Below are positions 1-64,000 of a DNA stretch of 64,000 nucleotides, piece after piece. The translations under genes and the position numbers were made by a program. Below the pieces are notes generated by a model, which worked only from the letters and a program-made list of their open reading frames with translations, did not search any database and was not told the origin of the DNA. The first letter of the stretch is position 1; every line of letters starts with the position of its first letter. This DNA is from Erythrobacter neustonensis (GTDB lineage: Bacteria > Pseudomonadota > Alphaproteobacteria > Sphingomonadales > Sphingomonadaceae), in contig NZ_CP016033.1 in NCBI RefSeq assembly GCF_001663175.1, forward strand, positions 558,001 to 622,000, in the 5' to 3' direction.

Positions 1-1320
1 CAGGCGGGCAATCTTGCCGCCGCCGAGCCGCGCTATCGCCGCGTGATCGAAGCGGGTTACCGCGTGGCCGAAGTGCGCCCGATCCTCGCAGGCATCATGG
101 CCGTGCGCGGACATTTGCCTGCGGCGCTCGCATTGTGGGATGCGGTGCTCGCAGATGATCCGGGCAATCCGGTGGCGCTGCACGAACAGGGGCTGATCAA
201 TGGCCGGCTGGGCCGCAGCGCCGATGCCATCGCGATGCTGCGCGCCAGCTTCGCCGCCGATCCCGAAAATGCCGTTACCGCGAACAATCTGGCCGTGATG
301 CTCGCCGATGCGGGCGAGCGCAGCGAGGCGCTCGAGATGTTCGCCCGCGCGCTCGCGCTCCAGCCGGGCAATCTGCACATCGAACACCAGATCCGCCGCC
401 TCTCGGCCGAACTGGTGCCCTTCTGGCATATCCCGATGCTCAACGATGCGCGGCGCAACGGCGCCTTCGAGGCCGCGATCATCGCTGCGGTCGCCGCTGC
501 CGGGCCGGATGCGCGGGTGCTCGATATCGGCACGGGCAGCGGGTTGCTGTCGATGATGGCCGCGCGCGCCGGGGCCAGCGCAATCACCGCCTGCGAGGTG
601 GTGCCGGTGATCGCCGACACCGCGCGCGCGATCATCGCCGACAATGGCTATGCCGATCGGATCGCGGTCCACACCGCGCTGTCCAGCGCGCTCGAAGTGG
701 GCCGGGAACTCGACGCGCGCGCCGATATCCTCGTCTCCGAAATCCTGTCGAGCGACCTCCTCACCGAAAAGGTGATCGACACCTTCGAGGATGCGCATGC
801 GCGCCTGCTCAAAGACGATGCGATCGTCATCCCGCGCGCCGCGGCGGCGATCGGCTGTCTGGTCGAAAGCCCGGTGCTCGCAGATTACGTGTTCGTCGAT
901 CGGGTATCGGGCTTCGACGTGTCGCGCTTCGGCGCGCTGGGGCCGCAGAAACTGCCGATCCACGGGACGATGACGGACTGGACGCGGTTGAGCGACGATG
1001 TCGAACTGGTGCGCATCGATCTGACGCAGCGCCGCCACGACAGCGATCTGCAAACGCTCGACATCCGCGTAACCGCCGATGGCACCGCGGCGGGGATCGT
1101 CCAGTGGATGCATGTCGATCTGGCCGAGGGGATCAGCTTCGACAATCACCCCGATGGCTATTGCGATGGCGGCTGGCTGCAGGTGCTCCACCCCTTTCCC
1201 GCGCCGATCGCCGTGCGTGCGGGCGATGTGCTGCGGCTGGCGGTGGGGCATGACCGGGTGACGCTGATCGTGCGCCCGCTCGATCTTGCCGCGGGCGGGG
1301 CGCTGTTGCAGGCGGCGTGA
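1..1320 (+). CDS. TPR-repeat protein with PRMT7/9-like arginine methyltransferase domain (5' partial)
   Basis: The reading frame is open to the left edge, so the true start lies outside the window; the first in-frame start here is GTG at 43, but TPR-like sequence already precedes it. The N-terminal part is tetratricopeptide repeats (ALWDAVLADDPGNPVAL, AIAMLRASFAADPENAVTA, ALEMFARALALQPGNL). A SAM-dependent methyltransferase fold follows: motif I VLDIGTGSGLLSMMAARAGA (from about 519), an acidic motif ACEVVP, and the segment VSEILSSDLLTEKV, which resembles the double-E region of eukaryotic PRMT7/PRMT9. A beta-barrel-like C-terminal part with SFDNHPDGYCDGGWLQ fits the PRMT fold. The inferred role is methylation of a protein substrate recruited through the TPRs; the substrate is unknown. 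Bacterial members of this TPR-PRMT architecture are poorly characterised. Confidence 0.8.
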   Translation, partial: QAGNLAAAEPRYRRVIEAGYRVAEVRPILAGIMAVRGHLPAALALWDAVLADDPGNPVALHEQGLINGRLGRSADAIAMLRASFAADPENAVTANNLAVMLADAGERSEALEMFARALALQPGNLHIEHQIRRLSAELVPFWHIPMLNDARRNGAFEAAIIAAVAAAGPDARVLDIGTGSGLLSMMAARAGASAITACEVVPVIADTARAIIADNGYADRIAVHTALSSALEVGRELDARADILVSEILSSDLLTEKVIDTFEDAHARLLKDDAIVIPRAAAAIGCLVESPVLADYVFVDRVSGFDVSRFGALGPQKLPIHGTMTDWTRLSDDVELVRIDLTQRRHDSDLQTLDIRVTADGTAAGIVQWMHVDLAEGISFDNHPDGYCDGGWLQVLHPFPAPIAVRAGDVLRLAVGHDRVTLIVRPLDLAAGGALLQAA

Positions 1321-1345
1321 GCGCGCGGGCCTGCCGCCGTTTTCC

Positions 1346-1374
1346 TTGACTTTGCGGGGCCCGCGGCCTAGCCG
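1346..1374 (+). promoter_or_regulatory. Candidate sigma-70-type promoter for rpoZ
   Basis: TTGACT at 1346-1351 is followed after 17 bases by TAGCCG at 1369-1374, about 43 bases before the rpoZ start. The -35 hexamer is good and the -10 weak, as is common in high-GC alphaproteobacteria. It lies in the short gap after the preceding gene. No transcript evidence is available. Confidence 0.35.
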
Positions 1375-1416
1375 ACGCGCTTCCCTACTATCCGCGATTC
1401 TTGTAAAGGCCCGCCC

Positions 1417-1761
1417 ATGGCACGCGTTACCGTTGAAGATTGCGTCGACAAGGTTTCCAACCGGTTCGACCTGGTGTTGCTCGCAGCCCAGCGTGCGCGC
1501 GAAATTTCGGGCGGGAGCGAACTGACCATCGACCGCGACCGCGACAAGAACCCGGTCGTGGCGCTGCGCGAAATCGCCGAAGAAACGATCACGCCCGCCG
1601 GCCTGCATGAATCGCTGGTGACGGGTCTGCAGAAGATCCTCCCCGACGACGAGGACGAAGCGGACGAAATCGGCTCGCTCAGCCAGTCGGCCGAAGCGCT
1701 GCGGATCACCGCATCGGCGCCTGCGCGCACCTCGTCGCTGGGCGGCGATTACGACGGATAA
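1417..1761 (+). CDS. rpoZ: DNA-directed RNA polymerase omega subunit
   Basis: 114 residues. The N-terminus [20 protein letters not shown] and the following [11 protein letters not shown] and [11 protein letters not shown] segments are diagnostic of omega. The C-terminal extension is acidic (DDEDEADE) and then low-complexity, as in other alphaproteobacterial omega proteins. Omega binds the beta-prime subunit and assists RNA polymerase assembly; in many bacteria it is also part of a ppGpp site. The gene forms its own transcription unit, with a candidate promoter upstream and a hairpin terminator downstream. Confidence 0.97.
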
Positions 1762-1792
1762 TCGTTTCGTATCAAATAGATGCTCGATTTTC

Positions 1793-1845
1793 AGGGGCGG
1801 TTTGGCGGGGTTTAGGCCCTGTCCAGACCGCCCCTTTCGCGTTCT
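1793..1845 (+). terminator. Rho-independent-type terminator after rpoZ
   Basis: The inverted repeat AGGGGCGGT (1793-1801) and ACCGCCCCT (1827-1835) is perfect and extends inward through TTGG/CCAG with one wobble pair, giving about 14 base pairs and a loop at 1806-1822. A T-biased stretch follows (TTTCGCGTTCTT). It starts about 30 bases after the rpoZ stop codon, and the U-tract is interrupted. Confidence 0.7.
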
Positions 1846-1939
1846 TGACCCCTGTTTGACCGGCGTTTGACCCCGCTTTGCCCCCGCTTGCCAAGCGATG
1901 GGGCCCCGCTATCCCTGTGTCAGCGGGCAGGGAGCAGCA

Positions 1940-2668
1940 ATGGCAACGATCGCAATCTACAGCGTCAAGGGCGGGGTCGGCAAAACCACGCTGGCGGTCA
2001 ATTTGGCATGGGCCTCGGCCACGCTGTCGAACCGCAAGACGCTGCTGTGGGATCTCGATGCCTCGAACGGATCGGGGTTTCTGCTCGGGGTCGATGCCCG
2101 CAAGAAACGCAGCGCCGAAAGCATCTTTGCAAGCGGCAGCGACCCGGCCAAACTGATCCGGCCGACCGGCTATCCCGGTCTCGACTTGCTCCCCGCCGAT
2201 GAAAGCATCCGCGCGCTCGAGCGGCAGTTGGGATTGCTGGGCAAGAAGAAACGCCTCGCCCGGCTGACGCAAGGCCTGGGGCAGAGCTACGACCGGATCA
2301 TTCTCGATTGCCCCCCGGTGCTCAATGAGTTGAGCGCGCAGATCATCCGCGCCGCCGATCTGGTAATCGTGCCGCTGCCCCCTTCCCCGCTGTCCGCCCG
2401 CGCCTTCGAGGTGGTCGCCGCCGAGGTGCGCGCCAATGGCAAGCATCACCCGCCGATCCTGCCCGTCCTCGCCATGGTCGACCTGCGCCGCGCGCTGCAC
2501 AAGGCGGTGCGCGATGCCAATCCGGCATGGCCCGTGATCCCGCTCGCCAGCGTGGTCGAGCAGTGCGCGGTGGAATGCCGTCCGGTCGGAGCGATCGCGC
2601 CGCGCTCACCGGCAAGCCGTGCAATGGCGCAGCTGTGGACCGCGATCGAACGCAAGCTGGCGGGATAG
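1940..2668 (+). CDS. ParA/MinD-family ATPase, orphan
   Basis: 242 residues from ATG 1940, preceded by a GGGAG ribosome site; a longer frame opens at 1898 but its extra residues do not look like the family. The deviant Walker A motif KGGVGKTT is at residues 10-17, the switch region DLDASNGSG and the Walker B-like IILDCPP follow, as in ParA/Soj/MinD dimeric ATPases. Such proteins position cargo (DNA, complexes, chemoreceptors, polysaccharide machinery) by ATP-driven dimerisation. No parB-like gene is adjacent, so this is probably not the chromosomal segregation ParA. It sits alone between rpoZ and a DUF3667 gene and its cargo is unknown. Confidence 0.85.
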   Translation: MATIAIYSVKGGVGKTTLAVNLAWASATLSNRKTLLWDLDASNGSGFLLGVDARKKRSAESIFASGSDPAKLIRPTGYPGLDLLPADESIRALERQLGLLGKKKRLARLTQGLGQSYDRIILDCPPVLNELSAQIIRAADLVIVPLPPSPLSARAFEVVAAEVRANGKHHPPILPVLAMVDLRRALHKAVRDANPAWPVIPLASVVEQCAVECRPVGAIAPRSPASRAMAQLWTAIERKLAG

Positions 2669-2755
2669 CGGCATCGCCTGGCCGACACGCCAATTTCGCG
2701 CTTCCGCGGTCCGGTGACTTGCGCTTATAGCAACGGCAATAACAAGGGCGGGCAC

Positions 2756-3814
2756 ATGGCTGACATATCCGATGGCATCGGCACGATGATCGAGGGCACG
2801 ATGCTGGCCCGCACCACATCGCATGACACCGCCCTGCCCGGCGCCCATGCCGCGGCCGGGCCGGTCGCCTGCCCCAATTGCAGCACGGTGTTCACGGGCA
2901 ATTTCTGCCCCGAGTGCGGGCAGAAGGCGCACCTTCACCGCAGCCTTGCCGCGATCGGCCACGATCTGCTCCACGCGGTGCTCCACCTCGACGGCAAGCT
3001 GTCGCACACATTGCCGCTGCTGATCGCCAAGCCCGGCGATCTCACCCGCCGGTTCATCGCGGGCGAGCGCGCGAAGTTCGTCAGCCCGATGTCGATGTTC
3101 CTGTTCACGGTCTTCGCGATGTTTGCGGTGTTCCAGATGGTCGGGGTCACCGCGCCCACCGATTTTGCCGATGGGATGATCGAGGGCTTCACCGACGACA
3201 GCCCGTTCCAGCGCAACATCCAGCGCCAGATCACCACGCTCGAACAGGAACGCGGCGCGCTGCCCGCAGGCAGCCCGCGCCGCACCGAGATCGACAGCGA
3301 GGTCAAGACGCTGAACACAATCCTCGCGGAGGCGAAGCCTGAGGCAACTTCCGAAAAGAACACCGCAAATGCCGATCCGACCGAAAGCTGGATCGAAAGC
3401 CACGTGTTCGAGAAGTGGAAAAAGAACCCCGGCCTGATGATCTACAAGCTGCAGTCGAACGGTTACAAGTTCAGCTGGCTGCTGATCCCGCTGTCGATCC
3501 CGTTCCTGTGGCTGATGTTCGCCTGGCGCCCGCAGTTCAAGGCCTATGATCACGCGGTGTTCGTGACCTATTCGCTCAGTTTCATGTCGCTGCTGTTCAT
3601 CGTGATGTCGATCCTCAGCACGGTGCCGGGGAGCATGGGCTGGGTGATCGCGCTGTTCAGCATTGCCGCGCCGCTGCATCTCTACAAGCAGCTGCGCTAC
3701 GCCTACTCGCTCAGCCGTTTTTCCGCGCTGTGGCGGTTTGCCGTGCTGTTGTTCAGCACGCAGGTGGTGATGATGCTGTTCCTGCTGATCCTCGCCCTGC
3801 TGGGCGCGTTCTGA
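2756..3814 (+). CDS. DUF3667-type zinc-ribbon membrane protein
   Basis: 352 residues from ATG 2756, preceded by an AAGGGCGGG ribosome site; a 14-residue upstream extension of the frame is less likely. Residues about 38-55 form a zinc ribbon with two CxxC pairs (CPNC and CPEC). Next comes DLLHAVLHLDGKLSHTL, then LTRRFIAGERAKFVSPMSMF leading into a first transmembrane helix; this order is characteristic of DUF3667. The middle (about 125-220) is charged and probably coiled, followed by about four hydrophobic helices at the C-terminus. The family has no established function. The gene is convergent with ftsH. Confidence 0.75.
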   Translation: MADISDGIGTMIEGTMLARTTSHDTALPGAHAAAGPVACPNCSTVFTGNFCPECGQKAHLHRSLAAIGHDLLHAVLHLDGKLSHTLPLLIAKPGDLTRRFIAGERAKFVSPMSMFLFTVFAMFAVFQMVGVTAPTDFADGMIEGFTDDSPFQRNIQRQITTLEQERGALPAGSPRRTEIDSEVKTLNTILAEAKPEATSEKNTANADPTESWIESHVFEKWKKNPGLMIYKLQSNGYKFSWLLIPLSIPFLWLMFAWRPQFKAYDHAVFVTYSLSFMSLLFIVMSILSTVPGSMGWVIALFSIAAPLHLYKQLRYAYSLSRFSALWRFAVLLFSTQVVMMLFLLILALLGAF

Positions 3815-3853
3815 GCCTCCGGGCGTGCGCCGGACAGGCGCATTCTGCCTGAG

Positions 3854-3903
3854 AAAAATCCCCCGTCCCGCAGATCGCCTTGCGCGATAGGGGGACGGGG
3901 GAT
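3854..3903 (-). terminator. Rho-independent terminator of ftsH
   Basis: The perfect 12-bp inverted repeat ATCCCCCGTCCC (3858-3869) / GGGACGGGGGAT (3892-3903) has a second small stem (ATCGC/GCGAT) in its loop. On the minus strand it is followed by a run of U encoded by the A-tract at 3854-3858, so it terminates transcription coming from ftsH. There is no T-run on the plus side, so it is not clearly bidirectional. Confidence 0.85.
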
Positions 3904-3929
3904 CGTATCAGCTTAGCGGCTGCGCGCGA

Positions 3930-5888
<1,959 letters not shown>

Positions 5889-5993
5889 TCGGGGGATTCC
5901 TTTCCTCCGTGGCAATGTAGGATCGCTGCGGTGAATGGCAAGATCATGCGCCGCTGCGTGAAGCGTGCCAATTTTCGAACAGGGTGATGCGAA

Positions 5994-6674
5994 TTATCGA
6001 TCGTCACCGCGCGCACCATAGGCGGCGAGGAACACCTCGACCGCGCCGGCGATGCGGCGATGCTGGTCCTGTGCGCTGACTTCGGCGCCGAACCGGCATT
6101 CGAGATCGCCCATGCCCTTGCACATCGCGACGAATTGTTCGGCGGCGAGCAGCGGGTCGGCCACCACGAGCTCGCCCGCCTGCGCCGCGTGCGCAAGCCA
6201 TGCGGCAAAGGCTTCCTTCATCCGCCACGGGCCGGCTTCGAGAAAGGCGAGGCCAAGGGCAGGCTCGGCCTCGGTCTCGGCGGCGATCCGGCGGTCGAAG
6301 CGGATCATTTCGGGGCGCGAGAGGAAGGCGTTCATCGCCTCGCCGATCGCGGTGAGCCGCTCGGCGATGGAACCTTGCGGCATCGCGTCGAGCGAAAAAT
6401 GCCCGCGCATCTTCTCGCATTCGCGCTCAACCGCTGCGGCGAACAGCGCGCGCTTGTCGCCGAACTGGTTGTAGATCGTGACCTTGGAGACGCCGGCATC
6501 GCCCGCAACCTGCTCAATCGCGGTGGCGGCATAGCCATGATGGAAGAAATGATGCGCCGCCGTATCGACGATCGCCGCGCGCTTGGCAGCGTCGAGCGGT
6601 CGGCCGGCCCGCTTGCCTTTGGCGGCAAGCCGGACAGGTTTTTTTTCAGGATCGGATGAACCCCGGATTGACAA
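5994..6674 (-). CDS. TetR/AcrR-family transcriptional repressor
   Basis: 226 residues. The N-terminal helix-turn-helix is typical (ATAIEQVAGDAGVSKVTIYN followed by QFGDKRALF), preceded by a basic arm with GRP; the C-terminal ligand domain resembles the TetR_C family found beside efflux genes. It is divergent from the DevBCA-like efflux operon and probably represses it. The only start that keeps the whole HTH is TTG at 6674, because an in-frame stop lies about 15 bases further upstream. An A8 run at residues 10-12 (6640-6647) is a possible slippage site. The start codon lies directly beside the palindromic operator, consistent with autoregulation. Confidence 0.88.
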   Translation of the reverse strand: MSIRGSSDPEKKPVRLAAKGKRAGRPLDAAKRAAIVDTAAHHFFHHGYAATAIEQVAGDAGVSKVTIYNQFGDKRALFAAAVERECEKMRGHFSLDAMPQGSIAERLTAIGEAMNAFLSRPEMIRFDRRIAAETEAEPALGLAFLEAGPWRMKEAFAAWLAHAAQAGELVVADPLLAAEQFVAMCKGMGDLECRFGAEVSAQDQHRRIAGAVEVFLAAYGARGDDR

Positions 6675-6676
6675 AG

Positions 6677-6710
6677 TGAACGGCTCCGTTCAGTTAAACG
6701 CTACCGTTCA
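6677..6710. promoter_or_regulatory. Tandem TetR operator candidate
   Basis: A perfect palindrome TGAACGG-CT-CCGTTCA occupies 6677-6692. A related imperfect copy TAAACG-CTAC-CGTTCA occupies 6695-6710, exactly 18 bases further along. Both lie between the divergent tetR and efflux operon, where TetR-family repressors usually bind. The same-face spacing and shared half-site CCGTTCA argue for two cooperating dimers. Confidence 0.7.
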
Positions 6711-6769
6711 ATAATGGGCCGAGTCCTCCGCTCGCGCAACCCCTCGCCGCCGCAAAGGTATCGCATCAC

Positions 6770-7906
6770 GTGCTCTGGATCGCCATCAGGATGCTCACCG
6801 GGGATGCCCAGAAGTTCTATGGGCTGTTGTTCGGCATCGCCTTTTCGACGCTGCTCATCACCCAGCAGATGACGATTTTCGTCAACCTCGTCGAACGTGG
6901 CGCAAGCGGCGTTTACAACGCGCCTGAGGCCGAGGTGTGGGTGATGGACCCGGTCAGCCGCACTACCGATGTCAGCTATGCCATGCCCTCGACCGCGCTC
7001 GACAAGGTGCGCGCGGTGCGCGGGGTCGAATGGGCGGTGCCGCATCTGCGTGCGCAGGCCAATGTCCGCACCAAGGCGGGTGATCTCGAAGGCGTGGCGG
7101 TGATCGGGGTCGACGATGCGACACTGATCGGCCTTCCCGAACGCATGGCGCTGGGCGACAAGAACGTGATGTTCGCGCCCGATACGGTGGTGATCGACGA
7201 TGTCGGGGTGACGCGGCTGTTCTCGAACGGCGACAGCCCGATCGGCGAGCGGCTCGAACTCAACGACCAGCGCGCGGTGATCCGCGGGATTTCCGATGCG
7301 ATCCCCAGCTTTACCAGCACCGTGGTGCTGTACACCCGCTATTCGAGCGCGCTCAACTTCGTGCCGGGCACCCGCAACCGCCTGTCCTTCGTGCTGGTGG
7401 GGGTAAGCGAGGGCGAAACCCCCGAAGGCGTCGCCGCGCGGATCGAGGCGGAGACGGGGCTGAAGGCTGAAACCCGCAAGGAATTCGCCGGCGCCGGGGT
7501 CGATTTCATCATCGAGAACACCGGCATCCCGGTCAATTTCGGGATCACCGTGTTTCTGGGCTTCGTCGTCGGCGTGGCGATCGTGGGACTCACCTTCAGC
7601 CTGTTCCTGCGCGACAACATCAAGCAGTTCGGCGCATTGAAGGCGATCGGCGTGACCAACAGCAAGATCGTGCAGATGGTCGCGGTGCAGGCCGGGATGG
7701 TCGGCATGATCGGCTACGGCCTCGGCGTGGTCGGCACGGTCGCCTTCATCAAGGGCTTCGGCGCCAATCCCTTCTTCAAGGGGTTCTACATCCCTTGGCA
7801 GATCCCGCTGATCAGTCTGGTCGCGGTGGTCGTGATCCTTGCGATCACCGGCTTCATCGCGATCCGATCCGTGCTGAAAACCGAACCGGCGGCGGTGTTC
7901 CGGTGA
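6770..7906 (+). CDS. devC: ABC exporter permease, DevC/MacB-like (FtsX domain)
   Basis: 378 residues from GTG 6770. One N-terminal transmembrane helix (about 18-38) is followed by a large periplasmic domain and three C-terminal helices, the last ones carrying the FtsX-type segment QFGALKAIGVTNSKIVQMV. This topology is that of the DevC subunit of DevBCA glycolipid exporters and of MacB-type mechanotransmission transporters. It is the first gene of a four-gene operon with an ATPase, a HlyD-type adaptor and an outer membrane factor, so it likely exports a lipid-like or toxic compound directly across the outer membrane. The substrate is unknown. Confidence 0.85.
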   Translation: MLWIAIRMLTGDAQKFYGLLFGIAFSTLLITQQMTIFVNLVERGASGVYNAPEAEVWVMDPVSRTTDVSYAMPSTALDKVRAVRGVEWAVPHLRAQANVRTKAGDLEGVAVIGVDDATLIGLPERMALGDKNVMFAPDTVVIDDVGVTRLFSNGDSPIGERLELNDQRAVIRGISDAIPSFTSTVVLYTRYSSALNFVPGTRNRLSFVLVGVSEGETPEGVAARIEAETGLKAETRKEFAGAGVDFIIENTGIPVNFGITVFLGFVVGVAIVGLTFSLFLRDNIKQFGALKAIGVTNSKIVQMVAVQAGMVGMIGYGLGVVGTVAFIKGFGANPFFKGFYIPWQIPLISLVAVVVILAITGFIAIRSVLKTEPAAVFR

Positions 7907-7920
7907 GCGAGGCGGCAATC

Positions 7921-8652
7921 ATGGATACCACGGCAATCGGCGGCTGCGCGCCCGAAGCGGCGATCTGCGCGCGCGGGATCATCCGCGAATTCGAGGCGGG
8001 GCAGACCACGATCCGCGTGCTGCACGGGATCGATACCGATATTCGCCCGGGCGAGCTGACCTACGTGGTGGGGGAGAGCGGGTCGGGAAAAACGACGCTG
8101 ATCTCGATCATGTGCGGCATCCTTTATCCCACCCAAGGCGAGGTGAAGGTGTTCGGCACCGACATCTACAAGCTCACCGATACCCAGCTGGTGAATTTCC
8201 GTCTCAGGAACATCGGCTTCATCTTCCAGCAGTATAACCTCATCCCTTCGATCGATGTCGCGGCCAATGCCGCGGTGCCGCTGATCGCGCAGGGCGTGCC
8301 GCTGGCCGAAGCGCGCGAGCGGGCCAAGGTGCTGCTCGACAAGCTCAATATCGGCAATCAGGCCGACAAGCTGCCGCGCCAGCTTTCGGGCGGGCAGCAG
8401 CAGCGCGTCGCGATCGCCCGCGCGCTGGTGCACGAACCGCGGCTCGTGGTCTGCGACGAACCGACCGCGGCGCTCGATGCCTCGTCGGGCCGCCGGGTGA
8501 TGGACCTTTTGCGCGAAGTCGCGGTCGCGCCTGACCGGGCCTGCATCATCGTCACCCACGACAACCGCATCTTCGATCTCGCTGACCGCATCATCGTCTT
8601 GGAAGACGGCCGCATCACCCATGACGGGACCGAGATGCCCGATGACCACTGA
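7921..8652 (+). CDS. devA: ABC exporter ATP-binding protein, DevA/LolD-like
   Basis: 243 residues from ATG 7921, chosen because GAGG lies 8 bases upstream; GTG 7903, overlapping the permease stop as GTGA, is the alternative. Walker A is GESGSGKTT, the signature is LSGGQQQRVAIARAL, Walker B is LVVCDEPTAALD, followed by the His switch VTHDNR. This is the energising subunit for the FtsX-type permease encoded immediately upstream. The sequence is of the MacB/LolD/DevA class rather than an import ATPase. Confidence 0.92.
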   Translation: MDTTAIGGCAPEAAICARGIIREFEAGQTTIRVLHGIDTDIRPGELTYVVGESGSGKTTLISIMCGILYPTQGEVKVFGTDIYKLTDTQLVNFRLRNIGFIFQQYNLIPSIDVAANAAVPLIAQGVPLAEARERAKVLLDKLNIGNQADKLPRQLSGGQQQRVAIARALVHEPRLVVCDEPTAALDASSGRRVMDLLREVAVAPDRACIIVTHDNRIFDLADRIIVLEDGRITHDGTEMPDDH

Positions 8653-8685
8653 TACCCCCACCCTCTCCAATCCGCCGAGGACACC

Positions 8686-9672
8686 ATGCTCCGCAATCTA
8701 AGCTTTGCCCGCCAGATCCTGCCGGCCCTTGCGTTGATCGGGGTCGTGATCGCCGTCTGGCTGATCATCGCCGGCCTGCCCGACCGCTCGACCGCCGCGC
8801 CCGCCGAGCAGCCACCAAAGGCGGTCGGCAAGCTCGCCAATGCCCCGCGCGTTGCGGGTGCGGGCATCGTCGAGCCATCGAGCGAGATCATCGATATCGG
8901 TTCGGCCCTGTCGGGTCTGGTCACCGATGTCCGCGTCGCGCCGGGTGACCGCGTTGCGCGCGGCGAGGTCTTGTTCATGGTCGATGCGCGCGCCGCACAG
9001 GCAAGCCTTGCACAGGCCAACACCGCCATCAATGAGGCGCGCGCCGCCATCAACGAAGCCGCCGCCGCGCAGAAAACCGCGCGCCAGCAGCTCGCGCTCT
9101 ATCGCGGGCTCACCGATCCTGCCGCCGTCTCCCGCGCCGAAGTGATCCGTGCCGAGGGCGAGGAGGCCGCCGCCACCAGCCGCCTGGGCCTTGCCCGTGC
9201 GCGGCTCGCCTCGGCCGGCGCTGCCGCCGCTGCGGCCCGCACCGAGATCGACCGGCTGACCGTGCGCGCACCGATTGCGGGCGAGATCCTCGCGGTCAAC
9301 ATCCGCAAGGGCGAATATGTCGCGACGCAGGGCGGCGGCAATGCCGTGCCCTTCATCCAGATGGGCGAAACCAGCCCGCTCCACGTGCGCATCGATATCG
9401 ACGAGAACGAAATCGCGCGCGTTGCCCTGGGCCAGCCTGCGGTGGTGTCCCCGCGCGGCGCGGCAGAACAGCATGTCAACGCCACCTTCGTGCGCGCCGA
9501 ACCGCAGGTGGTGCCCAAGCGATCGCTGACCAATTCGGCCGCCGAGCGCGTCGATGTGCGCGTGCTCCAGCTGATCTATGCCCTGCCGCCGTCCGATGCC
9601 TTCCGCGTCGGCCAGCAGATCGATGCCTTTATCCCGGCCAAACCGGGTGCGCCTGCAAAGTCGGAAGGGTAA
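8686..9672 (+). CDS. devB: HlyD-family periplasmic adaptor, DevB-like
   Basis: 328 residues, ATG 8686 with GAGGA just upstream. An N-terminal membrane anchor (about 10-30) is followed by a lipoyl half-motif (VRVAPGDRVARGEVLFMVD), an Ala-rich coiled-coil hairpin (AQASLAQANTAINEARAAIN and following), the second lipoyl half (TVRAPIAGEILAVNIRKGEY) and a beta-barrel domain. It links the inner membrane ABC unit to the outer membrane channel. Short spacing to both neighbours indicates co-transcription. Confidence 0.9.
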   Translation: MLRNLSFARQILPALALIGVVIAVWLIIAGLPDRSTAAPAEQPPKAVGKLANAPRVAGAGIVEPSSEIIDIGSALSGLVTDVRVAPGDRVARGEVLFMVDARAAQASLAQANTAINEARAAINEAAAAQKTARQQLALYRGLTDPAAVSRAEVIRAEGEEAAATSRLGLARARLASAGAAAAAARTEIDRLTVRAPIAGEILAVNIRKGEYVATQGGGNAVPFIQMGETSPLHVRIDIDENEIARVALGQPAVVSPRGAAEQHVNATFVRAEPQVVPKRSLTNSAAERVDVRVLQLIYALPPSDAFRVGQQIDAFIPAKPGAPAKSEG

Positions 9673-9676
9673 GGCG

Positions 9677-11077
9677 ATGGCCCGCCCGATCCTTGCCGGG
9701 GCTGCGCTGCTGCCGCTCATGCTCGCCGCCTGTGCCAGCGTGCCCGATGTTGCCACGCCTGCGCCCGAGCTGCCGCGCGCGTTCTTCTACACGCCGCAGG
9801 CCCAGGCGGGCGCAGCGCTTGCCGCGCTGATGCCTGAACGCGATCCCGCCTACACCGCGCTGTCGCAGGCCGCGCTCAACGATGCGCCCAATCTTGCCGA
9901 GGCGCTGGCGCGGATCGACAGCGCCCGCGCGGGCGCGCGCCGGGCCGGGGCCGAACGCCTGCCCAATATCTCCGCCGATGCCGATGTGACCCGCAACCGC
10001 ATCAACCCCGCGCAATTCGGCACCGCCGGGCAGCAGGGCTTCATCCCGCGCGAACAGACCGCTTACGGCGCGAACATCAGTGCCAGCTGGGACATCGACC
10101 TGTTCGGGCGGCTTAAGGCGCAGGAACGCGCCGCTTTGGCCCGGATCGATGCCGCCACCGCGCAGGCGCAGGGCGTGCGCCTCGCGCTGCTCGCCGAAAT
10201 CGCCGCCAGCATTACCGACTGGCGCGTGCTCGATGCGCGCGCTGCCGCGATTGCCGCCGATGGCGCTGCTGCGCGCCAGCTTGCCGCGCTTGCCAAGGCA
10301 CGCGAGGATGCCGGGATCGCCCCCGGGTTCGACCGCGTGCGTGCCGAGGCGACCGCAAGCGGATCGGCCACCCGCCTTGCCGCGCTGGAGGCCGAGCGCG
10401 CGCGGCTGGTCGGGCGGCTAGTGACACTGACCGCGCAGGATGGCGCGACGGTGCGCGCCGCGCTGGCGACCCCCGCCCCCGCGCTTGCGCCCGCGGCGGC
10501 GCCGGCGAGCCTGCCGTCCGACCTGCTTGCCAATCGGCCCGATGTCGCCGCCGCCGCCGCCGAACTTGCCGCAACCGATGCCGATCTGGCCGCCGCAGCG
10601 CGCGCACGCTTCCCGCGGATCACGCTGTCGGGCGTGATCGGGCTGCTGGCGTTCGACCCCAGCGAACTGTTCAACGATTCGCTGGTGACCACGCTGACCG
10701 GCGGGATCGCCGGCCCGCTGCTCGATTTCGGGCGTGTCGCGGCCGGGATCGATGCCGCCGCCGCCGACAAGCGCGCCGCCTTTGCCGCCTATCGCGGCGC
10801 GGTCTATCAGGCGCTGGGCGATGCCGAGGCGGCTTACGGCGTGGTCGAAGCCGCCGATGCCGAAGCTGCACTGGCGATCACGCAGCGCGACCAGTTGGCG
10901 CGCGCCGCCGGAATCGCCGAAACGCGTTACAAGGCCGGGCTCGCCAGCTTCCTCGACGTGCTCGAAGCGCGCCGGGCTGCCGATACCAGCGGCGAGAACA
11001 CCGCAGCCGCGCTGGGCCGTGCGGCGCGTGCGCGGATCGTTCTGTGGCAGGCGCTGGGCGGAGAGCCCGCGGACTAG
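9677..11077 (+). CDS. Outer membrane efflux lipoprotein (NodT/OprM family)
   Basis: 466 residues from ATG 9677, preceded by a GGAAGG-type ribosome site and lying 4 bases after the adaptor gene. The signal ends in a lipobox (MLAAC, Cys about 19), so it is probably a lipoprotein. The two repeated OEP domains contain the family landmarks SASWDIDLFGRLKAQERAA and RPDVAAAAAELAATDADLAA, and TRYKAGLASFLDVLEARRA near the end. It would form the TolC-like exit duct for the upstream ABC-type tripartite pump. Both OEP repeats are full length. Confidence 0.93.
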   Translation: MARPILAGAALLPLMLAACASVPDVATPAPELPRAFFYTPQAQAGAALAALMPERDPAYTALSQAALNDAPNLAEALARIDSARAGARRAGAERLPNISADADVTRNRINPAQFGTAGQQGFIPREQTAYGANISASWDIDLFGRLKAQERAALARIDAATAQAQGVRLALLAEIAASITDWRVLDARAAAIAADGAAARQLAALAKAREDAGIAPGFDRVRAEATASGSATRLAALEAERARLVGRLVTLTAQDGATVRAALATPAPALAPAAAPASLPSDLLANRPDVAAAAAELAATDADLAAAARARFPRITLSGVIGLLAFDPSELFNDSLVTTLTGGIAGPLLDFGRVAAGIDAAAADKRAAFAAYRGAVYQALGDAEAAYGVVEAADAEAALAITQRDQLARAAGIAETRYKAGLASFLDVLEARRAADTSGENTAAALGRAARARIVLWQALGGEPAD

Positions 11078-11201
11078 CGCGCTTTCCTACACCACGCCGC
11101 GGCGCTAATCCTTGCGCGCTCTTTGCCATCGTCGTCAGCGCCGCGACCGGCGCATCATCACCCCGTCCGGGCAGGAGGCTTTTCCTGTTCTGGACAGTGT
11201 C

Positions 11202-11663
11202 TCATGTGTCTCCAACAGGGCGCCGCTGGATCAGCGCCGAGCGTTCGCAGCGGCACACCACCTCATCCCGTTGATTCGTCATTTCGTGAACCCAGGTGAC
11301 GATCCCCGCATCGGGCCGCGACTTGCTCTCGCGCAGCTCCTTGACCTCGGACGAGGCGCGCAGCGTATCGCCGATGAATACGGGCTTGGGCGTCACCACC
11401 TTGTCGAAGCCGAGGTTGGCGACCAGCGTGCCCAGCGTCGTCTCGCCCACCGACAACCCGACCAGCAGGCTGAAGGTGAAGGTCGAATTGACGAGGATCT
11501 GCCCGAACCCGCTCGCCTTTGCGGCTTCCACATCGATGTGGAGCGGCTGCGGATTGTGGGTCATCGTCGAGAACAGCAGATTGTCGGTCTCGGTCACGGT
11601 GCGGCGGATCGGGTGTTCGATCCGTTCGCCCACCTGCCATTCGTCGAAGAACTTGCCCGCCAT
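11202..11663 (-). CDS. MaoC-family hotdog dehydratase
   Basis: 153 residues. The start [20 protein letters not shown] and the hydratase-2 motif with [18 protein letters not shown] (catalytic Asp and His of the MaoC family) identify an R-specific enoyl-CoA hydratase-like hotdog enzyme. Its ATG overlaps the stop of the CoA-transferase gene at 11663, so the two are translated as an operon, suggesting a shared role in branched or hydroxyacyl-CoA metabolism. The C-terminal part ([20 protein letters not shown]) matches MaoC proteins associated with mesaconyl or beta-methylmalyl-CoA-type substrates, but the exact substrate cannot be read from sequence. Confidence 0.85.
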
Positions 11664-12745
11664 CAGGTCGCACTCCCCCAGCGCGCGACCACGTCCGCGC
11701 CGTCATCCGCACTGGAACGGACCGCGCCGGGCGTGCGGCTGAAGCGCGGGGCGGGGGCGGTGTGCCAGATGCCGTCGTGTTCGACATAGGCACCGCGCGC
11801 CTTCATGTGCGGATGCTCCCGCGCCTCGTCGATCCCCAGCACGGGGGCAAAGCAGGCATCGCTGCCTTCGAGCAGGTCGCACCACTCGGCGCGCGTTTTG
11901 GTGGCGAACAGTGCGGCCAGTTTGTCCGCGTAGTCGTCCCAGTTGGCGGGGTTCATCTGGCCTTCCGCCAGTTCCGCCGGAGCGCCGGCCTTGGCCAGCA
12001 TCTCGGCATAGAACTGCGGCTCGATCGAGCCGAGGCTGATCTCCTTGCCGTCCGCGCAGGTGAAACAGCGGTAGAAATGCGCCGCCCCGCCGAGCATCCC
12101 CTTGCCCCGTTCCGTCGACAGGTGCGGCACGCCCCGCACCCCGAAGAAGAAGCTCATCAGGCTGGTCGCCCCGTCGACGATCGCGGCATCGACCACCTGC
12201 CCCTTGCCGCTGCGTTCGCGTTCATACAGCGCGGCCATGATCCCGAAAGCGCAATACATCGACCCACCCCCGAAGTCGCCGACGAGGTTCTGCGGTGGGG
12301 TTGCGGTCTCGCCGGGCTTGCCGACAGCCGCAAGTGCGCCGGTGAGCGCGATGTAGTTGATGTCGTGCCCGGCGGCCTGCGCCAGCGGGCCGTCCTGTCC
12401 CCAGCCGGTCATGCGGGCGTAGACCAGCCGCGGATTGGCGGCGAGCAGTTCCTCCGGCCCCAGCCCCAGCCGCTCCATCACGCCCGGGCGAAAGCCCTCG
12501 ATCAGCACGTCGGCGTGTGCGACCGCGGCGTGCACCTGCGCCCTGCCCTCCTCGCTCTTGAGGTCGACCGCCATGCGGTGACGCGCGCGTTCGACCACCG
12601 GGTTGCTGACGCCCGCACCCGGCCGGTCGATCCGCACCACCTCGGCGCCCAGATCGGCAAGCAGCATCGCGACATGCGGGCCCGGCCCGATGCCGCTGAA
12701 TTCGATCACTTTGAGGCCGGCAAGCGGCCCTGATGGCTGGTTCAT
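11663..12745 (-). CDS. CaiB/BaiF family III CoA-transferase (AMACR-like)
   Basis: 360 residues from ATG 12745 ([20 protein letters not shown]). It has the family III features [33 protein letters not shown]-like region, and [18 protein letters not shown]. The length and the sequence [20 protein letters not shown] resemble alpha-methylacyl-CoA racemases rather than formyl-CoA transferases. It probably acts on branched acyl-CoA thioesters together with the overlapping MaoC gene. The 208-base gap upstream contains the divergent promoters for this gene and manC; no clear motif was resolved there. Confidence 0.88.
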
Positions 12746-12953
12746 GTGGTGCTCTCTCCCGCAAGCGGCTTTGCCCGCCCTGTGTCCCCGGCTCATCGCA
12801 AAGCCGCCGCGCGATAGCAAGCAGGCGCCTCTTCACCGTCTTGCAGGACTTTTGCGATATCAGGCGGCGACGCACGCAAGCCGTGCCTTCGCCGTGGCGC
12901 AGCACCCGGCAGTGATGTAGCGGATGCAGGATCGGACGGTAGTGAGTGAAGCA

Positions 12954-13991
12954 ATGACGATTTATCCGGTCATCCTGTGCGGGGGCAGCGGCACGCGGCT
13001 GTGGCCCATGAGCCGCAAGGCGACCCCCAAGCATGTGCTGCCGTTGACGGGTGACGAGACGCTGTTCGAGCAGGCGCTGCGCCGGGTGGCAGGCGATGAT
13101 CGCTTTGCGGCGCCGATCGTGGTTGCCGGCGCGGCGCATGCCGATCTGGTGATCGCCAAGCTCGATGCGGCGGCGGGCACGCGGTTGGTGATCGAGCCAG
13201 CCGCGCGCAACACCGCGCCCGCGATCGCGCTGGCCGCGGCCTTGCTGCCGCCAGAGGCGGTGATGCTGGTGTGTCCGAGCGATCACCATATCGCCGATAC
13301 CGCCGCGTTCCGCTCGGCCGCGCTGGCCGCAGCAGCGCTCGCGCGCGAGGATTATCTGGTCAGCTTCGGGATCAGCGCCGACCGCCCCGAGACGGGCTAT
13401 GGCTACCTGCGCCGCGGCGCGCCGCTCCCCGGAGGATACGCGATCCGCGAATTCGTCGAGAAACCCGACCGCGCGCGGGCAGAAACCTATCTCGAAACCG
13501 GCGAATACAGCTGGAACGGCGGCATCTTCGCCTTCCGGGCCGGATGCCTGCTCGACGAACTTGCCCGCCATCGCCCGGACATGGCGCGGCTGGTCGCGCA
13601 AGCTGTGGCACAGGGGCAGTGGGACGGCGCGCACTTCCATCCCGCGCCCGCCCCCTTTGCCGCAATCAGCGGGGATTCGATCGATTACGCGGTGATGGAG
13701 AACACCGATCGCGCAGCCATGGTGCCTGCCGACATGGGTTGGTCCGACATCGGCAACTGGGCAGCGCTGGCCGATGCGCTGGCCGACCGCGCCGATGCCG
13801 AAGGCAATGTGGTGCGCGGGCGTGCGGATCTGGCTGATTGCAGCGATGTGTTCGCGATGACCGACGGGCCGCGGATTTCAGCCGTCGGGCTCAAAGACAT
13901 CTGCATCGTCGTCGCCAATGGCGAGGTGCTGGTGACCAGCCGCGACGGGGCGCAGATTGTGGGGAAATTGCCCGGAGCGGTCGACCAGTAA
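12954..13991 (+). CDS. manC: Mannose-1-phosphate guanylyltransferase
   Basis: 345 residues from ATG 12954 (MTIYPVILCGGSGTRLWP); an ATG at 12924 would add ten residues. The nucleotidyltransferase signature GGSGTRLWPMSR, the VEKPDRARAETYL region and the GWSDIGNW motif are diagnostic. It makes GDP-mannose from GTP and mannose-1-phosphate. It lacks the C-terminal cupin isomerase domain of bifunctional AlgA/ManC enzymes, and the next gene supplies that activity separately. It opens the polysaccharide precursor region. Confidence 0.93.
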   Translation: MTIYPVILCGGSGTRLWPMSRKATPKHVLPLTGDETLFEQALRRVAGDDRFAAPIVVAGAAHADLVIAKLDAAAGTRLVIEPAARNTAPAIALAAALLPPEAVMLVCPSDHHIADTAAFRSAALAAAALAREDYLVSFGISADRPETGYGYLRRGAPLPGGYAIREFVEKPDRARAETYLETGEYSWNGGIFAFRAGCLLDELARHRPDMARLVAQAVAQGQWDGAHFHPAPAPFAAISGDSIDYAVMENTDRAAMVPADMGWSDIGNWAALADALADRADAEGNVVRGRADLADCSDVFAMTDGPRISAVGLKDICIVVANGEVLVTSRDGAQIVGKLPGAVDQ

Positions 13992-14803
13992 TGGCGGATG
14001 GCTTTGCCCCGCGCCGCCTTGCCATGCGGATGGTCGACAAGGTCTGGGGCCGCGACCTGCTGCCTGCGCCCTTTGCCGCGCCCGATGGCCGGCGGATCGG
14101 CGAAATCTGGTTCGAACCCGCCCCCGAAATGCCGCAGCTATTGGTCAAATACCTGTTCACCTCGGAAAAGCTTTCTGTCCAGGTGCACCCGTCCGCTGCC
14201 AACGCGCAGCCGGGCGAGGCGGGGAAGGACGAATGCTGGCTGGTGCTCGGCGCAGCACCCGGCGCAAGGCTCGCAATCGGGTTCGAACGCGAGGTAAGCT
14301 GCGACGCGGTCGCCGCCGCGGCGCGGGACGGCAGTATCGAGGATTTGCTCGCCTGGCACAGCGCCAAGGCAGGCGACCTATTCTATCTGCCCGCGGGCAC
14401 CGTCCATGCGATCGGGCCGGGACTGGCGCTGGTGGAAGTGCAGCAGACCAGCGAAACCACCTTTCGGCTGTATGATTACGGAAGGCCGCGCGAACTCCAC
14501 CTCGAACGAGCGCTGGGCGTCGCCATCACCGGCCCCTATGATGCAGCGCACCGCCGCAGCGTGCGCGATGGCACGCGGCTGGTCGACGGCCCGTTCTTCC
14601 GGCTGGACCGGATCATCGGCGCGCCGGATTCAGAAACGCTGGCGGCCTATCCGGGGGTTGTGCAGGTGCTGCCGCTGCACGGATCGGTGCGCGCACATGA
14701 CGGATCGGTGGCGGCCGAAGCGGGCGAAAGCCTCATCGCACACAGCCTCGCCGACCTCGACTTTGCCCATGCCGAGGTGACCTTGCTCGCCCGCTCGATC
14801 TGA
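13991..14803 (+). CDS. manA: Class I mannose-6-phosphate isomerase
   Basis: 270 residues. The ATG overlaps the manC stop (TAATG), so the two are translationally coupled. Zinc-site landmarks are VQVHPSAANAQPGE, GKDECWLVL and AGTVHAIGPGL; LVEVQQTSETTFRLYDYGR is typical of class I short PMIs. It interconverts fructose-6-phosphate and mannose-6-phosphate, feeding ManC; a phosphomannomutase is not in the window. Confidence 0.92.
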   Translation: MADGFAPRRLAMRMVDKVWGRDLLPAPFAAPDGRRIGEIWFEPAPEMPQLLVKYLFTSEKLSVQVHPSAANAQPGEAGKDECWLVLGAAPGARLAIGFEREVSCDAVAAAARDGSIEDLLAWHSAKAGDLFYLPAGTVHAIGPGLALVEVQQTSETTFRLYDYGRPRELHLERALGVAITGPYDAAHRRSVRDGTRLVDGPFFRLDRIIGAPDSETLAAYPGVVQVLPLHGSVRAHDGSVAAEAGESLIAHSLADLDFAHAEVTLLARSI

Positions 14804-14886
14804 TCGCCGCGGCCTGAAATCCTGCCTTGCGCAGACAAAGGCAAACTTGCTTGTTTTGGTCTTTGCACCGTTTAACACCGTGTGCC

Positions 14887-15798
14887 ATGCGCTCCCTCAC
14901 CCATCTCGAACGGCTTGAAGCCGAGAGCATCCATATCCTTCGCGAGGTTGTGGCGGAGGCGGATAACCCGGTGATGCTCTATTCGATCGGCAAGGATTCG
15001 GCGGTGATGCTGCATCTTGCCAAGAAGGCGTTTTATCCCGCGCCCCCGCCGTTCCCGCTGCTGCATGTCGACACCACCTGGAAGTTTCAGGACATGTATG
15101 CCTTGCGCGAAAAGGCCGCGCGTGATGCCGGGATGGAACTGCTCGTCCACCAGAACCCCGAAGCGAAAGAGCGCGGGATCAACCCGTTTGCACACGGTCC
15201 GTTGCACACCGACATGTGGAAGACCGAAGGATTGAAGCAGGCGCTCGACCTCTATGGCTTCGACGTCGCCTTCGGCGGCGCGCGGCGCGACGAGGAAAAG
15301 AGCCGCGCCAAGGAACGCGTCTTCAGTTTCCGGACCAGCAGCCACGGTTGGGACCCCAAGAACCAGCGCCCCGAACTCTGGAACCTCTACAACGCCCGCA
15401 AGAAAAAGGGTGAGAGCATCCGCGTCTTCCCGATCTCGAACTGGACCGAGCTCGACATCTGGCAATACATCATGAACGAAGGGATCGAGATCGTGCCGCT
15501 CTATTTCGCGGCTGAACGTCCCACCTACGAATATGAAGGCGGATTGTTCATGGCCGACGATCTGCCGCGCCTCGAAGCGGCGATGGGCAAGGCGCCCGAG
15601 ATCACGATGCGTTCGATCCGGTTCCGCACGCTGGGCTGCTTCCCGCTGACGGGCGCGGTCGAAAGCACCGCCTCGACCTTGTCCGAAGTCGTGCAGGAAA
15701 TGCTGCTCACAACCACCAGCGAACGCCAGGGCCGCGTGATCGACAAGGATGGCGGCGATGCCAGCATGGAAAAGAAGAAGCAGGAGGGTTATTTCTGA
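14887..15798 (+). CDS. cysD: Sulfate adenylyltransferase subunit 2
   Basis: 303 residues from ATG 14887 ([20 protein letters not shown]). The PP-loop is [37 protein letters not shown] and [10 protein letters not shown] are characteristic of CysD. With CysN it makes adenosine 5'-phosphosulfate. The stop overlaps the next ATG (TGATG). Its placement inside a polysaccharide locus, apart from cysH/I/J, suggests a role in sulfation rather than, or as well as, assimilation. Confidence 0.96.
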
Positions 15799-17711
15799 TG
15801 AAAACTCCCTCCAGCTTCCAGACCGACGCGCTGATCGCCGAAGATATCGACGCCTATCTCGCCGCGCACCAGAACAAGAGCCTGCTGCGTTTCATAACCT
15901 GCGGCAGCGTGGATGATGGCAAGTCTACGCTGATCGGGCGCTTGCTCTACGATTCCAAGATGATCTTCGAGGACCAGCTTGCCGCGCTCGAAAGCGACAG
16001 CAAGCGGCACGGCACGCAAGGGCAGGAGATCGACTTTGCGCTGTTGGTCGATGGTCTTGCCGCAGAACGCGAACAGGGCATCACGATCGACGTTGCCTAC
16101 CGGTTCTTCGCCACCGAAAAGCGCAAGTTCATCGTCGCCGATACGCCGGGCCACGAACAATACACCCGCAACATGGTGACCGGCGCATCGACCGCTGACC
16201 TCGCGGTAATCCTGATCGATGCGCGCAAGGGCGTGCTGCAACAGACGCGGCGGCACTCCTATCTGGTCCACCTGCTCGGCATCCGCCACGTCGTCCTGGC
16301 GGTGAACAAGATGGATCTGGTCGGCTATGACCGGGCGGTCTTCGACAGCATCGTCGAAGATTACCGCGCCTTTGCCAGCAGCATCGGCATCACCGATTTC
16401 ACCGCGATCCCGATTTCAGGGTTCAAGGGCGACAACATCACCTCTGCGCCGTCGGCCAACACACCGTGGTATGATGGTCCGGCGCTGATCGCGCATCTCG
16501 AAACGGTCGAGGTCGACAGCGTTGCCGCGCAGGAACAGGGTTTCCGGATGCCGGTGCAGTGGGTCAACCGTCCCAATCTCGACTTCCGCGGTTTTGCCGG
16601 ACAGATCGCTGCCGGGGTCGTGCGCCCGGGCGATGCCGTGCGGATCGTGCCATCGGGCAAGACCAGCACGGTCAAGGCGATCGCCACTTTCGGCGGCGAT
16701 CTTGCCGAAGCGGTTGCCGGGCAATCGGTGACGATCATGCTCGCCGACGAGGTCGATTGCAGCCGCGGCGACATGATCGCAAGCGCGGGCGATCCGCCGC
16801 AGGCCTCTGACCAGTTTCGGGCAACACTGGTGTGGATGGACGAGGAGGCGCTGAAACCGGGCCGCGGCTACTGGCTCAAGCTCGGCACGCAAACGGTCAC
16901 CGCGACCATCCAGCCGCCCGAATACGAGATTGACGTCAACAGCCTCGAACATCTTGCGGCCAAGACGCTGGGCCTCAACGGGATCGGCGTTGCCGAATTC
17001 GCCACCGACCGCCCGATCGCGTTCGAGCCCTATGCCGCCAACCGCCAGCTGGGCGGGTTCATCCTGATCGACAAGTTCACCAACGCGACCGTTGCGGCCG
17101 GGATGATTGCGTTCAGCCTGCGTCGCGCCGACAACGTCCACTGGCAGCCGACCTCCATCACCCGCGACGATCATGCCGGGATGAAGAACCAGACCCCGCG
17201 CGTGCTGTGGTTCACCGGCCTGTCGGGCTCGGGCAAATCGACCATCGCCAACGCGGTCGAAAAGCAGCTGTTCCTGATGAACCGCCACACCTTCCTGCTC
17301 GACGGGGACAATGTGCGCCACGGGTTGAACCGCGACCTCGGCTTTACCGAGACCGACCGGATCGAGAACATCCGCCGGGTGAGCGAGGTTGCCAGGCTGA
17401 TGACCGATGCGGGGCTGATCGTGCTCACCGCCTTCATCTCGCCCTTCCGGGCCGAGCGGCAGATGGTGCGCGAGATGCTGCCGCAAGGCGAATTCATCGA
17501 AATCTTCGTCGATACCCCGCTCGAGGTTGCCGAAGGCCGCGATGTTAAGGGCCTCTACAAGAAGGCGCGCAGCGGCCAGCTCAAGAACTTCACCGGGATC
17601 GACAGCCCCTACGAAGCGCCCGAAAACCCCGAGATCCGCGTCAACACCGTCGACATGACCCCCGACGAGGCCGCGCGTTACATCATCGAACAGATCCTGC
17701 CGCTGAAATGA
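15798..17711 (+). CDS. cysNC: Bifunctional sulfate adenylyltransferase subunit 1 / APS kinase
   Basis: 637 residues. The N-terminal GTPase (about 1-445) has G1 [20 protein letters not shown]3 [12 protein letters not shown] and G4 NKMD, as in CysN. From about residue 455 a complete APS kinase follows (Walker [26 protein letters not shown], and the [21 protein letters not shown] region). The fusion makes PAPS, the sulfate donor for sulfotransferases and for PAPS reduction. NodQ of rhizobia has the same architecture. Confidence 0.97.
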
Positions 17712-18469
17712 GCGCCGCCGATCTTGACGATGCCGCGCTTGCCGCAAGCCTTGCCGCAGAGGCCGGGCGGCTGTTGATGGCGGTTCGCGCCAGCGGAATG
17801 TTCGAAGGCAAGGCGCTCGGCAAGGCGGGCGATGCAACCGCGAACCAGTTCCTGTGCCATGCATTGCGCCATCTGCGGCCTGACGACGGGCTTTTGTCGG
17901 AAGAGGAAAAGGACAATCCCGCGCGGCTCGCCAAATCACGCGTGTGGATCGTCGATCCGGTCGATGGCACCCGCGAATACGGCGAGGCACGTGCCGACTG
18001 GGCGGTGCATGTTGCGCTCGCGGTGGATGGTGTCGCCGTCACCGGCGCGGTGGCGCTGCCGGGCCTCGATGTCGGCGTCGTGCTTCGCTCCGATCAGCTG
18101 CAGCCGCTTGTCCCGCTGCCCGACCGCCCGCGCTTCCTTGTGAGCCGCACGCGGCCCGCCCGCGAGGCCGAAGCGGTTGCTGCCACACTCGGGGGAGAGC
18201 TGGTGCCGATGGGCAGTGCCGGAGCCAAGGCGATGGCGGTGGTGCGGGGCGAGGCGGAGGTCTATCTCCACTCCGGCGGGCAATACGAGTGGGACAGTTG
18301 TGCGCCTGTTGCGGTCGCTGCGGCGCACGGCCTCCACTGTTCGCGCATCGATGGCAGCCCGCTGGTCTACAATCAGGCCGATACCTACATGCCCGACCTG
18401 CTGATTTGCCGCGCCGAATGGGCCGAACGCGTGCTCGCCGAAGTCGCGCGCCTGCCGGCAAACGCCTGA
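17708..18469 (+). CDS. cysQ: 3'(2'),5'-bisphosphate nucleotidase (CysQ-like)
   Basis: 253 residues; ATG overlaps the cysNC stop (ATGA). It belongs to the inositol monophosphatase fold: LLSEEEKD and the metal motif DPVDGTREY are present, and [16 protein letters not shown] corresponds to the conserved WDxxAxxxI/V motif. It hydrolyses PAP (and PAPS), the by-product of PAPS-using sulfotransferases, which fits the cysD-cysNC context. Confidence 0.93.
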
Positions 18470-18603
18470 TCGCACCGGCTGCGTGGTCCGCCGGGCTGCC
18501 GCTGTCGGCCGCTGCATTGCGCAGGGCGCGATTGACACTGCCGCTTGTCTGCCCGAAGGCATCTGCATCATGATTGTGCAATGCAGCAAGCAGGGTGTGC
18601 CGC

Positions 18604-19062
18604 GTGGCGAATGACAGGATCAGGGTGCTCGCGGTCGCTTCGGGCGGGGGGCACTGGGAACAGCTGATGCTACTGCGCCCGACGCTGGCGCATTACGATA
18701 TCCGGTTTGCCACCACCGAACCAGCGGTCGCACTCCAGCACGGGGTCAGCGAAGTCGACAGCCTGCCCGACTGCAACCAGAACAAGCCGCTGCAATCGGC
18801 GCTGTGTGCAGTGAAGGCGCTTGCCATCGTCCTGCGCCGCCGCCCGCAGGTGATCCTCTCGACCGGTGCTGCCCCCGGGTTCTTCTGCATCCTTGCCGGC
18901 CGGCTGACGGGTGCGCGCACGCTGTGGATCGATTCGGTCGCCAATGGCGAGGAGCTGTCGATGTGCGGCAAGCTCTCCAAACGCTTCGCGCATGAATGCT
19001 GGACGCAGTGGGAACACCTCGCCGGCGAGGATCGCCCGCGCTATTTCGGAGCGGTGCTGTGA
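18604..19062 (+). CDS. Alg14/PssD-like membrane-anchor subunit of a split glycosyltransferase
   Basis: 152 residues from GTG 18604, with AGG 8-10 bases upstream; GTG 18595 or TTG 18574 are alternatives. It has ASGGGHWEQLMLL near the N-terminus and the segment PQVILSTGAAPGFFCILAGR, as in Alg14, PssD, CpsF and EpsF proteins. These recruit a catalytic Alg13-like partner to the membrane and together transfer a sugar to a polyprenyl-linked acceptor. The partner gene overlaps by GTGA. The 134-base gap upstream has a perfect TTGACA at 18532 but no convincing -10. Confidence 0.85.
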   Translation: MANDRIRVLAVASGGGHWEQLMLLRPTLAHYDIRFATTEPAVALQHGVSEVDSLPDCNQNKPLQSALCAVKALAIVLRRRPQVILSTGAAPGFFCILAGRLTGARTLWIDSVANGEELSMCGKLSKRFAHECWTQWEHLAGEDRPRYFGAVL

Positions 19063-19541
19063 TCATCGTCACCGTGGGCATGCAGCTGGGATTCGACCGG
19101 CTGATCGCGGCGATGGATGCGCTCGCCCCCGATCTCGGGATGCCGGTGATCGCCCAGACCGGCAAGGGCACCTATGCCCCGCGCAATATGGATGCGCGCG
19201 AAAAGATCGCGCCGGCCGAATTCGAGGCGCTGGTCGCAGACGCGCGGCTGATCGTCTCGCATGCCGGGATCGGCACCGTGCTGACCGCGGCGCGCTGTGG
19301 CAAGCCGATCCTGCTGATGCCGCGCCGCGCGGATCTGGGCGAACACCGCAATGATCACCAGCGTGCGACGGTGGGCAAGCTTGCCGGGCGGCCGGGCATC
19401 GTCGTGGCGGCCGACGAAAGCGAACTGGGCCCGCGGATCGCCGAAGGCCTCGCGCTCAAGGATTGGACCGCGGTGCGGTCGGCCACCGCGCACAAGCTGC
19501 ATACCGCGCTTGCCGCCTTCATCGAAGGCCGCGCGTTCTGA
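19059..19541 (+). CDS. Alg13/PssE-like catalytic subunit of a split glycosyltransferase
   Basis: 160 residues from GTG 19059, overlapping the previous stop. The sequence IIVTVGMQLGFDRLIAAMD and the nucleotide-sugar binding segment VSHAGIGTVLTAARCGKPIL match the GT28 C-terminal-like Alg13/PssE family. In Rhizobium the PssD/PssE pair adds glucuronic acid to the lipid-linked glucose; by analogy this pair would add the second sugar of the repeat unit. The donor is not predictable from sequence. Confidence 0.85.
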   Translation: MIIVTVGMQLGFDRLIAAMDALAPDLGMPVIAQTGKGTYAPRNMDAREKIAPAEFEALVADARLIVSHAGIGTVLTAARCGKPILLMPRRADLGEHRNDHQRATVGKLAGRPGIVVAADESELGPRIAEGLALKDWTAVRSATAHKLHTALAAFIEGRAF

Positions 19542-19644
19542 TCCTCGCGGTTATGCGGGTAATGGTGAAACGCCTGGCAAGCCTAACGCGATTTTAAGGG
19601 CTTTCCTGCCATCTGTCCGGCACCAGACCGGAAACCAGACCTGC

Positions 19645-20955
19645 ATGAACGCTCCTTTCGATTCGACCGCCGTGCTTGGGCACAAGGCCGCGGCCCACCC
19701 TGCCCCCGATCATCAGGTCGCGGTGATCGGGCTTGGCTATATCGGTCTGCCGACCGCGGCCCTGCTCGCCTCCTATGGCTGGAGCGTGTGCGGCGTCGAT
19801 GTGTCGCAGTCGGTTGTCGATACGGTCAACGCTGGCGGCGTCCATATCGAGGAACGCGATCTCGACCGCCTGGTGCATGACGCGATCACCGCGCAAACGC
19901 TGGTCGCATCGACCGAGGTTCCCACCGCCAGCTTTTACATGATCGCGGTGCCCACTCCGCTGGGCGCGGACAATGCCCCCGACATCACTTATGTCGAGGC
20001 CGCCGCCCGCGCGATCGCGCCGAAAATCCTGCCCGGCGCCTGCGTCATCATCGAAAGCACATCGCCCGTCGGCACCACCGAAAAGGTGGCCGCGATCATC
20101 AGCGCGCTACGCCCCGATCTCGTCGTGCCGCATGACGGCATGGACGATGAGGACGATGCCGACATCGCGCTCGCCTATTGCCCCGAACGCGTCTTGCCGG
20201 GCCGGATCGTCAACGAACTGGTTCACAACGACCGCGTCATCGGCGGTGTGACGCCAGCCTGCGCCGAACGGGCCGCGGTGCTCTACACCAGCTTCGTCAA
20301 GGGCGACTGCCTCTACACGACTGCGCGCGTTGCCGAGACGGTCAAGCTGGTCGAAAACAGCTTCCGCGACGTCAACATCGCCTTCGCCAACGAATTGTCG
20401 ATGATTGCCGATGTGATCGGCGTGGATGTGTGGGAGGTGATCCGCCTCGCCAACCGCCACCCGCGGGTCAACATCCTCCAGCCCGGCCCCGGTGTGGGCG
20501 GACATTGCATCGCGGTCGACCCGTGGTTTCTCGTCGCCGGTGCGCCTTCTGCCGCGCGGCTGGTGCGAACCGCGCGCGAAGTCAACGATCACAAGGCGGT
20601 GCACACCCAGAACAAGGTGCGCGCACTGCTCGAAGCCGCGCCCGAGGGGAAGGTTGCTCTGCTCGGCCTCGCCTTCAAACCCGACATCGACGATTTCCGC
20701 GAAAGCCCGGCGCTCGAAATCGCGCACGGGCTTGCCCACACGCACGGCGACCGGATCCTGATCGTCGAGCCCTTTACCGACGAACTGCCCGGCGCCTTCG
20801 ACGGCACCGGCGCTGCATTGGTGACGCTTGACGCAGGGCTGCGGCAGGCGGAGATTGTCGTGGTGCTGGTCGATCACACCGCCTTCAAGCATCTTGCGCC
20901 GCAAGACCTTGCCGGCAAGCTGGTGTTCGACACGCGAGGCATGTTGCGAAGGTGA
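19645..20955 (+). CDS. wecC: UDP-N-acetyl-D-mannosamine dehydrogenase
   Basis: 436 residues from ATG 19645. The Rossmann motif VIGLGYIGLPTA and the catalytic cysteine segment GPGVGGHCIAVDPWF identify a nucleotide-sugar 6-dehydrogenase; pairing with WecB and the YCPERVLPGR motif favour WecC over UDP-glucose dehydrogenase. It makes UDP-ManNAcA. Its stop overlaps the wecB GTG. Confidence 0.93.
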   Translation: MNAPFDSTAVLGHKAAAHPAPDHQVAVIGLGYIGLPTAALLASYGWSVCGVDVSQSVVDTVNAGGVHIEERDLDRLVHDAITAQTLVASTEVPTASFYMIAVPTPLGADNAPDITYVEAAARAIAPKILPGACVIIESTSPVGTTEKVAAIISALRPDLVVPHDGMDDEDDADIALAYCPERVLPGRIVNELVHNDRVIGGVTPACAERAAVLYTSFVKGDCLYTTARVAETVKLVENSFRDVNIAFANELSMIADVIGVDVWEVIRLANRHPRVNILQPGPGVGGHCIAVDPWFLVAGAPSAARLVRTAREVNDHKAVHTQNKVRALLEAAPEGKVALLGLAFKPDIDDFRESPALEIAHGLAHTHGDRILIVEPFTDELPGAFDGTGAALVTLDAGLRQAEIVVVLVDHTAFKHLAPQDLAGKLVFDTRGMLRR

Positions 20956-22100
20956 TCGACGTGAGAAATGCTGCAGGTGCGAAGCCGCGCATCATGGTCA
21001 CTTTCGGCACCCGCCCCGAAGCGATCAAGATGTTCCCGGTGATCTTCGCCCTGCGCGAAACCGGCCTGTTCGACGTGCAAGTGGTCGTCACCGCCCAACA
21101 CCGCGAATTGCTCGATTCCGTTCTCGCTCTTGCCGGCCTCAGACCCGATCTAGACCTCGATCTGATGCTTCCAGACCAGTCGCTGGATGGCCTTTCCGCC
21201 CGCATTCTTACGCGCTTCGGGGAGGCTTTGGATCGCCTACAGCCCGACCGGGTGCTGGTGCATGGCGATACGCTGACCACGATGATGGCAAGCCTTGCCT
21301 GCTATTTCCGCCGGATCCCCGTCGGTCACGTCGAAGCGGGCCTGCGCAGCGGCGATATTTATTCGCCTTGGCCCGAAGAGGTGAACCGCAAGGTAACGGG
21401 GGTCATCGCCGATCTGCATTTTGCCCCGACCCCGACGGCCGCGGATGCCTTGCGCGCTGAAAACGTTGCCGAAGGTTCCATACACATTACCGGCAACACA
21501 GTGATTGATGCCCTACTTTTCGCGCAGGCCAAAATCGCCGCCGATCCGTCCAGCGCGCCGGTGATCGCACCGCTGCGCGAGCGGTTTGCGGGCAAACGCA
21601 TTATCGCGGTGACGGCCCACCGGCGGGAGAATTTCGGCCTGGGAATGGCGCAGATAGCTTCGGCTTTACAACAGCTTGCCGATCTGGATGATGTGGCGAT
21701 CATCTATCCGGTGCACCCCAATCCCAACGTCGGCGGCGTGATGCGGACGGCACTGGCCGGCAAAGACAATATCGCACTGATCAACCCATTGGACTATCTC
21801 GATTTTGTCGCAATGATGGCCACCAGCGAGCTTGTCCTCACTGATTCCGGCGGGATCCAGGAAGAGGCGCCCAGCCTTGGCAAACCCGTGCTGGTGATGC
21901 GCGACACCACTGAAAGGCCGGAAGGCGTTGCTGCCGGAACGGCACGGCTGGTGGGAACCGATATCGATGTAATCATTGCGGAAACCCGGCGCCTTCTGGA
22001 GAAACCAGCCGACTATGCAGCCATGGCGCGCGCGCATAACCCCTATGGTGATGGCACTGCAGCGCAAAAGATCGCAGCCATTCTGGCCGCTTCAATATAG
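20952..22100 (+). CDS. wecB: UDP-N-acetylglucosamine 2-epimerase (non-hydrolysing)
   Basis: 382 residues from GTG 20952, coupled to wecC by a GTGA overlap. Diagnostic motifs are FGTRPEAIKMFPVI, HGDTLTTMM, HVEAGLRSGD and TDSGGIQEEAPSLGKPVL followed by RDTTERPEG. It interconverts UDP-GlcNAc and UDP-ManNAc, the substrate of WecC. Its codon use becomes less GC-biased toward its end, at the entry to the variable part of the polysaccharide locus. Confidence 0.96.
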   Translation: MIDVRNAAGAKPRIMVTFGTRPEAIKMFPVIFALRETGLFDVQVVVTAQHRELLDSVLALAGLRPDLDLDLMLPDQSLDGLSARILTRFGEALDRLQPDRVLVHGDTLTTMMASLACYFRRIPVGHVEAGLRSGDIYSPWPEEVNRKVTGVIADLHFAPTPTAADALRAENVAEGSIHITGNTVIDALLFAQAKIAADPSSAPVIAPLRERFAGKRIIAVTAHRRENFGLGMAQIASALQQLADLDDVAIIYPVHPNPNVGGVMRTALAGKDNIALINPLDYLDFVAMMATSELVLTDSGGIQEEAPSLGKPVLVMRDTTERPEGVAAGTARLVGTDIDVIIAETRRLLEKPADYAAMARAHNPYGDGTAAQKIAAILAASI

Positions 22101-22113
22101 GGCCCGCCGCCAG

Positions 22114-22659
22114 TCATGGTCGCGCGCGCACCAGCCGCACGTAGGTCACCGCAGCGGCTATGACGGCGAGGCTAGCCCCGGTATCGATGATCCAGTTGAG
22201 CTTGAGTGCGCCATAAAGAAGCGCGTCGATGAGGTGCAATGATGTGATGCGCAGCACGACCAGACAGACCATGGCTAAAGCTGCCAGCATGCTGATAAAG
22301 ACCATGTAATTGCGCCGTCCGCGCAATGTCTTAACCCATCTGTAGACCAGAAAGCCGCCCACCCCGGCGCCGATGACGAGCAACCCTGCGGCGATGGGGG
22401 CCTGCAGATCGCGCCGCTCGCGGTAGTTGCCCGAAGCCCGCATCGCGCTGCGCAAACTGTCGCGCAAGACATCTTCGACCGCAAAAATCCGGGCGAGCAT
22501 GAGGAGCGCAAAAAGTGCAGCGACAAGCATCCACGTTCTGCGGTGCGCCGGCAGCTGCCGAAATCTGCCCACGGTCGAGGCGGCCCACAGACAGGCGGCC
22601 GCGACGATCACATAGAGAATGCTCGCAAGATAACTGATCGTCGAGACGGTGCCGGTCAT
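22114..22659 (-). CDS. Hypothetical polytopic membrane protein
   Basis: 181 residues from ATG 22659 (MTGTVSTISYLASILYVIVA); the frame continues to 22722 without a better start. About five to six hydrophobic helices are visible. The soluble stretch with DVLRDSLRSAMRASGNYRERRDLQAP lies between helices 2 and 3. It ends 14 bases from the convergent wecB stop. I do not recognise the family; its place between wecB and the export genes suggests an accessory role in polysaccharide synthesis, but this is only positional. Confidence 0.65.
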   Translation of the reverse strand: MTGTVSTISYLASILYVIVAAACLWAASTVGRFRQLPAHRRTWMLVAALFALLMLARIFAVEDVLRDSLRSAMRASGNYRERRDLQAPIAAGLLVIGAGVGGFLVYRWVKTLRGRRNYMVFISMLAALAMVCLVVLRITSLHLIDALLYGALKLNWIIDTGASLAVIAAAVTYVRLVRARP

Positions 22660-22917
22660 TGTCTGGCCTTGATTGCAGTGGGGTTCGTGCGACTGCCAGC
22701 CGCCTTCGACCGGCTGCGTCACACGACGCCACCCGATGGCTCAACCCCGCAGCCCGGCGCAAGCATTCTTGCCGTAGAGCTGAGCGATAATCTTCGAAAC
22801 GGCAATGATCGCGGCCGCGAACAGCGCGTGCCGGGGACGCTGTCGCTGCCTTGTCGCACGCCTCCTGACAATGCGGCAAACCGCTGGATACCAGCGGGGG
22901 CGGCAAACGCAATCCTG

Positions 22918-22955
22918 TTGCAACGCAGTATCCCAGCGTCTAAGCACCCGACGCT
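22918..22955 (+). promoter_or_regulatory. Candidate promoter and operator for the export operon
   Basis: TTGCAA at 22918-22923 is followed after 17 bases by TAAGCA at 22941-22946. Overlapping the -10 region is a perfect inverted repeat AGCGTC (22935-22940) / GACGCT (22950-22955). It lies 16-53 bases upstream of the OPX gene. The rest of the 311-base gap (22660-22970) shows no gene-like feature. Confidence 0.4.
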
Positions 22956-22970
22956 AAGACAAAGGGATCG

Positions 22971-23696
22971 ATGGGCTATATGAGAACCACTCTGACGCGG
23001 AACGCTTCGGTAGCAGCAATCGCGATGATCATGCTGTCGGCATGCTCATCGAGCCCCGAACCTGTCGCAGGTGCGAGCGTAATCCAGCCGCGTGCAGATC
23101 TTGGGCAGGCCGATTTTTCCTATCAGCGCCCCACCACTTACATGTTGCGTCCGGCCGACAAGATTTCGATCAGCGTTTTCCGGGAACCGGAATTCTCGAT
23201 CGCGTCGATCCAGATCGGAGTTGAAGGCAATGTCTCGGTGCCGATGCTGGGCTCGATCCCCGCTGCCGGCATGACGACCAAGCAGTTCGAGCAGGATGTC
23301 ACCCGTCGCTTGGCGGCAGCGGGCCTCAAGACGCCCTTGGTTACGGTCAATATCGCTGAATATGCCTCGCATCAGGTGACGGTCGAAGGCGCGGTTGAAG
23401 AGCCGGGCGTGTTCACCTTCCAGCCCGGAGCGCGCCTGTCATCGGCAATGGCGATGGCGCAAGGCTTCAAGCGGACCGCCAAGCTCGATCAGGTCGCGGT
23501 TTTCCGCGAAAGCCCTGAGGGCATCATGATTGCCAAGTTCGATTATGCGCAGGTGCGTCAGGGTACGATGCTCGACCCTGTATTGCAGCCGGGCGACCGC
23601 GTGGTCGTCGGGACTGACGGGCTTTCGGTATTCTGGGAAGACCTGCTCAAGGCTCTCCCTGTCTTTGGCGTATTTGCAGTGGCTGGACTGCGATAA
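22971..23696 (+). CDS. Polysaccharide export outer membrane lipoprotein (OPX, Wza-like)
   Basis: 241 residues from ATG 22971 with AAAGGG upstream. A lipoprotein signal ends at MIMLSAC. The poly-export domain begins at YMLRPADKISISVFREPEFS, followed by VTRRLAAAGLKTPLVTVNIAEY and an SLBB-like segment VTVEGAVEEPGVFTFQPG. It is shorter than E. coli Wza, with no obvious C-terminal outer membrane helix except a short hydrophobic tail. It works with the BY-kinase encoded 5 bases downstream to export the polymer. Confidence 0.93.
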   Translation: MGYMRTTLTRNASVAAIAMIMLSACSSSPEPVAGASVIQPRADLGQADFSYQRPTTYMLRPADKISISVFREPEFSIASIQIGVEGNVSVPMLGSIPAAGMTTKQFEQDVTRRLAAAGLKTPLVTVNIAEYASHQVTVEGAVEEPGVFTFQPGARLSSAMAMAQGFKRTAKLDQVAVFRESPEGIMIAKFDYAQVRQGTMLDPVLQPGDRVVVGTDGLSVFWEDLLKALPVFGVFAVAGLR

Positions 23697-23701
23697 CTGA
23701 C

Positions 23702-25909
23702 ATGACCAGCGAAAATCCGATTACCGGTGCGCCTATTCCCGATCGTCGCAACGATTGGCTTGATGCTTACACGGCTGAAACCCAAATGGGCACCGTCCAA
23801 CCGACCCCGCAATTATTCGATTTCGACGCGATCCGCGGGATCATCTATCGCCAACGTTGGCTGTTTGTCGCCGCTGTAGGCGTATCGGTGCTTGTCGGAG
23901 TCGTGATCACACTCCTGTCAACGCCGATTTATCAGGCCGATGCAAAGGTAAGCATCAAGCCCTATGGCCAATCTGTCGTCGAGGGTCAGGATGTAAATCA
24001 GGGTTTCAATCCCAATCAGATCTTCGATTACCTCGCAACCCAGACCGAGATTATCAAGAGCCGTAAGCTTGCCGAAGCGGTCGTTGATGAACTCAATCTC
24101 GATACGCGCTCGGATCTGCTCGGGAAGGATATCGACGAGGGCCGCGCGCCCGGCATGACCGATGAGAAGTGGCGCAAGGCAAAGCGCGACATTGCAGCTT
24201 CGATGCTACTTGACGGGGTGGTCGCAGAAGTTCCCACTGAGAACTGGATCATCACGATCGGCTATCAATCGGAAAGCCCGATGCTCGCGGCCGAGATCGC
24301 TAATGCATACGCCGATGTATTCGTCCGCACGGGTTCGAACAAGTCGATCGAAAGCAACAATTACGCGGTCGAATATTTGAAGACTCAGATTGACGAAACG
24401 CGCGCCCGTTTGAGCGACGCCGAGCAGAATGCCAATGTCTATGCCCGCAACAATGGCATCATTCTTCAGCCGTCGACGGGTGAACCCGGTTCCGAACCTG
24501 CCACGCTGACCGCCAGCAACCTTTCGAGCATTAACGCGCGTGTTGCCAATGCGCGTGCGATTCGGATTGAGGCCGAACAGCGCTGGCGTGCACTTCAGGC
24601 TCTTCCGGCATCGCAGTTGCCTGAAGTGCAGTCTAACCCTGCATTGCAGACAACACTCGCAGATCGTGCGGCCAAACAGGCGCAGCTTGTTGAATTGCGG
24701 CAGCGCTATAACGACGATTTCCCGCAAATTCAGACGCTCCTTTCCCAGATTGCGCTGCTCGATGCGCAGATCGGTCGGTCCAGTTCGGACATCAAGGCCA
24801 CCGTTCGGAACCAGTTCCTCGTCGCGCAGCGTCAGGAGCAGGCGCTCGAGGCGGAACTGGCGGGTCTGACCGGCGATCGCTTGGTGGAACAGGACCAGCA
24901 GGTCGAACTCGGTGTTCTTGAGCGCGAAGCTCAGGCGTTGCGCGATCAGCTTAAATCGCTGCTTGATCGGTACAACCAACTTAACAGCGCCGCCTCGTTT
25001 GATTCAGGGATGATTACGAAAATCGATTCAGCTATGGTCCCTGGCGATCCATTCTCGCCCAACTTTCTCAAAAACATTGGCCTTGCATTGGTTCTTGGGA
25101 TCGCGCTTGGTGCGGTGCTTGCGATGCTTCGCGAGACCCTTGATGATCGCATCCGGTCGCTCGACGACGTAGAAGAAAAACTTGGTCTTTCGTTACTCGG
25201 ACATACGCCATATGTCGAAGATCGCAGCATGGCCTTGCCGGGCACGGATCGCTTCAGCGCGCTGATGGAGGCCTATTCGTCGATCCGCGCAGCGATCGAT
25301 TTCAGCCTGCCGCGTAATCGGAACGTGATCCAGTTGACCAGTAGCCGCGCCGGCGAAGGCAAAAGTACGACGTCGGTGATCCTTGCCGAGCTGTTTGCAA
25401 GCCTCGGCCGCCGTACGCTGCTCGTCGACGCCGATTTGCGCCGCCCGTCGGTTGCCATGCTGCTCGATATCGAGCGCCCTAAGGTTGGCGTCGTCGAAGT
25501 GGTGCTCGGCCATGTTTCGCTTGACGAAGCGGTGGTCAAGGGCGTCCACGAAAACCTCGACATCCTTCCTGTGGGAGAGGTCCCGCGTAATCCGACCGAA
25601 ATTCTCGCGTCGCGTGAAATGCGCGAATTCATCGAGCGGGTGCGCAGTGAATATTCACTGGTGATATTCGACTCCTGCCCGGTCATGGGTCTGGCTGATG
25701 CTCCGACGCTGGCGCATCTCGTCGATGGCACCGTGTTCGTGCTTGAAGCAAACAAGTTGCCCTTCGGTCAGGCACGCACCGCCGTGCGCCGCCTCACGGT
25801 TGCCGGTGGCCAGGTGATCGGTGCCGTGCTGACTAAATACCGTGCGCTGCAGGCAGGCCAGTCCTACAATTATCAGTACGGCTATTATGAATATGGAAGC
25901 GACAAGTAG
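23702..25909 (+). CDS. Polysaccharide co-polymerase / BY-kinase (Wzc-like)
   Basis: 735 residues. A Wzz domain with one transmembrane helix (about residues 55-80) leads to a periplasmic coiled coil (about 200-430), a second helix near 455-475, and a cytoplasmic kinase with Walker A GEGKSTTSVI, Walker A' LLVDADLRRPS and Walker B LVIFDSCPVMGLAD. The C-terminus carries a tyrosine cluster (SYNYQYGYYEYGSDK, six Tyr), the usual autophosphorylation site that controls chain length and export. It pairs with the OPX lipoprotein just upstream. Confidence 0.95.
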   Translation: MTSENPITGAPIPDRRNDWLDAYTAETQMGTVQPTPQLFDFDAIRGIIYRQRWLFVAAVGVSVLVGVVITLLSTPIYQADAKVSIKPYGQSVVEGQDVNQGFNPNQIFDYLATQTEIIKSRKLAEAVVDELNLDTRSDLLGKDIDEGRAPGMTDEKWRKAKRDIAASMLLDGVVAEVPTENWIITIGYQSESPMLAAEIANAYADVFVRTGSNKSIESNNYAVEYLKTQIDETRARLSDAEQNANVYARNNGIILQPSTGEPGSEPATLTASNLSSINARVANARAIRIEAEQRWRALQALPASQLPEVQSNPALQTTLADRAAKQAQLVELRQRYNDDFPQIQTLLSQIALLDAQIGRSSSDIKATVRNQFLVAQRQEQALEAELAGLTGDRLVEQDQQVELGVLEREAQALRDQLKSLLDRYNQLNSAASFDSGMITKIDSAMVPGDPFSPNFLKNIGLALVLGIALGAVLAMLRETLDDRIRSLDDVEEKLGLSLLGHTPYVEDRSMALPGTDRFSALMEAYSSIRAAIDFSLPRNRNVIQLTSSRAGEGKSTTSVILAELFASLGRRTLLVDADLRRPSVAMLLDIERPKVGVVEVVLGHVSLDEAVVKGVHENLDILPVGEVPRNPTEILASREMREFIERVRSEYSLVIFDSCPVMGLADAPTLAHLVDGTVFVLEANKLPFGQARTAVRRLTVAGGQVIGAVLTKYRALQAGQSYNYQYGYYEYGSDK

Positions 25910-26023
25910 GGAGGCCTTCTGCGTCCCCTCCTCGTCATCGTGTTCTGCATAGGCTAACATGCGGCTTCCGCGCACAGTGCCTTTGCCCGACATTCCAATT
26001 ACCGCTGGACGGTAGCACTGACA

Positions 26024-26899
26024 ATGTACGAGATGCATCCCTTCACGGTTATCATCCCTGCGCACAACGAAGAGGCCGTCATCGGTCGTTGCCTCAAACG
26101 TATTCAGGACGGCGCGCCAGCGGGGGCTATGGAGATCATCGTGGCAGCCAATGGCTGTACGGATCGAACTGTTGAAGTTGCACATGCGGCTGGCATTAAT
26201 ATTGTCGTCCTCGATCTTCCGACGGGGTCGAAGACCGCAGCGATCAATGCAGCAAATGGCGCTGCGACCCACTTCCCGAGAATATATGTCGATGCCGATG
26301 TGGAGTGCGGTTTTGCGTCTCTCAATGCGCTCGCACAGGCGCTGCGAGAGCCCGGGGTGATGACCGCTGCGCCATCGATCAGGATGAACCTCGACCGCTG
26401 CAATATTTTCATGAAGGCGTATTACCGGGCCTGGTCACGGCAGCCATACGCCAAGGCAGGCAAGGGCGGCGCAGGGATCTACGGATTGTCTGCTGCGGCT
26501 TTGGAAGCAGTTGGCTCCTTCCCTCCAATCATCGGTGATGACATCTGGATCCACACGCGTTTTCCGGACGAACAGAAGCGCTATATCGCGCAAGACGAAA
26601 GGGGTCAGAAAGTGTTTTCGGTTGTCTACCCTCCTCGCACGGCGCGCGAACAGATTAGGGTCGAAGCGCGGCGCCGGATTGGCAACCAAGAGGTTCAAAA
26701 CCTGTATCCGAGTGCGTATTTAGCCAACGCCAATAACGGCGGAGGATGGAAAGCAGCGCTGATCAGCGGGACCGGGGCGTTCGATCTCATGGTCTTTCTG
26801 ACTATTAAAATCGCTGCGAGGTCGCTGGCGCACTGGAACAGGAAACGTGGCAAAGCTGCCGCGTGGGCGCGCGACATGTCGACTCGGCAAGCAGCCTGA
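26024..26899 (+). CDS. GT2-family glycosyltransferase
   Basis: 291 residues. GT-A fold: FTVIIPAHNEEAVIGRCLKR, NGCTDRTVEVA, the DxD-like VDADVECGF, and IGDDIWIHTRF in the acceptor region. A hydrophobic segment near the C-terminus (LMVFLTIKIAARSL) may attach it to the membrane. It probably adds one sugar of the repeat unit on the lipid carrier. Base composition is lower in GC than the flanking housekeeping genes. Confidence 0.85.
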   Translation: MYEMHPFTVIIPAHNEEAVIGRCLKRIQDGAPAGAMEIIVAANGCTDRTVEVAHAAGINIVVLDLPTGSKTAAINAANGAATHFPRIYVDADVECGFASLNALAQALREPGVMTAAPSIRMNLDRCNIFMKAYYRAWSRQPYAKAGKGGAGIYGLSAAALEAVGSFPPIIGDDIWIHTRFPDEQKRYIAQDERGQKVFSVVYPPRTAREQIRVEARRRIGNQEVQNLYPSAYLANANNGGGWKAALISGTGAFDLMVFLTIKIAARSLAHWNRKRGKAAAWARDMSTRQAA

Positions 26900-26915
26900 A
26901 CGTTCGAGTCAAACT

Positions 26916-27869
26916 ATGAACGAGCCATTGCCTCCTCCCGACGTCAGCATACTGATCGTCGCTTATAACTCGCAGGCGATCATCGCGGATTGCCTCGGGT
27001 CGATCGCACAGGCGTGTGCGCGGCATAGTTACGAGGTGCTGCTGATAGATAATGGCACCGGAGCCACAGCTTATCTCGTCGCGACGCACTTCCCCCAGGT
27101 CAAAATTGTTGCCAGCCGTGGCAATGTCGGCTTCGCGGCAGGCAACAATCTCCTCGCAGATGAGGCCAAGGGTCGGCACCTGCTGCTGCTCAACCCCGAC
27201 GTCGTGCTTAAGCCCCAAGCAATCGATATTCTGATGGACGCGACCGCCACTTATCCGGAAACCTCGGCGTGGGGCGGCGTTACTCTCGACAAGCATAATC
27301 AGCCCGACTTCGGAAACACATTGGGGTTCCCGTCCTTGCGAGAAATGGCGACCCGCATTCTGCTGAGAACCAGTCAGGAAGCGCCCACTCGGCTGTCGTT
27401 CGATCATGACGCCGAAGTGCCGGTCCTAAGCGGGAGTTTTGCAATGTTTACCCGCAGCGCATGGGACGAAGTCGGCGGGTTGGATGATCGTTATTTTCTG
27501 TACTGTGAGGAAGTGGATCTCTTCTACCGGCTGGCGAAAGCCGGGCATCGGTTCAGACGCATCGCAAGATCGCGCGCCAACCATGACGTTGGGCATGGTG
27601 ACGGAACCTCTCCGCATCGCGAGCTGTATCTTAGCGCGGGCATTATGCAGTTTACCCGGCTCCACTGGTCCAGGCCGGAAAGCCTTGTTGCCTTCTTCCT
27701 TATCTGGGCCGCGTCGCTGGTGCGGCTTACCGCGGGGATGACGATGGGATGCGCGAGCCCCAACTTCGCTAATGTTGCCGCGCGGTATCGACTGGTCGCC
27801 ACCCGGCCTAACCACTGGCGTCACGGTTACGATCCCGCGCGCGGACTAATGGCAAAGCTTCGTCGCTGA
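26916..27869 (+). CDS. GT2-family glycosyltransferase, rhamnosyltransferase-like
   Basis: 317 residues from ATG 26916; the frame opens earlier (26847) inside the preceding gene, but the family start is MNEPLPPPDVSILIVAYNSQ. It has DNGTGATAYL, GNVGFAAGNN, the metal motif LLNPDVVLK, and DDRYFLYCEEVDLFYRLAKA. This subgroup (WbbL-like) often transfers rhamnose, and an rml operon is present at 36.8-40.1 kb, but the assignment is inferred. Confidence 0.85.
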   Translation: MNEPLPPPDVSILIVAYNSQAIIADCLGSIAQACARHSYEVLLIDNGTGATAYLVATHFPQVKIVASRGNVGFAAGNNLLADEAKGRHLLLLNPDVVLKPQAIDILMDATATYPETSAWGGVTLDKHNQPDFGNTLGFPSLREMATRILLRTSQEAPTRLSFDHDAEVPVLSGSFAMFTRSAWDEVGGLDDRYFLYCEEVDLFYRLAKAGHRFRRIARSRANHDVGHGDGTSPHRELYLSAGIMQFTRLHWSRPESLVAFFLIWAASLVRLTAGMTMGCASPNFANVAARYRLVATRPNHWRHGYDPARGLMAKLRR

Positions 27870-27896
27870 AACCGCAATGCGCGGACAGCGCGCGAA

Positions 27897-29246
27897 TTAC
27901 ATGAGCGGCGGAGCAGATGTCCGCCGCGTGGCAGGCATGGGGACCCTACGACGCTGAGCAGACGGCACACGCATCGAGCCGAGACTTACCGTCAAGCCGA
28001 GCAGCATGAAGTACCAAACCAGCGGCGCCATCCACAGCGAGACCGAGTTCACTCCAAGGGCGAACACGGCAAGCGAGATCGTAACGCCGCGTAACAGTCG
28101 GCCATCGTGAAAGGCCAAACTACGCGACCGTACGGCGATCATCACCAGCGCAATCAACGTCGCGCCAAGGAGAAAAACTGTTTCCGGAATGCCGAAGCGC
28201 AGCGCCATGATAAGCCAAAAGTGATCGAATGAGCCCGAATGCATCCAGTCAGGCCGGTCCCAATCAGAGTAGCCGATTCCGAAAAAGGGGTGCTGCGCGA
28301 TATTGTCGGTGCCGAATTCCCAGATCAGCACGCGGTTATACGCTGTAGCCGTATCTAGGGACGCATAGCGTATAAGCAGACCATAAAAACCTGTATTGCT
28401 GGTCAGCTCCACAGCGATATAGAGAATGGCAGAGAAAGTCAGAAAAATCTGCCAAGTCAGGTTCTTGATTCGCTCGGTCAGCCAATCATAGATCGACAGC
28501 GCACCGCCCACAACAAGAGCGAGCATCGCCGCCGAGCTCATCGAGAAGACCCCAAACACAGACGACACCATGCCAAGGTATTTCGGCCAGCCGCGCAAGC
28601 CGGAAAACCAGTAAAGCGGCAAAAGGCTGCCAAGGAAAATGCCTGCAAGGATCGGGTGCGGAAAGGAGGCCATGCCACGCATGAAGCCGAGCCGAACATC
28701 CCGGCGCGTAGGATAGGGCTGCCCCGTTAGCAGGCCAGCAATGCGCTGAACGATCAGTTGATGGCTGATGGCTTCGGCAAGAACCATAGCGCCCATAAAG
28801 GCGGCTCCTGGCGCACACAGCACCAGAAACCGGCGCAGGTCGTTCGGGGTCCGCACCCCAACCCTGGCCGTAAAATAGGCGAGGCCGATGTCAACTGTGT
28901 GTGAACCGCCCATCACAAGCGCAGTGCCCACTGAGCCGCTGTTCATGTAGGACGCAAGCCAGATCCACAACGTGCCAAGACCGATGAAGAAGTCAGGCAC
29001 GGTCCACCTGAGTTCCTTTCGCAGACCGGCGAACACCAGATAAAGAGAGCCGACGATCAGGAATATCCGAAAGGGTGAAAGGTAGACGTCGCCGAGGGTG
29101 ACGTTGAATTGGGGCGGCACCAGCAGGAGGTAGAAAAGAATAATTGCCAAGTATGTCCGCCCGGCATCCGAGCGAGCGACCAGCGTCGAAGCCAGATAGG
29201 CTCCGCGCGGAAGCGCAGTTGGGCGAAGGACGTTGCTTCCGCTCAT
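27897..29246 (-). CDS. O-antigen polymerase/ligase family membrane protein (Wzy candidate)
   Basis: 449 residues with about ten to twelve hydrophobic helices. The large loop contains ETAYNRVLIWE-like sequence (DTATAYNRVLIWEFG) and HPFFGIGYSDW, as in Wzy_C proteins. It is convergent with the GT2 genes and near the flippase, so it is the best candidate for the repeat-unit polymerase of a Wzx/Wzy pathway. The ligase-like protein at 42.8 kb is a second member of the superfamily in the same locus. Confidence 0.82.
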   Translation of the reverse strand: MSGSNVLRPTALPRGAYLASTLVARSDAGRTYLAIILFYLLLVPPQFNVTLGDVYLSPFRIFLIVGSLYLVFAGLRKELRWTVPDFFIGLGTLWIWLASYMNSGSVGTALVMGGSHTVDIGLAYFTARVGVRTPNDLRRFLVLCAPGAAFMGAMVLAEAISHQLIVQRIAGLLTGQPYPTRRDVRLGFMRGMASFPHPILAGIFLGSLLPLYWFSGLRGWPKYLGMVSSVFGVFSMSSAAMLALVVGGALSIYDWLTERIKNLTWQIFLTFSAILYIAVELTSNTGFYGLLIRYASLDTATAYNRVLIWEFGTDNIAQHPFFGIGYSDWDRPDWMHSGSFDHFWLIMALRFGIPETVFLLGATLIALVMIAVRSRSLAFHDGRLLRGVTISLAVFALGVNSVSLWMAPLVWYFMLLGLTVSLGSMRVPSAQRRRVPMPATRRTSAPPLM

Positions 29247-29586
29247 AAATTTCCTCGGTCCAACAATTTCGAATTAAACACCTCGATAGCACCGCCACCT
29301 GCCGCTTTCCACCCATAGATGGCAGTTGCAGCGATGCGCGACTTTGTTCGGCAATGCACTGCTTCACCATCGATTTTTTGTTGACGGTCAAAATGGCATT
29401 GTAAGGGAGCGAAAGTGGTCGGGTGCGGCTTAAAAGTTTGGATCAACATGATCTGCTGGGGAATCGGACAGAAGTAACGGTCAAGCCGCCGTCAATTAGG
29501 GTTTGGCTTGCGAGGGACAAAATCTGAAACACCGGGTAAACTAGGCAGGTGTTGGCGACATTGAGAGCACCATTGCAATGCGATGG
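29247..29586. other. Intergenic spacer without a recognisable gene
   Basis: This 340-base gap lies between two minus-strand membrane protein genes. Only short spurious frames are present. It contains a small palindrome TTGAC-G-GTCAA at about 29388-29398, and base composition is lower in GC than average. It probably holds the promoter of the downstream polymerase gene, but no convincing -10/-35 pair was found. Confidence 0.4.
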
Positions 29587-31068
29587 CTAGGCTGCTGCTG
29601 CTCCAAATCGCGCCAGCACAGCACGCTTGGCTGCCTCAGGAACCTGAATCCAGCATAGCACCAGCAGGGGAATACAGACTGCAGTCGCCAGCGTTAGAGC
29701 GGACAGCCAACCATCAATCCACTGAGCGGCCAACAAGGCCACGCCAATCCCACAGGCTGGCCCAATCAACCGACCTAAGGTGGCTTGATCGGTAAAACCC
29801 GCCTTGACGAAAAGTACGACACAATCAAGAGTGGTTCGCAAAGTAAAAGCTAGCGCGATCCCGGCGAGGCCAATCGTCAGGCCCAAACCGAACAGCATCG
29901 CCAGATAGACCGGCAATTCTGCTAGATGCATAATCCCGGTAAAGCGAGAATTACCACTCGCCTGAATCAGAGTGAAGGGCACATAAGCTAGCGCGTTTGT
30001 CCAGAAACCGATGATGATGATCTGACCGATCAAGACCGACCGCGGATCAAGATCATCCCCCAACCAGAGCTGCAAAAGAGGTCCGGCGAGACAGATTAGG
30101 CCCACGACCATAAACGCATATAGCTGGCCGATAACTACGACGGATACCTTGCCGAGCGCCAGCGATTGCTCCGGGGTCTGCGATGCTAACCGGGGGAAGA
30201 GCACCTGCGCAACTGACCCCGGCAGCATGGCCGTCCGCGAAGCGATCTGAAACGGTACGGAATAGGCGACCACTGCGGCTGCACTAACCGCCGCGCCGAT
30301 CACAAGGCGGTCGGACATGATCATTAATGGGCCGACAATTGCAGTCACCATAATCCAAGATCCATAGGTGAACAAGCTACGCAACTGCTGGAGCGATGCG
30401 ACAAGGCGCTGACCCAAAAGGAAATTGCGCCACATACTGGTCATTATCAGGATCAGTGATGCAAGGCGGCCGAGCACCGATGCCCCGAGTAGCCAGCTAA
30501 GGTCAGTCAAATGGAGCGCTGCCACCAAAAGCGGCAGCAACTGGGACAGCAGATTCCCCACCACTGTCGCGAACGACACTGTACCAAACCGTTCTAACGA
30601 TATAACAGCCCCTGACGACACGCCCGTAAACAGGATAATTGGCACGCACATCGCGAAAAGCCACGACGCTGCCAGCGCCTCCACCCGCAACGCTTCGTCC
30701 GCCTCGAAGAAGGATCCGAAGAAAACTCTGGCCGCAATAAAAACCACCACGCCGCCCAGCACCGCAATACCCGCCGCCCCTACCAGCGCCGACCACACAA
30801 TGCCGGCCCGCACGGCAGATTCTTCCTTATTCGAAGACAGCCGGTGCGTTATTGCCCGACCAAGCCCAAAGTCTACGTGCCCAAAATAGCCGAGCAACAC
30901 GAAACCAACCAACAACGCTCCATAACGATCCGTGCCGATAAGTGAGATATAGAGCGGTATCGTCAGGATGCTGGTCAGAACACCGACCACTGTCGGCAAC
31001 AGATTCACAACGGAATTTTTTACAAGTTTCACAGCCTGATCGCCTTTCGCGGTACTACGCCCCGCCAT
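29587..31068 (-). CDS. Polysaccharide flippase (Wzx-like, MOP superfamily)
   Basis: 493 residues from ATG 31068; a GTG at 31110 would add 14. The N-terminus KLVKNSVVNLLPTVVGVLTS and about fourteen hydrophobic helices fit the polysaccharide transport/MATE-like superfamily. LISLIGTDRYGALLVGF-like and ASRTAMLPGSVAQVLFPRLA segments match Wzx proteins. It is predicted to flip the undecaprenyl-linked repeat unit to the periplasm for polymerisation. Confidence 0.88.
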   Translation of the reverse strand: MAGRSTAKGDQAVKLVKNSVVNLLPTVVGVLTSILTIPLYISLIGTDRYGALLVGFVLLGYFGHVDFGLGRAITHRLSSNKEESAVRAGIVWSALVGAAGIAVLGGVVVFIAARVFFGSFFEADEALRVEALAASWLFAMCVPIILFTGVSSGAVISLERFGTVSFATVVGNLLSQLLPLLVAALHLTDLSWLLGASVLGRLASLILIMTSMWRNFLLGQRLVASLQQLRSLFTYGSWIMVTAIVGPLMIMSDRLVIGAAVSAAAVVAYSVPFQIASRTAMLPGSVAQVLFPRLASQTPEQSLALGKVSVVVIGQLYAFMVVGLICLAGPLLQLWLGDDLDPRSVLIGQIIIIGFWTNALAYVPFTLIQASGNSRFTGIMHLAELPVYLAMLFGLGLTIGLAGIALAFTLRTTLDCVVLFVKAGFTDQATLGRLIGPACGIGVALLAAQWIDGWLSALTLATAVCIPLLVLCWIQVPEAAKRAVLARFGAAAA

Positions 31069-31337
31069 CGTGGGCTGGGAAGCCTTGGATCGTTGCGAAC
31101 CTTGATGCACCTCGATCTTGCGTAAATCAGAATTCTTCGGTTTATGGAAGCTGGAACGTGCTGCAACGCAGCATCGCGTTTGTTCGACTGCAACAGGTCC
31201 GCCTTCTCCGAAGGAAATTGCCGCAAGGAGTGCGCGATCCGTATGGGTAATACGGTTTAAAAAACTGATCTATAAACTCAGCACAAACCGCGAGCAACAC
31301 CGTAAGGCCGCTCGACGTCGACGGCCAAACATTAACG

Positions 31338-32372
31338 ATGGAAACGAGTATGTTCGACGAGAATGCGCCCCCTCGCGCAATAGATTTTGAACTTGGCGAC
31401 GACCTCGAAATCATTGATCGCTGCCCAATGTGTCAATCGCGGGATTGCTTTGTGGCCGCTGACCGTGTCACCGATCTCAATTATGGACGGGACGACGGGC
31501 TGTTCACGTTCATGCGCTGTAACGCGTGCAGGAGCCTCTGGCTGCGCGAACGGCCGGTCGGCGCACGGCTAGGGCGTGCCTACGCGGGCTATTACACTCA
31601 TGCCGATCCCGACACTGGCGCTGGCTCGCGTTCTCTTAAATACATAATCCGCAACGCCTATATCCGCTCACGATACGGGCGCGGTCCGGGTGCGGTGGCA
31701 CGGGCGATGTCTATCGTGGCGCGACTAACGAACAAGAACTTTCAGGGCATCGACCGGCTTTACCGCTTTGCGCCCAAAGCGCCTGCGAAGGTGCTTGACT
31801 ATGGCTGCGGCAGCGGAGCCTATCTTCTGCTCCTGCGGCCGCTGGGTCATGAATTGCAGGGCCTCGAATATGATCCGCAGCTGATTGACGGCCTTTCGAA
31901 ACATGGCATTCCGGTCGGCAACGTTGCGCAGATCGACGAACAGCGATGGCACGAGGAATTCGATCACATCTCGCTCGCACATGTGCTGGAGCACGTACCG
32001 GATCCCCACGCATTGCTGGCGAGGTTGTTTCGTTGGCTAAAGCCCGGCGGCACCTTATTCGTGGAATTGCCCAACGGAGGATCGCGCGGGCTGGACATTT
32101 TTGGCCGACAATGGCGTTGCCTTGAAACGCCCCGCCACTTCGTGATTCCGAGCCGTCAGGCGATGGTCGATGCACTCCTCACGACAGGCTTCGTTAGGCC
32201 AATGCAATATGTCGATCCGACCATCCGCGCCGTGATGTGGCGCAATTCGCTGGCGTCATGCGGGGGTGAAGAGCAGCTCGCAGCAGCAGCAGCAGTGGCC
32301 GCGGCGGGCGCAGAAACCTGCGAGGATACTGAATATCTTACCTTTGTCGCGACCAAACCGGAGGCGCAGTAA
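31338..32372 (+). CDS. Class I SAM-dependent methyltransferase with N-terminal zinc ribbon
   Basis: 344 residues. An N-terminal four-cysteine ribbon (CPMC ... CNAC, about residues 29-62) precedes a Methyltransf_23-type domain with motif I VLDYGCGSGAYLLLLRPLG, the acidic end LEYDP, and post-I FDHISLAHVLEHVPDP. Such zinc-ribbon methyltransferases occur in deoxysugar and polysaccharide clusters. It may methylate a sugar nucleotide or the glycan end. The Ala-rich stretch near residue 315 is unusual. The stop is 2 bases before the next start. Confidence 0.85.
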   Translation: METSMFDENAPPRAIDFELGDDLEIIDRCPMCQSRDCFVAADRVTDLNYGRDDGLFTFMRCNACRSLWLRERPVGARLGRAYAGYYTHADPDTGAGSRSLKYIIRNAYIRSRYGRGPGAVARAMSIVARLTNKNFQGIDRLYRFAPKAPAKVLDYGCGSGAYLLLLRPLGHELQGLEYDPQLIDGLSKHGIPVGNVAQIDEQRWHEEFDHISLAHVLEHVPDPHALLARLFRWLKPGGTLFVELPNGGSRGLDIFGRQWRCLETPRHFVIPSRQAMVDALLTTGFVRPMQYVDPTIRAVMWRNSLASCGGEEQLAAAAAVAAAGAETCEDTEYLTFVATKPEAQ

Positions 32373-32373
32373 A

Positions 32374-33645
32374 ATGGCAAAGCGTTCCTATGTCTCTCAA
32401 AGGATTCCGCCGCAGATCAAGTCAATGCTGCGGCAGTTCAGGGAGGCGATTACCCCGCCGCCAATCGATGAGACAGCACTGTGTGATTATCAGGTCGAAC
32501 CTGAGCATAACGAGCGCCCGCGCGTCACCTCGGTGTTGCAATTCATGACGAAAGGGTCCGACTTCGGTGGAGCTGCAACCGGAATTGACATCTTTTCGCG
32601 CCTTGCGATGGCCTTGCGGCAGAACAGCAACGCTGATGCACGTGTGATTATTACCAATGCAGGCCCAAACTCGGATCCCTCTATTGTTACCAAATATGCA
32701 GCGAAAGCGGGGTTGGACATCCGCCCTGAACAGGTCCAGCTCGTCGTGTCTGCAGGCGACACGATCGAAGTTCGCCCACGTGAGATATTTATTACCCAAA
32801 TTTGGTGGAACATGCTCAATTTTGGCCGAATACGGCATATTCAGGCAGACCTGTTCAATGCCCCGCCCATGCCGTTGATCCGACTTGCCCAGGATTACGA
32901 ACCGGGCTGGCTGGAATTTTCGTCAGCACACATGCTTGCACGTGGCGCCTATGATCATACCGGGCCCCTGTGGACCATCATTAACAGCGGTAGTCTCGCA
33001 CGTTACATTGACGTAATGGCCCACAGCTTCGACCGCCGCTATGTGTTCGAACCGGTGATTGTGGAGGCGCTGCGGCCTTATCTTAATCGCGCGGGCGCGT
33101 CCAAGCGACTCAAGCGGGTGCTGGTCTACGGCCGCCCTAGCGTCGCCCGTAATTGCTTCGGCGCGCTTGTACGGGGCCTGAAAGCTTGGGCGCGCGATTA
33201 TCCGGAATTCGCCGATTGGGAGATCGTCTCAGCGGGCGAGCCGCATGAGCCGGTACCGCTGGGCGATGGACGCAAGCTGACCTCGATCGGCAAGTTGTCG
33301 TTGGAGGACTATGCCGAAATGTTGCTGGGAAGTTCGGTGGGCGTGAGCCTTATGGCCTCCCCTCACCCGAGCTACCCTCCGCTTGAAATGGCACATTTCG
33401 GTCTGAATACCGTGACCAACAGTTATCTCTGCAAGGATTTGGCGAACTTCCACCCGAACATCATTTCGATCTCGTCGATCACGGACGGCGAACTGGCATC
33501 GGCTATTGCTGAGGCCTGTCGCCGTACCCCAGGAGCCGCGCCCGAAGCGATCAATCCGACCTACATCCGGACGGAAACGTATCCATTTTTGCACGACTTA
33601 GCACGCGATCTCTGCGAAGTGTTTGCGCCGGTCGCCAAGTCCTAG
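32374..33645 (+). CDS. WsaF-like glycosyltransferase, rhamnosyltransferase candidate
   Basis: 423 residues from ATG 32374, directly after the methyltransferase. The N-terminal Rossmann part contains FMTKGSDFGGAATGIDIFSR and WWNMLNFGRI; the C-terminal part contains VLVYGRPSVARNCFGALVRG, a low-GC-neutral loop, and SLMASPHPSYPPLEMAHFG. This arrangement resembles the WsaF family of rhamnan-assembling GT-B enzymes. With rmlABCD nearby, dTDP-L-rhamnose is a likely donor. The linkage is unknown. Confidence 0.75.
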   Translation: MAKRSYVSQRIPPQIKSMLRQFREAITPPPIDETALCDYQVEPEHNERPRVTSVLQFMTKGSDFGGAATGIDIFSRLAMALRQNSNADARVIITNAGPNSDPSIVTKYAAKAGLDIRPEQVQLVVSAGDTIEVRPREIFITQIWWNMLNFGRIRHIQADLFNAPPMPLIRLAQDYEPGWLEFSSAHMLARGAYDHTGPLWTIINSGSLARYIDVMAHSFDRRYVFEPVIVEALRPYLNRAGASKRLKRVLVYGRPSVARNCFGALVRGLKAWARDYPEFADWEIVSAGEPHEPVPLGDGRKLTSIGKLSLEDYAEMLLGSSVGVSLMASPHPSYPPLEMAHFGLNTVTNSYLCKDLANFHPNIISISSITDGELASAIAEACRRTPGAAPEAINPTYIRTETYPFLHDLARDLCEVFAPVAKS

Positions 33646-33657
33646 AAGGCATTGGCA

Positions 33658-34887
33658 TCAGTCGCGACCCTGTCCCGCCAGCAGCCGGCGGAACGTTCCC
33701 GCGAAGCTGCGCAAGATTTCCTTCGCGCCGAGCATGCGGGCATTGCGCCCGAGCGCAAGATTGATGAAGCGCGGGCGCTCGCGTCCGGACAGCATCATCG
33801 CGGCGAGCCGCGGCAGGACCATGCCTTTGCGTCTCGCCTGGAAGGGCTGCATGTGGTTGAGCGATCGAAGGCTGAGCGGTTCGCTGGCGATGGCACCGCT
33901 GGTGATAGCCTCGCCAACGATAGCCTCACCCCGAAGCGTGCGCGTCAACATGATGCTGCGCCCTTCCCGCTCGTCGAACAGCGGGTTACCATCCGCGTCG
34001 CAATACCATCCATCGGCACATACGATGTCGGCGAACTCGCCGACCCCGTCGGGACAGATTTTGCAACGGAATTGCAGGTGGCGGTTGAGGATGCGCCCCC
34101 AACTGGTATCGTAATCCATGGTGAAGGCCGTGCCGTCATCCAGACGTGCGGTGGCAAAGCCCGGCCAGCCATCGCCGCGATAGCGGAACGATGCCACCCG
34201 GCTCTCGTCTTGGACGCCCATCGCCGTCAATAATGCCGAAGTGCCGCCATAGCTGGGCACGCCCGCGCACATGAATGCGATCATCACCGGCACCTTCTGG
34301 TTCACGCGCGGGTCGCGCCGCGCCAACTGGCGCAGTCCGGCAACATCGCAGGGCTTGCCGACGAAAGCGAACCTGCCGGGTGCATCGAGCCGCGCGCCAA
34401 TATCGGCTAGTGGCGAGGACGGGGCATAGCGCGAACCGGCCGCATGGAACACGTCGTCGCGCCCCGTGCTGATTACCATCGCATTGCGCACGGGCGAATC
34501 CTGCGCAACAGCGGTCTGCACGACATAGTCGATTGCGCCGCTCGCAAGCAGGTGGACGAGAATACCCGACAGGCCGCCGCCTGACGAAGCGTTGCGGCGC
34601 AGCTCTTCGTCGGTACTCCATCCGAGCCGGGCTTCGACCAACGGTCCCCAGACCGGATGATAATCCGCGCCCACAGTGGTTGCATCGTGACGGATATTAG
34701 CACCGGGACACACTGCGTCGATCGTTTCGGCCAATGCGGGAGGGATCGGATCGACAGCGTTGGGACGCATATACCCTTCGGACGAGACCTCCATCACGAT
34801 CGGTGATGTGCCGTGCCCTGCAATGCCCGCACATAGCCCGCAGCCTGCACAGAGTCCGTTATTCTTGATCGTTTCGATATCAAACAT
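33658..34887 (-). CDS. Coenzyme F420 hydrogenase/dehydrogenase beta-subunit-like Fe-S protein
   Basis: 409 residues. A 4Fe-4S cluster motif CAGCGLC lies near the N-terminus with a fourth Cys in DAVCPG. The family core has SSGGGLSGILVHLL, GKPCDVAGLRQLA and, later, FRCKICPDGVGEFADIVCAD, another cysteine group. Proteins of this FrhB/FdhB family occur in polysaccharide clusters next to pyruvyl transferases and are thought to carry out a redox step on a sugar. Its start overlaps the pyruvyl transferase stop by 8 bases. F420 use is not implied. Confidence 0.85.
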   Translation of the reverse strand: MFDIETIKNNGLCAGCGLCAGIAGHGTSPIVMEVSSEGYMRPNAVDPIPPALAETIDAVCPGANIRHDATTVGADYHPVWGPLVEARLGWSTDEELRRNASSGGGLSGILVHLLASGAIDYVVQTAVAQDSPVRNAMVISTGRDDVFHAAGSRYAPSSPLADIGARLDAPGRFAFVGKPCDVAGLRQLARRDPRVNQKVPVMIAFMCAGVPSYGGTSALLTAMGVQDESRVASFRYRGDGWPGFATARLDDGTAFTMDYDTSWGRILNRHLQFRCKICPDGVGEFADIVCADGWYCDADGNPLFDEREGRSIMLTRTLRGEAIVGEAITSGAIASEPLSLRSLNHMQPFQARRKGMVLPRLAAMMLSGRERPRFINLALGRNARMLGAKEILRSFAGTFRRLLAGQGRD

Positions 34888-36085
34888 GACGTGCAGCCGC
34901 TTCGGCGATGATTGCGTCGAGAGCAGTGCGATAGCTCCCTAGCCGCCGTTGTGCTTCGGCATTGGCGGCAATAGCCTGCTCACGAATTGCCGGCAGATCA
35001 GCAAGCGCGGCATCGAAGCGCGTCATCACTGCCGCATTGTCCTCGCATGTCAGATCCGCATTCCAGCCGTAACCGAGCGAGTTGAAAAGCCCGCTGAATT
35101 TGCGACTGTACCCAAGCGGCACCACCGCGGTTCCGGACGAAATCGCTGCGATGGTCGCGTGCATTCGGCTTCCCGCAAAAAGATCGAGCCCCGCAATGTA
35201 GCTCTTTGCCTGCGAAGGCCCGGAGAATCGCGGCGGCAAGACCGCAGCGGGATAACGCCCGTACAGTTCCTCGGCGAGTGCGTAATCGTCCTCATAGGGC
35301 GTCGAGGCCGCCAGAACGTGAGGCACAAGATGCAATTCGGCCCGCGGTTCGCGCGCGATGCGATCAACCAGCGCGTCGATCAGCGCGGGGTAATCGACCG
35401 TCAGCTTGATCCTGTCACCGGTCGCCAGATCGCGGCGGTATAGCAGCGCCGAAACATTGAGGCCGACCTTGATCGGCCCCGATGCCAGATCGCGCGCGTC
35501 CTTGCCCTGCGCAGGCGTGAAAGGCAGCGCGAAGGCGACATCGGTGGTGAGCGCGGAACGGTGCCCCATGCCAAGCTCTTCCAGCACCTTGAACGATGTC
35601 TCGTCGCGGGCGAACACCGTCTGCGCCATGTTCATCACGCCCACTGCTGCATGGCGAGCGACAGATGTGTGGAACGGACCGATCGTCTGCGGACTGAGGA
35701 TCAGCGGCCCGCGGCTGCGCTGGGCGGCGATCTTCGAACCAATAATCAGCCAGAACCGCCGCGCGGCGTAAATGTCAGAGAAACTGTCGCCGCCGCCGAT
35801 ATCGAACACCACATCGCACTGGCGCAGCGTCCGGTGCAGGCTGGAAGCAGGATTGGCCAGCGCCTTGTAGCCGATATTCTCGAAATGGTTCTCGTAGGCG
35901 ATTTCGTGGCTGTAATCGAAGGCGCCGCGCACGCCCATCAGATGAAACACCGGCCGCCGGCCCACCTTTTCCGTTGCCGCCGCGATCAGATTGGCATTGG
36001 CCACACTGAGTGCACCGACGCCGAGGTTCTCGGACAGGCACGAATGCCACAGCAAACCGATATGTAATGGAAGAGCGTCTGTCAT
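34880..36085 (-). CDS. Polysaccharide pyruvyl transferase family protein
   Basis: 401 residues from ATG 36085; GTG 36094 is an alternative overlapping the preceding gene. It has the pyruvyl transferase landmarks: an N-terminal GVGALSVANANLI, DVVFDIGGGDSFSDIY, and GSRMHATIAAISSGTAVVPL in the C-terminal half. These enzymes add ketal-linked pyruvate from PEP to a sugar, giving the polymer negative charge. It is in a three-gene unit with a methyltransferase upstream and the Fe-S protein downstream. Confidence 0.88.
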   Translation of the reverse strand: MTDALPLHIGLLWHSCLSENLGVGALSVANANLIAAATEKVGRRPVFHLMGVRGAFDYSHEIAYENHFENIGYKALANPASSLHRTLRQCDVVFDIGGGDSFSDIYAARRFWLIIGSKIAAQRSRGPLILSPQTIGPFHTSVARHAAVGVMNMAQTVFARDETSFKVLEELGMGHRSALTTDVAFALPFTPAQGKDARDLASGPIKVGLNVSALLYRRDLATGDRIKLTVDYPALIDALVDRIAREPRAELHLVPHVLAASTPYEDDYALAEELYGRYPAAVLPPRFSGPSQAKSYIAGLDLFAGSRMHATIAAISSGTAVVPLGYSRKFSGLFNSLGYGWNADLTCEDNAAVMTRFDAALADLPAIREQAIAANAEAQRRLGSYRTALDAIIAEAAARHV

Positions 36086-36086
36086 G

Positions 36087-36782
36087 TCAGGCACCGCGCG
36101 CTGCGATCAACGAACTTACAAAGACAAGCGCCAGCCGTTCGCTGGTGTGAACTGCATCGGGGAACAGGGCACCGAAGAATATCCGTCCGATCATCTTCGT
36201 GCCATCGAGCCTCATTGCCGCACCGCGCTCATCGACGCGCCGGGTAACCCCGACATAGAAGCGCATGCGGGGGATCGGATCGGGCAGCCAGTGCAGGAAC
36301 GGAGAGGCCGAATGGGGATCGATCGGGAACCAGTAATTCGGCGTTTGGACGTAATAGGCCTTGCCGACACGGCGGATCTCATTGGCGAAGTCGAACATAT
36401 TGGCATAGCTGCCGACGTGCTCGACGACCGAATTCGAATGGACGAGATCAAAACTGCCGTCCGCGTATTGCGGCATGTTGCAAGCGTTGCCTGCAACGTT
36501 GGTGAACCGCAGCCCCGCGGCCACGTGTTCTGAAAAGAGGGCCAACTCGTCGCCGTAATTGAGAAGCGTGACGTGGACTTTCTCGCGCAGTTGTGGCGCG
36601 AGCATATTCCAGTATTCGGCCCGCCCCCCGACATCCAGGATGGTGATCGTCTCGCGCCCTGCAAGCAATGTCTCGATCAGGCGGTTGATCGCCGCGAAGC
36701 GCGTTATTCGGAAATGGCGCTGCATCGTGGTGAACCACTTGCCTTCGTTGCGGCGGGTGGGCCGGGGAGTGTCTGCGGTCAT
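36087..36782 (-). CDS. Class I SAM-dependent methyltransferase
   Basis: 231 residues. Motif I is ITILDVGGRAEYWNML, followed by FDLVHSNSVVEHVGSYANM and YYVQTPNYWFPIDPHSASPF. This subgroup is frequent in polysaccharide clusters, but its acceptor is not known. It lies 12 bases after rmlB and 1 base before the pyruvyl transferase ATG, and is therefore probably part of the rml transcript. Confidence 0.85.
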   Translation of the reverse strand: MTADTPRPTRRNEGKWFTTMQRHFRITRFAAINRLIETLLAGRETITILDVGGRAEYWNMLAPQLREKVHVTLLNYGDELALFSEHVAAGLRFTNVAGNACNMPQYADGSFDLVHSNSVVEHVGSYANMFDFANEIRRVGKAYYVQTPNYWFPIDPHSASPFLHWLPDPIPRMRFYVGVTRRVDERGAAMRLDGTKMIGRIFFGALFPDAVHTSERLALVFVSSLIAARGA

Positions 36783-36794
36783 GCCTCTCGCCTC

Positions 36795-37850
36795 TTATTG
36801 AATGCGCGCAGCAAGCGGACGCCACCAGTTTTCGTTGTCGAGATACCAGCGCAAGGTCTGGCGCAGACCTTCCTCGAAACCGCGCTCGGGCGCATAGGCG
36901 AGTTCGGCGCGCGCCTTGGTCTCGTCAATGGCGTAGCGACGGTCATGGCCGGCACGGTCGGTGACGAAGCTCTTGAGGCTGCTCGTCGCCTCGCCCTTGG
37001 CCGCAGGCGCATCGGGGTAGCGCGCGGCAAGGCCGTCCACCTCGGCAAAAGCCCGGTCGACTTCGGCGCAGATCGTGTCGATAACCTCCATATTAGGCAG
37101 TTCAGCGCCGCCTCCGATATTGTAGGTTTCACCGGGCCGGCCCTTAGCGAGACAGGCTTCGATCCCGCGGCAGTGATCCTCGACATGGAGCCAATCGCGC
37201 ACGTTCATGCCGTCGCCGTATATCGGCAGGCTGCGCCCGTGGAGCGCGTTCAGCAGAAACAGCGGGATCAGCTTTTCGGGATATTGGTAGGGCCCGTAAT
37301 TGTTCGAACAATTGCTGGTCGTCACGTCTAACCCAAAGGTATGGTGATAGGCACGGACTAGGTGATCGGAAGCTGCTTTCGACGCCGAATAGGGTGAATT
37401 GGGGGCATAAGGCGTCGTTTCGCTGAAAGCCGGATCGTTCGGCCCGAGCGAACCGAAAACTTCGTCGGTGGAGATATGGTGGAAGCGGTGAGCAACCCCG
37501 GTGCCCGCCAACCACACCGTGCGCGCGGCTTTCAGCAGGCTGTTGGTGCCAAGGATATTGGTGTCGATAAAGGCGTCCGGTCCGACAATCGAACGATCGA
37601 CATGGCTTTCTGCAGCGAAATGCACCAGCGTGTCGATCGCGTGATCACGCAACAGACCTTCAACCAGTTCGGTGTCGCGGATATCGCCTTCCACCAGCTC
37701 GGCCTTGGCGCCACCAAGGGTCGAGCGATTGCCAGCATAGGTCAGCGCATCGAGCACCACGACCAAGTCATCCGGGTGCCTGGCATTCCAATAATGCACG
37801 AAATTGCCGCCGATGAAGCCGGCCCCGCCGGTAACTAGCAGATTAGCCAA
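36795..37850 (-). CDS. rmlB: dTDP-glucose 4,6-dehydratase
   Basis: 351 residues. TTG at 37850 is the preferred start, because AGGAGG lies six bases upstream, inside the end of rmlD; the product then begins MANLLVTGGAGFIGGNFVHY. Rossmann motif TGGAGFIG and the catalytic YSASKAASD are present. It converts dTDP-glucose to dTDP-4-keto-6-deoxyglucose. It overlaps rmlD by 8 bases and is the last of the four rml genes. Confidence 0.95.
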   Translation of the reverse strand: MANLLVTGGAGFIGGNFVHYWNARHPDDLVVVLDALTYAGNRSTLGGAKAELVEGDIRDTELVEGLLRDHAIDTLVHFAAESHVDRSIVGPDAFIDTNILGTNSLLKAARTVWLAGTGVAHRFHHISTDEVFGSLGPNDPAFSETTPYAPNSPYSASKAASDHLVRAYHHTFGLDVTTSNCSNNYGPYQYPEKLIPLFLLNALHGRSLPIYGDGMNVRDWLHVEDHCRGIEACLAKGRPGETYNIGGGAELPNMEVIDTICAEVDRAFAEVDGLAARYPDAPAAKGEATSSLKSFVTDRAGHDRRYAIDETKARAELAYAPERGFEEGLRQTLRWYLDNENWWRPLAARIQ

Positions 37851-38700
37851 GCTTAGCCTCCTCAATCAGCATCAGGCGCAGATGTTCGCGCCATGGAACC
37901 ACACGGTCGCCCAACAGCGCGCGCGTCGCGCTGCAATCGAGCAACGAGAATGCGGGCCGGCGCGCAGGTGTGGGATAATCGGCAGTCGAAATCGGGTTGA
38001 TCACCGGAACCTGCTTGATCAGCCCCAGCGCGTGCCCCTCCTCGGCGATAGCGAGCGCAAATTCGTGCCAGCTGATGGCGCCGTCATCGCTGTGGTGGAA
38101 GATGCCGGTGGCCTGATTTTCGATCAGCGCCCAGATCGTGCGCGCAAGGCCGGTCCCCCATGTCGGTGACCCGATCTGGTCATTCACCACGCCGATCTCG
38201 CCGCGCTCGTTCATCAGCCGGATCATGGTGCGCACGAAATTGGCCCCGCCCGCTTCGTAAACCCACGCCGTGCGGACCAGCAGATCTTCGGGCCGCAACG
38301 CGTCCTCGCCCGCAGCCTTGGTGCGCCCGTACACCGATTGCGGATTGCGCGCATCGCCGGGCGCATAGGGCGTGGCCGCGCTGCCATCGAACACGTAATC
38401 GGTCGACACGTGCACCACCTTGCCGCCCGACTGGCCCATCGCCTCGACCATGATTGCGACCGCGTCAGCGTTGATCGCACGCGCAAGATCGGCGTCGTTT
38501 TCGGCCTTGTCGACGGCAGTGTAAGCGGCGGTATTGATTATCAGGTCTGGGGCCTCAACCACCAACCGCGCCCGCAACATCGCGCTGTCGGTGAGGTCGA
38601 CATCCTCGATGTCGATCGCATTCACCCCGGCCCATGCGGGCGCATTGCGCTGCAGTGCCCCGCCAAGCTGGCCGTTGGCACCAGTGATCAGAACCCTCAT
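37843..38700 (-). CDS. rmlD: dTDP-4-dehydrorhamnose reductase
   Basis: 285 residues. The reductase begins [36 protein letters not shown] and the catalytic YGRTKAAGE follow. It carries out the last step to dTDP-L-rhamnose. ATGA overlap with rmlC upstream. Confidence 0.95.
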   Translation of the reverse strand: MRVLITGANGQLGGALQRNAPAWAGVNAIDIEDVDLTDSAMLRARLVVEAPDLIINTAAYTAVDKAENDADLARAINADAVAIMVEAMGQSGGKVVHVSTDYVFDGSAATPYAPGDARNPQSVYGRTKAAGEDALRPEDLLVRTAWVYEAGGANFVRTMIRLMNERGEIGVVNDQIGSPTWGTGLARTIWALIENQATGIFHHSDDGAISWHEFALAIAEEGHALGLIKQVPVINPISTADYPTPARRPAFSLLDCSATRALLGDRVVPWREHLRLMLIEEAKLG

Positions 38701-39242
38701 GCAAACACCTTCACATCCGCAAGCGAAAGCCCGCGCGCGTCCTTTTCCGAAATCAGCGGATCGAGCCCGATCAGGGGCCAGTCGATCCCCACAGCGGGGT
38801 CACCCCATGCCAATGTGTGCTCCGACTGCGGCGCATAGGGCGCGGTGCATTTGTAGAGAAAGTCGGTGTCGTCCTCGAGGGTCAGAAACCCATGCGCGAA
38901 GCCTTCGGGCACCCAGAGCATCCGCTTGTTGGCCGCGCTCAGTTCTACCCCGACCCATTGCCCGAATGTCGGCGACGACCCACGCAAGTCGACAGCGACG
39001 TCGAACACCGCCCCGCGGGCCACCCGCACCAGCTTGCCCTGCGGGCCGGGATTTTGAAAATGCAGCCCGCGCAAAACACCTTTCTGCGATCGGCTGTGAT
39101 TGTCCTGAACGAAGTTCAGGTTCAACCCGGCATTGGCGAAGGCCTCCGCATTCCAGGTTTCCATGAAGAACCCGCGTGCATCGCCGAACACGCGCGGCTC
39201 GATGATCAGCACGCCGGAAAGCGTGGTTTCGATAATATTCAC
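38697..39242 (-). CDS. rmlC: dTDP-4-dehydrorhamnose 3,5-epimerase
   Basis: 181 residues from GTG 39242, overlapping the rmlA stop. The cupin shows [17 protein letters not shown], the catalytic His region [14 protein letters not shown], and [19 protein letters not shown]. It epimerises dTDP-4-keto-6-deoxyglucose at C3 and C5. Confidence 0.95.
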
Positions 39243-40135
39243 GGTCGCATCGGACTTTCGAGCAGCTTCAGCAGATATTCCCCATAACCCGATTTTCTCA
39301 GTGGCTCGGCAATCTCACGCAGGCGGTCGGACGTGATGAAGCCCTGACGCCAGGCAATCTCCTCAGGGCAACAGATCTTGAGACCCTGCCGCTCCTCGGT
39401 GATGCGGACATAGGCAGCCGCGTCGAGCAGCGACGCATGGGTTCCGGTATCGAGCCAGGCAAAACCACGTCCCATGATTTCGACGGACATTTGGCCTTCG
39501 TCGAGATAAAGCCGGTTGAGATCGGTGATCTCAAGCTCACCGCGCGGCGAAGGGGCAAGGTCGCGCGCACGGTCAGCTACGGTTTCATCGTAGAAATATA
39601 GACCCGTTACTGCGTAATTCGACTTGGGGGTCATGGGCTTCTCCTCAATCGAGATTGCCTTGCCCGATGCGTCAAACTCGACCACGCCGAAGGCCTGCGG
39701 GTCCATCACGCGATAGGCGAACACAGACGCGCCGGTGGTGCGCGCGTTCGCGTTCCTCAAAAGTTCGGGCAGCCCGTGCCCGTAAAAGATGTTATCGCCG
39801 AGGATCAGCGCCGATGGCCCCCCGCGGATGAAATCGGCGCCAATGTGAAACGCCTGCGCCAGACCTTCAGGGCGTGGCTGGACGGCATAAGTCAGCGCGA
39901 CGCCGAAATCCGAACCATCGCCCAGCACGCGTTCGAACTGGGCTGCGTCTTCGGGCGTGGTGATGATCAGGATCTCGCGGATGCCTGCCAGCATCAGCGT
40001 GCTGAGCGGATAGTAGATCATCGGTTTGTCGAAGATCGGCATCAGCTGCTTGGAGACACCGCGCGTCAACGGATAGAGGCGCGTGCCCGATCCTCCTGCA
40101 AGGATTATGCCGCGTCTGGCTGCTTGCGCTGTCAT
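39239..40135 (-). CDS. rmlA: Glucose-1-phosphate thymidylyltransferase
   Basis: 298 residues. The nucleotidyltransferase motif [20 protein letters not shown] is followed by YDKP-like [17 protein letters not shown] and [14 protein letters not shown]. It makes dTDP-glucose and opens the rmlACDB operon. The 259-base gap upstream (40136-40394) must contain the promoter, but no clear motif was found. That gap also separates the operon from the integrase. Confidence 0.96.
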
Positions 40136-40394
40136 GGCGTTGATCCACCTGCCCGAAAATGAAACTGTCGCCCCGGGCGGCGCATTGCAGGATGGCCGCT
40201 GCGGGTCAATCGCAAAACGCAGGAGAGTTCGTCAGCTGCGTGGGGTTGTGATTTGAGCGAAGTGTTGCAATGATTGTTAACTACGAGAGATAGATCTGGC
40301 CTTGGCCTAAACAGTGCCGTTCCGCTACCCAACTGCCCGTCATTTCCGCAGTGTGCCAACATCGCTCCGATATACCGTTCACACATGAGGCAAT

Positions 40395-41603
40395 TTATGT
40401 GGCTCGCCGCCTTTTGCCAGCGCGCAGCTCATCAAGGTAGTCGCTCCACCACTGTGCCATGCGAACGCGCTCGTCCCAATGCTTGCCGCGGTGACCGATT
40501 CCGCGGACGACATTGCTGTCGCCATGTGCGAGCGCCCGTTCGATCGCATCAGGGTTCCACAGGCCCGATTCGTTGAGGAAGGTGGAGGCGGTGGCCCTAA
40601 GGCCATGCGCGGTCAGCTCATCCTTGGAATAGCCCATGCGCCGGAAGGCAGCATTGAGCGTGTTCTCGCTCATCGGGCGCTTGCCGCTGCGGGCCGACGG
40701 GAAGACATAGCCTTCGGTACCCAGCATGGTGGCAAGATCGGTCAGGTAGCCTACCACCTGCTTGGAGAGCGGCACTGCGTGCGGCCTGCGCGCTTTCATC
40801 TTGCCAGCGGGGATCTTCCAGACCCCGTCTTCAAGATCGATCTCGTGCCACTCGGCATGGCGCAGCTCGCCTGGCCGCACGAAGACATGCGGCGCGATCT
40901 GGAGGGCGTATTTGGTGACCAGGTGGCCGGTGTAGTCATCGATGGCGCGCAAGAGGCCGCCGAGCTCCTTGGGCTCGAGGATCGCAGCATAGTGCTGCGC
41001 GCGCGGCGTCACGAGCGCGCCCTTCAGCATGGCGGTGGGATCGGATTTGCAGCGGGTGGTAGCAACGCCGTAGCGAAACACGCGCCCGGCGAACGAGCGG
41101 CACTTCTTCGCGGTCTCGTGCTTGCCGGTTGCCTCGAGGCGCTTGAGGGGCGCCAGAACTTCGAACGGCTCTATCTCATGGATCGGACGATTGCCGATGG
41201 CGGGCGTGAGCTGCTCGAGGAAGAAGTTCGCTTTGACGAGCGTTGCCTGAGCAAGCCCGTTCTTGACCATCATCTGTTCGATGTACTCCCGCGCCACTGC
41301 CTCGAAGGTCTGGGCCGAGAGAAGTTCGTTGCGGATCTTCCTCTTGCGCTTTTCCAGCGCGGGGTCACCGCCTGACGCGACAGTATGTCTCGCCTCGTAG
41401 GCGGCATCGCGCGCCTCCTTTAGGCTGATTTCGGGGTAGGGGCCGATCGACAGCTTTTTCTCGGTCTTGCCGATCCGGTAGCGGAATCGCCACAGCTTGC
41501 CGCCTGACGGGGTGACCTCGATGTAGAGACCGCGCTGATCGGCGACCTTGTAGGGCTTGTCTTTGCTCTTGAGCGTGCGAAGCTTGGTTTCGGTCAGAGG
41601 CAT
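40395..41603 (-). CDS. P4-type tyrosine integrase, apparently lacking the catalytic Tyr
   Basis: 402 residues from ATG 41603 (MPLTETKLRTLKSKDKPYKV), the typical start of DUF4102/P4-type integrases. The N-terminal arm-binding domain, core-binding region and catalytic domain are full length: RPGELRHAEW supplies the first Arg and AHGLRATASTFLNESG the HxxR. In this family the C-terminal box usually reads RAAYHRG or RAAYNRA followed by an ERxxMxQWWSDYL tail; here it reads RGIGHRGKHWDERVRMAQWW, so the position of the catalytic Tyr is Gly. The gene may therefore be inactive. No tRNA or duplicated att site was recognised nearby. Confidence 0.88.
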   Translation of the reverse strand: MPLTETKLRTLKSKDKPYKVADQRGLYIEVTPSGGKLWRFRYRIGKTEKKLSIGPYPEISLKEARDAAYEARHTVASGGDPALEKRKRKIRNELLSAQTFEAVAREYIEQMMVKNGLAQATLVKANFFLEQLTPAIGNRPIHEIEPFEVLAPLKRLEATGKHETAKKCRSFAGRVFRYGVATTRCKSDPTAMLKGALVTPRAQHYAAILEPKELGGLLRAIDDYTGHLVTKYALQIAPHVFVRPGELRHAEWHEIDLEDGVWKIPAGKMKARRPHAVPLSKQVVGYLTDLATMLGTEGYVFPSARSGKRPMSENTLNAAFRRMGYSKDELTAHGLRATASTFLNESGLWNPDAIERALAHGDSNVVRGIGHRGKHWDERVRMAQWWSDYLDELRAGKRRRAT

Positions 41604-41697
41604 GTGGGCCTTCTCCCAATGTGGTTTTCGCATGAGCCCGCAAAAGGCCCGCAAAACCGTTCGGAAAGCCCGGGATTTGCTGGGACGATCCGAGACC

Positions 41698-41721
41698 ATC
41701 CAAGGGCCAATTCCCTTGGAT
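41698..41721. repeat. Inverted repeat upstream of the integrase
   Basis: A perfect 9-bp arm ATCCAAGGG (41698-41706) is followed by the loop CCAATT and CCCTTGGAT (41713-41721). It lies about 95 bases upstream of the integrase start, where an arm-binding, att-proximal or regulatory site might be. There is no U-tract right after it in either direction, so it is not a clear terminator. Confidence 0.5.
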
Positions 41722-41763
41722 TTCTGCGGCTTTTATACATTTTTCGGGATGTTCTGAAAAGAA

Positions 41764-42370
41764 CAAATGGTGAACAATGCCGGTCGTACGGATTACCGTC
41801 CTTGCGGTAACTAAACCCAAAGGCTACTTCCGATTTCACACACCAACACAGGTAGATCTTTAATCGCAAATTTAAGTCGCAAAGTTATAAAATCCACATT
41901 CTATGTTGAGCAAGTTTAAAACCAAATTATTTTATAATTTGCGAAAGCGAAATACTATAATATTATGGATATATAACAAAATTTGATCTTTTGAAGGTTA
42001 TGCGGCAAGGCATGAGATATTTTTTGATATCCAGCTTTTTGACTTGATGATTAATGAATTCTGTTTTGATGGAGTGCCGTGTGTCAGTCTCAATATGCTG
42101 GATCGTTCGTGAGTACGAGCCTGTGACAACCCAGCGGCGGTGCGGTCTGGGTATATCCTCGAAGACTCTGACCAACACCGTAGCAATCATAATTTCTGCT
42201 GGAGGAACAATTTATCCTTGCTGAGGTTAGGCTGCCCGGACCTGCAGGATCATCGCTTTGATCATGCCAGCTCACATCGTCAGGGAATGCCAGTACGTCC
42301 GGCTCATATCACCTTGCAAAGCCTTGTGCATTGCGATAGAGACTGGCGCGAATAGAAATTTGAAAAGGGC
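41764..42370. other. AT-rich non-coding spacer at the integrase flank
   Basis: About 600 bases with no recognisable gene; the part from about 41830 to 42070 is very AT-rich, unlike the rest of the window. It contains the hairpin AAATTAT-TTT-ATAATTT (41924-41940) and a more distant pair TCGCAAAT (41864-41871) / ATTTGCGA (41937-41944). Only short frames exist (for example 75 codons on the minus strand, 41963-42190), which do not resemble known proteins. It is probably a remnant of the mobile element or an imported regulatory region. Confidence 0.55.
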
Positions 42371-42376
42371 TCCAAC

Positions 42377-42664
42377 ATGTTCAAGACCATGACTCGCACG
42401 CTTGCCGCTACCGCTGCGCTTGGCCTCGTTTCGGCGCCGATCATCGCTCACGCAAACACCCGTGCCGGCGATGCCGGTTTCGCGACCTCGGTTTCGGCAC
42501 CTGGTCTGGGCCGCTCGGCTGCCGGCGAAGGTCAGGACGAAGAAGGCGGCGCGAACTTCATCCTCGTTGCCGGTGCAGTCGGCCTCATCGTCGTGGGCGG
42601 CCTCATCGCAGCTGGCGTGATCGGTGACGACGACAGTGACTGCGCTTCGCCTGGTGCATGCTAA
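42377..42664 (+). CDS. Small secreted or membrane protein of unknown function
   Basis: 95 residues, ATG 42377 with AAAAGGG upstream. Residues 1-26 form a typical Sec signal (ending APIIAHA). A short Gly/Ala-rich acidic linker (GEGQDEEGGAN) follows, then one long hydrophobic helix (FILVAGAVGLIVVGGLIAAG), and an acidic tail DDDSDCASPGAC with two cysteines. I do not recognise the family. It is a single-gene unit closed by a strong terminator, immediately upstream of the O-antigen ligase-like gene. Confidence 0.75.
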   Translation: MFKTMTRTLAATAALGLVSAPIIAHANTRAGDAGFATSVSAPGLGRSAAGEGQDEEGGANFILVAGAVGLIVVGGLIAAGVIGDDDSDCASPGAC

Positions 42665-42703
42665 GCTGAGCATATTGCTCGTTTTTGCGATTTGACATAG
42701 AGG

Positions 42704-42737
42704 CGCCCGGTACACCGTACCGGGCGTCTTTGTTTTT
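42704..42737 (+). terminator. Rho-independent terminator after the small secreted protein gene
   Basis: Perfect 10-bp stem CGCCCGGTAC (42704-42713) / GTACCGGGCG (42717-42726) with a three-base loop, followed by TCTTTGTTTTTG. It starts about 40 bases after the stop codon and ends about 50 bases before the next start. Confidence 0.9.
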
Positions 42738-42783
42738 GTGCTGCCTTGCTTTCGTAAGACCACGCCCAACCGCGAGACTATCT

Positions 42784-44127
42784 GTGAACCGAAACGCGGC
42801 CAGCCGTTCGACACTTTTCATGCTGGGTGGGGTGCTGCTGGTCGCCTTCGTTTTCGGCGGCGGCGGGATCGGAGCACCGCGCGGCAACCTGCTGGTTCAG
42901 CTTGCTGCGATCCTGCTGCTTTCCGCACGCATGGACAACGTCGCGCAATTCTGGCGCGAATCGCCGCTCATTCTGCGCGGGTTGATCATTGCCAGTCTTG
43001 CCCTCCCCCTGTTTCAGATCATTCCGCTGCCGCCATCGGCGTGGGCTAACCTGCCGTCGGCCGGGCTGGTCGCCGATTCGCTGACTGCGGCTGGAGCGGC
43101 GAACCGCTGGATGCCCGCCAGCGTCGATCCCGTGCGCACCATGCTGGCGCTATCGGCGCTGATCACCCCCGCCACGGTGCTCTGGGTGGGCTGGAGCCTG
43201 CCGCGCGAACGGCTGATCGACTGCGGCTGGGGCGTTGTCGCGCTCGGGCTGTTGACCGTGCTGATCGGTTTGCTCCAGGTGACGAGTTCTTCCGAAGCGC
43301 TCACCCCGCATGGGTCGCGCGCGCCGGGCGACCTGCTGCTAGGGCTGTTTGCCAACCGCAATTCGACCGCGCTGTTTCTGGGCTTTACCCTGAGCCTTGC
43401 CGCGTTGCTTCCCTCACCCATACGGCACCCGGCTGTCGGCCTCATAAGAGCTGCGGTATGCGTGCTTCTGATGATTGCAGTGGTATTGACGCAGTCGCGC
43501 ACCGGACAGGTGCTCGCCCTCATACCCTTGACCCTCGGCCTCATAAGGGGACTAACCGCTTTACTTCCACAACGCCAAGGCAGTTCAGGCTCGCGCTCTA
43601 TGCTCATCGCACTGGCAGCTGGGGCAATTGTGCTCGGCGGTGTCGGCGTTCTGGTCGCAGCAGCTCCGGGACGTGTGGCCGCTGCGCTCGAACGGTTCGA
43701 GGCCAAGGACGATCCGCGCCGCTTCATCTGGGACGACGCGGTATTCAGCGCAGAACGCTATTGGCCGGTTGGTGCAGGCATGGGGACATACGACGATGTC
43801 TCGCTGGTCGACGAATCGCTCGAAAACCTCACCAAGCGCCGCGCCGGTCGTGCGCATAACGATTATATCGAACTTGCGATCGAAGCCGGGGCGTTCGGAT
43901 TGGCGCTCGCCTTCGGGTGGATCGTGCTGGTAGGATGGTTGAGCTGGAAGGCGCGTCACAGCAGCATGCGCTGGGCGGCATGGAGCGGCGGCGTTTTCCT
44001 GTTCGCGGTCGCGCTGCAATCGATCACCGACTATCCGCTCCGTAACCAGACGATGCTTGCCTTCGCCGCCTTTGCACTGTTGCTGCTGATACGAACCGCA
44101 TCAAGTCGCCGGGAGACTGCAGCATGA
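42784..44127 (+). CDS. O-antigen ligase family protein
   Basis: 447 residues from GTG 42784; the longer frame from 42685 would run through the terminator hairpin and is unlikely, and ATG 42820 is another option. About ten to eleven hydrophobic helices surround a large periplasmic loop, and the Wzy_C motifs TQSRTGQVLALIPL and RRAGRAHNDYIELAIEAGAF are present. It could be a second polymerase or the ligase moving the glycan onto a lipid or protein acceptor. The next gene overlaps by ATGA. Confidence 0.85.
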   Translation: MNRNAASRSTLFMLGGVLLVAFVFGGGGIGAPRGNLLVQLAAILLLSARMDNVAQFWRESPLILRGLIIASLALPLFQIIPLPPSAWANLPSAGLVADSLTAAGAANRWMPASVDPVRTMLALSALITPATVLWVGWSLPRERLIDCGWGVVALGLLTVLIGLLQVTSSSEALTPHGSRAPGDLLLGLFANRNSTALFLGFTLSLAALLPSPIRHPAVGLIRAAVCVLLMIAVVLTQSRTGQVLALIPLTLGLIRGLTALLPQRQGSSGSRSMLIALAAGAIVLGGVGVLVAAAPGRVAAALERFEAKDDPRRFIWDDAVFSAERYWPVGAGMGTYDDVSLVDESLENLTKRRAGRAHNDYIELAIEAGAFGLALAFGWIVLVGWLSWKARHSSMRWAAWSGGVFLFAVALQSITDYPLRNQTMLAFAAFALLLLIRTASSRRETAA

Positions 44128-44885
44128 CCGCGCGACGGACCGTGCAGATCGTATGGATCGCCGCGCTCGCCGCGCTGGCCATTCTGACGATCCTGCTCCA
44201 GCTGGATTACATGGCGCGCCGCAGTCCGGCACTTGCGCCGGCCGTGCCGCAGTTCCTGCGCAGTCAGGCGCAGGTGCCGATCACGAAGTCGGCCTTGAAG
44301 GCGAATGACACCGCGCGCGCACTCGCAGAAGCCAGACTGCTGGTGCAGCGACGTCCCTTGCCTGCCGAAAACCTGTCGCTCCTCGCCATCGCTCAGGCGA
44401 AAGCCGATCAGGCACCCGCCGCAGCGCGCACGATCCAGCTTGCCGGACAGCGCGGCTGGCGCGAACCCCTGGCGCAGGAAGCCGTGCTGCGCCTTGCACT
44501 GGAAGTGGGCAATCAGCCCGAAGCCGCACGGCGTTATGCCGCGCTGTTCCTGCGCGAATCGACCCCCGACCCCCTGCTCGAGGAACTTGGCCGCTCGGTG
44601 CTTGGTGGCTCGGGCAAGGTGGGGCGCGATACGCTGACCGAGATCGTGGTCGGCGGGGAGCGGTGGCATACGATTTTCCTGCGGCGCGGCCCCAAGGTGA
44701 TGCCGCCCGCCGCCTTTGCCGCAATCGCGGCAGAAAGCCTGCGCCGAGGCAGCGCCTTCGATTGCGGTGCGCTTGCACAGAGCATCAAGCTGCTTACGCA
44801 ACGTGACGCCGGTGCCGATGCCGGTGCTGCGCTGGCGAGTGCCGCAGCCGCGCGGTGCCCAAAACTCAACCGCGCAGCCAGCTAG
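44124..44885 (+). CDS. Hypothetical membrane-anchored protein with TPR-like repeats
   Basis: 253 residues. An N-terminal signal anchor (about 8-26) precedes Ala-rich helical repeats (NDTARALAEARLLVQRRPLP, EAVLRLALEVGNQPEAARRY) that look like degenerate TPRs. Its start overlaps the stop of the O-antigen ligase gene, so it is probably a periplasmic partner of that enzyme, comparable in position to TPR proteins near other polymerases. No catalytic motif is visible. Confidence 0.7.
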   Translation: MTARRTVQIVWIAALAALAILTILLQLDYMARRSPALAPAVPQFLRSQAQVPITKSALKANDTARALAEARLLVQRRPLPAENLSLLAIAQAKADQAPAAARTIQLAGQRGWREPLAQEAVLRLALEVGNQPEAARRYAALFLRESTPDPLLEELGRSVLGGSGKVGRDTLTEIVVGGERWHTIFLRRGPKVMPPAAFAAIAAESLRRGSAFDCGALAQSIKLLTQRDAGADAGAALASAAAARCPKLNRAAS

Positions 44886-44891
44886 CCCGCG

Positions 44892-45758
44892 TTACATCGT
44901 GCGGATGATGCCGGAAAAATCGCTTCCCGCGTGATCTTCGGCATAGGCCTCGTAGATCGCGCGCGCATGGTCGCCGAGGGCAACCTTGGCACCGGCGGTG
45001 TTTGCGGCGTCGATCGCCAGTTTCAGATCCTTGAGCATCAGGCCTGCAGCAAACCCGCCCTGATAGCCGTTGTCCGCCGGGGTGACGGGGCCGACGCCCG
45101 GGACCGGGCAATAGGATGTCATCGACCAGTTCTGGCCCGATGAGACGCTGGAGATGTCATAGAACGTCTGCGGATCGAGCCCCAGCTTCTGCGCCATGGC
45201 AAAGGCCTCGCAGGTGCCGATCATGTGGATCGCGAGCAGCATGTTGTTGCAGATCTTGGCCGCCTGCCCGTTGCCCGGCTGCCCGGCGTGGATCACCGCC
45301 TTGCCCATCGCCTGCAAGATCGGCTCCGCGCGGGTGAAGGCTTCATCGCTGCCACCGACCATGAAGGTGAGTGTGCCGCCATTGGCCGCCGCGATCCCGC
45401 CCGACACCGGAGCATCGACCATCTGATAGCCGTGCTGTTCGGTCACTTCGATTACTTCGCGCGCGGTGGCGACATCGATCGTCGAGCAGTCGAGCAGGAT
45501 CGCGCCCTCGGGGGCGTGCCCGATCACGTCACCAATGTAGACCTGCCGCACGATAGCCCCATTGGGCAGCATCGAGACAACCGCCTCGGCACCCTGGCAC
45601 GCCTCTCTGGCAGTCGCAAAGGTAGCGCAGCCTGCCCCGTGCGCCGCGGCTAGCGCCGCCTCGGAGAGGTCGAAGGCGCGGACCTCGTGGCCGGCTTTCA
45701 CAAGGTTGGCGGCCATCCCGCCGCCCATGTTGCCGAGGCCGATAAAGGCGATTCTCAT
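44892..45758 (-). CDS. mmsB: 3-hydroxyisobutyrate dehydrogenase
   Basis: 288 residues. The NAD-binding motif GLGNMGGGMAANLVKAGHEV, the substrate motif DAPVSGGIAAANGGTLTFMV and the catalytic Lys region GNGQAAKICNNMLLAI identify the family. It oxidises 3-hydroxyisobutyrate to methylmalonate semialdehyde in valine catabolism. It is last in the operon that starts at 49.3 kb; mmsA is not in the window. Confidence 0.95.
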   Translation of the reverse strand: MRIAFIGLGNMGGGMAANLVKAGHEVRAFDLSEAALAAAHGAGCATFATAREACQGAEAVVSMLPNGAIVRQVYIGDVIGHAPEGAILLDCSTIDVATAREVIEVTEQHGYQMVDAPVSGGIAAANGGTLTFMVGGSDEAFTRAEPILQAMGKAVIHAGQPGNGQAAKICNNMLLAIHMIGTCEAFAMAQKLGLDPQTFYDISSVSSGQNWSMTSYCPVPGVGPVTPADNGYQGGFAAGLMLKDLKLAIDAANTAGAKVALGDHARAIYEAYAEDHAGSDFSGIIRTM

Positions 45759-45783
45759 GTCACTCTCCCCTACGCGGCAGGCC

Positions 45784-46578
45784 TCAGCGACCCTTCCACT
45801 GGCCTTCGCGCTTTTCGATGAAGGCGGCCATGCCCTCGGCCTTGTCTTCGCTCGCGGTCAGGATCTGGAAGATCCGCCGTTCGACGATCAGCCCCTGATC
45901 GAGCGTCATTTCGAAGGCCGAATTCACCATCTCCTTGTTGGCGATGGTTGCCATCGGCGGCATCGCGGCAATGGTGGCGGCGGTCTTGAGCGTCTCGGCA
46001 ATCAGGTCGTCATGCGGCACCACGCGGGCGACCAGATTGCTGCGCTCGGCGTCTTCGGCGCCCATCATCCGGCCGGTGAGGCACATCTCCATCGACTTCG
46101 ACTTGCCGATCGCGCGGGTCAACCGCTGGCTGCCGCCCATGCCCGGCGCCACGCCAAGCTTGATCTCGGGCTGGCCGAATTTCGCCTTGTCGGATGCGAT
46201 GATGAAATCCGCCATCATCGCCAGCTCGCACCCGCCGCCCAAGGCAAAGCCGTTCACCGCGGCGATCCACGGCTTGCGGGTCTTGCGCACGATCTCGCTG
46301 GTCCAGAGGGCGAAGAAATCGTCGAGATAGAACTCCGCCGATGCCTTCTCGCTCATTTCCTTGATGTCCGCGCCAGCCGCAAAGGCCTTGTCGCCGCTCC
46401 CGGTCAGCACTGCGCAAAGCTGGGTGCTGTCGGCCTGATAGGCGGCAAAGGCAGCGATCAGATCGGCCAGCACCTGCGAGTTCAGCGCGTTCAGCGCCTG
46501 CGGACGGTTGATCGTCAGGAGCGTGACGCCCCTGGTGCCGCGCGCGTCGGTTTCGACGGTGATTGTTTCGTAGGTCAT
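45784..46578 (-). CDS. Enoyl-CoA hydratase
   Basis: 264 residues from ATG 46578, preceded by GGAGA; the frame also has an ATG at 46590. Crotonase landmarks: [40 protein letters not shown] and [19 protein letters not shown]; the two catalytic Glu positions are retained. In the valine pathway it would hydrate methacrylyl-CoA to 3-hydroxyisobutyryl-CoA, the substrate of the neighbouring hydrolase. Confidence 0.92.
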
Positions 46579-46687
46579 CAGGTTCTCCATGCCTCGTCAT
46601 TGCCATTATGCCGGCGCAGCGACCATCCGGGCGCCATGTGGCGCATGTCGCAGACGATTGCGTTGCTGCGCTGGCAATGACGATTGT

Positions 46688-47749
46688 TCAATTTGCGAGC
46701 GGCTTCCACTCTTCACCCGCCGGCAGCGGCGCGAAGATCGCGTCGATCAGGTCGCGCGTGACCTCTTCGGGCGTGGCCGGGTTCCATTTGGGGTCGCCGG
46801 TCTTGTCGACGATCACCGCGCGCACGCCTTCGGCGAAATCGGGGCGGGTCAGCACGCGGCTGGCGATGCGGTATTCCATCGCCATGTTGTCCGCGAAGTC
46901 GCTCAACTGCGCACTCTCGGCGAGCTGGCGCAGGGCGACCTTGCAGGTCTGCGGGCTCTTGGTGCCCAGCGTGTTGCGCTCGGTCGCGGCCCAGGTGTCG
47001 CCGGCGTCCGCGGCAGCATCGAGACTGGCGAGAATGTCCTCGTATTCGTCCGAACCGAAATGCTTGGCGATCTTGTCGGCGTTGGCTTCGATCCGGGCCT
47101 TGGGCGGCGTGCCGACCGGCTCGCTCAGCACGCCCGCGATCCGGTCAGGGTGGTCGTGGATGCGCGCCTTCAACCCTTCGAGCATTTCATGCGGGACATA
47201 ATGGGTCGCAAGCCCGGTCCACAGGCACTCAGACCCGTCGAGCCGCGCGCCGGTAAGCGCGAGGAACTGGCCCAACCGCTGACCGAGCCGCGACAGATAC
47301 CAGCCGCCGCCGACATCGGGAAACAGGCCGATCCCGGTTTCGGGCATCGCCAACCGGGTGTTCTCGGTCGCGACACGGTATTTCGCGGGCATGCTGATAC
47401 CCACGCCGCCGCCCATCGTGATCCCGTCCATGAAGGCGACGATCGGCTTTCCATAGGTGAACATCTGGTGGTTCAACTGGTATTCGTCGTGGAAGAACTT
47501 GCGGCCCGAAACCCCGCCGTCGTTCAGCGCCGAATCGCGAAGAAAGGCGATGTCGCCGCCGGCGCAGAAGCCGCGCCCCTCGGCATGATCGAGGATCACC
47601 GCCTTGATGCTGTCATCATCCGCCCACTCGCTCAGCGCCGCGCTCATCGCGTGGCACATCGGCAGGGTCAGCGCGTGCAGCGCCTTGGGGCGATTGAGGC
47701 TGATATGGCCGATCGGGCCATTCGCGCGGATCAGAACGTCGTCAGTCAT
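46688..47749 (-). CDS. 3-hydroxyisobutyryl-CoA hydrolase
   Basis: 353 residues, typical length for HIBYL-CoA hydrolase and longer than a simple hydratase. It contains FCAGGDIAFLRD, MDGITMGGGVGISMPAKYRV and MPETGIGLFPDVGGGWYLSR. It releases free 3-hydroxyisobutyrate, which the MmsB-like dehydrogenase oxidises. ATGA overlap with the VOC gene indicates coupling. Confidence 0.92.
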   Translation of the reverse strand: MTDDVLIRANGPIGHISLNRPKALHALTLPMCHAMSAALSEWADDDSIKAVILDHAEGRGFCAGGDIAFLRDSALNDGGVSGRKFFHDEYQLNHQMFTYGKPIVAFMDGITMGGGVGISMPAKYRVATENTRLAMPETGIGLFPDVGGGWYLSRLGQRLGQFLALTGARLDGSECLWTGLATHYVPHEMLEGLKARIHDHPDRIAGVLSEPVGTPPKARIEANADKIAKHFGSDEYEDILASLDAAADAGDTWAATERNTLGTKSPQTCKVALRQLAESAQLSDFADNMAMEYRIASRVLTRPDFAEGVRAVIVDKTGDPKWNPATPEEVTRDLIDAIFAPLPAGEEWKPLAN

Positions 47750-48144
47750 TGCCCCGTTTCTTTCGGTTCGATCAGGTCCCAGCGATTGCCGAAAGGATCG
47801 CTGAACACTGCTACCGTGCCGTAGCCTTCATGCCGCGGCTCTTCATGAAATTTCGCCCCTGCTTCGACGAGCCGTGCATGGGCGCCTGTGAAATCGTCGG
47901 TGTGCGCGAAAAACGCCACGCGCCCGCCGGTCTGGTTGCCGATCGCTGAGCTTTGCGCGTCGCTTGCCGCCTTGGCAAGCAGCAGCCGCCCGCCGCCCCT
48001 GCCGCCGACCACGACCCAGCGCTTGCCGCCGCCCATGTCGCTGTCCTCGATCAGGTCGAAGCCGAGCCCGTCCACGCAAAAGGCGATGCCCGCATCGTAA
48101 TCGGGCACCACCAGCGTCGTCAGCGCAAGGCGTGTCGCGGTCAC
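47746..48144 (-). CDS. VOC-family (glyoxalase-like) protein
   Basis: 132 residues from GTG 48144, overlapping the acyl-CoA dehydrogenase stop as GTGA; the long frame to 49191 is an antisense-like extension and is rejected. The fold shows TTLVVPDYDAGIAFCVDGLG, RVAFFAHTDDF and DPFGNRWDLIEP, the usual VOC halves. It may be an epimerase or glyoxalase-like accessory to branched acyl-CoA degradation; the reaction is not known. Confidence 0.87.
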   Translation of the reverse strand: MTATRLALTTLVVPDYDAGIAFCVDGLGFDLIEDSDMGGGKRWVVVGGRGGGRLLLAKAASDAQSSAIGNQTGGRVAFFAHTDDFTGAHARLVEAGAKFHEEPRHEGYGTVAVFSDPFGNRWDLIEPKETGQ

Positions 48145-49286
48145 TGGCGCAGCAGATCCCGGCCCACGATCATGCGCATCACCTGATTGGTGCCCTCGAG
48201 GATCGAGTGGACGCGCAGGTCGCGCCAGAAGCGTTCGATGGGATAGTCTTTCAGATAGCCATAGCCGCCGAAGAGTTGCAGCGCGTCGTTGACGATCTTC
48301 GAGCCGCTGTCGGTCGCCAGCCGCTTGGCCATCGCCGAGAAGCGCGACTTGTCGGGCGCGTTGTCGGTCACCTTGGCCGCCGCGAGATAAAGCAGCGCGC
48401 GCGCCGCTTCCAGATCGGTCGCCATGTCGGCGAGCATGAACTGGGTGTTCTGGAAATCGGCGACCGGCTGATCGAACTGCTTGCGATCCTTGGTGTAGGC
48501 GATCGCCTCGTCCAGACACCGCTGCGCCCCGCCCAGCGAGCAGGCGCCGATGTTCAGTCGTCCGCCATCCAACCCCATCATCGCAAAGCGGAAGCCCTCG
48601 CCCTCGTCGCCGACGCGGTTGGCCACCGGCACGCGCGCGTCCTCGAAGATCACCTGCGCGGTGGGCGAGGCGTTCCAGCCCAGCTTCTTCTCCGGCGCGC
48701 CGAAGCTGACGCCGGGGGTGTCCTTGTCGATGACGAGACAGGTCACGCCCTTGGTCTTGTGATCGCTGGTGCGCACCATCGTGACATAGATATCGTTGAC
48801 CCCGCCGCCCGAAATGAACTGCTTGGTGCCATTGAGGACGTAATGGTCGCCATCGAGCCGCGCGGTGGTCTTCAATGCCGCCGCATCCGACCCGCTGCCG
48901 GGCTCGGTCAGGGCGTAGCTTGCGATCTTTTCCATCGTGACGAGATCGGGGAGATACTTGGCCTTGACCTCTGCGCTGCCGAAGCTGTCGATCATCCACG
49001 CGGCCATGTTGTGGATCGAGATGAAGGCGCTGGTCGAAGGGCAGCCATAGGCCATCGCCTCCATGATCAGCGCCGCTTCCAGCCGCCCGAGGCCGATCCC
49101 GCCCGATGCTTCGGAGACATAGATCGCCCCGAAGCCGAGCTGGGCGCTTTCCTTGATCACGTCGCGCGGGAAGATGTGCTTCTCGTCCCACTCGGCCGCG
49201 AAGGGCGTGATACGGTCGGCGGTGAACCGCTGCGCCATTTCCTGAATCGCAAGCTGGTCTTCGGTGATTTGAAATTGTCCGGTCAT
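48141..49286 (-). CDS. Acyl-CoA dehydrogenase (isobutyryl-CoA dehydrogenase-like)
   Basis: 381 residues from ATG 49286. It has the FAD-binding ACAD motif YALTEPGSGSDAAALKT, FISGGGVNDIYVTM, QLFGGYGYLKDYPIERFWRD and the C-terminal ILEGTNQVMRMIVGRDLL. The downstream hydratase, hydrolase and dehydrogenase fit oxidation of isobutyryl-CoA to methacrylyl-CoA. First gene of the operon. Confidence 0.92.
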   Translation of the reverse strand: MTGQFQITEDQLAIQEMAQRFTADRITPFAAEWDEKHIFPRDVIKESAQLGFGAIYVSEASGGIGLGRLEAALIMEAMAYGCPSTSAFISIHNMAAWMIDSFGSAEVKAKYLPDLVTMEKIASYALTEPGSGSDAAALKTTARLDGDHYVLNGTKQFISGGGVNDIYVTMVRTSDHKTKGVTCLVIDKDTPGVSFGAPEKKLGWNASPTAQVIFEDARVPVANRVGDEGEGFRFAMMGLDGGRLNIGACSLGGAQRCLDEAIAYTKDRKQFDQPVADFQNTQFMLADMATDLEAARALLYLAAAKVTDNAPDKSRFSAMAKRLATDSGSKIVNDALQLFGGYGYLKDYPIERFWRDLRVHSILEGTNQVMRMIVGRDLLRQ

Positions 49287-49411
49287 GGCGCGTGCTCTAG
49301 CCGCCTTGCCCGCGCCAGAAAAGGGCAGCGCGGGCACGTGGCGGGCAGAAAATTGCTAGGCGCGCGATGGGGCATGCATCCAGCGCAGGCAAATCGGCCG
49401 TATCTGCCCGC

Positions 49412-49792
49412 ATGATCGCCCCGCGCCCGACACTCATCCTGGTCTACAACGCCAGGGGCGGATTGCTGAACGGGTTGCGCGATGCGGTGCACAAGCTGCT
49501 GTCGCCGGCGACCTATCCGTGTTCGCTGTGCGCGCTCACCTATTCCGCAGTCAGCATGCGCGGCGCGTGGCGGCAATTTCTCGATTCCCTCGGAATGCCG
49601 GTGATGTTCCTGTACCGCGACGAATTCGAACGCGACCTCGACCGCAGCGGTGTCGGGCTCCCCGCCATTCTGCTCGGTGGCGACGGGCCGGAGCCTCATG
49701 TGCTGCTGAGCGGTGATGCGCTGCGAAGCCTGCCCGACCTGCCGGCGCTGATCGCCGCGACACGGGAACGACTTGCGGCTGCCACGCCGTAA
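49412..49792 (+). CDS. Conserved hypothetical protein
   Basis: 126 residues from ATG 49412 (MIAPRPTLILVYNARGGLLN); the frame opens at 49367, but this start fits better. YNARGGLLNGLRDAVHKLLS and SPATYPCSLCALTYSAV are striking: a short CSLC motif resembles a redox or metal site. The C-terminal half is acidic. I do not recognise a named family. It is divergent from the ACAD operon and convergent with the RidA gene. Confidence 0.7.
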   Translation: MIAPRPTLILVYNARGGLLNGLRDAVHKLLSPATYPCSLCALTYSAVSMRGAWRQFLDSLGMPVMFLYRDEFERDLDRSGVGLPAILLGGDGPEPHVLLSGDALRSLPDLPALIAATRERLAAATP

Positions 49793-49826
49793 CGCCCGGC
49801 ATATTGTTCAATCGCGCACTGCCGCC

Positions 49827-50210
49827 TCAATCGCCGATTACGGCTTCGGCTTCGATCTCGACACGCCATTCGGGGCGGCACAGCCACGCGGTTCCTGCCA
49901 TCGTCGCCGCGGGGCGCGCCGCACCGAAAAAGCGCGCATGAACAGCACCGACCGCATCCTGATCCGCCGGATCGGTCAGCAGCATCCGGGTGCGGACAAC
50001 ATCCAAGGGCGATCCGCCAAGTTCGGTGATCGCCGCGCAGATGATGGTGCAGCACCGCTCCGCCTGCGCCGCCGCATCGCCGGGCGTGGTGGAGCCATCG
50101 GGCTCGACCGGGCCGGTGCCGGCAACCACGATCCGGTTGCCGATGCGCACCGCCCGGGCAAACCCGAAGGCCGCTTCGAACGGCGAACCGGACGAGGCGT
50201 GGCGGCGCAT
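49827..50210 (-). CDS. RidA/YjgF-family protein
   Basis: 127 residues. RIGNRIVVAGTGPVEPDGST, AAITELGGSPLDVVRTRMLL and PEWRVEIEAEAVIGD match the YjgF/RidA fold. The usual catalytic Arg region corresponds to VVRTRMLLTD. Enamine/imine deaminase activity is likely for the archetypal members but not assured for this subgroup. It starts 3 bases after the I78 gene stop, so the two are co-transcribed. Confidence 0.85.
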   Translation of the reverse strand: MRRHASSGSPFEAAFGFARAVRIGNRIVVAGTGPVEPDGSTTPGDAAAQAERCCTIICAAITELGGSPLDVVRTRMLLTDPADQDAVGAVHARFFGAARPAATMAGTAWLCRPEWRVEIEAEAVIGD

Positions 50211-50212
50211 TT

Positions 50213-50524
50213 CTAGCCGCAGGTGACAGCGGTGATCTTCATCGCGCTGTCATAGCGCACGTTCACCCGGTCTTCGCGGTAATCCATCGTCCACGCGCTT
50301 TCAGGCGGGCCCCAGCGCAGGGTGCGCGCGCCGCTGTCCTTGAGGATCGCGGTGCCCATGGCCTGGGTCGCATCGTGGCCGATGTGGTTCTGCACGGCTG
50401 CCGCATTGCACACCATCGGCGTGCCGGCCGCAGGGGTCGCCGGGTCGGTCGCGGCGCTATCGCCCATCGTGGCACACCCTGCCAATGCTGCCGCGACCAG
50501 GCTTGCAGATACCATGTGCTTCAT
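50213..50524 (-). CDS. I78-family peptidase inhibitor lipoprotein
   Basis: 103 residues from ATG 50524. A lipoprotein signal ends AALAGCATMG. The C-terminal domain has CNAAAVQNHIGHDATQAMG, the GARTLRWGPP region and TMDYREDRVNVRYDSAMKI, ending in VTCG; this is the I78 serine protease inhibitor pattern. It would protect the envelope from proteases. Confidence 0.82.
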   Translation of the reverse strand: MKHMVSASLVAAALAGCATMGDSAATDPATPAAGTPMVCNAAAVQNHIGHDATQAMGTAILKDSGARTLRWGPPESAWTMDYREDRVNVRYDSAMKITAVTCG

Positions 50525-50611
50525 CGGCGTCCTCTCGCGCATACGTGCCGCGGTGCGGCATCTCAAGCCAAGCGTATCAGCAGGATGCGTGCATGAAAAG
50601 CGCGGCAGCGA

Positions 50612-52972
50612 TCAGGCGGCGCTAACTAACGGAGGCGGCTGTGACGCGGGCAATGTCGCTGCGGCCAGTGCTGCCAGATCGTTTGCGGCTAGAGGACGCC
50701 CGACGAAATAGCCTTGCGCGTGATCGCAGCCTATTTCTGTGAGGAAGTCGAGACAGGCGGCCTCCTCGATGCCCTCGGCCACCACCTTGAGCCCGAGTTC
50801 GTGGGCCAGCTGCACTGTCGATCGCACCAGCATGGCATCGCCCCTGTCGGTATGCACCTGGGCCACGAACATCCGGTCGATTTTCAACTCGGACAGGGGT
50901 AGCAGCTTGAGGTAGTTGAGCGCCGATTGCCCGGTGCCATAATCGTCCATTGAAATCCGGATGCCCGCTGCACGAAAGCGTTCAAGCATGGCGATCGCTT
51001 CGGCAGTATCCTCGAAATGCGCGCTCTCGGTGACTTCAAAGGTGACTTGCTCAGCCGGAAGCCCCGAATGGGCGATCCTTGCCAATGCGCGGGTTTCGAA
51101 GTTTTCAGACGTCAATACGGCAGCCGAAATGTTTACCGCGATTGCGATGTGCAAGCCGTCCGAGTGCCAGCGCTTCGCATCGTCCATCGCCTGCTCCAGA
51201 ACCGCAAGGGTTAACTCGTCCAGGCGCCCGCGCTCTTCGAACAGGGGAATGAAGCAATCCGGGGGGAGCAACCCGCGCTTGGGGTGGTTCCAGCGCACCA
51301 ATGCTTCGACGGAGTCGATCCGGCGCGTCACCAGATTGAGTTTGGGCTGATAGAGGACGGCGATATTGCCGCTGCGCAGCGCCTCGTCCAGTTCGCTCAG
51401 CAGATCCAGTTCAAGGTTGATCGCGGCGCCGGCCTCCTGAGTATGCAGCCGCCACAGCTTGCCTGCGCGCTTGGCCGAAGCGGCGGCATGCGCAGCATGG
51501 CTATCAGGGTCGGCAATGGTGCAATCGGCGACCCCGAACGTTAGCGAAACGCCTAGACGCCGGCCCGCAATATCGAACGGACTGCGCATCACTGCGCGCA
51601 GGCCTGCAAGATGAGCCTGGAGCTCGTCGATCGGCAGCGCAGAAAACCAAACAAGGGTGCGGTCCTCGCTGCGATAGACTACCCCGCTGCCTCCGCCTGC
51701 GACCTGCAAACGCTCAGCCGTCCGCCGGAGGAGGTCGCCAAGACCGACATGATCGATCGCCAATTTGAGCGCGTCGAAATCGTCGATCTGTGCAGCGACG
51801 ACATAGCGATCACTGGCGACCGCGGCGCGGGCCTTGAAAGCGAGCCGGTTGGGCAGGCCGCTTTCGGGGTCGCGCTGGCGGGCCTGAGCGGCGAAACGCC
51901 GTGTGAGGACAATGTATCGGACCGCACCTGCCCCCATTACCATGGCAAGCGCAGGGGTGATCTCCGTCCAGATCGCAAGTCCGATCCGGGCCGCAATCCA
52001 GCCCGAAACCAGCACTACTGCGGCGGCAAGGGTGCGAATGAGGACTGCGCGCCGTCGCCGTGCGCCAAGCAGGCCATAAGAAAGCAACGCTGCGACCAAA
52101 AGCGGTATTGCCCAGGTTCCGGTCACGGGGCGCGCGCCAAGCAGAGTCTCTGCTGCCAGCGCATGGATGATCACCCCCGGGATCACCCCGAAACGCGGCA
52201 CCGCATAGCGATCGCCCAATTCGACCGCGGTTGCGCCAATGATAACATCCTTGCCGCGCAGCAGCGCAGGATCGAACAAACCCTTCTCGATCGCGATAAA
52301 GCTGTGGCGCGCAAGCGTGGCCGGATCGACTGCAAAATTGATCGTCAGACTTTCCCCGGCAGAGCCAGCCTCGCCTGCGATCAAGGCCGAAATCGATGGC
52401 CGGGCGACGGCATCGGTTATCGTGCCCAGCGGCATCGTACGGACATAACCATCAGGTCCCGGGGCAACCGAAACCGATGCAAGCTGCGCATGTTCTCGCA
52501 ACTCCGGGATCGGCAGCGAATCGAGCTTTCGTCCATCACCGAAATCCGCCGCCTGGCCGAATGTCGGCAACACGATAGCAGCATTTGCATCCGCAATCGC
52601 CTGAGCAAAGGCCCTGTCGCCCGCAGGATTACCGTTGCTGGAAAAATCGACATCGAAACTGATCGAACGCACACCGGCCGCATCAAGTTGACGCAGGGCA
52701 GCAGCATAGTGTTCACGCTGCCAAGGCCAGCTGCGAATGGCAGCCATGCTGGCAGCGTCCATCTCGACCACATGCACCTGTCCGCTCGCAGCGCGGTTGA
52801 AAACCGTAAAAGCGAGATCGTGGATCCGGTTTTCAGCGCCCCGCATAAAGCCGGAAAGCGCTGCCATCGCAACCGTCACGCCCAGCAGCGCGATCACCAG
52901 ACATTTGATCCGCCAATTGTCGAAAGATCCGCTGGCCGCGGCCCTCGGCAGAAGTAAGGGCGCAGCGGTCAT
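50612..52972 (-). CDS. CHASE2 sensor with degenerate GGDEF and intact EAL domain
   Basis: 786 residues. An N-terminal helix is followed by CHASE2 (VVEMDAASMAAIRSWPWQRE, SISFDVDFSSNG) and three transmembrane helices (about 285-360). The GGDEF-like part (PESGLPNRLAFKARA) has SEDRT at the active-site loop instead of GGDEF, so it probably does not make c-di-GMP. The EAL domain has EALVRW, NISA, EVTES, MDDYGTG, KIDRMF, AEGIE and QGYFVGRP, all needed for phosphodiesterase activity. It follows the FecR gene by 82 bases in the same direction. Confidence 0.93.
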   Translation of the reverse strand: MTAAPLLLPRAAASGSFDNWRIKCLVIALLGVTVAMAALSGFMRGAENRIHDLAFTVFNRAASGQVHVVEMDAASMAAIRSWPWQREHYAAALRQLDAAGVRSISFDVDFSSNGNPAGDRAFAQAIADANAAIVLPTFGQAADFGDGRKLDSLPIPELREHAQLASVSVAPGPDGYVRTMPLGTITDAVARPSISALIAGEAGSAGESLTINFAVDPATLARHSFIAIEKGLFDPALLRGKDVIIGATAVELGDRYAVPRFGVIPGVIIHALAAETLLGARPVTGTWAIPLLVAALLSYGLLGARRRRAVLIRTLAAAVVLVSGWIAARIGLAIWTEITPALAMVMGAGAVRYIVLTRRFAAQARQRDPESGLPNRLAFKARAAVASDRYVVAAQIDDFDALKLAIDHVGLGDLLRRTAERLQVAGGGSGVVYRSEDRTLVWFSALPIDELQAHLAGLRAVMRSPFDIAGRRLGVSLTFGVADCTIADPDSHAAHAAASAKRAGKLWRLHTQEAGAAINLELDLLSELDEALRSGNIAVLYQPKLNLVTRRIDSVEALVRWNHPKRGLLPPDCFIPLFEERGRLDELTLAVLEQAMDDAKRWHSDGLHIAIAVNISAAVLTSENFETRALARIAHSGLPAEQVTFEVTESAHFEDTAEAIAMLERFRAAGIRISMDDYGTGQSALNYLKLLPLSELKIDRMFVAQVHTDRGDAMLVRSTVQLAHELGLKVVAEGIEEAACLDFLTEIGCDHAQGYFVGRPLAANDLAALAAATLPASQPPPLVSAA

Positions 52973-53054
52973 GTTGTGCCCTTTTCCTTGAAATGCCCAA
53001 TCGGGGCTGCGCGGCCGGAATTATCGCGCTGAAACCGGAACCCGATATGCTGCA

Positions 53055-54671
<1,617 letters not shown>

Positions 54672-54836
54672 GCCTAGCAATCTATACCTAGAGTTGCAGC
54701 AATCGCATTGAAACTCGTGGTTAAGAAAGTCCTATTGGATAACTAGTTAACCTTTGCGAGTTACTTCTTCGTCTGATTTAACGGAAAGGACTGCAACATC
54801 ATCCCGCGGGCGGTTACGATCGGAGCGATAGCTACC
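54672..54836. promoter_or_regulatory. Divergent control region between the FecR and TpsB-like genes
   Basis: On the minus strand TATAGA (plus 54681-54686) is a possible -10, only about 10 bases before the FecR ATG. An inverted repeat GGTTAA (54719-54724) / TTAACC (54747-54752) encloses the palindrome AACTAGTT (54741-54748) and could bind a regulator of both genes. GGAAAGGA at 54783-54790 is a good ribosome site, spaced seven bases from ATC at 54798. Confidence 0.4.
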
Positions 54837-56450
54837 ATGCTGCTGGCGGCGTATCCGCTGGTGGCACAGGATGCCTTCGACCGGACCAATCCGGCAACGC
54901 AGGCAAACCGTGAAGAAGAGATTCTGCCTTTGCCCGTCCCGGTGCGGATCGAAGTGCTGCCGGTACTGGATACGCCGCAGACGATCGATACCGAAAGCGC
55001 CATGGATGTCGGCGCGATCGTGATCGATGGATTGGCCGTGATGCGGCAGTCCGACTTTGCGCAGGCGGTCGAACCCTTCGCCGGGCGGCCATTGCGCCGA
55101 AGCGACCTTGCCGGCCTTGCCGATGCAGTCGCCGCGCGGGCCCGCACGCAGGGCTATATGCTCGCCACCGCATGGATCCCCGAACAGACACTTGTCGGCG
55201 GATTGTTGAGAGTGCGGATCGACGAGGGGCGGATCGATCGCGTGCGGGTTGAAGGCGCAACCGATTCCGCGATCCGCCGCCAGCTTGAAAGCGTGGCGAA
55301 CGGGCGCCCGGTAACGCTGGCGCAATTGCAGCGCGCCGTCCTGCTTGCCGATGACCTGCCCGGTGTCCGGATCCGCCGCACACGCTTCGAACAAGACGGT
55401 GACGCCCGTATTCTGGTGGTTGACGCGGGGCGCGATCACATCAGCGGGACCGCGCTGGTTGCGAGCGACGGTACAAAGCCGATCGGACCGGTGCGTGCTC
55501 GGATCGAATTCGACGCCAACGGGCTGATCTCCGGCGGGGACCGGATCGACCTCAGCTTTTCGGCGACGCCGCTGGACCCGCAGGAACTGGTCTTCTTCAA
55601 CGCACGCTACACGGTGATCATCAACGATGCGGGCACCGCTGTCGGCGCATTCGGCAGTTACTCAAGAACCGAACCGGGCGCATATCTGGCCAACCGCAAA
55701 TTGGTAGGCGAGGCATGGCAGGGCGGGATCCGTCTGCGTCACCCGCTTCTGCGCGCGCAGAAGCGCAGCCTCTGGCTGGAGGGGAGTGCAGAACTTCAGG
55801 ACCTGCAGCAGGACAGTCTTGGCATCCACGTACGCGCTGATCGTATCGCGCTCGCCCGGCTTGGCTTTTACGGTTACGGCCCGCTCGCCGGCGGCAACCT
55901 GCAGGGCCGCGCAACGGTCAGTCAGGGACTGCCTGTGCTCGGCGCAACCGGTAACAGCGACCCCATGGCGTCGCGCTGGAATACGCGGACCAATTTCACG
56001 ACATTGTCGTGGTGGTTCAACTGGCGAGCCGGGATCATGCCCCGGGTGAGCCTTTCGCTTGCCGCGACCGGGCAGCTGTCGAACGCCCCGCTGCTGATCG
56101 GTGAAAGTTTTGCGCTGGGCGGCGGTCAGTTTCTGCGCGGTTATGATTTCGCGCAGGTCGTCGGCGATCAAGGTGCAGCAGGCCTTGCCGAACTGCGGTA
56201 CGATTGGCCCCGCGCGCGGGGAGCCTCGCGGCGTTTGCAGCTTTATGCCTTTGCCGATGGGGGCGCCGTATCCGACCTCGGCGCAGGAACCAGTGCAAGC
56301 TCACTTGCTTCAAGCGGTGCCGGCTTCCGCGCCGACTTCACCCGCGACCTTGAATTGGACTTCGAAGTGGCGGTGCCGCTTACCGAAGACCGCTACGATA
56401 CAGGCGACAAGTCCCCGCGCCTGAACCTCAGGGTCACCCAATCGCTGTAA
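54837..56450 (+). CDS. TpsB-type outer membrane transporter (ShlB/FhaC/HecB family)
   Basis: 537 residues from the only canonical start, ATG 54837. Two POTRA domains (about residues 55-200; MRQSDFAQAVEPFAGRPLRR, VRIDEGRIDRVRVEG) precede a 16-strand barrel with GESFALGGGQFLRGYDFAQV, the family loop-6 motif. It should secrete a TpsA partner through the outer membrane, but no TpsA gene is nearby. From ATG 54837 only about 11 residues precede QDAF, too few for a signal. The frame is open back to 54777 and codes for IPRAVTIGAIATMLLAA, which would complete a good signal if translation began at ATC 54798, after GGAAAGGA. Confidence 0.87.
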   Translation: MLLAAYPLVAQDAFDRTNPATQANREEEILPLPVPVRIEVLPVLDTPQTIDTESAMDVGAIVIDGLAVMRQSDFAQAVEPFAGRPLRRSDLAGLADAVAARARTQGYMLATAWIPEQTLVGGLLRVRIDEGRIDRVRVEGATDSAIRRQLESVANGRPVTLAQLQRAVLLADDLPGVRIRRTRFEQDGDARILVVDAGRDHISGTALVASDGTKPIGPVRARIEFDANGLISGGDRIDLSFSATPLDPQELVFFNARYTVIINDAGTAVGAFGSYSRTEPGAYLANRKLVGEAWQGGIRLRHPLLRAQKRSLWLEGSAELQDLQQDSLGIHVRADRIALARLGFYGYGPLAGGNLQGRATVSQGLPVLGATGNSDPMASRWNTRTNFTTLSWWFNWRAGIMPRVSLSLAATGQLSNAPLLIGESFALGGGQFLRGYDFAQVVGDQGAAGLAELRYDWPRARGASRRLQLYAFADGGAVSDLGAGTSASSLASSGAGFRADFTRDLELDFEVAVPLTEDRYDTGDKSPRLNLRVTQSL

Positions 56451-56469
56451 GCTAAGGTCAGCCGCCCGA

Positions 56470-57945
56470 TCAGTCGCCGGTGTGCTTGTCCAACTCGTCG
56501 CCGGTCACGCTGACCACGTGGAGCAGATTGGTCGCACCCGGCGTTCCGAACGGCACGCCCGCAAGCACGATCAGCTTGGCCCCCGCGGCTGCAACCTTGT
56601 GCCGCAGCGCCATGCGCTTGCCCTTGGCGATCATCTCTTCGAAGCTGCCGATATCCTTTGTCACGACCGCGTGCGCGCCCCACAGCAGGCCCATCCGCCG
56701 CGCGGTGCGGGGCGACGGGGTCAGAACCAGCACCGGGGTCGCAGGCCGTTCGCGCGCCACGCGCCGCGCGGTCGATCCGCTGGCGGTGAACACGGTGATC
56801 GCGCTGATCGGCACGGTGTCCGCGATCGTCATGCAGGCATGCGCCAGCGCATCGGAGGTGGTCGCATCGGGCGGCGTTTCGAGGAAGCGGACGCGCGCCT
56901 TGTAACCCTCGTCGCGTTCCACCTGCACCGCGATCCGATCCATCATCGCGACCGATTCCTCGGGCCATGCACCCGCCGCGCTTTCGGCCGAAAGCATCAC
57001 CGCGTCCGCCCCGTCATAGACTGCATTGGCCACGTCGGAGACTTCGGCACGCGTCGGCGTCGGCGCCTCGATCATCGATTCGAGCATCTGCGTCGCCACG
57101 ATCACCGGCTTGCCCGCGCGGCGCGCCATGTTGACGATCTTCTTCTGCAGCGGCGGGACCTCGAAAGGCTCGAGCTCCACGCCAAGATCGCCCCGCGCGA
57201 CCATGATCCCGTCGGCCATCTCGATGATCGAGTCCAGCCGGTCGACCGCCTTGGGCTTTTCGATCTTGGCGCAGATCGCGGTGCCATGCGTGCCGATCAG
57301 CTTGCGCGCTTCGGCGATATCCTCGGGCCGCTGGACGAAGGAGAGCGCGATCCAGTCCGCGCCCTGCTCGGTCGCAAAGGCAAGATCGCGGCGGTCCTTT
57401 TCGGTGAGCGCGGGGATCGGCACTTCGGCATCGGGCACGTTCACGCCCTTGCGGTCCGAAATCACCCCGCCAACCTCGGCGCTGCACAGGATGCGATTGT
57501 CGTCGGCTTCGAGCACCTTCAGCCGGATCTTGCCGTCGTTGATCAGCAGGCGCTGACCGCGCTCCATGATCCCGAACAATTCGGGATGCGGCAGATGGAC
57601 GCGGTTGTGATCGCCGGGGGTTGGATCGCGGTCGAGGACGAAGTGCCCCGAATGGCGGATCACCGCCTGCCCTTCGGCAAAGGTGCCGACGCGCAGTTTG
57701 GGGCCTTGCAGGTCGGCAAGGATCGCGATGGGGCGCGCGAACTGCTTTTCCAGCGCGCGGATCGCGGCGACCACGGGTTCGTGATCGGCATGGCTGCCGT
57801 GGCTCATATTGAGGCGGAAGGCATCCGCCCCGGCGCGCACCAGCTTTTCGAGCATTTCGGGCGAACGGCTCGCCGGGCCGATGGTGGCGAGAATCTTGAC
57901 CTTGCGGCCGCGCGGGTCGATCCGTGACTGATCGCGTCGTGACAT
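56470..57945 (-). CDS. pyk: Pyruvate kinase
   Basis: 491 residues. RKVKILATIGPASRSPEMLE, GADAFRLNMSHGSHADH, ILADLQGPKLRVG, the active-site IEKPKAVDRLDSII and MVARGDLGVELEPFEVP are diagnostic. It makes pyruvate and ATP from PEP and ADP. It is divergent from the DUF1244 gene and convergent with the TpsB-like gene (19 bases between stops). Confidence 0.98.
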   Translation of the reverse strand: MSRRDQSRIDPRGRKVKILATIGPASRSPEMLEKLVRAGADAFRLNMSHGSHADHEPVVAAIRALEKQFARPIAILADLQGPKLRVGTFAEGQAVIRHSGHFVLDRDPTPGDHNRVHLPHPELFGIMERGQRLLINDGKIRLKVLEADDNRILCSAEVGGVISDRKGVNVPDAEVPIPALTEKDRRDLAFATEQGADWIALSFVQRPEDIAEARKLIGTHGTAICAKIEKPKAVDRLDSIIEMADGIMVARGDLGVELEPFEVPPLQKKIVNMARRAGKPVIVATQMLESMIEAPTPTRAEVSDVANAVYDGADAVMLSAESAAGAWPEESVAMMDRIAVQVERDEGYKARVRFLETPPDATTSDALAHACMTIADTVPISAITVFTASGSTARRVARERPATPVLVLTPSPRTARRMGLLWGAHAVVTKDIGSFEEMIAKGKRMALRHKVAAAGAKLIVLAGVPFGTPGATNLLHVVSVTGDELDKHTGD

Positions 57946-58010
57946 GTCTGGCTATCCCTGGTTGGGTTCGCCTATGACACAGCCGATTTTCAACTCAAGG
58001 GAAAGCCGCG

Positions 58011-58322
58011 ATGAATAGCAATGCCGATCCGCTCGATACGCTGGACGACGCTCAGGCCGCTGCCGCCTTCCGCCGCCTGGTGCGCCACCTGCGCCATCGC
58101 CACGATGCGCAGAACATCGACCTGATGGGTCTGGCGGGCTTCTGCCGCAACTGCCTTGCCGACTGGATCCGCGATGCGGGCTACGACGGCGACAAGGACG
58201 CCGCGCGCGAAATGATCCACGGGATGCCGGCGGCCGAATGGAAGGCCACCCGCCAATCGCCCGCCACGCCCGAACAATTGGCGCGGATGGAGGCAAGCGT
58301 GGCCAAGAACGCACAGGAATAA
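58011..58322 (+). CDS. DUF1244 family protein
   Basis: 103 residues. The family core is [20 protein letters not shown] and [18 protein letters not shown], with a CRNC pair (about residues 45-48), followed by [18 protein letters not shown]1244 proteins are small, widespread in proteobacteria and without an agreed function; the conserved cysteines suggest metal binding or redox. It is 80 bases upstream of gapR, likely the same transcript. Confidence 0.9.
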
Positions 58323-58402
58323 TTCGCAAGGGCGGTTCACCCCCGCCGCCGGGATGGCTATCGCGCCCGCCAACCGATTCTCATATCAACCGGAGTTTCC
58401 CC

Positions 58403-58639
58403 ATGGCCGAATCCGCCGACGACCGCCTGCGCCTGCTGATCGAGCGCATCGAGCGCCTTGAAGAAGAAAAGAAGGGCATCGCCGACGATATCCGCGATGT
58501 CTATCTGGAAGCCAAGGCGGTCGGCTACGACCCCAAGATCATGCGCCAGATCGTCCGCCTGCGGAAGATGAAGCCCGACGATCGCAGCGAACAGGACATG
58601 CTGCTCGAAACCTACAAGAACGCGCTCGGCATGGCGTGA
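58403..58639 (+). CDS. gapR: GapR-family DNA-binding protein (DUF2312)
   Basis: 78 residues from ATG 58403. [20 protein letters not shown] and [20 protein letters not shown], then [20 protein letters not shown], define DUF2312. In Caulobacter GapR is a nucleoid-associated tetramer that encircles overtwisted DNA ahead of replication and transcription and supports topoisomerases. Position and length are as expected. Confidence 0.93.
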
Positions 58640-58659
58640 TCGCTTCCGGCGGGGTGCCA

Positions 58660-58687
58660 TTGAATTGCCGCTACGCTGTGTTATCTT
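58660..58687 (+). promoter_or_regulatory. Candidate promoter for the UPF0145 gene
   Basis: TTGAAT at 58660-58665 and TATCTT at 58682-58687 are separated by 16 bases, and lie about 30 bases upstream of a start with a strong AGGAGA ribosome site. Confidence 0.4.
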
Positions 58688-58717
58688 CGTAAGACAGTTT
58701 GCAAGGAGAGACGGACA

Positions 58718-59065
58718 ATGGCTTCCCCCTGGAAAGACGCGCGCGGCGTGATCGTCACCACCACCCCCACGCTCGAAGGCAGGCCCATTCAGGACTACCT
58801 CGGGATCGTCACGGGCGAAGTGATCGTCGGCGCGAACCTGTTCCGCGACCTGTTCGCCAATATCCGCGACATCGTGGGCGGGCGCTCGGGCAGTTACGAG
58901 CGCATCCTTGCCGATGCGCGCAATCAGGCGATCGAGGAATTGCAGGCCGAAGCGGCCGCGCGCGGCGGCAATGCCGTGGTCGGGGTCGATCTCGATTACG
59001 AGGTTATCGGCGATCGCGGCTCGATGCTGATGGTCTCGGCCAGCGGCACCGCAGTTCGGGTCTAA
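58718..59065 (+). CDS. UPF0145/YbjQ-family heavy-metal-binding domain protein
   Basis: 115 residues. [40 protein letters not shown] and [20 protein letters not shown] match the YbjQ family; [14 protein letters not shown] follows. Members form pentamers in crystal structures and their physiological role is not established. The stop overlaps the end of the convergent CPBP gene by 4 bases. Confidence 0.9.
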
Positions 59066-59835
59066 CCGCCCGCCAGCACAAACAGCGCATTGTACCCGGC
59101 ATGGTAGGCGATCGCACTCGCCAGACCCAGCCGGGTGCGCAGATAGGCGAGGATCATCCCGCCCAGCACCTGCGGCGCCACCACCACCAATCCGGCTGCA
59201 CTTTCCAGCGCGCGGAAATTGCCTAGGTGAATGAGGCCGAAGAGGATCGCCGATCCCCATACTATGACCGCGAAACGGGCGGCGAACCAGCGCGGAACGG
59301 CGGTGTCGCGGCGGCGCGTGACGCCCCACCACACCAACCCTGTTGCCGCCGTCGCCGCGCCCGCCAGACCCAGCGCGCGGGCGTGTTCGGGCCACCACTG
59401 CCCCGCCAGCAACAAGGCCAGCGCTCCAAACCCGAAGGCGGCAAACCGCAAGGCTGCGGCGCGGCCCGTCAACCAGCCGCGAAACAGCAGTTCTTCGAGC
59501 AGCGGCGCGATCACCAGAAAGGCGAGCGGGCTGGCGGCAAGGCTATCGGCAGGAATATCCGCCGCGGGCAGCACCCCTGACGCGCGCGCTGCCAGCCACA
59601 GCGGGCCGACGACAAGGGCGAGACATCCTGCATGCACAAGCATCGCTGCAAGAACCACGATGGCCGCCGCGCCCCGCGACAGCACGCGGCGCCCGGTATA
59701 GCCCGGCCACAGCACGAACCGCGCCGCCTCGGCCATTCGCCCGCGCAGCCCCGTCGCACGCCCGCTTGCATCGGCTGCGTCTGACGGAGTAAGGGCCGCG
59801 CTCACACTTCCAACATTCTCGGTGACATCGTCCAA
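59062..59835 (-). CDS. CPBP-family intramembrane glutamic endopeptidase
   Basis: 257 residues if translated from TTG 59835, which overlaps the divergent yebC ATG; ATG 59736 ([10 protein letters not shown], behind GGGGGCGA) is a credible shorter start. About seven hydrophobic helices. The CPBP motifs are [11 protein letters not shown] (motif 1), FGLIHLGN (motif 2) and AYHAGYN (motif 3). Family members process prenylated or other membrane proteins or protect from bacteriocins. Confidence 0.82.
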
Positions 59836-60578
59836 TGGCAGGCCATTCCAAGTTCAAGAACATCATGCACCGCAAGGGCGCGCAGGACAAGAAACGCGCC
59901 GCGCAGTTCTCCAAGCTGAGCCGCGAAATCACCGTGGCTGCCAAGATGGGCATGCCCGATCCCGACATGAACCCGCGCCTGCGGCTCGCGGTCAACGCCG
60001 CCAAGGCGCAGTCGATGCCCAAGGACAACATCCAGCGCGCGATCGACAAGGCCGCGCAGGCCGGCGGCGAGGATTACAGCGAAATGCGCTACGAAGGCTA
60101 CGGCCCGGGCGGCGTGGCGCTGATCGTCGAGGCGCTGACCGACAACCGCAACCGCACCGCAACCAACGTGCGCACCGCTTTCAGCAAGAACGGTGGCAAC
60201 TTGGGCTCGGAAGGTTCGGTGTCGCACGGCTTCGAACGCCGCGGGCTGATCGAATATTTGGCAAGCGTCGGCGACGAGGAAAAGGTGCTCGAAGCCGCGA
60301 TCGAAGCGGGCGCGGATGATGTCGAAAGCTCGGAAGACGGCCACACGATCTGGACCGCCGCCGAAGCCCTGCACGGCGTGGCCGGCGAACTGGAGAAGGT
60401 GCTTGGCCCGGCGGACAATGTGAAGCTGGCATGGAAGCCCGTGCTGACCGTCGAAGCCGACGAAGCCACCGCCGCCACCTTGATGAAGCTGATCGACACG
60501 CTCGAAGACGATGACGATGTCCAGACCGTGTGGGGCAATTACGAAATCTCGGACGAGGTGATGGAGAAGCTGGGCTGA
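59835..60578 (+). CDS. yebC: YebC/PmpR-family regulatory protein
   Basis: 247 residues. [20 protein letters not shown] and [13 protein letters not shown] are the family start; [20 protein letters not shown] and [13 protein letters not shown] follow. YebC proteins act as transcription regulators and, more recently, as ribosome factors for difficult motifs. It is next to ruvC, as in many proteobacteria. Confidence 0.97.
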
Positions 60579-60667
60579 GACGCGGGGAGTGGCTGCTCGC
60601 GATCGCGCTTGGCGGCGCATTTTTGCTGGCAGCCGCTTGGCGGATCGGCCTCGCATTCGGGTTGTAG
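60575..60667 (+). CDS. Candidate 30-residue single-pass membrane peptide between yebC and ruvC
   Basis: The frame between yebC and ruvC encodes [20 protein letters not shown] followed by a short amphipathic tail and TAG. It would be a positively charged N-terminus plus one transmembrane helix. The only start-like codon is CTG at 60575, overlapping the yebC stop as CTGA; TAG 60665 is one base before the ruvC GTG. The tight packing argues for a real gene, but the start codon is non-standard. Confidence 0.4.
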
Positions 60668-60668
60668 G

Positions 60669-61142
60669 GTGCTGATCCTCGGCCTGGATCCTTCATTGTC
60701 CTCGACCGGGTGGGGTGTGATCCGCAGCGAAGGCGCGCGGATCAGCCACATTGCCAACGGCCAGATCAAGACCGATGCGGGCGCGCCGATGGCCGCGCGG
60801 CTTGCCGCGATCCAGTCCGGCATTGCCGCGGTGATCGCCGAACACCGCCCGGCGCGCGCCGCGGCGGAGGAAATCTTCGTCAACAAGAACCCGCAATCGA
60901 CGCTCAAGCTGGCGCAGGCGCGCGGCTGTGTGCTGGCGGCTTGCGGCGCGGCGGGGATCGCGGTCAACGAACACGCCGCGCGGCTGGTGAAGAAAGCGGT
61001 CACCGGCACGGGGGCTGCGGAAAAGCAGCAGGTCGCCGCGATGATCAAGGTGTTGCTCCCCGGCGTCGCGGTGGCCGGGAGCGACGCGGCCGATGCCCTC
61101 GCCGTCGCGATTGCCGACGCGCATCTGGCCCCCAAATTCTGA
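60669..61142 (+). CDS. ruvC: Crossover junction endodeoxyribonuclease RuvC
   Basis: 157 residues from GTG 60669 (VLILGLDPSLSSTGWGVIRS); an in-frame ATG at 60609 would add 20 unrelated residues. LILGLDPS supplies the first catalytic Asp, AAEEIFVNKNPQSTLKLAQA the Glu region and GSDAADALAVAIADAH the last Asp residues. It resolves Holliday junctions. ruvA and ruvB do not follow it. Confidence 0.95.
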   Translation: MLILGLDPSLSSTGWGVIRSEGARISHIANGQIKTDAGAPMAARLAAIQSGIAAVIAEHRPARAAAEEIFVNKNPQSTLKLAQARGCVLAACGAAGIAVNEHAARLVKKAVTGTGAAEKQQVAAMIKVLLPGVAVAGSDAADALAVAIADAHLAPKF

Positions 61143-61158
61143 TCGGAAAGACAGGCCC

Positions 61159-61506
61159 ATGATCCACCTTTACGGCATTCCCAACTGCGACACGGTGAAG
61201 AAAGCGCGCGTGTGGCTCGACAAGGCGGGCAAGGCCTACACCTTCCATGACTACAAGAAGGAAGGCGCCGATCCCGAGCGCGTGACCCGCTGGATCGGGA
61301 CTGCGGGGCTCGATGCGGTCGTCAACCGCAAGGGGACGACCTACCGCGCGCTGTCCGATGCCGACAAGGCGCTTGCCGCCGACAGTCACACCGCTGCCGC
61401 ATTGCTGGTTCAGCATCCCAGCATCATCAAGCGCCCCATCGCCGAACACGAAAACGGCATCCTTGTGGGTTTCAGGGAAGACGAATGGTCCGCAGCCTTG
61501 CTTTGA
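61159..61506 (+). CDS. ArsC/Spx-family protein (YffB-like)
   Basis: 115 residues from ATG 61159. IHLYGIPNCDTVKKARVWLD has a single active-site Cys like YffB/Spx-type ArsC relatives; KRPIAEHENGILVGFREDEW ends the fold. True arsenate reductases keep a different set of arginines, so a glutathione-linked reductase of unknown substrate is more likely. It overlaps the next gene by 22 bases. Confidence 0.88.
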   Translation: MIHLYGIPNCDTVKKARVWLDKAGKAYTFHDYKKEGADPERVTRWIGTAGLDAVVNRKGTTYRALSDADKALAADSHTAAALLVQHPSIIKRPIAEHENGILVGFREDEWSAALL

Positions 61507-62549
61507 TTTTTGCAGCCTTGCTCGCAGCGCCTGCCGCAGCGCAGGAAATGGTGGTCATCGCGCACCGCGGCGCGAGCGCCGAGCGGCCCGAGCACACGCT
61601 CGCCGCCTATGAACGCGCGATTGATCAGGGCGCGGACTATATCGAGCCCGATCTGGTCGCGACCAAGGACCTGGTGCTGGTGGCGCGGCACGAGAACGAA
61701 TTGTCGGGCACCACCGATGTCGCCTCCCGCGAGGAATTCGAAGACCGCCGCCGCGACAAGACCATTGACGGGCAGCGCGTGGCAGGCTGGTTCGCCGAGG
61801 ACTTCACCCTTGCCGAACTGAGGACGCTGCGGGCCAAGGAACGCATTCCGACGCTGCGCCCCGCCAATGCGCGGTTCGACGGGCTTTACGAGGTGCCGAC
61901 CTTCGCCGACATCGTCAGGCTGGTGCGCGCTAAGGAGGCCGAAAGCGGGCGGCGGATCGGCCTCTATCCCGAGCTGAAGCACCCCACCTTCATGCTCCAG
62001 TATGCCGGGATCGACATGGTCGACCTGTTGCTGCGCGACTTGTCGCAGCTCGGCATCACGCCGCAGGACCCGGTCTTCATCCAGAGCTTCGAGATCGCGC
62101 CTTTGCAGCGGTTGAAGCAGCGCGGGGGCGGGTTCAGGCTGGTGCAGCTGGTCAAGCCCGAGGACGGCCCGGCGGACGAACCTGCGATCCGCTATGCCGA
62201 GATGATCGCGCCTGCCGGCCTTGCCGAGATCGCGAAATATGCCGATGCGGTGGGCGCGCATATCGCGCTGCTCCTGACCCCCGATGGCACGCCGACGACG
62301 CTTGTGGCGGATGCCAAGGCGGCGGGATTGGCGGTGCATGCATGGACCGTGCGGCCCGAAAACGAATTTCTGCCTGCCATGCTGCGATCAGGGACGGACC
62401 CGAAGGGGCGCGGTTGCGACGGCGCATTGCTGGCGATGCTGCGCGCGGCGGGTGTTTCGGGGGTGTTTGCCGATCATCCGGGCCGCGCCGTGGACGCGGT
62501 CAAAGGCGGGAAGGAAAACCTGCTGTGCAGCGTCAGCGGCGCCAGATAG
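61485..62549 (+). CDS. glpQ: Secreted glycerophosphodiester phosphodiesterase
   Basis: 354 residues. A signal peptide ends AAPAAAQ. VVIAHRGASAERPEHTLAAY, YIEPDLVATKDLVLVARHEN, LYPELKHPTFML and the C-terminal FADHPG define the GDPD fold of the periplasmic GlpQ type. It hydrolyses glycerophosphodiesters to glycerol-3-phosphate. Confidence 0.95.
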   Translation: MVRSLALIFAALLAAPAAAQEMVVIAHRGASAERPEHTLAAYERAIDQGADYIEPDLVATKDLVLVARHENELSGTTDVASREEFEDRRRDKTIDGQRVAGWFAEDFTLAELRTLRAKERIPTLRPANARFDGLYEVPTFADIVRLVRAKEAESGRRIGLYPELKHPTFMLQYAGIDMVDLLLRDLSQLGITPQDPVFIQSFEIAPLQRLKQRGGGFRLVQLVKPEDGPADEPAIRYAEMIAPAGLAEIAKYADAVGAHIALLLTPDGTPTTLVADAKAAGLAVHAWTVRPENEFLPAMLRSGTDPKGRGCDGALLAMLRAAGVSGVFADHPGRAVDAVKGGKENLLCSVSGAR

Positions 62550-62615
62550 GTTCTGCGCCCTGTTTGACCCCTGCCAGACCCCGGTTCGATGCCTTTCACC
62601 GCGGGCCCGAGTGGA

Positions 62616-62631
62616 TGTTTCACGTGAAACA
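62616..62631. promoter_or_regulatory. parS: parS centromere site (ParB-binding palindrome)
   Basis: TGTTTCACGTGAAACA at 62616-62631 is an exact match to the canonical bacterial parS palindrome, extended by flanking A/T to 18 bases (62615-62632). It is in the 105-base non-coding gap between the convergent ends of the GDPD gene and ubiG. ParB nucleates here and spreads to form the partition complex. No other full match was seen in the window, and parAB are not in view. Confidence 0.93.
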
Positions 62632-62654
62632 TACGCGGCGGGCAAGCGCCCGAA

Positions 62655-63392
62655 TCAGGCGTGCCGCGCGCTAAGAATATAATTGAGCGAAAGATCGTCC
62701 GACAGGTGCAGCCCCTTGCCCGGACGCCACGCGATCCCGCGCTGTGCGGTCACGCGCAAACCCGCATCCGCGAGCAGCGCCTCAAGCTCGTCGGGGGTGA
62801 CGAAATCCTCCCAGTGGTGCGTGCCGCGCGGCACGTATCCGACCATTTCGGCAGCGCCCACCAGCAGCAGCCGCGAGGCCGCGGTGCGGTTGGGGGTGGA
62901 CAGGATCAGCAGGCCCCCGGGTGCCAGCCGCGCGGCGACATCGCGCAGGAACGCGGCCTTGTCCGAGACATGCTCGATCACCTCGACGCTTGTTACCAGA
63001 TCGAATTCGCCGATATCCTGCCCGGCGACCTCACCCGCCATGTAGCGGATATCGAGGCCCACACCTTCGGCATGCGCTGCGGCCGCCGCGACATTCTCCG
63101 CCGCGGCATCGACCCCGGTCACCGCAGCGCCCAGCCGCGCGAGCGGTTCGCACAAGAGTCCTGCCCCGCAGCCGATATCGAGCGCCGTCTTGCCCGCCAG
63201 CGGCCTTGCTGCGCGCGGCGCATCGGGCCAGTGCGCATCGATCGCATCGCGAATGAACGCCATCCGCACCGGGTTCACCTGATGCAGGCTCGCCATCGGG
63301 CCCTTGGGGTTCCACCAGTCGCGCGCCAGCTTGCTGAAGAAATCGGCTTCCTCGGGCCGGATAGTTACATTCGATACGTTTGCGTTTCCCAT
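62655..63392 (-). CDS. ubiG: Ubiquinone biosynthesis O-methyltransferase
   Basis: 245 residues. [20 protein letters not shown] is the UbiG-specific N-terminal motif; [19 protein letters not shown] is SAM motif I, and [20 protein letters not shown] and [20 protein letters not shown] follow. It methylates two hydroxyls of the ubiquinone ring. It is divergent from lysC. Confidence 0.97.
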
Positions 63393-63445
63393 CCTTCCCC
63401 CTTAACAGCCGCCGCGAACACTCACCAGCCGGAGCATTGACCGAC

Positions 63446-64000
63446 GTGGCGCGTATCGTGATGAAATTCGGTGGCACTTCGATGGCCGGGACAGAACGCA
63501 TCCGCCGGGTGGCCAATATCGTGCGCGCGCAGGCCGCGGTCAAACCGGACGGGACACGCGATTCGGTCGCGGTCGTCGTCAGCGCGATGGCGGGCGAGAC
63601 CGACCGCCTCGTCAATTTCTGCCGCGAGGCGAACCCGCTTTACGATCCGGCCGAATATGACGTCGTGGTTGCCAGCGGCGAACAGGTGACCAGCGGCTTG
63701 CTCGCGCTTACCTTGCAAGCTTTGGGCTGCAAGGCGCGCAGCTGGCTCGGCTGGCAATTGCCGATCCACACCGTCGAAGCCCATGCCAAGGCGCGCGTCG
63801 AAAGCATCGATGCCGAGGCGCTGATCGCCAGCATGGAAGCGGGCGAGATCGCGGTGATCCCCGGCTTTCAGGGGCTGTCGGCAGAGGGCCGCGTCACCAC
63901 GCTGGGCCGCGGTGGATCGGACACCTCGGCGGTGGCGGTGGCCGCCGCGATCAAGGCGGATCGCTGCGACATCTACACCGATGTCGACGGCGTCTACACC
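63446..64000 (+). CDS. lysC: Aspartokinase (3' partial)
   Basis: 185 residues to the right edge from GTG 63446; TTG 63437 would add three. [54 protein letters not shown] and [20 protein letters not shown] are diagnostic of the kinase domain. The regulatory ACT domains lie beyond the window. It phosphorylates aspartate at the head of Lys/Thr/Met synthesis. Confidence 0.96.

Follow-up and report, generated by a model that had tools for sequence, protein, structure and literature searches.

The parS element between a GDPD-like gene and ubiG

The window, by which we mean the whole 64-kb stretch of DNA that was analysed (positions 558001-622000 of a 3,090,363-bp genome in one contig, referred to here as G000), contains a single match to parS at up to three mismatches. 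This match, located by motif search, is the exact 16-bp core TGTTTCACGTGAAACA at positions 62616-62631 (no strand), which A at 62615 and T at 62632 extend to an 18-base palindrome, and it corresponds to a genome position of approximately 620.6 kb. In 100 dinucleotide shuffles of the window, matches at up to three mismatches averaged 0.12, and 12 of the 100 shuffles contained at least one. The core resides in a 105-bp convergent intergenic gap (62550-62654, no strand) that houses the composite element described below. To its left lies a GDPD-like (glycerophosphodiester phosphodiesterase) gene on the plus strand (61548-62549), with a possible open reading frame start further upstream, whose best NCBIfam match, NF008354, scored 164 bits against a cut-off of 254; to its right lies ubiG on the minus strand (62655-63392; TIGR01983, above cut-off). 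The initial annotation of this DNA had described an exact canonical 16-base parS palindrome, 18 bases with its A and T flanks, outside coding sequence between these two genes, and both the match at 62615-62632 and its placement were confirmed.

One side of the core carries a phased array of GGGTC units on the minus strand, occupying 62555-62603 with limits set by eye. Counted outward from the parS edge, GGGTC units start at 34 and 45 bp, and degenerate units in phase with them can be made out by eye at about 13, 24 and 56 bp. The pattern used to count array pairs matched at genome positions 620564-620581, which is 62564-62581 in the window, and no GGGTC was found within 130 bp on the other side of the core. 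An orphan ParA/MinD-type P-loop ATPase is encoded at 1940-2668 (best Pfam match AAA_31, also BcsQ) next to an rpoZ-like gene (1417-1761), and no link between this gene and the window parS was found.

The ubiG locus was compared in 28 clade genomes and G036; G012 gave no ubiG, a second G015 copy of the gene was left out, and four of the other loci end early at contig ends. A parS at up to three mismatches was present only in G000 and in G033. As the site at this locus is found in just two of the 29 genomes, the window copy is young.

Distribution and conservation of parS sites

Across the whole of G000 there are 63 parS sites, of which 52 are exact and 11 carry a single mismatch; no two-mismatch copy was found. 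A reversed control pattern gave no exact match and one match in the mismatch search, and by our own arithmetic base composition predicts about 1e-4 exact copies, compared with the 52 observed. Eight of the sites form a cluster at 950.1-955.0 kb, partly within rsmG, mnmG and mnmE and adjoining parA and parB, with hemE and rho (rho by eye) downstream at 956.5-959.5 kb; the remaining 55 are dispersed. The window core is identical to the cluster sites in rsmG and mnmG, while the immediate flanks of the copies share a weak consensus at most.

Bacterial parS sites are described in PMC7333895 and PMC5815017 as lying most often near the origin. The initial annotation had taken the site as a sign that the right end of the window is probably origin-proximal, with the true parAB genes outside the window. 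The second part of this prediction held, as the parAB region is at 948-959 kb and the window at 558-622 kb. The first part did not. The region containing parAB, rsmG, mnmG, mnmE and hemE is 328-339 kb away (328 kb from the window parS to parB and 338 kb to hemE), exact copies occur across most of the chromosome, and the GC skew of sampled stretches, though somewhat noisy, switches sign at two places, near 1.0-1.1 Mb and near 2.6-2.7 Mb. Together, the genome-wide counts, the gene positions and the GC skew rule out the window parS as an origin marker, and we give virtually no credence to the reading that it marks a nearby origin. The site is a canonical parS by sequence and the origin inference fails; with exact parS so widely spread, finding one copy is a poor guide to where the origin lies in this clade.

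With genes called by a codon-usage script, convergent and tandem gaps hold 20 each of the 55 dispersed sites and divergent gaps four; the other 11 are in called open reading frames, three of them being 1 bp from a called start and thus possibly intergenic. Only 15% of intergenic bases belong to convergent gaps, yet 20 of the 44 intergenic sites fall there (p 1.4e-6), and divergent gaps contain fewer sites than expected (4 of 44, p 0.001). This depletion suggests that the sites avoid promoters, as ParB spreading might demand. Even spacing of the sites was not significant in G000 (p 0.125) and weak in G021 (p 0.029).

A gradient from origin to terminus was tested in G000 and G030. Among the dispersed G000 sites, exact copies are nearer the origin (median 0.64 Mb) than one-mismatch copies (1.26 Mb, p 0.0013). 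The same holds in G030, where seven exact dispersed sites lie at a median of 0.18 Mb from the origin and 37 imperfect ones at 0.86 Mb (p 0.0007), five of the 55 sites of that genome, all with two mismatches, not being used. In G000, a 401-kb stretch around the terminus (2476-2877 kb) contains no exact site and six of the ten dispersed one-mismatch sites; a gap of this size has a p of 0.09 alone and of 0.014 if it is required to contain the terminus. In G021 the sites run through the terminus region, and the longest site-free stretch (193 kb) falls on an arm; a strict terminus-free zone is not general.

Two other complete genomes, G021 and G030, each of a different species, were compared in 20 stretches each, chosen to hold sites. 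A place was counted as conserved when a gene next to the site had a G000 ortholog with a parS no more than 1.2 kb away, for which rough arithmetic gives a chance level of about 10%. By this measure, 15 of 21 dispersed sites from the G030 stretches occupy conserved G000 places; five of the remaining six have no ortholog in the G000 stretches compared and one has an ortholog without a site. The G021 stretches likewise gave 15 of 21, the other six comprising four without an ortholog in the G000 stretches compared and two orthologs without a site. In G021 no site carries the canonical parS, and 52 of 57, in the cluster and dispersed alike, read TGTTCCACGTGGAACA. Within one gene, 325 bp from its 3' end, the same place reads TGTTTCACGTGAAACA in G000, TGTTTCACGTGGAACA in G030 and TGTTCCACGTGGAACA in G021. 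Since cluster and dispersed sites of G021 share TGTTCCACGTGGAACA, one factor, presumably ParB, would read all of them, and a joint change of all sites is the expected effect of a single reader protein.

G000 encodes one ParB_N protein, with the domains ParB_N, HTH_ParB and ParB_C and a TIGR00180 match above cut-off, which can be aligned along its length with 24 other ParBs and has its nearest named relatives in Porphyrobacter sp. LE19-388.1B (83%) and Erythrobacter oryzae (78%). The gene adjoining parB is of ParA type by family matches, none of them above the NCBIfam cut-off among the matches listed. No second ParB or Noc paralog is present in G000, and the ParB itself scores 199.9 against TIGR04285 (Noc), for which the cut-off is 315. 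The lone ParB_N protein rules out a second paralog reading the dispersed sites, so that one ParB must serve all of them, if they are ParB sites. MipZ was a strong match in 59 of 61 genomes of the genus, the others being a fragment (G047) and a weak family match only (G057), and SMC was matched in all 61, above cut-off in 53; where a match fell short, the assembly was incomplete and the protein fragmentary or missed. Both proteins occur in genomes with few and with many parS sites, which rules out loss of SMC or MipZ as a release from the origin rule, and as MipZ is equally common in low-count genomes it does not explain the parS expansion.

The abundance of parS in G000 is rare. The pattern TGTTYCACGTGRAACA occurred 54 times in G000 and at most eight times in each of the other 397 genomes in a sample of 398 from the phylum, a draw that included no other high-count genome of the genus. 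In a survey of 298 genomes from 96 genera of the family, the 291 from other genera had no more than 13 copies each and only seven of these had more than four. Within the genus (61 genomes), exact counts range from 0 to 52, and at up to two mismatches the genomes separate into a group with 1-6 sites and one with 11-89. In an SMC tree built from 60 genomes (a quick search with six rows under half filled, and with G014 left out as its SMC is in pieces), the 29 high-count genomes, with at least 11 sites, are one side of a single branch (SH-aLRT 98), and shuffled high and low labels required a mean of 20.3 changes. Because the high-count genomes sit on one side of one branch, we read the expansion as having arisen once.

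Scattered parS has been reported for few lineages, including Bacilli, according to the portion of PMC8357415 that cites Livny et al. 2007. In the literature, as judged from titles and the beginnings of abstracts among the matches listed, no parS set spanning a whole genome was recognised for Erythrobacter, Porphyrobacter, Sphingomonas or Sphingomonadales, and to our knowledge no conserved parS set of this chromosome-wide, largely composite kind has been described.

Five of the seven family genomes with more than four copies are all five sampled members of one genus, g95 (G160, G221, G270, G308 and G342), which have 5-13 parS per genome and no GGGTC array pairs; these are perhaps a related or an independent smaller expansion. 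Also outside the home genus, G248 (genus g63) has eight parS copies together with seven array-pair matches.

The phased GGGTC array

In tests over all k-mers, with p values left uncorrected for their number, GGGGTC/GACCCC was found to be enriched next to parS in G000, occurring in 39 of 45 intergenic gaps with parS and in 35 of 386 other gaps. The gaps with parS are longer on average (259 vs 156 bp); among convergent gaps only, where the mean lengths are 170 and 150 bp, the result is the same, with the hexamer in 17 of 20 gaps with parS and 3 of 49 without. Outward from the parS edge, the GGGTC units of G000 start at 12-13, 23-24, 34, 44-45 and 55-56 bp. At least two units lie on one side within 130 bp at 41 of the 63 G000 sites, and 36 of these 41 have none on the opposite side. 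With a looser unit, composite sites number 46 of 63 in G000, the window site included. In the stretches of G021 and G030 they number 18 of 29 and 14 of 27, respectively. Units recur every 10.7 bp in G000, 10.8 bp in G021 and 10.85 bp in G030, with vector strengths of 0.92, 0.92 and 0.82. As the units stand at whole helical turns from the parS dyad, this arithmetic puts them on one face of the DNA.

Averaged base composition on the array side oscillates strongly at the array period in each of the three genomes, where none of 300 random-shift nulls was as strong, and no such oscillation was detected on the non-array side. By unit count, no site of the parAB cluster has an array in G000, G021 or G030, and 17 of the 63 G000 sites, nine of them dispersed, are without one. 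A much weaker phased signal is nevertheless seen in G+C at the cluster sites, where none of 300 nulls matched it, and also at dispersed sites counted as lacking an array (2 of 300 nulls), and the split into two classes is therefore not absolute.

Between species, the array is retained along with its orientation. Among 29 orthologous pairs of dispersed sites, 19 have an array in both members, five in neither and five in one species only, and in 18 of the 19 pairs with two arrays the polarity is the same. The number and sequence of units vary while the in-phase spacing stays. GGGTCTG is the commoner unit in G000 and GGGTCTA in G021, so the array, like the parS consensus, differs genome-wide between species. 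The G000 sites at 99999, 2037439 and 2048950 and their orthologs in G021 and G030 lack an array alike (this class makes up the five pairs with an array in neither), and they are perhaps of an older kind that predates the array.

The element was also approached from the array. In G010, an exact parS stood in phase, 12-53 bp off, at nine of 13 array places and was missing from the other four. In the G000 stretches, which are mostly centred on sites, 48 array pairs had a parS upstream and one did not, a ratio that does not support the array as a general intergenic repeat. Over the whole G000 genome, at least 34 array places were found, of which at least seven lack a near-exact parS (from the 50 of 60 matches listed). 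At two of these seven, at about 899.8 and 1791.8 kb, a parS is split by an insert after TGTTTC, 22 bp long and nearly identical at the two places by eye.

Neither the replication arm nor the direction of transcription accounts for the side on which the array lies. On the right arm 13 arrays are to the left of parS and 12 to the right, and on the left arm 10 and 11, which rules out an arm-dependent polarity. At sites in tandem gaps, the C-rich strand runs with transcription in ten cases and against it in eight.

The array pair pattern was counted in 80 genomes, in which a reversed control gave 0-4 matches. Of the 29 high-count genomes on the tree, 16 had 10-220 matches and 13 had 0-2; elsewhere in the genus, two further high-count genomes had 36 and 119, and 32 low-count genomes had 0-2. 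As the array is abundant in just 16 of the 29, the parS expansion is wider than the array sequence. In ten sites each of G034 and G038, phased units of another sequence were suggested by eye; a test for diverged arrays left this unsupported in G034 and weak in G038.

Candidate roles for the dispersed sites

On the sequence evidence, the window site is one copy of a dispersed composite element made up of parS and one-sided, phased units of GGGTC type. We strongly infer that all copies are nucleation sites for the single chromosomal ParB, and hold with moderate confidence that the array is read by a putative second DNA-binding or DNA-bending factor alongside it. ParB loads at parS as a CTP-dependent sliding clamp, and under the proposed model it would load in this manner at all copies. 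The second factor, lying along one face of the DNA, would modify the loading, sliding or bridging of ParB at the dispersed sites and not at the origin cluster. ParB would be spread over the nucleoid, with the strongest sites towards the origin and the weakest towards the terminus, and ParB-bound MipZ would block FtsZ over most of the chromosome in the manner of Noc or SlmA, but through ParB itself. A dispersed composite parS network of this kind, loaded by ParB and read by a second factor, is the explanation we consider best overall and somewhat probable. As for purpose, nucleoid occlusion by MipZ-coupled ParB is a guess, somewhat less likely than not; it is made because MipZ is found in 59 of 61 genomes, because the sites weaken towards the terminus in two genomes, and because the layout of Noc binding sites (NBS), as described in PMC7383237, is similar.

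The main rival to occlusion is the anchoring of loops by SMC. Here ParB would recruit condensin at the dispersed sites, so that SMC-ScpAB is loaded or paused at about 55 places, giving many anchored loops in place of one origin-anchored zipper, with the polar array setting direction or halting ParB or SMC on one side. The presence of SMC throughout the genus (61 of 61, 53 over cut-off) and an array that is polar, phased to parS and conserved in polarity would fit this reading, as would the loading of Smc by ParB-parS in B. subtilis described in PMC8357415. The same paper reports that in B. subtilis Smc collisions become noticeable when strong parS sites are far apart, although growth is hardly affected, and the independence of array side and replication arm (13/12 and 10/11) is a misfit with a simple origin-to-terminus direction. 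On balance, loop anchoring seems unlikely, though not markedly so. It is more doubtful that the elements are mobile or homogenised repeats of little function with parS as a passenger. High copy number and turnover, the window copy being shared with only one of 28 other ubiG loci, would be expected of such repeats, as would the species-specific unit sequence (GGGTCTG in G000 and GGGTCTA in G021); on the other hand, the sequences adjoining the core have no more than a weak consensus in common, sites hold their places and polarity from species to species and avoid the promoter-bearing divergent gaps, and the phase spacing is constant despite varying unit number and sequence.

Two further readings concern what recognises the array or the palindrome. 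The arrays could be rut sites, at which Rho loads, in which case the elements would terminate transcription at gene ends and ParB would be the roadblock, a reading suggested by the single C-rich strand, the regular spacing, and the preference for convergent gaps, often close to a stop codon. In tandem gaps, however, the C-rich strand is opposite to transcription nearly as often as co-directional (8 vs 10), some elements lie in divergent gaps, and phasing to a site for a protein on double-stranded DNA is unexpected for an RNA signal. We take the orientation to rule out the Rho or terminator reading of the array, and the scenario as a whole is very improbable. Slightly less probable still is that the palindrome is merely parS-like and read by another factor. 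CACGTG-centred palindromes are common regulatory sites, but the core is identical to those of the rsmG and mnmG sites beside parAB, and both sets differ jointly in G021.

The preferred reading, a composite network loaded by ParB, can be set against several known systems. With the ParABS systems of Caulobacter and B. subtilis, G000 shares the 16-bp core, a single canonical ParB with parA adjacent and a cluster by parAB; it differs in having 55 further copies round the chromosome. In Caulobacter, according to the available text of PMC5815017, a second parS cluster is tolerated best within about 500 kb of the native one and strongly disfavoured mid-arm, with a limited tolerance zone elsewhere, and a cluster at +1000 kb leads to elongation and segregation defects. 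The eight parS sites of B. subtilis extend over about 0.75 Mb (PMC8357415, in the part available). Noc and its NBS sites in Firmicutes also place palindromes of the ParB family chromosome-wide, and NBS sites are described as avoiding the terminus (PMC7383237), while in G000 and G030 site quality declines away from the origin; unlike that system, G000 has no Noc paralog, its site is parS and not NBS and is joined to an array, and the terminus region of G021 is occupied. In Sulfolobales, the palindromic sites of the segregation protein SegB are likewise scattered over the chromosome, densest near segAB (PMC12284271, in the part available). SegB is a different protein, its enriched sites are mainly in genes (83.7%) whereas those of G000 are mainly intergenic, and the portion of the SegB description available contains no phased array.

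Phased or direct repeats also occur in plasmid centromeres, such as the 11-bp repeats of ParR/parC and the A and B boxes of P1 parS. Helically spaced direct repeats of this kind could seed protein binding in a line down a single face of the helix; the difference is that the G000 array is joined to a chromosomal parS of ParB type, at 46 sites. KOPS/SRS, matS and SlmA sites are short chromosomal motifs with a global distribution and a spatial function. The elements described here share with them short motifs and global distribution and differ in that the array side is independent of the arm, the sites are not confined to the terminus and the sequences are different.

Taken further, these features raise the possibility, to which we would give slightly less than an even chance, of a polycentric chromosome in this clade of Erythrobacter/Porphyrobacter type, in which ParB would be a chromosome-wide organiser acting through about 55 graded centromere sites, in this species mostly parS with a polar, phased array for a second protein, and subject to a concerted switch of consensus. 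If so, the usual rule of origin-bound bacterial centromeres would be broken by a clade that has not lost ParA, ParB, MipZ or SMC and yet keeps dozens of parS sites all over the chromosome, often at conserved places. Such a clade would be a natural system in which to study how arms are aligned, SMC is loaded and division sites are chosen when centromeres are numerous, how some 50 sites and the protein that binds them come to change in step, as in G021, and what reads a phased array tied to a ParB clamp-loading site.

Finally, on the SMC tree the end branches of G000 (0.24) and G034 (0.30) are long relative to the 0.04-0.13 of most clade neighbours. G034 is also odd in its letter make-up, and an acceleration of SMC evolution in these two genomes is possible.
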